A stretch of DNA of 49,544 nucleotides from Candidatus Dormiibacterota bacterium (GCA_035635555.1 DASQAT010000017.1:1-49544), one strand, 5' to 3'; counted from the first letter of the stretch, positions 1 through 49,544 are shown. A program made the numbers and translations. The notes: generated by a model from the letters alone, not told the origin.

Positions 1-99
1 CCGGTGCGACGTAGCTGAACATCGAGCTTTGCTGTCGGTCGTCTCCACGCATCGCGCGCTCCTCCGATGTGTTGAGACGCATCGTACGTCACTCGATCC

Positions 100-128
100 A
101 GTCACGAACCGTGAAGTCGTGACTTTTT
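100..128 (+). terminator. Rho-independent terminator of a gene left of the window
   Basis: A perfect 8-bp inverted repeat (AGTCACGA at 100-107, TCGTGACT at 117-124) with a 9-base loop runs directly into a T-run at 124-128. That is the classic intrinsic terminator form on the plus strand. No convincing coding region lies in 1-99, so it probably ends a transcript that starts outside the window. Bases 129-238 show no other element except the leader of the next gene. Confidence 0.7.
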
Positions 129-238
129 CCGCGCCCTGCTAAGACCGCCCCGCCTAACAGCCCATCTGGACCACTGGCGCAAGGCCATGGTGATCGTGAG
201 GGAACCGGCGCAGAGGTCGCGCCTGGGGGTGGACGACA

Positions 239-961
239 ATGAAGCTGATGTTGAAGTGGGTCACGATCGGAGCGCTGCTGGCCACCGGGGTCGGCAGTGT
301 GTGGGCGGCCGACTTGCAGCAGGTGCCGCAGACACCCTCGCTGGAGGGTATTTCCATCGGAATGTCCCTCACCGACCTCGCGGGGATCAGCGGAATCGAC
401 CTTGGCCGGGAGCGCGAGATCACTGATCGATTCTTACGTCGGGCCGATATCTTCGACCTGTCACCTGGATATCTCGGCTGCAAGATTCACCACTTCACCC
501 TCTCAGACCGGCGTGGGTGGGTGGTCGAGGACGCCAAAGGTCAGATCGTGTGGCTGCGGATGGTGTACGTAGTGACCTCGGGTGCGCTAAGTCTCAGGTT
601 CTCTGCCGACCCGGAACCGAATGCAATGATTCGGCTGCTAACTGAACGATGGGGCGCACCCGCGTCGACGACGTTATCGCAGAATGAGCTTCACAACGGG
701 TTCAATGCAACTGTGGCAAGGGAGCACCTGACGACCGTGACGTGGCAGGCGGGAAACATTCGTGCGGTCTACACTGTGGGTCGGGCGCTGATCGATCCTG
801 AGAAGCATCCAGTCATCGTAGGACTGATACAAGACATGGGTGATCGCCCGGAGACCTATCGTGCCGACGTGACGATCTTCAACAGCGTCGCTCGGGAAGC
901 TGCCGACGCAGCGCACGACGACGCTGCACTTGATGATGCGAAGGATAAAGTGAAATTCTGA
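239..961 (+). CDS. Exported protein of unknown function
   Basis: A 240-residue protein I do not recognise. Residues 1-24 form a signal peptide: basic start, hydrophobic core, and VWA-AD as a likely signal peptidase I site. The mature part has no transmembrane segment, one cysteine, and ends in an acidic/alanine-rich tail (about 215-240). The start ATG has a G-rich stretch (GGGGGTGGA) a few bases upstream. The gene stands alone between a terminator at 100-128 and a hairpin at 975-998. By eye its base composition is less GC-rich and its codon choice less biased than the genes from 1509 on, which hints at recent acquisition. Exported location is well supported; function is unknown. Confidence 0.75.
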   Translation: MKLMLKWVTIGALLATGVGSVWAADLQQVPQTPSLEGISIGMSLTDLAGISGIDLGREREITDRFLRRADIFDLSPGYLGCKIHHFTLSDRRGWVVEDAKGQIVWLRMVYVVTSGALSLRFSADPEPNAMIRLLTERWGAPASTTLSQNELHNGFNATVAREHLTTVTWQAGNIRAVYTVGRALIDPEKHPVIVGLIQDMGDRPETYRADVTIFNSVAREAADAAHDDAALDDAKDKVKF

Positions 962-974
962 TCCTACCTATCCT

Positions 975-998
975 TGGCTCCCCCCATCGCGGGAGCCA
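975..998 (+). terminator. Hairpin after the exported orphan gene
   Basis: TGGCTCCC (975-982) pairs perfectly with GGGAGCCA (991-998) around an 8-base loop, 14 bases after the stop codon. No T-run follows, so this may be a weak or factor-assisted terminator or a 3' stabilising hairpin. Confidence 0.5.
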
Positions 999-1128
999 GA
1001 CTGTGCGCCGGGAGATACCTACGATGAAGGGCCCCCTCCCGATCACCCGCGACCGGGTCCACGGGCGATAGTCACAGCTCGGGCACATGCGGACAGCCCC
1101 AGATCCGGCCCAGACATCGAGACCCAGA

Positions 1129-1270
1129 CAAAAGGCGGGTGGGGGGCCTTTCGGCCCCCGCGTCTCGGGTTGGGTTTATGGAAGGATTCGGGATGCTCTC
1201 AGTGTCTGTATATGCGCTGCGTTTATATCCCCATCTCTTGTGATTCTAAAGCGCATATACAAACCGTCTG
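1129..1270 (-). ncRNA. Candidate small RNA, about 140 nt, minus strand
   Basis: Within the 547-base gap 962-1508, which has no credible gene, the minus strand shows a full transcription unit in the right order. There is a promoter at 1304-1277, a predicted start near 1270, then a 12-bp perfect stem (1261-1250 with 1218-1207). The stem extends to 15 bp with one G-U pair and closes a 31-base loop. Next comes a 7-bp GC hairpin with a GAAA tetraloop (1159-1142), followed by a short T-run at 1133-1130. It matches no RNA family I know. The 63-codon plus-strand frame over the same DNA has no codon or domain support. The elements are seen; that they form an RNA gene is inference. The repeat could instead be a recombination or protein-binding site. 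Confidence 0.4.
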
Positions 1271-1276
1271 GCACTT

Positions 1277-1304
1277 AATGTAGGTCCCGATTCCCAACTG
1301 TCAA
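1277..1304 (-). promoter_or_regulatory. Sigma70-like promoter for the candidate small RNA
   Basis: On the minus strand a perfect TTGACA (1304-1299) and TACATT (1282-1277) are separated by 16 bases. It points away from ccmE into the gene-free gap, so it does not serve any protein gene found here. Confidence 0.5.
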
Positions 1305-1434
1305 GCCCGCCGCTCGACTATCTGCGGCCGGCCCCGCGCCGTGCCCGATTTCAGTATCGTGATTTCCGGCGGAAGTTCAGGAAACAGCACGGGTTCAGCG
1401 CCAGCATCCGGTCCGCCCGCCGTTCCCCGTTCTG

Positions 1435-1463
1435 TTGACTTGCCCTGGAGCGTCGGCTATCAT
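1435..1463 (+). promoter_or_regulatory. Sigma70-like promoter of the ccm operon
   Basis: TTGACT (1435-1440) and TATCAT (1458-1463) have the ideal 17-base spacing. Transcription would start near 1470, giving a leader of about 40 bases before the GTG of ccmE. It is the only good promoter ahead of the overlapping ccm genes, so it probably drives all eight. Confidence 0.7.
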
Positions 1464-1508
1464 CGGCGTCTGGATTCAACTCAACCTTCTACCGAGAAGG
1501 TCCTCACC

Positions 1509-1919
1509 GTGGCGCAGCGTATATCCAGAAAAATCGTCATCACGGTGGTTCTCCTCGTCGCCGGATTCGCCGTCCTGTTCAGCGTCGGGCTGAAGGGGTC
1601 GCTCGTCTATTACCTGACCGTGTCCGAGTTCAAGGACTCCGGCAGGCGATCCGACCTGGGGGACAATTTCAGGGTGAACGGCATCGTGAAAGCCGGATCG
1701 ATCCAGAAGCACCAGGGAGCGCCGGGAGCGCGGTTCGTCCTGACCGACGGCAAGCAGGAGCTGTCCGTCGTCTACAACAAGGAAGTTCCCGACACCTTCG
1801 TCGACGGGGCGGAGGCGGTCGTCGAGGGAGCCCTCGGCGCCGACGACGTGTTCGCCGCACAGACACTCCTCGCCAAGTGCCCCTCCAAGTACGAAGCCCA
1901 GAACCGGCAGCCGCGGTGA
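1509..1919 (+). CDS. ccmE: Cytochrome c maturation haem chaperone CcmE, CxxxY variant
   Basis: CcmE is a periplasmic, membrane-anchored haem chaperone that takes haem from CcmC and hands it to CcmF. The protein has 136 residues: an N-terminal anchor (about 8-30) followed by the OB-fold domain (FRVNGIVKAGSI, FVLTDGKQELSVVYNKEVP, VVEGAL). The usual haem-binding HxxxY is CPSKY here, so the histidine is replaced by cysteine. CxxxY forms of CcmE are known in archaea and some sulfate reducers. I chose GTG 1509 because AGAAGG lies 8 bases upstream and the hydrophobic anchor follows at once; an in-frame ATG at 1341 would precede the promoter. First gene of the ccm operon. Confidence 0.9.
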   Translation: MAQRISRKIVITVVLLVAGFAVLFSVGLKGSLVYYLTVSEFKDSGRRSDLGDNFRVNGIVKAGSIQKHQGAPGARFVLTDGKQELSVVYNKEVPDTFVDGAEAVVEGALGADDVFAAQTLLAKCPSKYEAQNRQPR

Positions 1920-1945
1920 CGTCACCCCCCAGAGCCGGTTAGCCG

Positions 1946-3926
<1,981 letters not shown>

Positions 3927-3937
<11 letters not shown>

Positions 3938-4472
3938 TCCCCGCCGCGCGCCCGCGTCATCCGCCCGTCCGGCCGCCCGGCGAATTCTCATTCTCCTCGC
4001 CCTCACGTTTTTCATCCCGGCGGCGTTCCCCTTGTCGTCCGGCGCGCGGGCTGCGGACCTGACGCCCCAGCAGCAGGTCGAAGGGCGACTCATGTGCTTT
4101 TGCGGCTGCTCGGACCTGACCGTGCGCGTCTGCACGTGCGGGACGGCCGACTCCATAAGGCAGGAGATCGCCGGACGTCTGGCCAACGGGGAGACTCCCG
4201 ACCAGGTCGTGGCGGCGTTCGTGGCGCAGCACGGCGAGCAGATGCGCTCGGCGCCGACCAAGTCCGGATTCGACCTCGTCGCCTGGGTCACGCCGTTTCT
4301 GGTTCTCTTCCTCGCCGGCGCGGCACTCGTCGTCGTGGTGCGCCGCTGGGGCTCCGTGAGGACGTCCCCGGCGGCCCCCGGAGCGCCGCCGGCGATGGAC
4401 CTCCCTGCCCCGACGCCCGCGGAGGAGAGGGCGCGGGAGCGCGTCCGCCGCGAGCTGAGGGAACGACGCTGA
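3927..4472 (+). CDS. ccmH: CcmH-type thiol-disulfide subunit of the haem lyase, Cys-rich
   Basis: CcmH keeps the CXXCH site of apocytochrome c reduced for haem attachment. The protein (181 residues) has a signal or anchor segment (about residues 18-46), then LTPQQQVEGRLMCFCGCSD and a second pair (VCTC), giving five cysteines where the classical domain has one LRCxxC pair. The three-helix part follows (RQEIAGRLANGETPDQVVAAFV), then a transmembrane helix near residues 115-137 and a charged tail. GTG 3927 is preferred because GGAGG (3913-3917) lies 9 bases before it. The upstream in-frame ATG at 3891 lies deep inside ccmF. Confidence 0.85.
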
Positions 4473-4792
4473 TGCTGGTCCTCGCAGGAATTGTGCTGAC
4501 GCTCGCCGTGGCGGCGCTCATCCTCTCCCCCTTCGTCGGGCACGTCACGGCGCCGCTCACCGACGGCCCCGATCTGCTCGCCCAGCTGCGCGATCTGCAC
4601 GCTCTCAAGAGCGTCGCCTACGAGACCCTGCAGGACATCGAGTTCGACTACCACGCCGGCAAGATCGGCGAGCGGGACTATCGGGAGATGACCGACCGGT
4701 ACACGAACGAGGCGGTCCGCCTGGTGCAGCGCATCGAGGAGATCGAGGCCCAGGTGCCCCGGCCGCGCGGCCGGCGCCCGGGCGGCACGTGA
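4472..4792 (+). CDS. Small CcmI-like membrane protein
   Basis: A 106-residue protein with an N-terminal membrane helix (about 2-21) and a helical, probably coiled-coil cytoplasmic part (LLAQLRDLHALKSVAYETLQ, then YREMTDRYTNEAVRLVQRIEEIEAQ). Position and layout resemble the N-terminal membrane module of CcmI/CycH. The apocytochrome-binding TPR domain of full CcmI is absent. It overlaps the stop of ccmH and the start of ccmA by one base each (TGATG junctions), so all three are translationally coupled. A role as accessory subunit of the haem lyase is inference. Confidence 0.7.
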   Translation: MLVLAGIVLTLAVAALILSPFVGHVTAPLTDGPDLLAQLRDLHALKSVAYETLQDIEFDYHAGKIGERDYREMTDRYTNEAVRLVQRIEEIEAQVPRPRGRRPGGT

Positions 4793-5538
4793 TGGCGGCG
4801 GACCGTGACGGTCCTCCCGTCGTCGAGACGCGGGGACTCGCGAAGCGTTACGGGCCGCTGGCCGCTCTCGACGGGATCGACCTGAGCGTCCCCGCCGGCC
4901 AGACGATCGTCCTGCTGGGAGCGAACGGCGCGGGCAAGTCCACGCTCCTGCGTCTTCTCGCAACCCTCACGCGTCCGAGCGGCGGGCGGCTGCGCCTGTT
5001 CGGCGAGGAGGTCGTGCCATCCGACGCCGGCCGCCTTCGCAGCCGGATCGGTTTCCTCTCGCACCAGACGTTTCTCTACGAGCACCTGACCGGCCTCGAG
5101 AACCTGCTGTTCTACGCCCGGCTCTACGGTCTCCCCGATCCCGGGCGCGCGGCGCGCGAGGCGATCGACGCGGCTCGTCTGTCGGACCGCCAGGAGGACC
5201 GGGTCGGCGTCTATTCGCGCGGCATGCAGCAGCGGCTGGCCATCGCCCGGTCGCTCCTGCACGGCCCCGAGATGGTGCTGCTCGACGAGCCGTTCACGGG
5301 ACTGGACCGTGAATCCTCCGCGCGGCTCGAGGAGCGACTGCGGCAGCTTCGGTCGGCCGGCCGCACCTGCGTGATGGCCACGCACGATCTGGAGCAGGGC
5401 CTGCGGGTCGCCGATCGAGTCCTGGTGCTGCGGCACGGACGCCTGGAGCTCGACGCGCCCGCGCGCGGTCTCGACTCCGCCCGCCTCGAGACGCTCCTGG
5501 CGACGCCGGGGTCCGTCGCGGGAGCGGGACCCGCGTGA
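4792..5538 (+). CDS. ccmA: Haem exporter-complex ATPase CcmA
   Basis: CcmA is the ATP-binding subunit of the CcmABCD complex; ATP hydrolysis releases holo-CcmE from CcmC. The 248-residue protein has Walker A (GANGAGKST, about 43-51), the ABC signature variant YSRGMQQRLAIARSL, Walker B with the catalytic glutamate (MVLLDEPFTGLD) and the H-loop (ATHDLEQ). The start can be ATG 4792 or the GTG one codon earlier; ATG overlapping the previous stop is preferred. The last codons overlap ccmB. Confidence 0.95.
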   Translation: MAADRDGPPVVETRGLAKRYGPLAALDGIDLSVPAGQTIVLLGANGAGKSTLLRLLATLTRPSGGRLRLFGEEVVPSDAGRLRSRIGFLSHQTFLYEHLTGLENLLFYARLYGLPDPGRAAREAIDAARLSDRQEDRVGVYSRGMQQRLAIARSLLHGPEMVLLDEPFTGLDRESSARLEERLRQLRSAGRTCVMATHDLEQGLRVADRVLVLRHGRLELDAPARGLDSARLETLLATPGSVAGAGPA

Positions 5539-6212
5539 CGTACCTGCGCGCCGTTCTTCTCGTCGCGGGGAAGGACCTGAGAGTCGAGCTGCGCAGCCGC
5601 GAGCAGCTCGTGACTCTGCTGTTCTTCGCGCTTCTCGTCCTCGTGGTGTTCAACTTCGCGTTCGACTTCACCGTCATCGACTTCGTGACGCTCGGCCCCG
5701 GGGTGCTCTGGGTCGCCTTCATCTTCTCGGGGGTGCTGGCGATCGGGCGCTCGTTCCAGATCGAGCGCGAGCAGGACCGCATCCAGGGGATCCTGCTCTC
5801 GCCGATCGACCGCAGCGCCTTCTACCTGGGCAAGGTCGCGGCCACGGTGCTGTTCATGGCGGTCGTGGAGATCCTGATCGTGCCGGTGGCGGTGGTGATG
5901 TTCAACTTCCGTTTCAGCGGCCGGATCCTCCTGGCGATCCTGGCGCTTCTTCTCAACACCGTCGGTTTCGCCGCGGTCGGAACCCTGTTCGCCGCCATGA
6001 CCACCAGCACGCGCCGGTCCGAGCTCCTCCTGCCGCTCCTCCTCTTCCCCGCGGCCGTGCCGGTCGCGCTGGCCGCCGTCAAGACGACGAGCCACGTCCT
6101 GGCCGGGCGCCCGTTCGCCGCCTACGGGCACTGGCTCCAGATGTCCGCCGCCTACGATGTCATCTTTCTCGCGGCGGCCGTCCTGCTGTTCGATTACGTC
6201 CTCGAGGATTAG
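5535..6212 (+). CDS. ccmB: Haem exporter-complex permease CcmB
   Basis: CcmB is the membrane subunit paired with the CcmA ATPase. The protein (225 residues) has six predicted membrane segments and the family-typical N-terminus (KDLRVELRSREQL), with FQIEREQDRIQGILLSPID in a cytoplasmic loop. Length matches the family (about 220). It begins at a GTG that overlaps the TGA of ccmA, consistent with coupled synthesis of the two partners. Confidence 0.94.
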   Translation: MTYLRAVLLVAGKDLRVELRSREQLVTLLFFALLVLVVFNFAFDFTVIDFVTLGPGVLWVAFIFSGVLAIGRSFQIEREQDRIQGILLSPIDRSAFYLGKVAATVLFMAVVEILIVPVAVVMFNFRFSGRILLAILALLLNTVGFAAVGTLFAAMTTSTRRSELLLPLLLFPAAVPVALAAVKTTSHVLAGRPFAAYGHWLQMSAAYDVIFLAAAVLLFDYVLED

Positions 6213-6224
6213 GCGCGCCGCGCG

Positions 6225-6986
6225 ATGGTGGTATCATCGCGGCCGGTGATGGCGAAGCGCGCGGTGGCGAACACGACGAGCGGCACGGCCGTCCTGGCCG
6301 AGCGCATCCTCTTCATCCTCGTGGCGGTCCTCGTCCCCTGCTGCCTGCACGTGGTCTTTCGGATCGTGCCGACGGAAGGGAAGATGGGGGTCGTGCAGCG
6401 CATCTTCTACTTCCACGTCCCCTCGGCCTTCGCGGGCTTTCTCGGCGTCGGCCTGTGCGCGCTGTTCAGCGCTCTCTACCTGTGGACCCGCGACCGGCGC
6501 CTGGACCTTCTGGCGCACGCCTCCGCCGAGATCGGCGTCCTGTTCTTCACTATCGTCCTGCTCACCGGACCCATCTGGGCCCGCCCGGTCTGGGGCGTCT
6601 GGTGGACGGGCGAGGTGCGTCTCACCTCGACGCTCGTCCTCTGGCTGCTCTACATGGGATACCTGATCCTGCGCCGGAGCGCGGAAAGCCCGGACCAGGC
6701 GGCGCGCTTCTGCGCCGTCCTCGGCATCGTCGGTGCGCTCGATGTCCCGATCATCTATTACTCCGTGGAATGGTGGCGCGGACTGCACCCCAGGGTGCTG
6801 AAGATCTCCGGAGGCCAGGGTCTCGACCCGGCCATGGGAAAGGCCCTGGCGCTGTGCTCGGTCACGTTCCTTCTGTTCTTCCTTCTCCTTCTCCTTCTAC
6901 GCGTCCGCCTCGGGCGCCTGCAGGACGACGTGGAAGCCTTGACGCTGCACGCCGGACGTCAGGCGTCGCCCGCCGGGACAGCATGA
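6225..6986 (+). CDS. ccmC: Haem-handling protein CcmC with variant WWD motif
   Basis: CcmC binds haem at the outer face of the membrane and loads it onto CcmE. The protein (253 residues) has six membrane segments. Both flanking haem-ligand histidine contexts are present: IFYFHVPSAF near residue 60, and SVEWWRGLHP near residue 185. The WWD motif between them, usually GTWWxWDARLTS, reads GVWWTGEVRLTS, so the second tryptophan and the aspartate are replaced. Start could be ATG 6225 or ATG 6249; neither has a strong ribosome site. The stop overlaps the next gene. Confidence 0.92.
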   Translation: MVVSSRPVMAKRAVANTTSGTAVLAERILFILVAVLVPCCLHVVFRIVPTEGKMGVVQRIFYFHVPSAFAGFLGVGLCALFSALYLWTRDRRLDLLAHASAEIGVLFFTIVLLTGPIWARPVWGVWWTGEVRLTSTLVLWLLYMGYLILRRSAESPDQAARFCAVLGIVGALDVPIIYYSVEWWRGLHPRVLKISGGQGLDPAMGKALALCSVTFLLFFLLLLLLRVRLGRLQDDVEALTLHAGRQASPAGTA

Positions 6987-7228
6987 TCGACCCGCACTTC
7001 GAGTCCCTCGCCTCGATCTTCGCCCTCCTCGTGCAGGATCCGGCCACCGGGTTCACCGCGGAGAACGTGGCGGCGCGCCCCGATGTCGTGGAGCGCGGCC
7101 TGCGCTTCCTCAATCTGGCCTACACCGCGGTGTGGGTCGTCCTCGCCGTGTACCTCTTCAGCCTGTCGATACGGCTGCACCGCCTGTCCCGTCAGATCGC
7201 CCGTCTGAAGGAACGCGCCGGTCTCTGA
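6983..7228 (+). CDS. ccmD: CcmD-like small membrane protein
   Basis: An 81-residue protein with one hydrophobic helix (about residues 47-62, AVWVVLAVYLFSLSI) followed by a basic heptad-like tail (RLHRLSRQIARLKERAG). CcmD proteins are small single-span subunits required to release holo-CcmE from the CcmABC complex; they share topology more than sequence. Here the gene overlaps ccmC (ATGA) and ends the operon, which supports the call. The N-terminal 40 residues are longer than usual. Confidence 0.75.
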   Translation: MIDPHFESLASIFALLVQDPATGFTAENVAARPDVVERGLRFLNLAYTAVWVVLAVYLFSLSIRLHRLSRQIARLKERAGL

Positions 7229-7310
7229 GGAGGGCGCGCCGGCGCGGGGAACCTTTTGCGACGGCCACCGTTCGATCCGGTGGAACCGGCGGTCTTCCCA
7301 AGGAGGTCCC

Positions 7311-7688
7311 ATGACTTCTCGCTTCAAATCGGTGGCCGGGACGGCGCTTCTCGGCCTTCTGGTGCTGACCCTCGCCGTGACTCCGCTCGCCGCCCGGGAC
7401 TCCTCCAGGGGCCGCTGGCTCAAGATCCGGGTGTACGCGGACGGCTCGGTCACGCCGAGCGTCCTGGTGAACCTGCCGATGAGCGTGGTGTCCGCGTTCC
7501 TGCGCATCGCCGCGCGGACCGAGGCGCACGCGACCATCCATGATTGCGGCGCGGACGGCGAGAAGACCCGGGTGCGCGTCAAGGATCTCGATCTCGAGGA
7601 CGCGATCAGGGAGCTGGAATCGATGGATCCCGGCCAGGTCCTCGAGGTGCAGGAGGACGACCATCGGGTCTCGATCTGGATCGAGTGA
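7311..7688 (+). CDS. Small exported protein of unknown function
   Basis: A 125-residue protein I do not recognise. It has a clear signal peptide ending near LAA-RD (about residue 28), then a compact alpha/beta-looking mature part with one cysteine and a very acidic second half (KDLDLEDAIRELESMDPGQ). The repeated short beta/helix pattern could be a small ligand- or protein-binding domain, but that is a guess. Translation is well supported by a perfect AAGGAGG five bases before the ATG. It lies 82 bases after ccmD and is followed by the lepB promoter. Confidence 0.75.
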   Translation: MTSRFKSVAGTALLGLLVLTLAVTPLAARDSSRGRWLKIRVYADGSVTPSVLVNLPMSVVSAFLRIAARTEAHATIHDCGADGEKTRVRVKDLDLEDAIRELESMDPGQVLEVQEDDHRVSIWIE

Positions 7689-7734
7689 GGCGCGCGTCCC
7701 GCGACCGCGGCGCGACACTCTCGGGGGGGACGAG

Positions 7735-7763
7735 TTGCCTGGTGCCGCCGCCCCCTCTATAAT
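7735..7763 (+). promoter_or_regulatory. Sigma70-like promoter of lepB
   Basis: TTGCCT (7735-7740) and a perfect TATAAT (7758-7763) with 17-base spacing lie 25 bases before the ATG of the signal peptidase gene, giving a leader of under 20 bases that still contains GGGGGAGAGG as ribosome site. Confidence 0.75.
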
Positions 7764-7787
7764 CCCTCGCCTGACACGGGGGAGAGG

Positions 7788-8483
7788 ATGCTGCCCGACG
7801 ACGCGCCCAAGACCATCGTCCGCGACTATTTCGAGACCATCGTCACCTGCGTCATCTTCGTCATCTTCGCGCGCACGTTCGCGTTCCAGCAATCGAAGAT
7901 CCCGACCGGATCGATGATCCCGACGCTCCTCGTCGGCGACTACATCATGGTCAACAAGTTCGCCTTCGCGCCGCTGTCGTCCGTTCCGGCGCTGGCGTGG
8001 GTCGAGCACTTGCTTCTTCCGGTGCGCGACCTGAAGCGGAAGGACATCGTCGTGTTCAAGTACCCGGAGGAGCCGGAGAAGGACTACATCAAGCGGGTCA
8101 TCGGGCTGCCCGGCGAGGTGCTGGAGGTGCGCAGTCGGGTGGTCTACATCGACGGCAAGCCCCTCGAAGAGCCGTACGTGATCCATCGCAACCCTCCGGG
8201 CCTGAACAGCGACCAGGACAACTATCCGCCCACCCGCATCCCGGAGAACTCCCTGTTCTGCATGGGAGACAACCGGGACAACAGCAAGGACAGCCGCTCC
8301 TGGGGATTCGTGCCGCGCGACTACGTCAAGGGCCGGGCCTTCATGATCTGGTGGTCGTACGACGAGGATTCGTACGCCTGGCAGAAGACCGCCCTGGCCG
8401 ACAAGGCGTCGGGCATCTGGGACAAGATCACGCACCTCTTCACCAAGTCGCGCTGGGAGCGCAGCTTCAAGATCATCAAGTGA
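7788..8483 (+). CDS. lepB: Signal peptidase I
   Basis: Cleaves signal peptides from exported proteins at the outer face of the inner membrane. The 231-residue protein has one N-terminal membrane helix (about 17-33). It carries box B with the catalytic serine (KIPTGSMIPTLLVGDY, Ser42), box D with the catalytic lysine (DYIKRVIGLPGE, Lys102) and box E (GDNRDNSKDSR). It has the short form of the enzyme, with no second N-terminal span as in E. coli. Own promoter and a good ribosome site support the start. Its end overlaps the convergent transposase-like gene by 8 bases. Confidence 0.97.
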   Translation: MLPDDAPKTIVRDYFETIVTCVIFVIFARTFAFQQSKIPTGSMIPTLLVGDYIMVNKFAFAPLSSVPALAWVEHLLLPVRDLKRKDIVVFKYPEEPEKDYIKRVIGLPGEVLEVRSRVVYIDGKPLEEPYVIHRNPPGLNSDQDNYPPTRIPENSLFCMGDNRDNSKDSRSWGFVPRDYVKGRAFMIWWSYDEDSYAWQKTALADKASGIWDKITHLFTKSRWERSFKIIK

Positions 8484-8988
8484 TCCTGCCGGCCGGGGCC
8501 GGCGGGCGGGCCGACTCGGCCGGGAGCACATCGACCGCGAGCGGCGTGCGTCCGTGGCCGGCCCAGGCCCGGTAGCTCGACCAGCGCCAGTCTCCCGGAT
8601 CCCGCGCCAGGCCCGCCATGACCGGGTTGTAGTGCAGGAAATCGGCCCTCCGTCGCACCTCGTCCGCGCTGGCCAGGGGCAGCGTCTGGTCGGCGTCCTG
8701 CCACACCAGGCCCCGCCTTCCGGATCGCGCGTTGACCTCCCGGGCGAACCGCGATTTGAGACGCTGCACGGTCAGGCGGACGGCCCGAATGTCTTCTCCG
8801 GGCGACCCCAGGATCAGCCGGACGCGATCCGGCAGGACCACGTAGGCGTGCAGCCGGAAGCCGAGCTTGTGCCTCAGGCCGCCGAGGACGTGCAGGAACA
8901 GCGCCCTCCGCGAGGAATCGGCGAACAGCGGCTCGATGCCGTAGGTCCACAGGGTGACGAGGTAGGTCTGCGACGGTCGCGGCTTCAT
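8476..8988 (-). CDS. REP-associated tyrosine transposase-like protein, HUH motif lost
   Basis: A 170-residue member of the Y1/REP-associated transposase (RAYT) family, recognised by LHAYVVLPDRVRLILG, by LKSRFAREVN, and by the C-terminal FLHYNPVMAGLARDPGDWRWSSY block. Such proteins cut single-stranded DNA at REP hairpins. The HUH metal-binding motif (normally PNHVHLLL) reads PDRVRLIL, so both histidines are arginine and the nuclease is probably inactive or altered. ATG 8988 is chosen over 9012 because GAAGAGGG lies about 8 bases upstream. Single copy; no flanking REP array is obvious, only a 5-bp hairpin at 9012-9025. A degenerate or domesticated gene is likely. Confidence 0.8.
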   Translation of the reverse strand: MKPRPSQTYLVTLWTYGIEPLFADSSRRALFLHVLGGLRHKLGFRLHAYVVLPDRVRLILGSPGEDIRAVRLTVQRLKSRFAREVNARSGRRGLVWQDADQTLPLASADEVRRRADFLHYNPVMAGLARDPGDWRWSSYRAWAGHGRTPLAVDVLPAESARPPAPAGRIT

Positions 8989-9207
8989 GATCGGCCCTCT
9001 TCGACCCTCCATCCCGACTGCGGGAAGGCCCGCACCGGCGCGACTAGCAATCCCGGTGCTCGCCGGCGGATCGAATCACAGCGCGGCCTTCGCTCCGGTC
9101 GATGACCGCGGGGCGTCCGGCTGCGGACAGGCAGGTGCGAACGCATAGCCGGATTCGAACGTGTCGAGGTGGACGGGGACCGGACCGGGAGCGGCCCGGG
9201 AGACGCG

Positions 9208-10809
9208 TCAGTCGGCTTCGGGAACCGTGATGAAGGGGAGATCGGGTGCCGGGGCTCCGGGCGCGATGATCGAGTGCCGTCCCCGACCGGATTCCCGCTC
9301 CGGGAAGTCCTGACGGAAATGCGCGCCGCGGCTCTCGCGGCGCCCAAGCGCGGACTCGGCGATGAGGCGGCCGACGAACAGCAGATTGCGGGCCTCGACT
9401 CCGGGACGTGACACGGAACGGCGGGCCAGCCCCCGTTCCAGGCGCAGGACGGCGTCGATCGTCCGGCGCAGGCCCGACCCGTCCCTCACGATCCCGGCTC
9501 CCTCCCACATGACCCGCTTCAGGGACTCGATCGCCTCACGCGCCGCCTCCTCGCCGATCGCCAGAGCCGTCCCCGGGTCGCCGACGAGCGGTCCCTCCGG
9601 AGGCGGCGGCAGGTCGTCCCCCAGCATGGCGCGGCCGGCCCGCGCTCCGAAGACCAGCCCCTCGAGAAGCGAGTTGCTCGCCAGGCGGTTGGCGCCGTGC
9701 ACGCCGGTGCAGGCGACCTCTCCCGCCGCGTACAGCCCGGGGACCGAGGTCCGTCCCCAGAGATCGGTCTTCACGCCCCCCATGATGTAGTGCGCGCACG
9801 GCGTCACCGGGATCCGATCGCGCCCGATATCCAGCCCGTACGCGGCGCATGTGGCCGCGATCGTGGGGAAGCGGCCCCGCACGAACTCGGGATCGAGGCC
9901 GCGCATGCTCAGGTAGACGCAAGGGTGGCCGGTGCGGCGCATCTCGGCGACGATGCCGCGCGCCACGATGTCGCGCGGCGCCAGCTCGCCGCGTGGATCG
10001 GAGCGCGACATGAAGCGCTCACCGGCTGCGTTCTCGAGCCGCCCCCCTTCACCGCGCATCGCCTCCGACAGCAGGAAGCGCGGCGCCCCCTCCATGGAGA
10101 GGGCCGTCGGATGGAACTGCACGAACTCCATGTCCATCATCTCCGCGCCGGCCCGGTACGCCATCGCCATGCCGTCCCCCGTGGCCTGCGGGGGGTTCGT
10201 CGTCTCCTGGTACGCCTGCCCCACTCCCCCCGTCGCCAGGAGGACGGAGCGGGCCTTCAGGATCTCCGGCCGCCGTCTCGATTCGTCCAGGGCGGACACC
10301 CCGGCGCAGCGCCCCCCGGCGAGGATGAGATCCACGGAGAAGATCCGCGGCAGGAGGACGATGCGGCTGTCTTCGGAGGATTTCGCGACCAGGGCGCGGG
10401 CGATCTCCCTGCCGGTCGAGTCGCCCTGGGCGCGCAGAATCCGTCTCTTGCTGTGGGCGGCTTCGCGCGCCAGCGCGATGCGCGTCCCCTCGCGATCGAA
10501 GCGCGCCCCCCACTCGATGAGCTCGAGGGCGCGCGCCGGCCCCTCCTCGACCAGCACGCGGACGGCCCCCTCGTGGCACAGACCGTCGCCCGCCTGGATC
10601 GTGTCCTGATAGTGCAGCGAAATCTCGTCGTCGTCCGACAGCACCGCGGCAAGGCCGCCCTGCGCCTTGTCCGTGGCCGAGTCGGTCGGACCGTCCTTGG
10701 TCAGGATCGCGACGCGTCCGCCCTCCCGGGCGATCTCGATGGCGGCGCGCAGGCCGGCGATTCCGCTCCCGGCGACGATCACGTCGAAGGGGGCGCGTGT
10801 GTCGCTCAT
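9208..10809 (-). CDS. nadB: L-aspartate oxidase
   Basis: FAD-dependent oxidation of L-aspartate to iminoaspartate, the first step of bacterial de novo NAD synthesis, in the cytoplasm. The 533-residue protein has the Rossmann FAD motif (VIVAGSGIAGLRAAIE), the family stretch TDSATDKAQGGLAAV, active-site and FAD-contacting segments (ARALVAKS, ATGGVGQAYQETTNPP, MEFVQFHPTAL, GGVKTDLWGRTSVPGLYAAG, GANRLASNSLLEGLVFG) and the C-terminal helical domain. Length fits the family. nadA and nadC are not in the window. It is divergent from the PATAN-SPOR gene. The 183 bases between its stop and the transposase-like gene hold no gene I can support. Confidence 0.97.
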   Translation of the reverse strand: MSDTRAPFDVIVAGSGIAGLRAAIEIAREGGRVAILTKDGPTDSATDKAQGGLAAVLSDDDEISLHYQDTIQAGDGLCHEGAVRVLVEEGPARALELIEWGARFDREGTRIALAREAAHSKRRILRAQGDSTGREIARALVAKSSEDSRIVLLPRIFSVDLILAGGRCAGVSALDESRRRPEILKARSVLLATGGVGQAYQETTNPPQATGDGMAMAYRAGAEMMDMEFVQFHPTALSMEGAPRFLLSEAMRGEGGRLENAAGERFMSRSDPRGELAPRDIVARGIVAEMRRTGHPCVYLSMRGLDPEFVRGRFPTIAATCAAYGLDIGRDRIPVTPCAHYIMGGVKTDLWGRTSVPGLYAAGEVACTGVHGANRLASNSLLEGLVFGARAGRAMLGDDLPPPPEGPLVGDPGTALAIGEEAAREAIESLKRVMWEGAGIVRDGSGLRRTIDAVLRLERGLARRSVSRPGVEARNLLFVGRLIAESALGRRESRGAHFRQDFPERESGRGRHSIIAPGAPAPDLPFITVPEAD

Positions 10810-10841
10810 GCGCCCCGGAGTTTAGACCGATTCTCGTCGGG

Positions 10842-10870
10842 TTGACAGGCTTCCGGGCGGAACTGATAAT
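10842..10870 (+). promoter_or_regulatory. Strong sigma70-like promoter of the PATAN-peptidase block
   Basis: Perfect TTGACA (10842-10847), 17-base spacer, GATAAT (10865-10870) preceded by a T-G-like extension. The predicted start near 10877 means that the upstream in-frame ATGs at 10797-10869 cannot be used from this promoter, which decides the start of the next gene. Confidence 0.75.
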
Positions 10871-10913
10871 GAGTGGACTGGCTCGAAAGACGCGGAGAAC
10901 CGACGGATCCGTA

Positions 10914-12971
10914 ATGCACGATCAGCCGCCCCAGGGATCGATCGACGACATTTTCCTGCCGAGACTCGTCGCCGGCCTGCATCTCCATGAGTTCGAGGGA
11001 TCGCTGCGCCTGACCCTTGCCGATTCCGTCAAGGTCCTCTACTTCAAGAAGGGTGAAATCGCCTCGGCCGCGAGCAACGCCGATTCCGATCGGCTGGCCC
11101 ACATCCTGATCCAGGAGGGGCGCCTCACGATCGAGCAGCTCGAGCTGACCCGGACGCGCATGGAGCCCGGAGCGTCCCTCGGGAAGACCCTGATCGAGAT
11201 GGGCTTCCTGACCCCCACCGAGCTTCTGCAGGGCGCCCGCCGCCAGGTCCAGATCATCGTCGCCTCGTGTTTCACGGCGACCAGCGGATCTTACGAAATG
11301 GTCCCCGGACCGCTGCCGCCGGAGGTCACCTCTCTGGGCCTCGGCACCCGGCGGCTTCTGTTCGATTGTCTCATGCGGTCGGGCGACCGCGCCACGATCG
11401 TCCGCGAGATCGGCTCGATGGAGGCGGTGTACCGGCCGACGGACCGGCTCGAGTTCGTGCTGTCTTCGCTCAAGCTCGACTCCGAGATCGACCGGTTCGC
11501 CCGGCTCCTGAACGGCGCTGCGAGCCTGCACGACCTCAGCAGCCGCACGTCGCACGACGACTTCACGGTGGGCAGGGTCGTCCTCGCCCTCGAGCTCCTC
11601 GGCGGGGCGGAGAAGGTGCCGCCGACCGGGGAGGCGGCTCCGGTCGCCGCGGGCGGCCGCGCCATTCCGATTGTCGTGGCGACCCCGGATGCGGACCCCG
11701 CGCCGGCAGCCGAGGAAGGCGCCGATGACGACACGATCGAGATCGAGACGGAGGCGCTCGAGCCGGCCCCGCTCGTAGAAGTCGTCACCGACGGCGACCG
11801 GCCCTCCCCGATCCCAGTCGCGGCACCGGTCCCGGTTGCGGCACCGGTCCCGGTCGCGGCACCGGTCCCGGTCGCGACACTGGAGGAGAGTCCCTCGGTC
11901 CCGTCCGTCCCGGTCGCGGCACATGAGGAGAGTCCCGCGCGGCCGATCGACCGGCCCGCCTTCGAGATCACGCCGGAGGAGCCGCCCGCCGTCGCGGAGC
12001 CTCCCCCCATCCCACCGGATGAGCTGCCGGCCTTCACCCAGCCACCGGAGGCGTTCCCGTCCGAGCCGGCGCCGATGCCGGCAGCCGTCGGCGAGCCGCG
12101 CTGGGAGATCGATCCCGACACCGGAGAGCGCGTGCACACCGGGCCGATCGTGTTGACATTCGACGGCCGGATCGCGCCCAGCTCCGGCGAATCGAAGAAC
12201 GTCATGCGGATCCTCCTCGGCGCCAGCGCGGTCACGCTCGTCGTCGGGGGGGCGCTCGGCTACGTCATCCTCCGCAACGGTGATGGCGAGCCGGCCGCCG
12301 CCTCGCGGTCCGTCCCTTCCCGACCGGCTGCGACGCTGCCGGTCGAGGCGGAGCCGGTCCAGAACGCCCGGGCCGCTGCGCCAGAGCCCCGGCCCTCCGC
12401 CGTCCCCGCAGTCGTGCCTGCGCCGGCCGAGGCCAGGATGCAGGAACACGCGCGTGAGGCTCCGGCACCCAGCCCTCTCGCGAAATCGGAAGACGCGCGA
12501 CCGGCCCCGCCGGTGGCCCGCGCCGCTCCCCCGGCGGTCGCGCAGACAGCGCCCGTGCCTGCGCCGACGACTGCGCCTGCCCTGCGGGGCGGGTCGACCC
12601 GCCGGACCGCGCTCACGTCCGACCCCGGCATCGCCTCGGCCCTGCAGCAGCTCGACCAGGGGGACGCGGCTGGCGCCGCCCGGCAGTTCGAGTCCTTCGT
12701 TCTTTCCGGAAATCCCGATCGGTTCACGCTCCAGGTGATGATCGCCTGCCAGGAGGAGACCGTGAAGGGGGCGAGGACACGTGCCGGCGCGGACGACTCC
12801 CTGTTCATCCTTCCCTATTCGCTGAAGGGACGATCCTGTTACCGGGTCTGCTGGGGGGTTTATGCCGACGTCGATTCGGCGCGGGCGGCAGCCTCCGGCG
12901 TGCCGGCCGCGCTGACCGGCTCCACCGTTCCGCTCGTCGTGCCCCTGTCCCGTCTCCGGACCCCCGGATGA
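10914..12971 (+). CDS. Membrane-spanning PATAN (DUF4388) - SPOR protein
   Basis: A 685-residue protein with a layout unusual to me. Residues 1-215 form a PATAN/DUF4388 domain (VLYFKKGEIASAASNADSD, LGKTLIEMGFLTP). A long Pro/Ala/Val linker follows, and one membrane helix sits at about 430-455 (ILLGASAVTLVVGGALGYVI). A second Ala/Pro linker leads to a C-terminal SPOR-like domain (about 627-680: LFILPYSLKGRSCYRVCWGVY). PATAN domains occur in bacterial signalling proteins, and SPOR domains bind denuded glycan strands of peptidoglycan. The likely topology is PATAN inside and SPOR in the periplasm. The start at 10914 follows from the promoter; a weak ribosome site leaves some doubt. The stop overlaps the next gene (ATGA). 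Confidence 0.85.
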   Translation: MHDQPPQGSIDDIFLPRLVAGLHLHEFEGSLRLTLADSVKVLYFKKGEIASAASNADSDRLAHILIQEGRLTIEQLELTRTRMEPGASLGKTLIEMGFLTPTELLQGARRQVQIIVASCFTATSGSYEMVPGPLPPEVTSLGLGTRRLLFDCLMRSGDRATIVREIGSMEAVYRPTDRLEFVLSSLKLDSEIDRFARLLNGAASLHDLSSRTSHDDFTVGRVVLALELLGGAEKVPPTGEAAPVAAGGRAIPIVVATPDADPAPAAEEGADDDTIEIETEALEPAPLVEVVTDGDRPSPIPVAAPVPVAAPVPVAAPVPVATLEESPSVPSVPVAAHEESPARPIDRPAFEITPEEPPAVAEPPPIPPDELPAFTQPPEAFPSEPAPMPAAVGEPRWEIDPDTGERVHTGPIVLTFDGRIAPSSGESKNVMRILLGASAVTLVVGGALGYVILRNGDGEPAAASRSVPSRPAATLPVEAEPVQNARAAAPEPRPSAVPAVVPAPAEARMQEHAREAPAPSPLAKSEDARPAPPVARAAPPAVAQTAPVPAPTTAPALRGGSTRRTALTSDPGIASALQQLDQGDAAGAARQFESFVLSGNPDRFTLQVMIACQEETVKGARTRAGADDSLFILPYSLKGRSCYRVCWGVYADVDSARAAASGVPAALTGSTVPLVVPLSRLRTPG
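11813..11878 (+). repeat. 18-bp tandem repeat inside the PATAN-SPOR gene
   Basis: About 3.7 near-identical copies of an 18-base unit (GCGGCACCGGTCCCGGTC) encode repeated VAAPVP in the cytoplasmic linker. The unit is a multiple of three, so copy-number change would alter linker length without breaking the frame. Confidence 0.85.
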
Positions 12972-14380
12972 ACGCCCGGCCGAGAGTCCGGCACCGGCAG
13001 ATCCTTGCTTCCCTGTCCCTCGCCCTCTGTCTCGCATCGTCCGGATCGCCGGCCCGTGCCGACGTGATCCATCTCAAGAACGGAGCGACACTCGCCGCCG
13101 ACGCGTGGGAGGTGAGCGGCGATCTCCTGATCATCAGCCAGGGCGCGTCGCGGATCAACGTTCCGCGGTCGCAGGTGGACAGGATCGATCCGGCGCCGCA
13201 GGCGTCGCCGACCCCGGCCGCCTCCCCCCGCGCCCCCGCTCCGGCGCAGAGCGCCGCGCCCCTGCAGGCGACCGTGTCCGACGAGACGATCCAGATCGGC
13301 ATCGACGACCTGAAGCGCCGGATCGAAGACTTCCCCATGGCCCGGGCCCAGAACACCCGGAACCTCGTCAGGCTTCTCGACGAGCTCGGGGCGCGGGCGC
13401 TCAAGTCGCGCGACTACGATGCCTCGCTGGCCCGGTTCCGGGAAGCCCTCGGTTACGACGCGCACGACGCGCGGGCGCAGCTGGGCCTGGCCGCGACCTA
13501 CCTGCGAACCGATCAGGACATATTCGCCCGATCGACTCTCGAGCGCGCGCTCCTCGACCACCCCGACGACGCGGACCTGCACGCCCTCCTCGGCGACGTG
13601 TACAACGGGCAGGAGCGCACGCAGGAAGCCCTGGCCGAATGGAGGAAGGCCTACGAACTGAAGCCGAACGACGCGCTCAAGAGCAAGATCGACAAGCTCT
13701 CCCGCGAGCGCGCGATCGACGGCTCCTACCGCCAGTCGGACGCGGCCCACTTCACCCTGAAGTACGACGGCGAGCGCGGCGGCCCGGACCTCGGCGCGCA
13801 GATCCTCGACTACCTCGAGGGTCAGTTCCGCGCGCTCGAGACGCGCTTCGATCACTATCCCCTGCAGCCGATCATCGTCATCCTCTACCCGCAGCGGCAG
13901 TTCTACGAAGCGACCCAGGCGGACTCGAACGTGGCCGGTCTTTACGACGGCAAGATCCGCGTGCCGATCGGCGGGTTGCAGCAGCTCAACGCCGAGGCCC
14001 GGCATGTCCTCGTCCACGAGCTGGCGCATGCCTTCATCGCCGGCAAGAGCCACGGCACAGCACCCCGCTGGCTGCACGAAGGCCTGGCCCAGGTGATCGA
14101 GGGGAAGTCCACCGGCACCGCGACCGGAGTCTCGCTGGCGAAGGAGTACCAGGCGCTCCCGGACAAGGAGAGCTGGGGCCAGGCGTTCACCTACCCGAGC
14201 GCCCTCTCGTTCGCCGAATACCTCGACGACCGCCTCGGCTTTCCCGCCCTTCTGGACGTCCTGGAGACGATGGCGAAGGGGGACACGGCGGAGGCGTCGT
14301 TCGAGAAGGTCACGCGTTACTCGCTCAAGGAATTGCGCCAGGCCTGGGGCGAGGCCCTGGTCGCCAAGTACTTGCAATAA
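12968..14380 (+). CDS. Exported TPR protein with peptidase MA-like (HExxH) domain
   Basis: A 470-residue protein with a signal peptide (cleavage near ARA-DV, about residue 32), a small beta domain (DVIHLKNGATLAADAWEVSG) and a Pro/Ala linker. Then come tetratricopeptide repeats (about 135-235) and a C-terminal gluzincin-type metallopeptidase domain. The zinc site is H350-E-L-A-H354 with Glu371 (WLHEGLAQ) as third ligand, typical of the peptidase MA-like family. It should act in the periplasm or on the cell surface on an unknown protein. ATG overlaps the stop of the PATAN-SPOR gene, so the two are coupled and may work together. Confidence 0.88.
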   Translation: MNARPRVRHRQILASLSLALCLASSGSPARADVIHLKNGATLAADAWEVSGDLLIISQGASRINVPRSQVDRIDPAPQASPTPAASPRAPAPAQSAAPLQATVSDETIQIGIDDLKRRIEDFPMARAQNTRNLVRLLDELGARALKSRDYDASLARFREALGYDAHDARAQLGLAATYLRTDQDIFARSTLERALLDHPDDADLHALLGDVYNGQERTQEALAEWRKAYELKPNDALKSKIDKLSRERAIDGSYRQSDAAHFTLKYDGERGGPDLGAQILDYLEGQFRALETRFDHYPLQPIIVILYPQRQFYEATQADSNVAGLYDGKIRVPIGGLQQLNAEARHVLVHELAHAFIAGKSHGTAPRWLHEGLAQVIEGKSTGTATGVSLAKEYQALPDKESWGQAFTYPSALSFAEYLDDRLGFPALLDVLETMAKGDTAEASFEKVTRYSLKELRQAWGEALVAKYLQ

Positions 14381-14468
14381 TCGATTCCGCGCCACAAGTT
14401 ATGGTCGGACCGGTCCGCACCCCGGCCGGAGTCCGTTCGGGGCGCGGTCCGGGGGGAGCCCCGACCGG

Positions 14469-16172
14469 ATGAACGGCGATCTCGCGCAGCGGGCCCTGAT
14501 CGATGTCCTGGCCGATGTGCAAAAGCGCCAGGCCTCCGGCGTCCTGAGGATCCAGAAGGACGCCACCACACGCCAGATCTTCATCGACGCCGGCATCATG
14601 ATCCGCTTCGCGGTCAGCACCCTGCCGACCGAGAGCATCACGGCCCTGTTCCGCAACAGGGGTGCCTTGACGGACGAGCAGCTGCGCCAGGCGACCGCGG
14701 CGAAGCTGCAGGACGAGCTCCTCGGCACGACGATCGCGCGCCTCGGGCTGATCACCAAGGAGAACCTCACCGAGCTGACCCGCGAGCACATCCATCGCGT
14801 CGTGCTGGGCGCCCTCGCGATGCGCGAGGGGACCTACGAGTTCCAGGCCGGCGCGCTTCCATTCCGCGAGCAGCTCGACGGCGGGCTGAGCACGCCGGAA
14901 ATCCTGCTCGAATGGGTCCGCGCCCTCCCGGACGCCGACGCGATCAGACGACGCTTCGGCTCCCTCGAGGCCCGAGTCATGATGTCGCCCCGCCCGCCCG
15001 AGGGATATCAGGCGATCAAGCTCAACCCGGCGGAAGGATTCATCATGTCGCGCGTCGACGGACGGACCAGCGCGGCGGAGATCTGCATGGTGAGCCCGAT
15101 GGGCGAGGACACGACGGTGCGGGCCCTCTTCGGCCTCGCCCTCGCGGGGATCCTGACCATGCCCGAAGGGGCCGTGGAGATCCCCCTGCATCCGGCGGCG
15201 CCGGCGCCGCGCCCCGGGACGGCCCCTCGGACCACGGCACCGGCATCCTCCCCCGCGGTTGGCGCCCCGCGCGCGCCGACGAACGGCGGTGCCGCCGCGG
15301 CACCGCAGACCGGGACGAAGCAGGGACCCTCCGCCCCCCGTCCCGGGGCGCGGCCGGCGGGCCTCGCGAAGCCGGTCGGGGCGCGCGCGGGCGCATCTCA
15401 TCCGGCCAGGCGCCCCGCGCCGTCGATGGCGCCTCGACGCGTCACGTCGGTCATCGAGCGGGTGCGGCCGGCGACCCCGGCCGAGCTCGAGAGCGAGATG
15501 CTGCAGCGCTTCGAGCAGATGCGCGATCAGGACCTGTACCAGATCCTCGGCGTCGCCGCCGCGTCTCCTTCTGACGATGTGCGGCGCGCCTATTACGGCC
15601 TCGCGAAGAAGTTCCATCCCGACAAGTTCACGCGCGAGGACATGAAGGCCAAGGCCGAGAAGGTGTTCGCCCACATCACCGAGGCGTACTCCACTCTGTC
15701 GAATGCGGAGACGCGGACGAAGTACGACGAAGACCAGGCGATCCGCAAGGGCTCCCACGCGCAGGAGAAGAAGGCGGACGGCGGCGACATGGCGCACATG
15801 AACTTCAAGCACGGCAGGGAGATGTTCGACAAGGGGAAGCTCGGCGAGGCGATCTCCTTCCTGCAGAACGCGTGCGATCAGGATCCCTCCAAGGCCGAAC
15901 ACTTCCATTACCTGGCGCAGGCGCAGAGCCGGAACCCGCGCTGGAAGAAGGATGCCGAGGAGAATTTCCTGAAGGCCATCGAACGCGATCCGACCAACGC
16001 CGACATCTACGCGCAGCTGGGATCCCTCTACGCCAAGGGCGGGCTGCATTCCAAGGCGCGCGACATGTTCAAGAAGGCGCTGCAGTGGGACCCGGCCAGC
16101 CAGGAGGCGCTGGACGGGCTGGCGTCGGAGGACGCGGGGCGGAAGGGAATTCTAGGCATGTTTAAGAAGTAG
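14469..16172 (+). CDS. PATAN (DUF4388) - J domain - TPR protein
   Basis: A 567-residue cytoplasmic protein. Residues 1-235 are a PATAN/DUF4388 region (GVLRIQKDATTRQIFIDAG, LLGTTIARLGLITKENLTEL). A Pro/Ala-rich linker follows (about 240-330). A J domain at about 355-420 keeps the HPD tripeptide (AKKFHPDKF) needed to stimulate a Hsp70 ATPase. TPR repeats fill about 440-560. J-TPR proteins recruit DnaK to particular clients; the PATAN part may choose the site. No membrane helix is visible. The 88 bases before it carry a 12-bp palindrome (14406-14417) and a 7-bp stem (14437-14443 with 14458-14464) around the G-rich ribosome site, which could modulate translation. Confidence 0.88.
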   Translation: MNGDLAQRALIDVLADVQKRQASGVLRIQKDATTRQIFIDAGIMIRFAVSTLPTESITALFRNRGALTDEQLRQATAAKLQDELLGTTIARLGLITKENLTELTREHIHRVVLGALAMREGTYEFQAGALPFREQLDGGLSTPEILLEWVRALPDADAIRRRFGSLEARVMMSPRPPEGYQAIKLNPAEGFIMSRVDGRTSAAEICMVSPMGEDTTVRALFGLALAGILTMPEGAVEIPLHPAAPAPRPGTAPRTTAPASSPAVGAPRAPTNGGAAAAPQTGTKQGPSAPRPGARPAGLAKPVGARAGASHPARRPAPSMAPRRVTSVIERVRPATPAELESEMLQRFEQMRDQDLYQILGVAAASPSDDVRRAYYGLAKKFHPDKFTREDMKAKAEKVFAHITEAYSTLSNAETRTKYDEDQAIRKGSHAQEKKADGGDMAHMNFKHGREMFDKGKLGEAISFLQNACDQDPSKAEHFHYLAQAQSRNPRWKKDAEENFLKAIERDPTNADIYAQLGSLYAKGGLHSKARDMFKKALQWDPASQEALDGLASEDAGRKGILGMFKK

Positions 16173-16464
16173 GGAAAATGCCCTACCACCATGCGGATGC
16201 TCGTCAGCGTTCCTGTTTGATTTGCTTGATTTCACGGGGGTTAGTGCCGCGTGGGAACGATTCTCCGTGATCTCGACCCTCCGAGCCTTCCCAGCCGTGC
16301 TTTTCCCTCGATACGTCCAGGAGTCATCCGCACTGTTGTCGGTCATTTTCCATAGGGATCCCCGCCGCGTTGACTTGGCCCCTCCCGTCCATAGATTTGC
16401 AGCGTGCAGTTGACCGGGACGATGACGATTCCGTGATCGTGCCCGGCGGTGCCGGACGGGGGAC
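16173..16464. other. Gene-free gap before the kinase gene
   Basis: The first bases form a 6-bp hairpin with the stop codon (GTAGGG 16169-16174, CCCTAC 16181-16186) without a T-run. The middle (16195-16360) is less GC-rich than its surroundings and contains no frame with coding character; a 64-codon minus-strand frame has no support. A promoter candidate for the kinase lies at 16370-16397. Confidence 0.5.
16370..16397 (+). promoter_or_regulatory. Probable promoter of the kinase gene
   Basis: TTGACT (16370-16375) and TAGATT (16392-16397) with a 16-base spacer, about 70 bases before the kinase start. The -10 box is weaker than in the other promoters of this window. Confidence 0.5.
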
Positions 16465-18018
16465 GTGGTACAGGAGATGAGCGACGACGCGTTGAACCCC
16501 GGCGCGGAGAGTGACCGACCGGAGCGCTTCGGCCCTTACAGGGTCGAGGATCGCATCGGCGCCGGAGGAATGGGCGTCGTCTATCTGGCCCTGGACGAGG
16601 CGCTGCAGCGGCAGGTGGCGCTCAAGACCCTCCTGCCTGCCCTGGCCGCGGATCCCGAGTTCGTCGCGCGCTTCAAGCGCGAAGCGCAGTCCGCGGCGGC
16701 CCTGAATCATCCGAACATCACCCAGATCTATACCATCGGGCAGGAGGGGCACGTGCCCTTCTTCGCCATGGAGTTCATCCGCGGTCGATCTCTCGAGGCG
16801 ATCCTGAGGGAGAAGGGGGCGATCCCGGCGGCGGAGGCGGCCGGCTACGTTCTGCAGGCGGCGACGGGACTGCGTCACGCCGCGCAGAAAAAGCTGATCC
16901 ATCGCGACATCAAGCCGAGCAATCTGATGCTGACCGAGGACGGTGTCCTGAAGATCACCGATTTCGGCCTGGCGAAGGCGGCGCGCTCGGAGACCCAGCT
17001 GACGGCGACCGGGGAGATCCTGGGATCGCCGGGCTACATCTCGCCCGAGCAGGCCTCGGGTGCCGCGATCGACGCGCGATCGGACATCTACTCGCTGGGC
17101 GCCACCTTCTACCACCTGGTGACCGGACGACTGCCGTTCGAGGCGCCGACGCCGCTGGCGATGATCGTGAAGCACATGAGCGAGCCTCTGCGCTCGCCGC
17201 GCGCGGTCAACCCCGCCGTTCCCTACCCGATCGCCTCCGCGATCCAGAAGATGATGGCCAAGCGTCCCGGCGAGCGGTTCCAGGACTACGACGCTGTCAT
17301 CCGCGAGCTGGAGCGGGCGCAATCCACGATTTCGGCCGACACCGCCGGACCGCGCGCCGCCGGTGTCGTTCCGGCGGCGCAGTCGTGGAGCGCCACGACC
17401 GGTGCCGAGCTGCGCGGACGCGCGGGGCGCGGCCCGCTGCCCGGCGCCGACGAGCGACCCGCCCGGGCGGGCGGGTTCTCCTGGATGTTGATGGTGCTCG
17501 CCGCCCTTCTCGGAGTTCTCATCGTGGCGGGCGCGGTCAGGCACCGTCGCCTGGCCTTCCGCGACGCCCCCGGCGGACAGAGCGCCGTCGCGAGCGCCGT
17601 CGGAGAGCCGGTCCCCGGGCAGGCGCCCGTGGAGACCCAGATGAGCTACACGAACCGGCCCGCCGGTGATGTCTTCCAGAAGGCCCTGCGCCCCGGGACG
17701 TCGGTGGAGGATAAGCTGCGCGATCGTTACCGTCAGAAGAGCCGGGCGAACCTGTCGTTCGTCTCCAACGACCACTCCGTCCTTCCGGACGGCCGGATCA
17801 AGGTGTTCGGGCGGGTCCAGAACAGCGGCGGAAGCTCGGCCTCGCAGGCCCGGGTGAGGGTGCGCATCCTCCTGGACGATGGCGGTATGGCGGCCGAGGG
17901 GGAGACGCCGCTCGATCCTTCGGTCGTCCCTCCGCAGGGCACCGCGACTTTCGAGATTCCGCTCGACTACCGGGGCCCGGTCGGCACGATCAAGGCCGAG
18001 CTGATCTGGGTCGAATAG
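16465..18018 (+). CDS. Membrane-anchored Hanks-type Ser/Thr protein kinase with FxLYD-like outer domain
   Basis: A PknB-like eukaryotic-type kinase. In the 517-residue protein the kinase domain spans about 23-285, with the glycine loop (GAGGMGVV), VALK Lys54, HRDIKPSN (Asp148), DFG (Asp166) and the activation segment GSPGYISPEQ all intact, so it should be active. A linker leads to one membrane helix (about 338-358) and a C-terminal outer domain (about 425-517, FGRVQNSGGSSASQARVRV) resembling FxLYD-type beta sandwiches. The signal would be sensed outside and phosphorylation occur inside. Start is GTG 16465 or ATG 16477; the second has AGGAG too close. The PATAN proteins upstream are possible substrates (inference). 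Confidence 0.93.
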   Translation: MVQEMSDDALNPGAESDRPERFGPYRVEDRIGAGGMGVVYLALDEALQRQVALKTLLPALAADPEFVARFKREAQSAAALNHPNITQIYTIGQEGHVPFFAMEFIRGRSLEAILREKGAIPAAEAAGYVLQAATGLRHAAQKKLIHRDIKPSNLMLTEDGVLKITDFGLAKAARSETQLTATGEILGSPGYISPEQASGAAIDARSDIYSLGATFYHLVTGRLPFEAPTPLAMIVKHMSEPLRSPRAVNPAVPYPIASAIQKMMAKRPGERFQDYDAVIRELERAQSTISADTAGPRAAGVVPAAQSWSATTGAELRGRAGRGPLPGADERPARAGGFSWMLMVLAALLGVLIVAGAVRHRRLAFRDAPGGQSAVASAVGEPVPGQAPVETQMSYTNRPAGDVFQKALRPGTSVEDKLRDRYRQKSRANLSFVSNDHSVLPDGRIKVFGRVQNSGGSSASQARVRVRILLDDGGMAAEGETPLDPSVVPPQGTATFEIPLDYRGPVGTIKAELIWVE

Positions 18019-18024
18019 AACAGC

Positions 18025-18045
18025 CCGTCCCCGCTCACTGGACGG
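18025..18045. terminator. Hairpin between convergent kinase and pgsA genes
   Basis: CCGTCC (18025-18030) pairs with GGACGG (18040-18045) in the 27-base space between two convergent stops. No T-run; it may act as a weak two-way terminator. Confidence 0.35.
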
Positions 18046-18618
18046 TCAGCCCCCTTCGACGGTGCGGGTGGCGCGATAGATGTAGTGGAAGCCGGAGGCC
18101 AGCGTGACGGCGAGCGTCAGCCAGACGAGCCCTTCGACCAGGACCGGCTGCTCCCGTCCCAGGTAGTTCAACAGCATCACCGTGCCGATCGTCACGACCT
18201 GGACGACCGTCGTCAGCTTGCCGAGAAATGTCGGCCGGAAGCTGGTGGTGCCCGAGGTCAGGTGGACGAGGAGCGCGATGATGACGATGAACACGTCCCG
18301 GCTGATCGCCACGATGGTCAGGGACAGCGGGATGTGGTTGGGCATGTGGAATTCCGGGACCGACTTCGGATGATCCGGAAGGGCCAGCACGATGAAGCAG
18401 GCGGTCATCAGGAGTTTGTCGGCCATCGGGTCCAGGAAGGCGCCGATGTTCGAGCTCTGGCGGTAGCGTCTCGCGATCAATCCGTCCAGGGCGTCGGTGA
18501 CCCCCGCGAGGATGAACACCAGCAGAGCCCAGCCGTGCAGGTTGCCGAGCAGGAGGGTGATCAGCAGCGGGATCATCACCATCCGGAAGATGGTCAGCTG
18601 GTTGGCCAGTGTCAGCAT
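18046..18618 (-). CDS. pgsA: CDP-alcohol phosphatidyltransferase (phosphatidylglycerophosphate synthase)
   Basis: Transfers a phosphatidyl group from CDP-diacylglycerol to glycerol 3-phosphate in the inner membrane, the committed step to phosphatidylglycerol. The 190-residue protein is polytopic and carries the family motif D-G-x2-A-R-x8-G-x3-D-x3-D (DALDGLIARRY, then NIGAFLDPMADK). Substrate choice within the family is inferred from PgsA-like length and context. ATG 18618 is chosen because residues LTLANQLTIFRM match the usual N-terminus; the longer in-frame extension runs inside miaA. The start overlaps the end of miaA. Confidence 0.9.
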   Translation of the reverse strand: MLTLANQLTIFRMVMIPLLITLLLGNLHGWALLVFILAGVTDALDGLIARRYRQSSNIGAFLDPMADKLLMTACFIVLALPDHPKSVPEFHMPNHIPLSLTIVAISRDVFIVIIALLVHLTSGTTSFRPTFLGKLTTVVQVVTIGTVMLLNYLGREQPVLVEGLVWLTLAVTLASGFHYIYRATRTVEGG

Positions 18619-19589
18619 GTCAGCATCACCGCCGCATGGGCCAGGGGCCGCTCGAATCGCTCCGGGTCGGCCGGGTCGATCTCGAACCAGGCGACCCCCT
18701 CCTCCCGCCGGAACCACGTCCACTGGCGCTTCGCATAACGCCGCGTGTTCCGCTTGGTCAGTGCGACCGCCTCGGCGAGGCTCAGCTCGCCCCGCAGGTG
18801 GCGCATCGTCTCGCGGTACCCGAGCGCCTTGAAGGCGTTCGCGGCCTCCGCGCGGCCCGCTTCGAGCAGCCCCCTCACCTCGTCGACCAGCCCCTCCGCG
18901 AAGAAGCGATCGACGCGGGCGTCGATGAGACGGTACAGCGACTCGCGCGCCATGCTCAGGCCCACCTTCACCGTCGCGAAACGATCCGGTCCGAAAGGCG
19001 ATTCGCCGATCAGGTCCGAGAGGCCCCGGCGCGCCACGAAGTACACCTCGAGGGCGCGGACCAGCCTCTGTCGATCGGCCGGGGGCAGCCGCGCGGCGCC
19101 GGCCGGATCGACCCGCGCCAGGAGCCTGTGGAGCCCGGCCGGGCCGCGCCGCTCCGCCAGCGCCCGGAGCCTCGCCCGCAGGGCCTCGTCACGGCGGGGC
19201 GCCTCGGCGATCCCTTTCAGGAGACCTCGCAGGTACAGCCCGGTCCCCCCGACGACGACGGGCAGCCGCCCGCGGCGCCGGATCGAGTCGATCGCCGCCT
19301 CGGCATACCTCACGAAATCGCCGAGCGAGAAGTCCTCTCCCGGCTCCGCCAGATCGATCCCATGGTGCGGCGCCCGCCGGAGCTCGCGCGGTCCGGGCTT
19401 GGCCGTGCCACGGTCGAGGCCGCGGTAGACCTGCATCGAGTCGGCGCCGACGATCTCCCCGCCGAAGCGCTCGCAGGCGCGCAGGGCGAACTCGCTCTTG
19501 CCGACCGCGGTCGGACCGACCACCACCAGAAGCGGCGCGCCCTCGCCGCGGGTCTGTTCCGCCGTGGCGGTGCCGCCCGTCCCCGGCAA
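18612..19589 (-). CDS. miaA: tRNA dimethylallyltransferase
   Basis: Adds the dimethylallyl group to A37 of tRNAs reading UNN codons. The protein (325 residues) has the P-loop (VVVGPTAVGKSEFAL), the DSMQVYRGLDRGTAKP substrate segment, the GGTGLYLRGLLKG motif and the C-terminal TKRNTRRYAKRQWTWFRRE block. All core motifs are intact and length is normal. The upstream end is uncertain: the frame opens at TTG 19589, three bases after the previous stop, and no strong ribosome site is seen. It is translationally linked to pgsA. Confidence 0.96.
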   Translation of the reverse strand: MPGTGGTATAEQTRGEGAPLLVVVGPTAVGKSEFALRACERFGGEIVGADSMQVYRGLDRGTAKPGPRELRRAPHHGIDLAEPGEDFSLGDFVRYAEAAIDSIRRRGRLPVVVGGTGLYLRGLLKGIAEAPRRDEALRARLRALAERRGPAGLHRLLARVDPAGAARLPPADRQRLVRALEVYFVARRGLSDLIGESPFGPDRFATVKVGLSMARESLYRLIDARVDRFFAEGLVDEVRGLLEAGRAEAANAFKALGYRETMRHLRGELSLAEAVALTKRNTRRYAKRQWTWFRREEGVAWFEIDPADPERFERPLAHAAVMLTC

Positions 19590-19592
19590 GGC

Positions 19593-19898
19593 TCAGGCCC
19601 CCCGGTTGCGCTGCTGATCGCGGTACTCGTTGATGGTCTCCTGCAGATGGTCCTCGCAGTAGACGCGACCCCGCGCCACCCGCCGGCCGCAGCGCGGGCA
19701 GGAGCGTCCCACGAGAGCGGCCATCCCGCGGCCGGCCATCGACAGCACGAGACCGAGCGCCACGCACACGCCCCCGGCGATGGCGATGTTGCGGAACAGC
19801 CCCTTGTCCGGCTCCCCCGCCAGGATCTGGGCCGCGGCGAGATAGACCACCGACGCCACGATCAGGAGCCCGCCCAGACGGACCAGGGCCCTCGCCAT
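19593..19898 (-). CDS. Small membrane protein with zinc-ribbon tail
   Basis: About 101 residues: two hydrophobic segments (about 5-25 and 38-57) and a C-terminal metal-binding knuckle, CPRCGRRVARGRVYCEDH, followed by a polar helix. Four potential Zn ligands (C-x2-C, C-x2-H) are present. I do not recognise a named family. ATG 19898 overlaps the stop of the PATAN gene upstream by one base (a GTG one codon earlier is also possible) and miaA follows after three bases, so it is co-expressed with both. A link between membrane and a cytoplasmic partner of the PATAN protein is conceivable but unproven. Confidence 0.7.
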   Translation of the reverse strand: MARALVRLGGLLIVASVVYLAAAQILAGEPDKGLFRNIAIAGGVCVALGLVLSMAGRGMAALVGRSCPRCGRRVARGRVYCEDHLQETINEYRDQQRNRGA

Positions 19899-21007
19899 CA
19901 CGCACCGGCCTCCGGCTCGTGCAGGCGGACGTCCCGGAAGGCGCGCAGCACCCGTCCTTCATGGACCGTGCCCAGGGTCTTTCTCAGGACCAGGAGCTCC
20001 GCGTACAGGAGCTCGTTCAGTCCCTGGATGAGGGCGTCCCGGCGGCGGCGCCCGGGGAGGGATCCGAGGTTCTCGCGCAGCAGGCCGGGGTCCACCGTCC
20101 CGTCCCCGCCCAGGGAGGTGCTCCGAAAAAGCGCCTGATGCGTGACCGACAGGTCCCGCAGCGACCGCGCCAGCAGATGCTCCGAGATCGGCCCGACCTC
20201 CTTCATCAGGTACTGGTAGACCAGGCCGAACATGCCGTTGTAGTTCTTCAGGATTCGTTCGATGCCGTCGGCTCCCCCCAACGGCTGGTCCTCGTCCGAG
20301 ACCTCGGCGCGCATCTTCAGGCGACCGACGACGGACAGCAGGAACAGGGTGCGCAGCGTCTCCTCCGGACCGAATTCGGACAGAGCGCCGACCTGCCCGA
20401 TGGTCCGCGCGCCGTCCACCAGGCGCAGGACGTACTGTTCGTGCGGCTCGAGTCCGATGTCCGGCCGCTGTCCGTCGTCCTGGATGGCCTCGAACACCCA
20501 CTCATCGAACGGCATCCGTTTGCGGAACAGCTCCGGGTTGCGCACCGAACGGATCCCTTCGAGAAGCGTCTCCGTGATCGGCAGGTCGACCTCGACCTCC
20601 GCGTCCGGCGGCGCCTCCCCCTCGTGGAACACGAACTCCCCCTCCTCCCACTCGAACAGGGACGTGGCGATCTGCCGGACCTGGCGCCGGCGCTCCTCCA
20701 TGAGTCCCCGCGGATTCAGGCCACCCGCTCCGAGAAGGGCGCGGCCCAGTTTCTCGCCCGCTGCGGCGCGCCGCATCGCGTCGTCGCACTGCTCGCGCGT
20801 GATCAGGCCACGCTGCACGAGACGCTCCGACAGCCTGTCGGTCGCGCGCGTGGAGGTCGCGTGGACGATCGTCTCACTGCGCAGGTACAGCCCGATCGAC
20901 GCGCCGTCCGAGGTGAAGGAGACCAATCCTCTGCGGTTGAGGACGCGCAGGAACTCCAGGATGTCCGCGCAACTGAGGGCCTTCAGCCTGCCGCGAAACT
21001 CAGCCAC
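19898..21007 (-). CDS. PATAN (DUF4388) domain protein
   Basis: A 369-residue cytoplasmic protein, the third DUF4388 protein of the window. The N-terminal part (about 1-155) has the family pattern: FRGRLKALSCADILEFLRVL, GLYLRSETIVHATSTRATD, LGRALLGAGGLNP and WEEGEFVFHEGE. The middle (about 185-235) contains a winged-helix-like stretch (YVLRLVDGARTIGQVGALSE). The rest is helical. It lacks the membrane, SPOR, J or TPR parts of its two relatives. It leads an operon with the zinc-ribbon membrane protein, miaA and pgsA. PATAN proteins are usually tied to signalling or polarity; the role here is unknown. Confidence 0.85.
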   Translation of the reverse strand: MAEFRGRLKALSCADILEFLRVLNRRGLVSFTSDGASIGLYLRSETIVHATSTRATDRLSERLVQRGLITREQCDDAMRRAAAGEKLGRALLGAGGLNPRGLMEERRRQVRQIATSLFEWEEGEFVFHEGEAPPDAEVEVDLPITETLLEGIRSVRNPELFRKRMPFDEWVFEAIQDDGQRPDIGLEPHEQYVLRLVDGARTIGQVGALSEFGPEETLRTLFLLSVVGRLKMRAEVSDEDQPLGGADGIERILKNYNGMFGLVYQYLMKEVGPISEHLLARSLRDLSVTHQALFRSTSLGGDGTVDPGLLRENLGSLPGRRRRDALIQGLNELLYAELLVLRKTLGTVHEGRVLRAFRDVRLHEPEAGA

Positions 21008-21080
21008 ACCGTCTCTCTGCGCCGTGATCAGGAGCCTCGACGACCGTACGCCGGGTTCCGGGAAGGAGTCAGCGGCCGTG

Positions 21081-21110
21081 ATTATCGTCCGGCCACAGCC
21101 AGCCGGTCAA
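21081..21110 (-). promoter_or_regulatory. Sigma70-like promoter of the PATAN-miaA-pgsA operon
   Basis: On the minus strand TTGACC (21110-21105) and GATAAT (21086-21081) are 18 bases apart, placing the start near 21074 and leaving a leader of about 65 bases. It lies just downstream of the spoIID-like gene, so the two units are separate. Confidence 0.65.
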
Positions 21111-21140
21111 CCGAGCCCCGAGGCGACCGCGCGCCGAGGC

Positions 21141-23459
21141 TCAGGGCTGCGCGCGCCTCACGATCTCCACGCCGTTGTAGTAGTGGTGCAGGATGTCCTC
21201 GTACGACTTGCCGCGCAGCGCCATGCCGTACGCGCCGACCTGGCAGAGGCCGACCCCGTGCCCCCACCCCTTGCCGCTGAAGATGAACGATTCGACCTGG
21301 CCGTCCGTGCCGAACGTGCGATCCAGCGTGAACAGGTTCTCGCGGATGCCGAGGGCGGTGCGAATGCGGAAGCCGCGGATGTAGAACGTGCCCTTGCTGC
21401 CGCTGATCTTGATCTCCACCACCCGGCCGCTCACTCCGCGACGCGTCGGCTCGATGTCCTTCAGCGTGCCGGCGTTGAGGCGCTGCCCGATGAGGTTCTC
21501 GAGCTCGGTCCGGGTGTAGCGCTGCTCCCATCTGTAGGCGGTGGAATAGCGATCGTCGCTCACGCCTCTCTGGTTCGCGATGACCTTGAGATAGTCGACG
21601 GCGCCGTCGCGCGTCGTGTGGTAGACGATGCGATCGCCGAGAACCAGGGGCAGGCTCGGCGCCGGATAGGACACATCGCGGAACGACCGGAACAGGGCGA
21701 CGTCCGACTTGATGGGCAGCGACTGCACGTCCTGCTTCACTTCCAGGAGAATCCGATCGCCGTCCCAGCCGCGGTAGGTCGCCTTCACCTGGCCCAGCGC
21801 AGCGTAGTAGTCGAGGATGCGATACAGCGAGCGCAGCACGAGGCCGCGCGAGGGGTTGTGGTGCGGCCTCAGGGTATTGTCATGGAACGGCTGCAGGATG
21901 CCCTCCAGGATCAGCATGGCGTAGGGCCGCTGCGCCTCCTTCGGCACCTCGTCGCGATCCTTGAAAGCCAGGAGATACGGCAGGTCCTGCTCGTCCAGCG
22001 ACAGCTGCAGCTTCTCGTTCCAGCCCAGCGAGCGGATGAAATATCCCGCCAGCTCGTGCATCTGCGGCGTTCCCTTGAGGCCGTCCTGGGACGGGGTCTT
22101 CCCCACCAGGCCGAACGCGGACGTGCTCCAGCGCTGGACCTCCTCCGCGTCCGCCTGGACCATCAGGAAGGCGCGGTTGAAGCCCTCGCCGCCGACGATG
22201 CCGACGGTCTTGAGAAGCGTGATCTCCTCGTTCACCGGCGACCCGTCCTCCAGGAGGACCGGGTCGATCCAGGATCGCCCCGCCAGCGTCCGGCTCTCCG
22301 CCTCGACCTCGGGGTAGCACGTCACGCCCTTCAGGTACGGCCCTTTCTCCTCCGGAAAGACGAGCTGACCGTCCTCGGTGTGGCCGCCGCAGGTCGACGT
22401 GTAGAGCGCGTTGATCGGGCGGCCGCTGTAGGTCAGGATCATTCCGCGCGTCTCGTCCACCGCCTGGTCGGTGAGCGGATGCTCCGTCCCCGCCCCCTTG
22501 TAGACCTGGCACTGCGCGCTGTCGCACACGTCGAAGCCGTCGTCGCCATACACACCCAGGTTGGCGACGATGTAGGTCCGCGCCGCCACCGCCTGGGCCT
22601 TGAGCGCCTGCAGCTCCGGGTAGACGCCCGGACCCATTTCGTTCGGGACGACCCCGCGCAGGTAGTCCTCCATGTCGAGCTCGTTGATCAGCTGGAGGTT
22701 CCCCCCCTTGCCGACGCGCGCCTCCAGCTGGCCGCGGTACAGGTTCTGATCGACCCGCAGGAGCGCCCCGGGGCGGGCCGGCTGGATCAGCACGCGATCG
22801 TAGCCCGTGAGAAAGTTGCGCCAGCGATCGTCGACCAGGCGGACCCGCAACCGCCCGCCGACGGTGCGCCCCTCGTCCGAGATCCACAGCTCGTTGAACC
22901 CCTCCTCGCCGAGCCGCTGGGCCAGCTGCGCGGCGTCCTCGCGGGACAGGAACTCCCCCACCCGGACGCGCCAGGAGCGGCGGTCGGGGTTGTAGACCAG
23001 GAGGACCTTTTCGCCGGGGAGCAGAGTCTCGAGCTCGCTCTTCTTGGCCTCGGCCTGCTCCTTGCCGGCGAACGACGCCACCTGCACGCGATAGATCACT
23101 CCCGGCTCGCCGCCGCCCGACACCTCGCTCACGAGGTAGATCCCGCGGTCGAACTTCTTCTTCCAGACCGGCTGCTTCTTGACCGGGTCGCGCACGACGA
23201 TCCCGCCGTCCGCGGACACGCGCACCTTGACCGGGTCCGTGCCCAGCCCGATACGCACTTTGGGTCCGGACGGGGCGAGCAGGACCGGACGGGACGTCGG
23301 GGCCGGGCGCGGGGCGACCGGTGCGGGCGTCTGCGAAGCGGAGGGCGCGGGAGTCGGCTGGGGCGCCTGCTCCGGCCCGCCGACGCGACTGGAGACGGCG
23401 CCCGCCCCGAGGACCATGAGGAAGGAGAGGATCGCCGCGTTGCGGATCGAGCGCGTCAT
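21141..23459 (-). CDS. Exported SPOR - SpoIID-type lytic transglycosylase-like protein
   Basis: A 772-residue protein with a signal peptide (about 1-26), a Pro/Ala linker, a SPOR domain (about 120-200: IYRVQVASFAGKEQAEAKKS, WRVRVGEF) and a SpoIID domain in two blocks. The first includes EDYLRGVVPNEMG, LKAQAVAARTYIVAN and YTSTCGGHTEDG. The second, after a helical insert with S-layer-like features, ends with FSGKGWGHGVGLCQVGAYGM. SpoIID enzymes cleave denuded glycan strands and SPOR domains bind them, so this should be a periplasmic cell-wall remodelling enzyme. ATG 23459 starts the signal peptide; the longer frame to 24584 overlaps folE and is rejected. It is 33 bases after folE. Confidence 0.9.
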   Translation of the reverse strand: MTRSIRNAAILSFLMVLGAGAVSSRVGGPEQAPQPTPAPSASQTPAPVAPRPAPTSRPVLLAPSGPKVRIGLGTDPVKVRVSADGGIVVRDPVKKQPVWKKKFDRGIYLVSEVSGGGEPGVIYRVQVASFAGKEQAEAKKSELETLLPGEKVLLVYNPDRRSWRVRVGEFLSREDAAQLAQRLGEEGFNELWISDEGRTVGGRLRVRLVDDRWRNFLTGYDRVLIQPARPGALLRVDQNLYRGQLEARVGKGGNLQLINELDMEDYLRGVVPNEMGPGVYPELQALKAQAVAARTYIVANLGVYGDDGFDVCDSAQCQVYKGAGTEHPLTDQAVDETRGMILTYSGRPINALYTSTCGGHTEDGQLVFPEEKGPYLKGVTCYPEVEAESRTLAGRSWIDPVLLEDGSPVNEEITLLKTVGIVGGEGFNRAFLMVQADAEEVQRWSTSAFGLVGKTPSQDGLKGTPQMHELAGYFIRSLGWNEKLQLSLDEQDLPYLLAFKDRDEVPKEAQRPYAMLILEGILQPFHDNTLRPHHNPSRGLVLRSLYRILDYYAALGQVKATYRGWDGDRILLEVKQDVQSLPIKSDVALFRSFRDVSYPAPSLPLVLGDRIVYHTTRDGAVDYLKVIANQRGVSDDRYSTAYRWEQRYTRTELENLIGQRLNAGTLKDIEPTRRGVSGRVVEIKISGSKGTFYIRGFRIRTALGIRENLFTLDRTFGTDGQVESFIFSGKGWGHGVGLCQVGAYGMALRGKSYEDILHHYYNGVEIVRRAQP

Positions 23460-23491
23460 CGGGGACGGGAGTCTAGCACGCCGCACGGGAC

Positions 23492-24139
23492 TCACCTGCG
23501 CGCCCGCGACGACGCGCCGCGGCCGGCGAGGCGCAGAAATTCGGCCCTCAGACCCGGGCTCGATCGGAACACGCCGGTGCCGGCGAAGGTGACGACGCGG
23601 GCCCCGCGTTTCCGCGCGCCGCGAAGGGTCATGCAGAGGTGCTCGGCGTCCATGGTGCAGGCGGCGCCCAGCGGGCGCAGCGCGCTCGCCAGCGCGTCCA
23701 CCACCTGCCGCGTCAGCCGTTCCTGGAGCTGCAGGCGCCGCGCCAGGGCGTCCACCGCGCGGGTGATCTTCGACAGGCCGACCAGCCGGGCGCCGGGAAC
23801 GTAGGCGACGTGCGCCGTCCCCTGGAACGGCAGGAGATGGTGCACGCATACCGAGGTGAACGGGATGTCCCGCACTACGACCATGTCGTGGCCGGACGAC
23901 GGGATGGTCTTCCCGAGGATGCGCGCCGGGTCGGCCCGGTAGCCGGACACGATATCCGCGGTCCAGGTCTCGGCCACGCGACGGGGCGTGGCGCGCTGAT
24001 CGCTCTTGAGAGCCGTCTCGCCGATCCCCTGGAGCAGAAGACGCGCCGCCTTCAAGATACGCGCGCGGTCCGGGCCGGGAGGACGCCTGCCGCGCGCTCG
24101 CGCGGCGGCACCGCGACGGGCAGCCGGCCTGCGCCTCAC
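23492..24139 (-). CDS. folE: GTP cyclohydrolase I
   Basis: Converts GTP to 7,8-dihydroneopterin triphosphate for folate synthesis. The 215-residue protein has the zinc-site segment SVCVHHLLPFQGTAHVAYVP and the second zinc cysteine in DAEHLCMTLRG, plus GLSKITRAVDALARRLQLQE, all typical of type I enzymes. The usual CEHH reads CVHH. The first 30 residues are basic and poorly conserved. GTG 24139 overlaps the stop of the Cys-rich gene by four bases, favouring coupled translation. Confidence 0.93.
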   Translation of the reverse strand: MRRRPAARRGAAARARGRRPPGPDRARILKAARLLLQGIGETALKSDQRATPRRVAETWTADIVSGYRADPARILGKTIPSSGHDMVVVRDIPFTSVCVHHLLPFQGTAHVAYVPGARLVGLSKITRAVDALARRLQLQERLTRQVVDALASALRPLGAACTMDAEHLCMTLRGARKRGARVVTFAGTGVFRSSPGLRAEFLRLAGRGASSRARR

Positions 24140-24561
24140 TGGGGGAGACGCCTCTCGTACGCCTGGCGCACGGCCCGATCGAGGGCGCTCCCCTCCGTCG
24201 GCGTGCAGGCGCAGTGTCCCTTCTTGTCGATCGCCACGTGACCGCTGGTCTTGCGGCATTTCCCGTCGCAGCCGCCGCACACGTGATCCGTGCAGACGGT
24301 GCGGATGATGCGCGGCGGCGGCTCCTCCTGCGGCGCGGTCGCCGGTGCGGGCGAGGGGGAGGCCTCTGCGGCGGGAGTGGACGCGGGAGCGGGCGAGGCC
24401 TGAGGGGACGGAGAGGCCTGCGGCGCCGGCGGCGGCCTCCGAGCCCTTCCGGCGGGCCCGCCCGCGCCGGCGGTCGAGGCGGACGCGACGAGCAGGAGAA
24501 CGGCGACGGCCCAGGCAAACGCACCGATCCGGAACACGCTGTCGACCCACTCCTTGCGCAT
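24136..24561 (-). CDS. Small exported Cys-rich protein
   Basis: A 141-residue protein of unknown function. Residues 1-31 form a signal peptide. A long Pro/Ala/Ser-rich linker (about 35-85) leads to a compact Cys/His domain with six cysteines in about 30 residues (VCTDHVCGGCDGKCRK, then HCACTP), followed by a helix. The spacing suits either disulfides or metal binding in the periplasm. It lies 41 bases after thrC and overlaps folE, in the same transcription direction as the giant DsbD fusion, which could be its thiol partner (inference). Confidence 0.75.
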   Translation of the reverse strand: MRKEWVDSVFRIGAFAWAVAVLLLVASASTAGAGGPAGRARRPPPAPQASPSPQASPAPASTPAAEASPSPAPATAPQEEPPPRIIRTVCTDHVCGGCDGKCRKTSGHVAIDKKGHCACTPTEGSALDRAVRQAYERRLPQ

Positions 24562-24602
24562 GCTCGACCTCCTCCGACGGACACCGGAGACCCGCGGGCC
24601 CC

Positions 24603-25753
<1,151 letters not shown>

Positions 25754-25757
<4 letters not shown>

Positions 25758-28700
25758 CGGACCTGGCGCATGCGGGCGAGGAACGCCGGCGCGTCCTCGA
25801 AGCCGTAGACGCGCAGGTCCTTGCGCTCGTTCCCCTGCCCGTCGATGAACACCAGCGTCGGGAGACCGACCACGTCGAAACGGTCGCGGGTCTGCCGCAC
25901 CTCCGGCGACTCGAACTGAGTCAGGTCGGCCTTGAGGAGCGTGAAGCGTCGCGCCTCATCGAGAACGCGCGGGTCCGTGAAGGTGAACCGTTCCAGCTCC
26001 TTGCAGGCGAGACACCATTCCGCCGAGAAGTCGATGAGAACCGGGCGGCCGTCCTTCCCGGCGCTCGCCAGGGCCTCGGAGGAATAGGGCACCCATCCCG
26101 CGTCCGCGCGCGCGGCGAGGAGCGGCACCGAGAACCAGATCCCTCCCGCGATCAGCGCCGCTCCGACGAGCGCCTTGAGCGCCGGGAACAGACGCGACGC
26201 CATGCGTGTCTTCTCCAGGAATCCGATGTACACCCCGGCGGCGAGGGCGAACATCACGACGAGAACACCCATGAGACGGTCCTTGAGGAACGGCTGCAGG
26301 AAATAGAGCGCCACCGCGAGCATGCCGATCCCCATCACCTTCTTGGCGTAGACCAGCCACTCCCCGGAGCGCGGGAGGCTCGCGAGGGAGCCGGAGAAGA
26401 CGCCGAGCACCAGGTTCGGGAGACCCATGCCGACGGCCATCACGAAGAACAGCCAGAAGCCGAGAACCGGGCTCGCGGCGGCGCCGACGAAGGCCAGGAG
26501 CCCGACGACGAACGGCCCGATGCAGGGAGCCGCGACGAGTCCCATCGTGAGACCCATCACCAGGGCGCCCAGCGGCCCGCGTCGGCCGCCGCCCAGCCGG
26601 GTGACGGCCCCCGGCAGGCGCAGCTCGAACAGACCGAACATGCCGAGCGCCATGATCACGAACAGGACGACCAGCGCACCTACGATGAAGGGATTCTGCA
26701 GAGTGGAGCCCAGGAGCCCGCCGGACAGACCCGCGACGATGCCGAGGACGGAGTACGTGAGCGCCATCCCGAGGACATACAGGGACGGAAGTGCGACGCG
26801 CCGGAGCCAGCCCGCGCTCGACTGCGATGCGAAGAAGCCGATGGTCACCGGGATCATCGGATAGATGCACGGGGTGAGGTTCAAGGCCAGTCCGCCGACG
26901 AACACCAGGCCGAGAAGGGCGAGAAGTCCGCGCTCCTTCCGGACGGCCGCGAGACCGGACGCTCCCTCCGGCGCGCCTGTCGGCTCCGTCGACGCGGGCG
27001 GGCCGATCTCCGACGCCGGGACCGGCTCCCCCTCGACCACGATCGGGACGACGAACTCGACCGTCTCGGGCGCCAGGCAGGTCGTGTCGCTGCACGACTG
27101 GTAGGTCAGGCGGGCGCGCACCGCCTGCTTCCCCGGGGCGCCGTCGCGCGCCGGGCGGAGAGTCGCGCGGATCGTGTTCTTCCCCTCATAGACCGACAGT
27201 TTCGTGTCCGCGAACTTCAAGGTCACCAAGTGCGCCTCGGGATAGATCACCTGGTCGATGCGAGCGCCCGACGGTTCGGGAAACTCGACCTTGGTCGGGA
27301 TCAGGTACTCGAGATTGGGCGTGTGCGAGTTGACGTGCCAGCCCTGCTGGATGTCCAGACGGATCGACACGGTCACCGCCTGCCCCGGACGCACGGGGCG
27401 GTCGGGCGCGGTCAGATCGGTCGTCACGACGCGCTGCGGATTGGCGCGGCCAACGACGGTTCCGGTGATGACCCGGTCCCCGGGTGCTCCGGACGGCGCC
27501 TTGTCCTCGCCCGCGGCGGTGAGCGCGGACTTCGCGAGGACCGGCGCCTCCCTCGCCATGCTCTTCAAGGTCGCCGGCTCGACCGCGGGGAGGTCCCCGG
27601 GCCCGCCGAGACGCGCGGCGAGCAGCATGTAGGGAGACGAGGTCGGATACTTGTCCACGTACGGAGCGGCCAGGTCGAGAGTCCGCCGCGCCTGGGCCCC
27701 CAGCGCCGCATCCCCGAGCGCGCGCGACAGACGCAGGAGACACTCCGCCATGACGGCGTTGCCGGACGGCAGGGCGTCGTCCAGGATGCTCTTGGGACGG
27801 ACGATCAGATCCTTCTGCTCAGCCGCGGACAGGAAAAACCCGCCGCGGTCCCGATCGCTGAAACGCTCCGCGGAGCGCACGAGACGCGCCGCCTCGTCCC
27901 GGTAGACGCTTTTGCCGGTCGCGTCGTACAGGTCGAGCAGGCCGCGCGCCAGGAAGGCGTGGTCGTCGAGGAACCCCGGCGGACCGACCTTCCCCTGGCG
28001 CCACGACACCCGGAGGACACCGTCCTTGAGAAGATTTCCGAGCACGAAGCGCGCCGCCCGTTCCCCCGCCTGCCGGTAGGCGTCGTTTCCGGTCATCGAG
28101 TAGGCGCGCGCGCAGGCGCTGATCATCAGACCGTTCCAGCCCGCGAGGATCTTGTCGTCGCGGCGCGGGGCGGGTCGTCGCCCGCGGGCCTGCAGGAGCC
28201 GGGCGCGGGCCCGCTTGACCTTCCCCGCGAGCGCTGCCGGCTCCAGGCCGTGCCGCGCGGCAAACTCCGCGGGCGGAAGCGGCACGTTCAGGATGTTGCG
28301 GCCACCGCCGAGATTGCCGGTCACCGTGGCGCCGAAATAGTCGGCGACGAGCGCTCCGTCGGGCGGTCCGACCACCTTCTCGATGTCCGGCCGTGACCAG
28401 ATGTAATAGCGCCCCTCCTCACCTTCGGTGTCGGCGTCGAGCGTCGCGTAGAAGCCGCCCCCCGGATCGCTCAGGTCGCGGGTCACCCAGCCGATCGTCT
28501 CCTCGGCGACGCGCCTGAGCTCCTCCTGTCCGCCGGCCTTCCAGGCTTCGAGATAGACCGGCACGAGGAGCGCGTTGTCGTAGAGCATCTTCTCGAAGTG
28601 CGGCTGGAGCCACTTCTCGTCGGTCGAGTAGCGATGGAAGCCGCCTCCGATCTGATCGTGGATCCCGCCCCGGTCCATGGCGTCGAGGGTGCGCGTCACC

Positions 28701-29443
28701 ATGTCCAGCGCCTGCGCGTCGCCTGTCGTCCGGTAGGTCTCGAGCAGGACCAGGAGCGCGCCGTGCGGCGGAAACTTGGGCGCCGACCCGAAACCGCCGT
28801 TGGCCCGGTCGAAGGAGGTCTTCCAGGCGGCCGTGGCCTGCGCCAGGGGATCCGGGGAGGCGTCGCCGCCACCGGACGCGGGCGGTGCGGTGTTCTGCAG
28901 ATCCTCGAGCATCGAGGCGATCACGCCGGCCGAGGAGAGCAGCTCCTGCCGGCGGTTCGTCCACCCGTCGGCGATCGACTCGATGAGCTTCTGGAAGCTC
29001 CCGGTCGGGAAGTACGTCCCGCCGAAGAAGGGCTTCCGTTCCGGCGTCAGGAAGACGGTCATCGGCCAGCCGCCCCGGCCGGTCATCGCCAGCACGGCGC
29101 TCATGTAGAGGGCGTCGAGGTCCGGTCTCTCCTCGCGGTCCACCTTGATCGACACGAAGTGCTCGTTCAGGAAGCGCGCCACCCCCGTGTCGGAGAACGC
29201 CTCCCGCTCCATGACGTGACACCAGTGGCAGGCGGAGTAGCCGATCGAGAGGAAGATCGGCTTGTCCTCTTTCCCGGCCTTCCGGAGGGCCTGCTCGCCC
29301 CAGGGATACCAGTCGACCGGGTTCTGGACGTGCTGCAGGAGGTAGGGGCTCGACTGTCCCAGGAGGTGATTGGGGCGCGCGGCCGCCGCCGGCAACAGGC
29401 CGGCCCACACGGAGAGGACCAGGACCGCCACGGATCGCTTCAT
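25754..29443 (-). CDS. Periplasmic YyaL/DUF255 thioredoxin-glycosidase-like protein fused to DsbD
   Basis: A single uninterrupted frame of 1229 residues. After a signal peptide (1-22) comes a YyaL/DUF255 thioredoxin-like domain ([21 protein letters not shown]72-H-W-C75) and its alpha/alpha toroid (about 200-620). Then follows a DsbD alpha domain (about 660-800, Cys784 and Cys789), the DsbD membrane domain (about 840-1085, [10 protein letters not shown] Cys859 and AAPCIGPF Cys974) and a C-terminal thioredoxin domain (WCLACKE, Cys1144/Cys1147). DsbD carries electrons from cytoplasmic thioredoxin to periplasmic thiols. All its cysteine pairs are present, so it should be functional. YyaL proteins are normally separate and without signal peptides. 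No ribosome site precedes ATG 29443; the transcript may be nearly leaderless. Confidence 0.92.
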
Positions 29444-29452
29444 GACACATGC

Positions 29453-29481
29453 ATTCTATCTTAGGAGCCTGTCCGAGTAAT
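29453..29481 (-). promoter_or_regulatory. Candidate promoter of the DsbD-fusion operon
   Basis: On the minus strand ATTACT (29481-29476) and TAGAAT (29458-29453), 17 bases apart. Transcription would begin near 29446, only about three bases before the ATG, consistent with the missing Shine-Dalgarno sequence. The -35 box is weak. Confidence 0.45.
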
Positions 29482-29507
29482 GGCATGGGCCGCGGACCGG
29501 TGCGCCG

Positions 29508-29678
29508 TCACATGACCCAGGAGTACGGCGTGCTGGCGCGCGGGATGGTGAACACCAGCGTCGGCTCGGACGGTGCCGCCGCGCCTGGAGCCTGGGCAGC
29601 CGATGCGGGCGCGGACGAGGGGAGCAGGATCATGGCTCCGAGGACCAGCCCGACTCCGGGACCGCCGCGCGCTCGCAC
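29508..29678 (-). CDS. Possible small secreted peptide of 56 residues
   Basis: A minus-strand frame from GTG 29678 to TGA 29508 encodes a signal-peptide-like start (basic, then GVGLVLGAMILLPSSAPASA, AAQ) and a short tail ending FTIPRASTPYSWVM. It fills the 356-base space between the protease terminator (29769-29812) and the promoter of the DsbD fusion. A G-rich stretch lies about 10 bases before the GTG. It could be a secreted peptide or the truncated 5' end of a lost gene. Nothing else in 29444-29816 looks coding on either strand. Confidence 0.3.
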   Translation of the reverse strand: MRARGGPGVGLVLGAMILLPSSAPASAAQAPGAAAPSEPTLVFTIPRASTPYSWVM

Positions 29679-29768
29679 CTGAGATGACCCCGCCTGGAGA
29701 GAAGAACGAAGCGCACCAGCAGACCACAGCTCGAAGCGCGGGACGAGGCCGGCGGTGTAAAGAGATGT

Positions 29769-29812
29769 AAAAGGAATCGGGCCCGCGGCGCGCCTTCCGG
29801 CGGCCGCGGGCC
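29769..29812 (-). terminator. Strong terminator of the giant protease gene
   Basis: A 10-bp GC-only inverted repeat (29780-29789 with 29803-29812) with an inner 4-bp stem and TTCC loop, followed on the minus strand by ATTCC and TTTT (29772-29769). It begins five bases after the protease stop and closes that transcription unit. Confidence 0.75.
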
Positions 29813-29816
29813 TCTC

Positions 29817-32800
29817 TCAGGGCTGGCAGACCAGCGCCGCGGCCGGTGCCGCGGAGCTGTTCACCCTGTACGGTGACGGGGTCGCGGCCGGACAGCCGAA
29901 CCCGGAACTGAGCGGATTGTTCTGCAGCGGCCCCGCCAGATCGAGGCTCAGGCAGATGCCGCCTCCGGCGCACGGCGCGTTCACGCCGCAGGCGGCGTTC
30001 GGCGTCCCGCCCCCGAAGCAGCGGCCGGGATTGACGCAGCCGAAGGCGCCGTTGAGCACGTTCGCCGGCGAGGCGTTGGCGAGGTAGAAGGTCGCGCTCC
30101 CCAGGACCGGGTTCGGATCGACGCTCTGATCGAGCGGACCGGTCGTGGCGTTCGTCGCCACGACGGCGAGATTGTTGCTGAAGCACGTGGTTCCGGTGTG
30201 CTGCCAGCCGGGACCGTTCCCCACGAATCCGTTCCCGGTGGCCTGGGTCGCGATGACTCCCCTGTACACGTCGACCGGTCCGGCTCCCCCCGGTGAATCC
30301 AGGTTGAGCGTCGTCAGCGTCGACCCGGGATTGCCGCATGGGGCGGAGCACGCTCCCCCTGCACCGCACTGGGTGTCCACGCTGCAGGCGGCCCCGGACG
30401 TCGGACCGCCCGCGCAAGCGCCGCCGCAGGCGCCGGCGCAGACGCCCCCCGCGCCGCAATCGGCGTTGGCTGTGCAGACGCCCCCCTGGCTCGTCCCGCC
30501 GACGCACCGGTTGGCTGCATCGCACCAGATCCCCGGCGTCGGGCTGGACGAGGGGCAGGTCCCTCCATAGACCACGCCGAAACGGGGATCGAAGGCGCCG
30601 TGCTGCCAGCCAAAGACGATGTCGCCGTCCGACCCGCCATTCGCTCCGTCGTAGATCGCCGCCGTCACCGACGCGCCGGCGAGACTGGTGCAGGTCGTGT
30701 CCGAGCTGCAGCGGACCAGGACCGAGTAGGTCGGGCTGTACTCTGTGGCGGTGTCGAGGAAAGATGCGTTGCCGCTCCAGTCCTGAACGACGACACCGTT
30801 CTTGCTGAAGCGGAACTGCACGCCGCCGTCGGCGCATCCGCCCGGGATGGTCGAGTCGGCCGCCGAGACGCGGATCGACTGGCCCGCGACCGGCACTCGC
30901 CCCGCTCCGAACGGGTTGCCGTCGAGGTCGGTGATCGCGATCCGTGGGAGAGTCCCGTTGTCGGTGCCCGACGCATTCTCGTCGCAGTTTTCGGCCGCCG
31001 TGGCGGGGCAGGAGCCCGCCACCGGCGGCTTCGTGTCCGGGTCGGGCGTCACCTGCATCGTGACGACGCCGGTGATGTCGATATCGTCCAGCCACCAGCC
31101 GTCGTCGTGGGGGGTATCGCTCCATCCGGGGCCGAACTCCCAATACGACGAGGAGTGATTGTCGAGACTCCAGGTGTTGGCGATCCAGCGGATCCGGATC
31201 CTCTGACCGAGGAAACTCGCCAGATCGAACTTCGATTGCACCCAGACGCCCGTGCCGCCGGGATCGACCACACCGCCGGAACAATTGAACGCCTGGCTCG
31301 ATCCCGTACCCCCGGCGCTGCCGCAGTGCGACCAGGCGGCCTCGGGGAAGCACATCGTCTCGTGCACCCCGCGCGGGTTGGGCGGGGCCGTCCCGGTGTC
31401 GGTCGGCGTGATGTCACAGTACTGCGGGCCGAAAAGGCTCCAGGCCCGCTCCCTCTTGTCATAGGTGTTCTGGAACGGCGCGAGCGTTTCCCACGGACCC
31501 CAGTCGTCCACGGCCGGGTCGTGGTTGCGGTCGATCTGAGCCTGGAGCTGGCTGCAATCGTGGCACACTCGCCCGAAGGCGCTTAGTGAGTCCGACCCGA
31601 CCAGGTCGACGATGTGCCAGAACGAAAGTTTCAGGTCGGACGCGCCGCGGGGGATGAACGCCAGGTTGATCGGGTTCGACTGGAACGCCTGCAAGGTGCG
31701 CAGGTGCATCGTGTCGCCGGCTGCGAACGAATGGGCGTCGAAGTGCGCCCCCATGTGCAGCGAGTTGGGGGGTGAGAAGGCCCTCCGTCCGTCGTCGGGA
31801 GTCCGGTAGGAGCAGCCGCCGACGCATCCCGTGTGGCCGCTCGCCGCGAACCCTCCCGGTTCGGTGTTGGGGCAGTTGGTGGCGCTCGGCGGGCAGTGGA
31901 AGTGCCAGTCCATCGGGAAGTCCGGGTCGAGGATGCACGCGGCGTTCCCCTCTGCCGGCGTCTTGTATCCGCCGCAGGCGATCCCCGTCAGGGCGTCGTC
32001 GCCGGGTGTTACGCTGCCATGGATGTAAGTGCCGTGGCCGACCAGGCCGGTGCCTGCATCCAGCAGGCGGAACGTGTCGGCGCTCGACATCACACCGTCG
32101 CCGTCGCGATCCACGTCGAAGGTCTCGTGCAACGTGCCGTCGTCGGGGGAGCCGAACACGCCGTCCGGCCCGGCGATGAAGGTCTGGGTCGCCCCTGGCG
32201 GCAGATCCAGGTCGCCAAGAATGTTGAAGCAGGCGGTCCCTCCCAGCACCTCGTTGGAGTTCACCGTGACGCAAAGGTGGAGACTGGCGAAGGCACCTGG
32301 GACGCTCTGCAGACCATTCCCCGTCCTGAACGTGAAGCTCGAGCCGGCCTGAAGAGGGGTCAGGCTCCCGATCAGGACCGACCCGCCCGCCGGCACCGAC
32401 CCGACCGTGATTCTCGGGAAGGTGATGCAATCGACGTTCGGGTCGGAGGAGGACAGGACGAAGGAGGCGCCGGTGAGGGCGGCCCCGTTGTTCTGGATGC
32501 GGACCTGCACCAGCCCGGTCTCCCCCGGGTCGGGGAAGAGATCGTGGTCGCCGTCGATATCCTGATAGCTCACGTGCAGGACCGAGAGATTCCCCAAGGG
32601 TGCACTCTGGCAGGCGACGGTGCCGGCGAAGGTGACCAGGTCGTCCGGGATGCCGTCGAAATCATCGTCCAGGGACCCGGCCGGGTCGCAGGCATCCCCC
32701 AGACCGTCGCGGTCGCTGTCGAGCTGCCGGAACGTGCCCGGAATGATCGCCGGGTTGGCGATGTCGGGGCAGTCGTCCACAGTGTCGGGCACCCCGTCGA

Positions 32801-35800
32801 CGTCCGCGTCGTCATCGACAGGCGAGCAGGCGGTCGACGACGGCGTGTGGCGGACGGCGGTCTGGCACGTGCCGCCGGCGGGGCAGTCCACGCTGCTGGC
32901 GCAGGAGGTGGCCGGGGCGTTGCTGCAGAGGTGCACGACGGTGATGCCCGCGCAGTCGCCGTCGCAGGCGTCGCCGAGGCCGTCCCCATCCGAGTCCCTC
33001 TGCCTTTCCGCGGCGGGCAGCCCGTTGAAGTTAGGCGTCAGGACGCAGTTGTCGGCGTTGTCCATCCGCCCGTCGCCGTCCAGGTCCTGCGTACCGCTCG
33101 AGCACGCGAAGCCGCGGCAGGTACCGCCTCCCGCACAGCCAGCGTCCGCCAGGCAGTTCGCTCCAGGAGTTGACCCTCCCGAGCAGATACCGGCCTGGCT
33201 GGGATTGTAGACGTCGGGACAGTCGTCCACTTTGTTCGCGACACCGTCGCCGTCCAGGTCGTCGAAATCGCACGCGTCCCCCACGCCATCCGCATCGGCG
33301 TCCTGCTGGCCGGGGTTGGCGATGCTCACGCAGTTGTCGCACAGGTCGCCGATGCCGTCGCCATCGGCGTCCGCCTGCGTGGGGTTGTAGATCAGAGCAC
33401 AGTTGTCTGCCGCGGAGTTGACGCCGTCACCGTCCAGGTTGTCGAACAGGGCTTCCCCCGCCTGACCGTCACCGTCGCCGTCGCAGTTCGGGTCGAGGTA
33501 GTAGACGATGAACTGCTGGTCAGTGCCCGCCTGGGCGAAGACGTTGTTGGGCGAGTTGGACGTTCCCGAGAACGTGACGCTGCCCCTGTACAGACCGGGC
33601 TGTCCCTCGACCGCCGGCAGCGTGTACCGCTTGGCATTCGGCTTCAGAACGCTGAACCGGGACGTGGAGAAGATGTCGGCATCGCTGTCCGTGACGATCA
33701 TGACCTGGACGCAATTCCCACCGGGGCAACCGGGCTGTCCGGCTGGCAGCTTCGGGTCGTCCACGGTGACCTCGACCGACTCTTCGCACTCGTACAGGCT
33801 GGTGCGGTCGACGGTGATCGTGGCGCACTGACCGCCGGCGGGATTCCCCGGCGTTCCAAACCGGCTGCAGGCCGGCGTGTGGGCCGGGACGAAGGCCGAC
33901 TCGTCCTTCGGGTGGAACTCGTCCCACTCGAAGACCACGTCATCGATGCCGAACCCGTAGTCCCTGGCCAGCGACAGCGATTCGATGCTCCAGAAGCCGA
34001 AGGCGATCCCCCAGCGGTTACCGGCCGGACCTGAAACGAGGATCTTCCCCGAGTTACCGGATTCGGGCGCCGTGGTGCCGACCCGTGTTTCGCTCGCGAA
34101 CCCGCCCTCGAAGCCGTTGAGCGTCCCCTCGAAATTCCGCACCGGTCCGGCGATCGTGATCCCCTCGAGCGTGCAGGTGTTGCCGCCGGAGCAGTCCGCG
34201 TTCGATTGGCACGGAGCGCCCGGGTCCAGGCCGCCTTCGCAGACTCCAGGGACGGTGGCGCCCGGCAGAGGGAACTTCAAGTAGTCGGGAGGGGCCGGCG
34301 GGATGGGAGAACTGCGGGTAACGCCACCGTTCGTCGCAGAGACGTACCCGGTGAAGCCGCTCTCCCCCCCGCCATCGTAAGGGCTGCCACCATTCGGATC
34401 AATCAAGGGGCCGAACGTCCTCTGGTACGGGAAGTAGCTGAGGGGCTCGATCCCGCCGTACCCGAAGCCGTTCGCGGCGGCAAGGTTGAAAATGGTGCCG
34501 TACGGCCAGCCGCCGTAACGGGCGTAGTAGTCGTCCATCTCCTGGCCGAAGAAGCTGTTGCCGGTGTCGTTGTCCAGGTCGTTGTCGATGTTCATCCCCA
34601 TCCCGGTGTAGCCGGCGTCCCAGACCTCGTCGTTGACGTTCACCCCCAGGCGCTGGAATTCAACGCCGTAGAGGAAGCCGCGCGCGTCGGGGAGCTGGTT
34701 GACCTTGGCGATGATGGGAGACTGCAGCACATCGAAGGCGATCTCGACCCTGTTCTCGGTCGTCGTGGAGTTCGGAATGACGTAGTTGTCGCAGAAGGAG
34801 GCGCCTGCGGGGGGCGTGTTCGGGTCGCCGTCGCCAGTGTGCCAGATGCCGTACTTGTTCAGCCCGCCGGAGGTCTGGAAGCCGCACACACCGGAGGTCC
34901 TGTACTCCCACATCGGATTCGGGCTGATGTTGGCCACGTTGCTCTGCGGGTGGCGGATGGAGACCCACCCGCCATTGTTGTTGTCGAAGTTCCACGGAAC
35001 CTTGTCGCCGGCCGACGGCCCGGTGGAGGAGGCTAGAATGCCCTGGTCCAGAATCCCGTCCGGGATGATGTCGGCTTCGTTCGGATCCAGGATCCCGTTG
35101 CAATTCAGATCTTCCCCGCACCTGTTGCTGACGATGGGGCTTCCCGGGCCGATCGTCGTGAACAGGGACGAGAAGACGACGTCCTCGTCCGGCAGGATGA
35201 ACAGTCTCGTGGGATCTATGACATCGGGACGATCGATCGCCAGGTTGCGGTTCAGGTCGCGCACCTGGCGCCCGCCCGCCGGGAAATCGGTCGAGTAATG
35301 CAGCGTCTCGCGATCGGCGTTGATGACGTTCGTGAACGCGTACGATTGCTGGCTGATGCGACGCCCCTTGTTCAGCGAGTCGAGGGTCAGGGTCATGGTC
35401 ACCTGGCGGTTGGGGATGGCCAGGGAGTTGGCGGCCGCGGCATTGACCGAGACGTGGAAGTACGCCGCCTGCGTCTGGCCGGGCGGGATGCGGCCGAGGC
35501 TCTTCGGCGAGTCGATGACGGTGATCGCCGCGGCGCCGGTCCCGGAGGGGGTCAGCGTGGCGACGACGTCGTGGTAATCGTCCGACCTGTCCCCGGGCCA
35601 GTCGCGCCCGCGGTTGGTCAGGGCGACGCCATAAGTGACGACCTCGCCCGCGTCGAGATTGTCGTCGTTGTCGCAGCCGCCGCCGACGGCGGTCTGCGGA
35701 CCGATCGCGTGGTTGCCCCGCATCGTGAAGTAACCCGGGACGAAATTGGGCGAGCAGTCCACCTTGCTCGAAGCGGTGACCGGGGCCTGGCCGGCCGGGG

Positions 35801-38800
35801 CGTAGGTCACGACGAGCTGCATTCCGGTGTCCGCCTCGAGGATGCCGTTGTTCGGGGCGGGCGAGGGTACGGAGCGCACCGGCAACGAAGACGACGTCGT
35901 AGTGCCGGCGAACGTGCCTCCCGTGAAGGCCACACCGGTCTCGGTGTCGACGACGGCACCGGCCGCGTTCCTCACGGTGAACGTGGCGAAGCCGGTCGAC
36001 CGGGCGGCGCCCGCTCCGGGCGTCGAATCGAAGATCGTCGCGACCGCCGCGTCCTCGCACGAATACTTGAACTTGTCGAGGGAGACCGAGCTCTGCGGGA
36101 AACTGGACGGGCCGCGTGACGGCGCGGCTTCGGCCAGGAACACCGGGCCGGCGACGAGAAGGGCGTACGTCTGGCCCCCCAGGTCCAGAAGGCCGTTGGC
36201 GTTCGTGTCCTCGCCTGCGTCCAGGCGGCGGTTGCCGTTGAGGTCTTCGTTGGGACCGGCGATCGCGATCTGCCCCGGCACCGCTCCTCCCAGACCTCTC
36301 TTGACGGTGACCCTCCAGGTGCCGAGGAGAATCTGCGAATCAGCCGGGCTCGTGTCGTTGTTGCGGTCGAAGCTCAGGTGGATCGCTTCCTGAGGATTCC
36401 GCTTGTCGTGGATCTCGGGTTGCCCCTGGAGACGCACCCTCGACCACTGGTCCACGAACGGATTCCGGGTGTTGCCGTAGCTGTTGCCATCGTAGAATTG
36501 GTTGTCGTACGCGCACCCTCCCGCACCGCACGTCGCGGCGGCGCAGGCGACCCCGTCCGGTCGGACGTCGCCGTCGAACAGACAGTTGTCGGGCCCCGGT
36601 CCCTCGAGCAGGAGGTCGAGATCGTTCACCAGCGGTCCGCCGCCGCCCGGCAGGGATGGGGGATCGGTCCAGGCGAGGGCGACGCGCAGCTGTCCCCTGG
36701 CGACGGCCAGCCCGGCGCCGGCGGCTCCAACGACCACTGGGCTGGCCACACGGAAAGTGTGCGTCTGCGAGACGTGCGTATTGTCGATCGCCGGCTCGGC
36801 CGTGGCGATGTCGTCCCAGACCAGGAGACCCTGCGCCGGGTGCTCCCAGTGCGAAGGTCCCGGCGGCGTGTTGCCGGCGGTCCATCTGATGCCGTTGTCG
36901 GGATCGACCCCCCCGAGACGGAAGGCGTCCGGCCAGTCGGGCAGCGGCAGGACGTTCGTCAGGACGACGCGGCCGTACCCCTGCTCGCTGTTTCCCATGA
37001 TCCCGATCGAGAAACCGTTGATCGTTCCGAGGTCGGTGGCCCGGGTCCGCCGCAAGATTTTGTCGGGGGTTGTCTTGTTGCCTTCGCCCGGGGTCCGGAT
37101 GTTGGTCGTGAACCGGGCCGAGGCGACGAGCGCGGCCTTCACCAGGGCGCCGGAGATGTTCGGGACCCGGTTCGCCGGGGCCCGGTCTTCGCCCGGATAC
37201 ATTCCCTGGGCGAAGTAGTCGCGCACGATGGCCGCGGCCCCCGTGACGGCGGCGGCCGAGTAGGACGAGCCGAAGTTCCCCTCGTCGACCTGGGCGTCGA
37301 CCGGGGCCAGGTTGTCGTCGTCGCGGCTGCGGAAGACGGCCACCGACGAAAAATCCATGACTCCGGGACCCAGGTCGCAGCAGGGCGCATCGACGATCGG
37401 GGCCATCCTCAACGACTCGCGCGACGCCGGGCCGCGCGACGAATAGGTCGCCATGTTGGCCAGATTGTCGAAATCCTTGAAGAAGCTGGACTCGTCGGAG
37501 CGTGTGGCTCCCACGACGACGACGTTCTTGGCGGTCGCGGGGGGAGGGATCTGAACGTTCCTGCGAGTAAAGGCGGCGGGGTCGCATGAGCCGGCCGGAG
37601 CCGGTATGCAGTCGTCTGTGTCGGTCCCGTCGAACAGATCGGGGATCACCCGCGGAGTCCAGGAGTCGACACGGCTGGAGCTGATCAGCGTCCCGCTGTT
37701 GCCGGCCGGCGAGACGACCAGGAAGTCGCGGTTGTTGTACAGGAAGGTGTCGAGGTCGGCCGACTGCTGTGGATAGGTGCCGTCGCTTCCCTGAAACTGC
37801 ATCGTCGAAAAGTTGTCGGGGGCTCCGAACGGCGCCACCGCCAGGTGCACCTCGGTGCCGCCGCCGGTGATACCGAGACAGGCCCCCGTGCCGCCGCTCC
37901 TGGGACAAATGAGCTCGGCCATGCGGTCAGCCAGGCTGCCGGGATCGACGTTGCCGCCCCGCTCTACCAGGGAGTTGATGTTGCAGCGGCTCCTGTCGGC
38001 GATGTCCGAGACGATGATGCGCGCGCCGCGTGCAACGCCGTCCAGGTCGACGTTGCGCGCCCGGCCCGCGCCGTCGATACCGGATCGGCTGGCGAACACG
38101 CCGACGCCGGTCGGCCAGGCGGCGATGACCGAGGCCACGACGTTTCCGTGGCTGCCGGCTCCGTCCAAGGTCCCGTCGCAGTCGTTGCCGGTGTCTCGCA
38201 CGTTGATGATCGAGTGGATCTTCCGGTGCGCCGGGCCGATGATGTGACCGGGCACGTTCACCTGCGTGGCCGTCTGGGAGAAGCTCGGGGTATCGGCGCT
38301 GATCCCGTTGTCCAGGACTCCGACGATCTGCGGCGGCACGGTGTCCGAGCCGTCGTTGATCCGCTGGCCGTCGTTGTTGGTGTCGATCCCGCCACCGTCG
38401 ACGCCGATATCGTCGAACGGCCTCGCCTGGTTCGTCTCCTGGGCCGACCCCGCCTGGACCGCGGGGACGTTCTTGGCATTGAGGGTCATCATTTCCAGGC
38501 TTTCCTGGATGTGCAGGATCTCGGGGATCCGGGCGAGCCTGCCGAGGGATCGGTAGTCGGCCCGCACCAGGAACGATGACCCGTCCGGTCCGTAGTCGGC
38601 CACGTCCACGACACCGGGGATACGTGTCAGCGCATCACGGACCGATGCGGCGTCGCTTCCCGGCACCAGGGCCACCTCGAGCAGCAGATTCGGGTCGAGG
38701 GCGCGGGCCTTCTCGATGAGCGGCCGCCTGGCGGTGTCGATCGCTATCTTGTCTCCCGGAGGCATCGCCAGGAAGAAGGCGACGTCCGGGTCCTGGCGCA

Positions 38801-39404
38801 GGCGCCCGAGCCCGTTCGAATCCGTGTAGACCAGGAGCGTGGCGTTGGGCAGGTACCCGATGATACGCGCCGATTCGCGGATCCCCTCGAGGATCGAGTC
38901 CAGCGGCTTCGAGGACGCCGCCTGCGGAGAAAGCATCGCGTAGTTCAGACCGTGGGCCAGGGTCCCCTTCGGACCCAGGCCGATCCTCTCCTTCTCTCCC
39001 AGACGGAGCTCCGCGGGCAGGATCGCGAGGAAAGCCTCCGGATTCCTCGGATCCAGGTCGCCGAGGTTGAGCCGCAAGTGTCCGCGGGCGTCACCAGGGA
39101 CGCGGACCGGTCCGTCCTTGAACGCCTTTCCGAACGGAGAGAACTCTTCGGGTCGAGGAAACGCGGCCGGCACGACGAGGCGGGCCGATTCCATCGCGTC
39201 CAGCCGTTCGAGCATGCGGCCGGTTTCGTCTTCGCCGGAGTCCGCCGATGTCCCGCCGTGCGGATTCGCGGCCCACATCGGTCCGATCGAGGGCCGTAGA
39301 AGGATGCTGCTTGCCAGCAGACAGAGGAACGCAACCGAGACGCATTCCGCCAGGAGGAGAGCCATGCCTCCGAACGGCATCCCCCCACGGGGTGCTCTGC
39401 GCAT
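29817..39404 (-). CDS. Giant exported subtilisin-like (S8) protease with thrombospondin type 3 and Cys-rich repeats
   Basis: A 3195-residue protein in one open frame. A long signal segment lies at about 15-38. A propeptide-like region follows, then an S8 catalytic domain with Asp365 ([11 protein letters not shown]), His419 ([12 protein letters not shown]), the oxyanion asparagine in VVSPAGNSG and Ser714 ([12 protein letters not shown]). Calcium-type repeats ([34 protein letters not shown]) come next. Thrombospondin type 3 repeats span about 1990-2255. A lectin- or MAM-like beta region fills about 2400-2900. Short Cys repeats recur near 1725, 2075, 2155, 2955-3020 and 3130. No sorting signal is evident at the C-terminus. 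Expect a secreted, calcium-stabilised protease for degrading proteins or for cell-surface adhesion. Monocistronic, with its own promoter and terminator; GAGG precedes the ATG. Confidence 0.93.
32640..33440 (-). repeat. Thrombospondin type 3 repeat region within the protease gene
   Basis: Protein residues about 1990-2255 contain at least six D-x-D-x-D-G calcium motifs with paired cysteines ([77 protein letters not shown]). They are interrupted twice by a short Cys repeat ([17 protein letters not shown] type). Bound calcium normally makes such a region rigid. Confidence 0.85.
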
Positions 39405-39451
39405 GGTGAAACCCTCAGGTTAGGGGCAGTTCGGCGGCGAGAACGACCTTT

Positions 39452-39480
39452 TACATACCCCCAAGTACCGGCGCTGTCAA
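39452..39480 (-). promoter_or_regulatory. Promoter of the giant protease gene
   Basis: On the minus strand a perfect TTGACA (39480-39475) and TATGTA (39457-39452) are 17 bases apart. The start would be near 39445, leaving a leader of about 40 bases with GAGG ahead of the ATG at 39404. Confidence 0.6.
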
Positions 39481-39510
39481 TTAGGGTATTCCACCGAGAA
39501 GCGAGGGGCG

Positions 39511-41073
39511 CTACGGGGCCGGGGTCCCCTTCCCTGCGGGGCTCAAGGCGCGCCAGGCGAGATAGACCGGCACGCCGGTGAGCATGATGACGAGCCCCGG
39601 CCAGGTGGTCTGGGTCCTGTAAGTAATAAGGACAAGGAGGATGAGGGTCGCCGTCGCCATATAGAGGACCGGCACGACCGGGTACCCCCAGGCGCGGTAG
39701 GGACGCTCGGCGTCGGGGCGTTTCCTGCGCAGGACGAAGATTCCGGCGATGGTGAGGACGTAGAAGGCCAGCGCCGCGAAGATCACATAGTCGAGCAGGT
39801 TGCTGTACAGATTTCCGTACGTGCCGAGACCGGTCACAGGATCAAGGATCGGCTCCCCGGCGGCGTCGCGCAGGCGCGTGCGTGGCAGGACCAGGAGGGC
39901 GGTCCAGATCCCCTGGATGACCAGCGCCTTCCCCGGGACGTGCCGTTCGTTCAGGGTTCCGGTCTTCCGGAAGAACAGTCCGTCGCGCGCCATGGCGTAG
40001 ACCACGCGGGCACCGGACAGGATCAGACCGTTGTTGCAGCCGAAGGTCGAGATGACGATCGCGACCGCCATGATGGCGGCCCCGACCCCTCCGAAGATCG
40101 CCTGCAGGGCTGCGGTCGCCACCCGGTCGTCGGGCGCGTGCTGGATGCCCGCGAGCGGCAGGACGCTGCAGTAGGCGACGCTCGCCAGGATGTACAGCGT
40201 CATCACGAGACCGGTGCCGAGCGCCAGGGACAGGGGGATGTTCCGCCGCGGGTCCTTCACTTCTCCGGCCGTGAACGTGATGTTGTTCCAGGCGTCCGCC
40301 GAGAACAGCGACCCGACCTGCGCGACGGAGAACGCCACGATCAGGCCGAGCAGGCCGCTCGCCACCGACACCACCGGCATGAAGGAAAGGTCGGGCCGGA
40401 TCAGCTCCGCGTCATGCGGCGTGAAGGCGGACGCGAAGTTGGCGGCGACCACCTCGGCGTTCCGCCCGATGATGACTCCGACGATGATAAGAAGGGCCAG
40501 CGACAGGGTCTTCGCCGACGTGAAGACATTCTGGATGAGTTTTCCTATCTTGAGACCGCGCGTGTTGATCCAGGTCAGGAGAACGATCATCAACACCCCG
40601 ATCAGCTGCTGGCGCGACAGGCTCAGCGCATAGCCGGACGAGATGTTGATCGGCGGGACGATCCAGGCCGTCGGAGAGATCCAGGGGATCAGCACGCCGA
40701 GATAGCGCGCGAAGCCGACCGCGACCGCGGCGATGGTGCCGCTCTGGATGACCAGGAAGAGGGTCCAGCCGTACAGGAAGCCCCACAGCGGCGAGTACGC
40801 CTCTCTGAGATAAACGTACTGCCCGCCGGCCGCCGGCATCATCGCCGCCAACTCGCCGTACGACAGGGCCGCGGTGATGGTCAGGAGCCCGGTGATGACC
40901 CAGGTCAGGATGAGGCCGCCCGCCGAGCCGACCTGGCGGGCGATGTCGGCCGAGACGATGAAGATCCCCGAGCCGATCATCGACCCGGCGACGATCATCG
41001 TCGAGTCGAGAAGCCCGAGCTCCCGCAGGAACCCGGTGGACCTGTCTTCGACCAGGACGGCCGGCTGTGTCAT
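39511..41073 (-). CDS. APC-family amino acid permease
   Basis: A 520-residue inner-membrane transporter with about 12-13 membrane segments. The first helix carries the APC substrate motif (MIVAGSMIGSGIFIVSADIA), followed by LSYGELAAMMPAAGGQYVYL, both hallmarks of the amino acid/polyamine/organocation superfamily, closest by layout to L-type exchangers such as SteT. A long loop near 385-420 (RTRLRDAAGEPILDPVTGLG) is an insertion. Substrate cannot be read from sequence. It is divergent from the pyrophosphatase operon and lies upstream of, but is not fused to, the protease unit. Peptide breakdown products are a plausible substrate (inference). Confidence 0.9.
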   Translation of the reverse strand: MTQPAVLVEDRSTGFLRELGLLDSTMIVAGSMIGSGIFIVSADIARQVGSAGGLILTWVITGLLTITAALSYGELAAMMPAAGGQYVYLREAYSPLWGFLYGWTLFLVIQSGTIAAVAVGFARYLGVLIPWISPTAWIVPPINISSGYALSLSRQQLIGVLMIVLLTWINTRGLKIGKLIQNVFTSAKTLSLALLIIVGVIIGRNAEVVAANFASAFTPHDAELIRPDLSFMPVVSVASGLLGLIVAFSVAQVGSLFSADAWNNITFTAGEVKDPRRNIPLSLALGTGLVMTLYILASVAYCSVLPLAGIQHAPDDRVATAALQAIFGGVGAAIMAVAIVISTFGCNNGLILSGARVVYAMARDGLFFRKTGTLNERHVPGKALVIQGIWTALLVLPRTRLRDAAGEPILDPVTGLGTYGNLYSNLLDYVIFAALAFYVLTIAGIFVLRRKRPDAERPYRAWGYPVVPVLYMATATLILLVLITYRTQTTWPGLVIMLTGVPVYLAWRALSPAGKGTPAP

Positions 41074-41120
41074 CTGACCCGCGCTTGTGTGCCGAGGTGG
41101 AGCGAAACAGAAGCGCGCGA

Positions 41121-41149
41121 AGCCTAGCCCAACTCAGCCCCCAGCGCAA
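41121..41149 (-). promoter_or_regulatory. Possible promoter of the APC permease gene
   Basis: TTGCGC (41149-41144) and TAGGCT (41126-41121) on the minus strand with 17-base spacing, about 45 bases before the ATG. Both boxes are weak matches. Confidence 0.35.
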
Positions 41150-41227
41150 CACGCACGCGTGCCCCTCGTCGAGCCGCGGTGCGGCACGCCACCCCCCGCC
41201 GGGAAGGTCTCCCCGCCAGCGGTTCGC

Positions 41228-41255
41228 TTGACGCGAGCGGGGCAGGAAGGATAGT
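41228..41255 (+). promoter_or_regulatory. Promoter of the pyrophosphatase operon
   Basis: TTGACG (41228-41233) and GATAGT (41250-41255) with a 16-base spacer; start near 41262, giving a leader of about 90 bases ending in AGGAGGAG before the ATG at 41352. Confidence 0.5.
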
Positions 41256-41351
41256 CTCCCGCGTCCGCGGGGCGCTCGCTGCCCCCGACGAGTCCGTTCC
41301 GAAGCGCGTCCCGAATCCGACCCGGCCCGACTATGGATTGAGGAGGAGTGC

Positions 41352-43517
<2,166 letters not shown>

Positions 43518-43521
43518 GGAC

Positions 43522-43911
43522 GTGGACGCATCGTCGCTGACGTTCACTCTCCTGCCGGCAACCCTCGCCGTGTGCCGCCTGGAGAGCGGGGCGCCGGTCC
43601 CCGCCTGGGCCCTGACCGGTCCGTTCGTCTCGATCACGCGCACGGCCGACGAGATGTCGGTCATCTGCCCCGAGCCGGCCGTTCCCGCGGGAGTCGTCTG
43701 CGCAGCAGGATGGCGCTGTCTCAAGCTCGAAGGGCCGTTCGATTTCTCCGTCACCGGCCTCGTCGCCTCGTTCTCGGCCCTCCTGGCGGGCGCCCGGATC
43801 AGTCTCATGGTAGTGTGCACGTACGACACCGATTATCTGCTCGTCAGGAATCACGAACTCGAGCCGGCGCTCGCAAGCCTGGTGGGGGCCGGATACAGGA
43901 TCAGGCGCTGA
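43522..43911 (+). CDS. ACT-domain (CASTOR-type) protein
   Basis: A 129-residue cytoplasmic protein of the ACT_7/CASTOR type. It has two ACT-like halves: [20 protein letters not shown], and later [20 protein letters not shown] with [19 protein letters not shown] domains bind amino acids or other small ligands and regulate partner proteins. The GTG start lies four bases after the hppA stop, so the genes are coupled. Ligand and partner are unknown. Confidence 0.82.
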
Positions 43912-43934
43912 GATCGAGCGCAGGGAGGAACCCC

Positions 43935-44384
43935 GTGCTGCAGGAATTCAAGAAGTTCGCGTTGCAGGGCAACGTCCTGGACATGGCGATCGGGATCATC
44001 ATCGGCGCGGCGTTCGGCAAGATCGTCTCGTCGCTCGTCGCCGACGTGCTGATGCCCCCCATCGGCCTGCTGGTCGGGCAGATCGATTTCTCCTCGTTGT
44101 TCCTGAACCTCTCCGGCCAGGATTACGCCTCCCTGGCGACGGCGAAGGCGGCCGGCGCGCCGACGATCAACTACGGGATATTCCTCAACAACATCCTCGA
44201 TTTCGTGATCGTGGCGTTCGTGATCTTCCTCCTGGTGAAGCAGGTCAATCGTCTGAAGGCCAAGGAGGCGCCCGCCACGGCCCCCACTACGCGCGACTGC
44301 CCGCGCTGCCTGTCGCCGGTCCCGCTCAAGGCGAGCCGCTGCGCCCACTGCACCTCCGACCTGCAGCCGGCCGCGGCGCGCTGA
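43935..44384 (+). CDS. mscL: Large-conductance mechanosensitive channel MscL with C-terminal zinc ribbon
   Basis: Opens under membrane tension to release solutes during osmotic downshock. The 149-residue protein starts with the typical helix ([20 protein letters not shown]) and [20 protein letters not shown], and the second span is [20 protein letters not shown]. After the usual C-terminal helix (NRLKAKE) it carries an extra zinc-ribbon-like tail with two C-x2-C knuckles ([12 protein letters not shown]). GTG 43935 is fixed by GGGAGGA upstream; the longer frame runs through the ACT gene. Confidence 0.94.
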
Positions 44385-44400
44385 CCGGCCCGGGGGAGCC

Positions 44401-45294
44401 ATGCCGTCCAGGATCTCGCGCTACCTGCACGGAACCGATCCGTCCGAACAGGCGCGGCTCGCCCGTCTCAACGACCTGATCAACCGCAGATCGCTGGCGG
44501 AGATCGGTCTCTGCGGGGGGGAGCGGATTCTCGAGGTCGGCAGCGGCCTCGGTCAGTTCGCCCGGGACATGGCGCGCCGCGCCGGCCCCGCCGCCCGAGT
44601 CCTCGGGATCGAGCGCAGCCCCTCCCAGATCCGCGGGGCCGTCCGCGCGGCTCGGACTTCAGCTGAGGCCGCTCGCGTCGAGTGGCGCCGGGGCGACGCC
44701 CTGAAATTGCCGCTGCGAAGGGGCGAGTGGGGGTCGTTCGACGTGGCGCACGCCCGCTTCCTCCTGGAGCACGTCCCCGACCCCCTGGCGGTCGTGCGCT
44801 CCATGGCGCGGGCGGTGCGGCCGGGCGGGCGAATCGTCCTCGAGGACGACGACCACGACATCCTGAGACTGTGGCCGGAGCCGGCCGGGTTCACGCCGCT
44901 GTGGCGCGCCTACATCCGCAGCTTCGATCGGCTGGGAAACGACCCGGCGATCGGGCGCCGACTCGTGTGGCTCCTGCACCAGGCGGGCGCAGTCCCGGAG
45001 AGAAACACCTGGATCTTCTTCGGGAGCTGCTCCGGCTCGCCCGATTTCGCCGCCTACGTCGAGAACGCCATGGGTGTGCTCGTGGGCGCCCGCCGGGCGA
45101 TCGTCGGAGGCGGCCTCCTGCCGGCGGGCGAGTTCGACGCGGCCCTCGCGGCGTTCGACGCCTGGAAGCTGCGCCCGGACGCCGCCTTCTGGTTCGCCTT
45201 CGCCTGGGCGGAAGGGCGCCGCCCGGGGACCGAGCCCGAAGCAGTCGCTGGTCCGGGGACGCGCCTCAGGGCAGGAAGGCGTACCCGACCTTGA
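44401..45294 (+). CDS. Class I SAM-dependent methyltransferase
   Basis: A 297-residue soluble protein with the SAM-binding glycine motif ERILEVGSGLGQFARDMA, the acidic loop GIERS, motif III-type RRGDALKLPL and FLLEHVPDPLAVVRSMARA, followed by RPGGRIVLEDDDHD. This is the ubiE/menG-like fold, but substrate is not readable. GGGGGAG precedes the ATG. It is the last gene of the hppA operon, 16 bases after mscL, and its final 29 bases overlap the end of the convergent DUF5916 gene. Confidence 0.85.
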   Translation: MPSRISRYLHGTDPSEQARLARLNDLINRRSLAEIGLCGGERILEVGSGLGQFARDMARRAGPAARVLGIERSPSQIRGAVRAARTSAEAARVEWRRGDALKLPLRRGEWGSFDVAHARFLLEHVPDPLAVVRSMARAVRPGGRIVLEDDDHDILRLWPEPAGFTPLWRAYIRSFDRLGNDPAIGRRLVWLLHQAGAVPERNTWIFFGSCSGSPDFAAYVENAMGVLVGARRAIVGGGLLPAGEFDAALAAFDAWKLRPDAAFWFAFAWAEGRRPGTEPEAVAGPGTRLRAGRRTRP

Positions 45295-47554
45295 CGAAGA
45301 AGGTCCGGTCGCTCTGCGTGAGCGGCGTCCCGGTGTCTCCCAGCCGATCCTCCGAGTAGCCGAGGTAGAGGGCCGTCTGCGGATTCACCCTGTAGGAGTA
45401 CAGGAGCTGGGTGAACAGCGTCCGCCCGATCCGTTCCGGGGGAGCGACGACCGGCGGAGGAGAGCCGGGCGGGACGAGATCCGGGCAGGGGCTCGTCAGG
45501 TAGAGATCCGGCTCGCGGTGGATGTCGGTGTACTGCACGATGGCACGCGCCATCGCGCGCACGTTGAGCTGCCAGGCGATGCGCGTCTGCGCCAGGCTGG
45601 CCCGGAACAGCCGCCCCCCCTCGACGTCGAGCGTCTCGTAGGTGTCGTCGAGGCTCACCCGCACGTGCCGCCCCGCCTTGAACGAGACACCGGGGACCAG
45701 CCGCACGACCCGGCCCGGCCGGCAGTTGTCGTAATCGACCTCATCGCCGAAATCACCCGATAGATCGAGCGACAGGTCGCCCCGTGGCGTGACGGAGAGC
45801 GACACGCTCTCGCCCGCCAGGTCGTAGGTCGTTCCTGCGAAGAACTCGCGCACGCGGTTCAGGTCCACGGACAGCGCCGATTGACGCGGCCCGTCCCAGC
45901 GGAAGAACAGGCTCTTCGACTCGTCGGTCAGAAGCCCGGTGTGGTCCTCGGACCTGTACAAAGACGCGCCGAAGCTCGTCCGGATGAAGGGGCCGGCAGG
46001 ATCACCCCAGACGACGCGCTCCACGCTCGCCCCGGCCGAGCGTGTGTCGACCCGCGGGATGAACCCCGTGTCGACGCGCAGGTTCCGGCCGAGGTCGGAC
46101 CCGGTGACGCCCCAGTTCCACTCCTTCGAGTCGTGCTGGTAGCCGAAATTCACGGCGGTGCCCCTGAAGGGGCCGTCCGGCTGCAGGAAGGCGCCCGCGA
46201 CCGCCGCCGGATACTCGGTGCGCGACGCCAGCGCCTGCGCGTTCAGCGTGTCGCGCTCCGACAGACGGATCATCCCGTCCACTCCCAGCACCCGGTTCGA
46301 GTAGCCGCTCCCCTCCCGGTCCGCCAGGAGGGCCCCGAGGGTCGACGAGGCGCCGACGTCCCGCCGGTAACGCACGACCGAGGAGGTCGACTCCTGGTCC
46401 AGGGAGGTCGACCGGGACTCCTGGTTCGCCGGAAGGACCAGATTGGTGATCCGGTCCCTCGCCACGAGGACGCCCAGCGCGTTCGCGCCCCCCTTGCCGA
46501 CGAGCTTCGCAGCCCAGGACGGATCGGCCACCGTGCGTGTGTAGATCGTGCTCAGCCTCGTCTGGAAGAAGTCGGCCCCTTCCAGGAACAAGGGGCGCTT
46601 CTCCGGGTAGTACAGCGCGAAGCGGGTGTTGATCTTGAGCTGGGCCGTGTCGGCCTCGACCTGCGAGAAGTCCGGGTTGACCGCGGCGCTCAGCGTCAGG
46701 TCGGGGGCGGGGGCGAGACGGGCGGTGATTCCCAGGTCGCCTCCGACCGGACCGTCCAGCATCGGCCCGTCCGGAAACGCCGCGCGCTCGTCGCTGCGCG
46801 TGGCGGTGAGCGTCGGGTCCAGCTCGAGGTTGAGCCCTGTCCGCACCCCCTCGAAGCCGGCGATCTTCGCCTCCTGGCACAGGAAGCAGTTGTTGCTGCG
46901 GTCGATCGGCCGGAGCGATACCTGCCGCACGACCGAGCGCGGCTGGGATCGGGTGACGTGCAGGCCCCAGGTCTGCTCTCCGCCTCCTCGCGGGAAGCGC
47001 AGCGAGGCGAACGGCACGGCGAACTCGAGGGTATAGCCGTCGCTGTCGATCCTCCCCCGCACGCTCCAGATCGCGTCCCACGAGCTGTCGTACGAGAGAC
47101 CTGTGCCGCCCACTTCGCTCGCGATCGCGTCCCACTGCACTCCCAGCGGGCTGGCGGCGAACACGTAGGCCCGTCTCTGGTCGTTGAAGGTGTCGAGGAC
47201 GAACTGGACCTGGTCCTCGTCCCCCGGCAGGCTGTCGCGATCGGCGAGGTAGGCGCGGATCGCCCCTGGATCCGGATCGAAGGCCCGCACGCCGATGTAC
47301 AGGTTGCGCTCGTCGTGCAGGACCAGGCACTCGGTGCGAAGCGTCGCCGGCAGGTTGTCGCCGGGGTAGGTCTCGTACTCGAGAGACAGGGTCAGGGCCG
47401 AGGCCCAGGCCGGCTCGTCCAGGACGCCGTCCACGCGGATCGGCGAAGCGGCGCGCGGCACGCGCAGGGGCGCCTCGGCGGCCGCGCCGGCCCACGCCAG
47501 GCGCGCCATCACCAGGACCCACAGGAGCCCGCCTCTCAGGGCATGTCTCGCCAT
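45266..47554 (-). CDS. DUF5916 outer-membrane-like protein with N-terminal CBM9-like domain
   Basis: A 762-residue exported protein. After a signal peptide (about 1-28) comes a carbohydrate-binding-family-9-like domain (IRVDGVLDEPAWASA, LYIGVRAFDPDP, DEDQVQFVLDTFNDQRRAYV, LEFAVPFASLRFP). A long beta-strand-rich region fits the DUF5916 domain, thought to form a membrane beta barrel, with DFSQVEADTAQLKINTRFAL and LFLEGADFFQT as family-typical stretches. The protein ends in an aromatic residue-rich strand (TFFVKVGYAFLP), as outer-membrane proteins do. Function is unknown. ATG 47554 gives the best signal peptide; GTG 47590 is also in frame. Confidence 0.85.
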   Translation of the reverse strand: MARHALRGGLLWVLVMARLAWAGAAAEAPLRVPRAASPIRVDGVLDEPAWASALTLSLEYETYPGDNLPATLRTECLVLHDERNLYIGVRAFDPDPGAIRAYLADRDSLPGDEDQVQFVLDTFNDQRRAYVFAASPLGVQWDAIASEVGGTGLSYDSSWDAIWSVRGRIDSDGYTLEFAVPFASLRFPRGGGEQTWGLHVTRSQPRSVVRQVSLRPIDRSNNCFLCQEAKIAGFEGVRTGLNLELDPTLTATRSDERAAFPDGPMLDGPVGGDLGITARLAPAPDLTLSAAVNPDFSQVEADTAQLKINTRFALYYPEKRPLFLEGADFFQTRLSTIYTRTVADPSWAAKLVGKGGANALGVLVARDRITNLVLPANQESRSTSLDQESTSSVVRYRRDVGASSTLGALLADREGSGYSNRVLGVDGMIRLSERDTLNAQALASRTEYPAAVAGAFLQPDGPFRGTAVNFGYQHDSKEWNWGVTGSDLGRNLRVDTGFIPRVDTRSAGASVERVVWGDPAGPFIRTSFGASLYRSEDHTGLLTDESKSLFFRWDGPRQSALSVDLNRVREFFAGTTYDLAGESVSLSVTPRGDLSLDLSGDFGDEVDYDNCRPGRVVRLVPGVSFKAGRHVRVSLDDTYETLDVEGGRLFRASLAQTRIAWQLNVRAMARAIVQYTDIHREPDLYLTSPCPDLVPPGSPPPVVAPPERIGRTLFTQLLYSYRVNPQTALYLGYSEDRLGDTGTPLTQSDRTFFVKVGYAFLP

Positions 47555-47651
47555 CGGCGCCGTCCCGCGAAAAGAGCGCGAGAATAGCACGCGGTCCGGA
47601 GCGGGCGGTGCGACGGTGTGTCCAGCGACCGGAAGGGACTAGAATGCCTGC

Positions 47652-48320
47652 ATGTCCTCGCGGCGCCCGGGTCGTCTGGCACTTTCAGCGTCACTCCTGG
47701 CCGCGTTCTGTCTGTTGCCGGTCCCGGCGCTCCGGGCCGTCCAGCGCGGCGCGTACAGGGACATCCGCAGCCGCTACGAGGGGCTCTCCTTGAGGCTGCG
47801 CGTCGATCTCAAGGCGGCGGGACGCGCCACCGACCCGAACGTCGTCAGCCTGGACGGCGTCGGCTATCCGAGCGAGCGCTCCCCGACTCTGTTCAGCGCT
47901 CTCGACACCGTGTACGTGCAGCGGATCACGAACGACGGGGGGACGCGGCTCGGTCTCACGGTTTACCGCAACCAGGAGGAGGCCGACCGGCTGCGCGCCA
48001 GCGCGATCCCCATGCCGTCGATGTCCAACCCGAACTACGGGCGCACCCTCGCCACCTTCGCCCAGCAGGGGAGCACGAGCGTGATCCTGGAGCTCAAGGC
48101 GGGGAAGAAGGACGCTCCGGCACAGCTCGCGGAGATCGAGACCCTGCTCGACCGCATCTTCTATTTGAGCTCGGAGCCCACGCGCGACGAGCTCGAGACC
48201 TTCGTGCGCCGGCACACCGGATGGTCCATCTCGCGGCTGCGGGCCGCGACCGGCCTGCCGGAAGACGACATCCGGGCGATCCTGAAGGAAGCGGCCGCGC
48301 CGGGCGGCGCCGATCGCTAG
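47652..48320 (+). CDS. Exported protein of unknown function
   Basis: A 222-residue protein with a twin-arginine-free signal peptide (about 1-29, ending LRA-VQ) and a soluble mature part without cysteine. The middle contains mixed strands (DTVYVQRITNDGGTRLGLTV). A helical C-terminus (DELETFVRRHTGWSISRLRA) resembles a small helix-turn unit. No family is recognised. The start follows GGAAGGGA at 47631-47638, some 13 bases away. It lies between two minus-strand genes and is convergent with tyrS. Confidence 0.7.
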   Translation: MSSRRPGRLALSASLLAAFCLLPVPALRAVQRGAYRDIRSRYEGLSLRLRVDLKAAGRATDPNVVSLDGVGYPSERSPTLFSALDTVYVQRITNDGGTRLGLTVYRNQEEADRLRASAIPMPSMSNPNYGRTLATFAQQGSTSVILELKAGKKDAPAQLAEIETLLDRIFYLSSEPTRDELETFVRRHTGWSISRLRAATGLPEDDIRAILKEAAAPGGADR

Positions 48321-48341
48321 CCGGACTCCCCGTCCCGGCGC

Positions 48342-49544
48342 TCAGTCGAATCGCACCCGCACGAAGTGGCGCTTTCCCACCTTGAACAGGTAGGAGGAGG
48401 ACGGCGCGGCGGGGATCTCCTGCGACGCGTCCGCCAGGCGCTCCCCCTCGAGGTAGACACCCCCCTGTTCGATGAGACGGCGCGCCTCGCCGTTCGACTT
48501 GGCCATCCCGAGCGTGACCAGGAGCTTTGGGACCCAGACTGGCTGCGGCGCCGACGGCAGGCGGACCTCGCGCACGTCCTCGGGAGTCTCCCGGCGGGCG
48601 AAGATCCTCTCGAACTCGGCGGCCGCGTCCTTCGCCGCCTTCTCATCGTGGCAATCGGCGACGATGCGGCGGGCCAGGGCGGTCTTGACCTGCTTCGGGT
48701 GGAGCTCCCCGGCCCCCATGCGCTGACGCATGTCGGCGATCTCGGCCAGGGTGGCGTCGGTGCACAGCTCCCAGTAGCGCCACATGAGCGTGTCGCTCAC
48801 CGACATCACCTTGCCGTAGATCTCCCGCGGCGACTCGTTGATGCCGATGGAGTTGCCGAGCGACTTGCTCATCTTCTCGACGCCGTCGAGCCCTTCCAGA
48901 AGGGGCATCGTCAGGACGACCTGCGGCTCCAGGCCGTACTCGCGCATCAGATCGCGTCCGACCAGGAGGTTGAAGGTCTGGTCGGTTCCGCCCATCTCGA
49001 CGTCCGCCTTGAGCGCCACCGAGTCGTACCCCTGCGCCAGCGGGTAGAGGAACTCGTGCAGCCCGATCGGCAGGCCGCTCTTGTAGCGTTTGGCGAAGTC
49101 GTCGCGCTCGAGTAGACGCGCCACGGTGTACTTGGAAGCCAGCTGGATGAACCCGGCCGCCCCGAGCTTGCCGAGCCAGCGGCTGTTGAAGTCGATGACC
49201 GTCTTCTCCGGATGCAGGATCTTGAAGACCTGCTTCTTGTAGGTCTCGGCATTCTTCTTCACCTGCTCCTTGGTCAGGACCGGCCGCGTCCTCGACTGCC
49301 CCGTCGGATCGCCGATCATCCCGGTGAAGTCGCCGATCAGGAACACGACCCGGTGCCCCATGTCCTGGAAGTGCTTCATCTTGCGGATCACCACGGTGTG
49401 TCCCAGGTGCAGGTCGGGGGCGGAGGGATCGAAGCCCACCTTGATCGTCAGCGGGGCTCCGTCCCGATGGGAGCGGTGCAGCTTCTCGAGGAGCTCCTCC
49501 TCGCGGATGATCTCGACCGCTCCCTTGCGCACGTACTCCAGCTG
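48342..49544 (-). CDS. tyrS: Tyrosyl-tRNA synthetase, 5' end outside the window
   Basis: Charges tRNA-Tyr. The visible 400 residues include the HIGH-type motif ([19 protein letters not shown]), the tyrosine-site segment [15 protein letters not shown], the KMSKS motif ([14 protein letters not shown]) and a C-terminal S4 RNA-binding domain ([17 protein letters not shown]). It is of the HLGH type found in many bacteria. The frame stays open to the end of the window with [18 protein letters not shown], which matches internal sequence of the family. The true start is therefore beyond 49544, and the GTG at 49532 is not the start. Confidence 0.96.

Follow-up and report, generated by a model that had tools for sequence, protein, structure and literature searches.

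A SPOR protein, a TPR-gluzincin peptidase, and a PATAN-J protein share a conserved gene neighborhood in a class of Acidobacteriota

Do four neighboring genes for a SPOR-like protein, a peptidase, a J-domain protein, and a Ser/Thr kinase belong to a single system? The initial annotation of this locus proposed that they form an undescribed, envelope-linked set of four proteins, with a start-stop overlap between the first two genes. Our analysis supports this for three of the genes, on the basis of their domains and their class-wide order, and argues against it for the kinase. The window is the whole 49,544-nucleotide stretch that was analyzed. All four genes (g1 to g4) are present at 10914-18018 on the + strand with the domains originally ascribed to them (Table 1), and the g1 stop codon and g2 start codon do overlap, as ATGA (12968-12971).

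The region contains two promoter-like sites, compared to 0.2 expected from shuffled sequence, and both are intergenic and correctly oriented; terminator-like sites are no more numerous than in shuffled sequence. Within the g1 linker, there is a short, in-frame tandem repeat (11820-11880, PVAAPVPVAAPVPVA). Further out, an ORF on the - strand (8476-9012) looks by eye like a RAYT-type (REP-associated) transposase and has no Pfam match, while a small membrane protein gene overlaps the PATAN gene beside miaA (19593-21007, -), with synteny in families f1 and f2. The source genome (~4.28 Mb) has 11 DUF4388 matches in ~10 genes. “Candidatus Polarisedimenticola svalbardensis” and Acidobacteria bacterium Mor1 belong to the same class as the source genome, and within the named collection, the close relatives are Acidobacteriota “gp22” MAGs.

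Table 1. Features of the locus and its flanks, with positions counted from the first nucleotide of the window.
Feature	Position	Strand	Remark
nadB, divergent flanking gene	9208..10809	-	synteny control
Sigma70-like promoter-like site 5' of g1	10842..10870	+	TTGACA-17-GATAAT, 11/12, consensus match only
g1: PATAN (DUF4388), Pro-rich linker, TM, SPOR	10914..12971	+	predicted bitopic, N-in/C-out
SPOR-type domain region of g1, conserved cysteines	12594..12968	+	among PDB entries, profile clearly matches DamX SPOR alone
g2: signal peptide, small beta domain, TPR, gluzincin	12968..14380	+	HELAH...WLHEG
g3: PATAN, disordered linker, J domain (HPD), TPR	14469..16172	+	predicted cytoplasmic
Terminator-like hairpin 3' of g3	16195..16212	+	weak: 1 found vs 2.2 expected
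Promoter-like site 5' of g4	16370..16397	+	TTGACT-16-TAGATT, 9/12, consensus match only
g4: Hanks-type Ser/Thr kinase, TM, DUF3426-like outer beta domain	16465..18018	+	ATG at 16477 is a possible alternative start
pgsA-like flanking gene	18046..18627	-	
miaA, flanking gene	18612..19589	-	
g8: additional PATAN protein near miaA	19898..21007	-	syntenic in families f1 and f2

The first gene, g1, encodes a PATAN/DUF4388 domain (55.6 bits; Pfam cut-off, 25), a single predicted transmembrane (TM) helix near amino acid 430, and a SPOR-like domain at the C terminus. On its own, the window copy falls below the Pfam cut-off for SPOR (13.2 bits versus 21), but 9 of 20 g1 family members match Pfam SPOR (PF05036) at E < 1 (best, 4e-5), and the family profile clearly matches a single PDB entry, 2lfv, the SPOR structure of Escherichia coli DamX (E 1.8e-8, 86 positions). 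Because the family members match SPOR and the family profile matches DamX, the original SPOR call is correct, and by sequence profile the g1 C terminus is a SPOR domain. In alignment A3 of this domain across the g1 family, C42, C72, A86, and P94 are invariant. Two of the SPOR cysteines are invariant and a third is nearly so, in the motifs ..AC.. and CYRxCWG, and they possibly form a disulfide. Nearly all g1 homologs have one predicted TM helix ahead of SPOR. g1 resembles bitopic SPOR proteins of the DamX/FtsN type in its predicted topology: N terminus inside, single TM helix, and C-terminal periplasmic SPOR domain. It differs from them in its cytoplasmic PATAN domain (in this order), its SPOR cysteines, and its putative operon with a peptidase and a J protein. 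In most families of the class, g1 is instead a short TM-SPOR protein without PATAN; judged by this gene content, the PATAN part is therefore not essential to the gene set.

The peptidase, g2, has a predicted signal peptide, TPRs, and a gluzincin domain. The motif HEL[ATV]H...W-L-x-E-G occurs in every homolog scanned, and 25 diverse homologs all retain H350, E351, H354, and E371; by these residues, g2 is a gluzincin, with an intact HExxH and a conserved downstream Glu ligand. Peptidase MA and BepA-like TPR metalloproteases likewise combine a HExxH gluzincin-type motif, TPRs, and a signal peptide, and g2 matches Peptidase_MA_2 (PF13485; 28.1 bits, Pfam gathering cut-off 32.4) and the TPR part of BepA weakly, below cut-off. 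However, the TPRs of g2 precede the peptidase domain, and there is an additional N-terminal beta domain. Structure models of g2 and g3 are confident outside linkers (mean pLDDT, 90.6 and 81.0, respectively). Foldseek searches with the two models returned matches to the TPR parts and none for the PATAN, beta, and peptidase folds, an absence that carries no weight here.

The third protein, g3, matches DUF4388 at 53.1 bits (cut-off, 25) and the DnaJ profile at 60.2 bits. Among its homologs, 18 of 18 match DnaJ and 17 of 18 match DUF4388, and all those scanned have the HPD motif, around which the g3 model shows J-domain helices. By profile and model, then, g3 is a J-domain protein, with HPD between helices II and III. 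TM helices were predicted in none of the g3 homologs, except for one marginal match. Like Nostoc DnaK1/DnaJ3, g3 suggests a dedicated J protein with a site-specific role at the envelope, but in g3 the J domain is part of a fusion with PATAN and TPR, the gene sits beside those for a SPOR protein and a peptidase, and dnaK is not among the four genes. The PATAN/DUF4388 domain is common to g1, g3, and the cyanobacterial proteins PixE, PixG, LsiR, and PatA. In contrast to the cyanobacterial PATAN response regulators, the domain is fused here to SPOR or J-TPR, and a profile search detected no CheY receiver domain in either protein. The helical insertion of the PATAN domain matched an NCBIfam MshE-related c-di-GMP motif below cut-off in all 10 PATAN domains tested (best match, E 1.7e-9, 37.3 versus 38 bits). 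The MshE-like stretches lie at 11091-11234 (g1 amino acids 60-107), at g3 amino acids 63-104, and in the PATAN part of 19898-21007 (-). This is a hint that the insertions of PATAN domains resemble MshEN, with c-di-GMP as a possible ligand.

How far does the gene order extend? We searched 50 related genomes with g1, g2, g4, and the PATAN and J part of g3. Contigs around the matches were mapped by tblastn and family HMMs and tallied by hand, leaving out G031. A contig was considered testable for SPOR if it had at least 500 bp upstream of the peptidase, and for PATAN-J if it had enough room downstream. The peptidase was on an examined contig in 35 genomes of the class. Of 33 testable contigs, 30 have a SPOR gene 5' of the peptidase in the same orientation, including one (G006) with ~1.7 kb between the two genes; the exceptions without an upstream SPOR are G019, G022, and G039. 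Downstream, PATAN-J-TPR was found in every testable case (31/31). Thus, the conserved-neighborhood check that had been suggested for Acidobacteriota came out in favor of g1-g2-g3, though not of the kinase, and the opposite outcome, genes scattered in relatives with only the peptidase-PATAN overlap conserved, was not seen. The g1-g2-g3 order recurs in ~10 families of the class, with identity of roughly 22-40% in distant families, and 4-bp g1/g2 overlaps are frequent across homologous loci, based on heuristic start calls. By gene order, this recurrence is far more than expected by chance. Linkage to nadB is kept in only 15 of 27 cases with room for it; therefore, the linkage of the trio outlasts that of its surroundings. 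A wider neighborhood of mutS2, pgsA, a pilT-like ATPase gene, and miaA is common to many families (L065, L066, L067, L070, L071, and L073).

Outside the class, the parts also occur separately. We scanned named organisms for the peptidase and examined the best 80 of 344 matches, which come from Acidobacteriota, one Planctomycetota, and one unassigned record. In Terriglobia, the peptidase lacks SPOR and PATAN-J neighbors, and the next gene usually encodes a SpoIIE-type phosphatase (homolog at 30 of 43 loci, three checked by Pfam). At L104:7392-12259 and similar Terriglobia loci, a gene for a SpoIIE-type Ser/Thr phosphatase comes after the peptidase homolog, and a divergent M1-type peptidase gene flanks it. 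PATAN-J-TPR fusions apart from the trio occur in other Acidobacteriota (G043, G044, and G048), and G042, G044, and G049, all outside the class, encode PATAN-TM-SPOR proteins. One of the PATAN-J-TPR genes that stand alone, in G044, is oriented divergently from a gene for an MglA-like polarity GTPase (L167:4730-8194). Because peptidase, PATAN-J-TPR, and PATAN-TM-SPOR proteins are found apart, the gene set looks to have been assembled from parts that also exist alone.

What might the three proteins do together? Our preferred reading, held tentatively and at somewhat less than even confidence, is that g1-g2-g3 is a conserved operon encoding a chaperone-protease module that is anchored to the wall at the septum or pole. 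We infer this, i.e., the glycan binding, substrate, DnaK recruitment, localization, and joint action of the three proteins, from predicted topology and from the literature on SPOR domains, PATAN, and DnaK1/DnaJ3. Denuded glycan at division sites is the ligand of SPOR domains (PMC6895207), a Sinorhizobium SPOR protein helps fix the growth pole and polarity (PMC7822825), and PatA interacts with the divisome (PMC7380572). In the module, g1 would cross the inner membrane and expose its SPOR domain to the periplasm, where the domain would bind denuded (peptide-free) glycan, a material enriched at division sites and new poles. The exported g2, a putative zinc gluzincin with a TPR platform, would act there by cleaving or maturing an envelope protein. 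The cytoplasmic g3 would act at the same site from the inside, its J domain activating DnaK on a client chosen by PATAN and TPR. As g2 and g3 are predicted to be on opposite sides of the membrane, contact between them would have to run via g1, and where g1 has PATAN, the cytoplasmic parts of g1 and g3 may share a partner. The net result would be that some envelope machine is assembled, disassembled, or quality-controlled locally. A more specific proposal, which we consider doubtful, is a wall-guided Hsp70 system, in which the SPOR protein reads the state of the wall and directs PATAN-J with DnaK inside, and the gluzincin outside, to the same site.

The same domains could instead serve type IV pilus or polarity control, with the PATAN domains of g1 and g3 binding PilB, the J domain recruiting DnaK, and SPOR giving polar placement. 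This alternative has the best precedents: PATAN regulators of Synechocystis are described as binding PilB (Han 2022, as cited in PMC10519157), in Nostoc, PilB and Hfq are bound by DnaK1, which acts together with DnaJ3 on type IV pilus motors at the poles (PMC9239167), and in Myxococcus, SgmX co-occurs with two PATAN proteins (PMC11580455). A pilT gene is near the trio in several families, but the wider conserved segment accounts for its position. Likewise, the MglA-like neighbor of PATAN-J is suggestive and MglA-like GTPases are near universal in the compared genomes, but by match coordinates the adjacency is apparently confined to G044. The distribution of PilB fits poorly in both directions. 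The trio is present in two 100% complete genomes (G032 and G020) that lack a TIGR02538 PilB match over cut-off, while in two others with PilB (G028 and G025), the peptidase was not found. Since G032 and G020 retain T2SS-type ATPases and below-cut-off PilB-like proteins, the mismatch weakens the pilus explanation and does no more than that. A phylogenetic profile of the trio against PilB gave no clear correlation, with small n. In all, we regard control of type IV pili or polarity as somewhat unlikely.

It is also important to consider that a recurring neighborhood is not proof of joint function. The three genes could be unrelated members of a stable chromosomal segment, co-transcribed for historical reasons and acting separately. 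In many families, nadB, mutS2, pgsA, and miaA are also kept around the trio, though nadB, mutS2, and pgsA are unrelated to it, and both the peptidase in Terriglobia and PATAN-J elsewhere occur alone. However, the trio remains contiguous where nadB linkage has been lost (families f6, f8, and f11) and where mutS2 has been replaced, and start-stop overlaps are frequent. In G012, moreover, nadB, SPOR, and PATAN-J are directly adjacent with the peptidase absent; by its gene order, this genome has lost the peptidase and retained SPOR and PATAN-J, which remain neighbors. We consider a purely historical association unlikely.

The kinase is a different case. g4 has a Ser/Thr kinase domain (162 bits, Pfam), one predicted TM helix, and a C-terminal outer beta domain. 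It thus resembles PknB-type kinases in its Hanks kinase domain, single TM, and extracytoplasmic domain, and differs in having a DUF3426-like domain in place of PASTA and in being an order-specific neighbor. It scores 336 bits against the 450 of the PASTA kinase model NF033483 (NCBIfam), with the kinase domain alone matching, and a profile search found no PASTA repeats in g4. The kinase is 3' of the trio in all nine testable genomes of the same order (families f1 and f2), compared to none of the 20 testable genomes outside it, most of which have mutS2 in its place. We therefore rejected a four-gene unit that includes the kinase. The “four-gene block” of the initial annotation is also interrupted by terminator-like and promoter-like sites between g3 and g4. 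By its distribution, the kinase is a later, lineage-specific neighbor outside the core set, and it may regulate the module only in this order. Four-part signaling, in which the TM kinase phosphorylates PATAN linkers on wall or peptidase signals, is less likely still than the readings above, given that full-length kinase relatives are on other contigs in G014, G017, and G021 and that the kinase is separated from the trio as just described, even though its constant place within the order, its predicted TM helix and outer domain, and the frequent SpoIIE-type phosphatase after the Terriglobia peptidase, a possible second phospho link, would fit.

The domains of the three core proteins are known, while their combination is apparently undescribed: we found no description of a SPOR, peptidase, and PATAN-J gene combination in the open-access literature searched. 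If the wall-guided Hsp70 system proves correct, it would be an undescribed, transmembrane-coordinated chaperone-protease pair. The PATAN family is experimentally thin, and there are few known cases of Hsp70 co-chaperones targeted to envelope sites. A class-wide operon that links PATAN and J to SPOR and a peptidase offers a directly testable way into both subjects, in Acidobacteriota, a group whose cell biology has been little studied.
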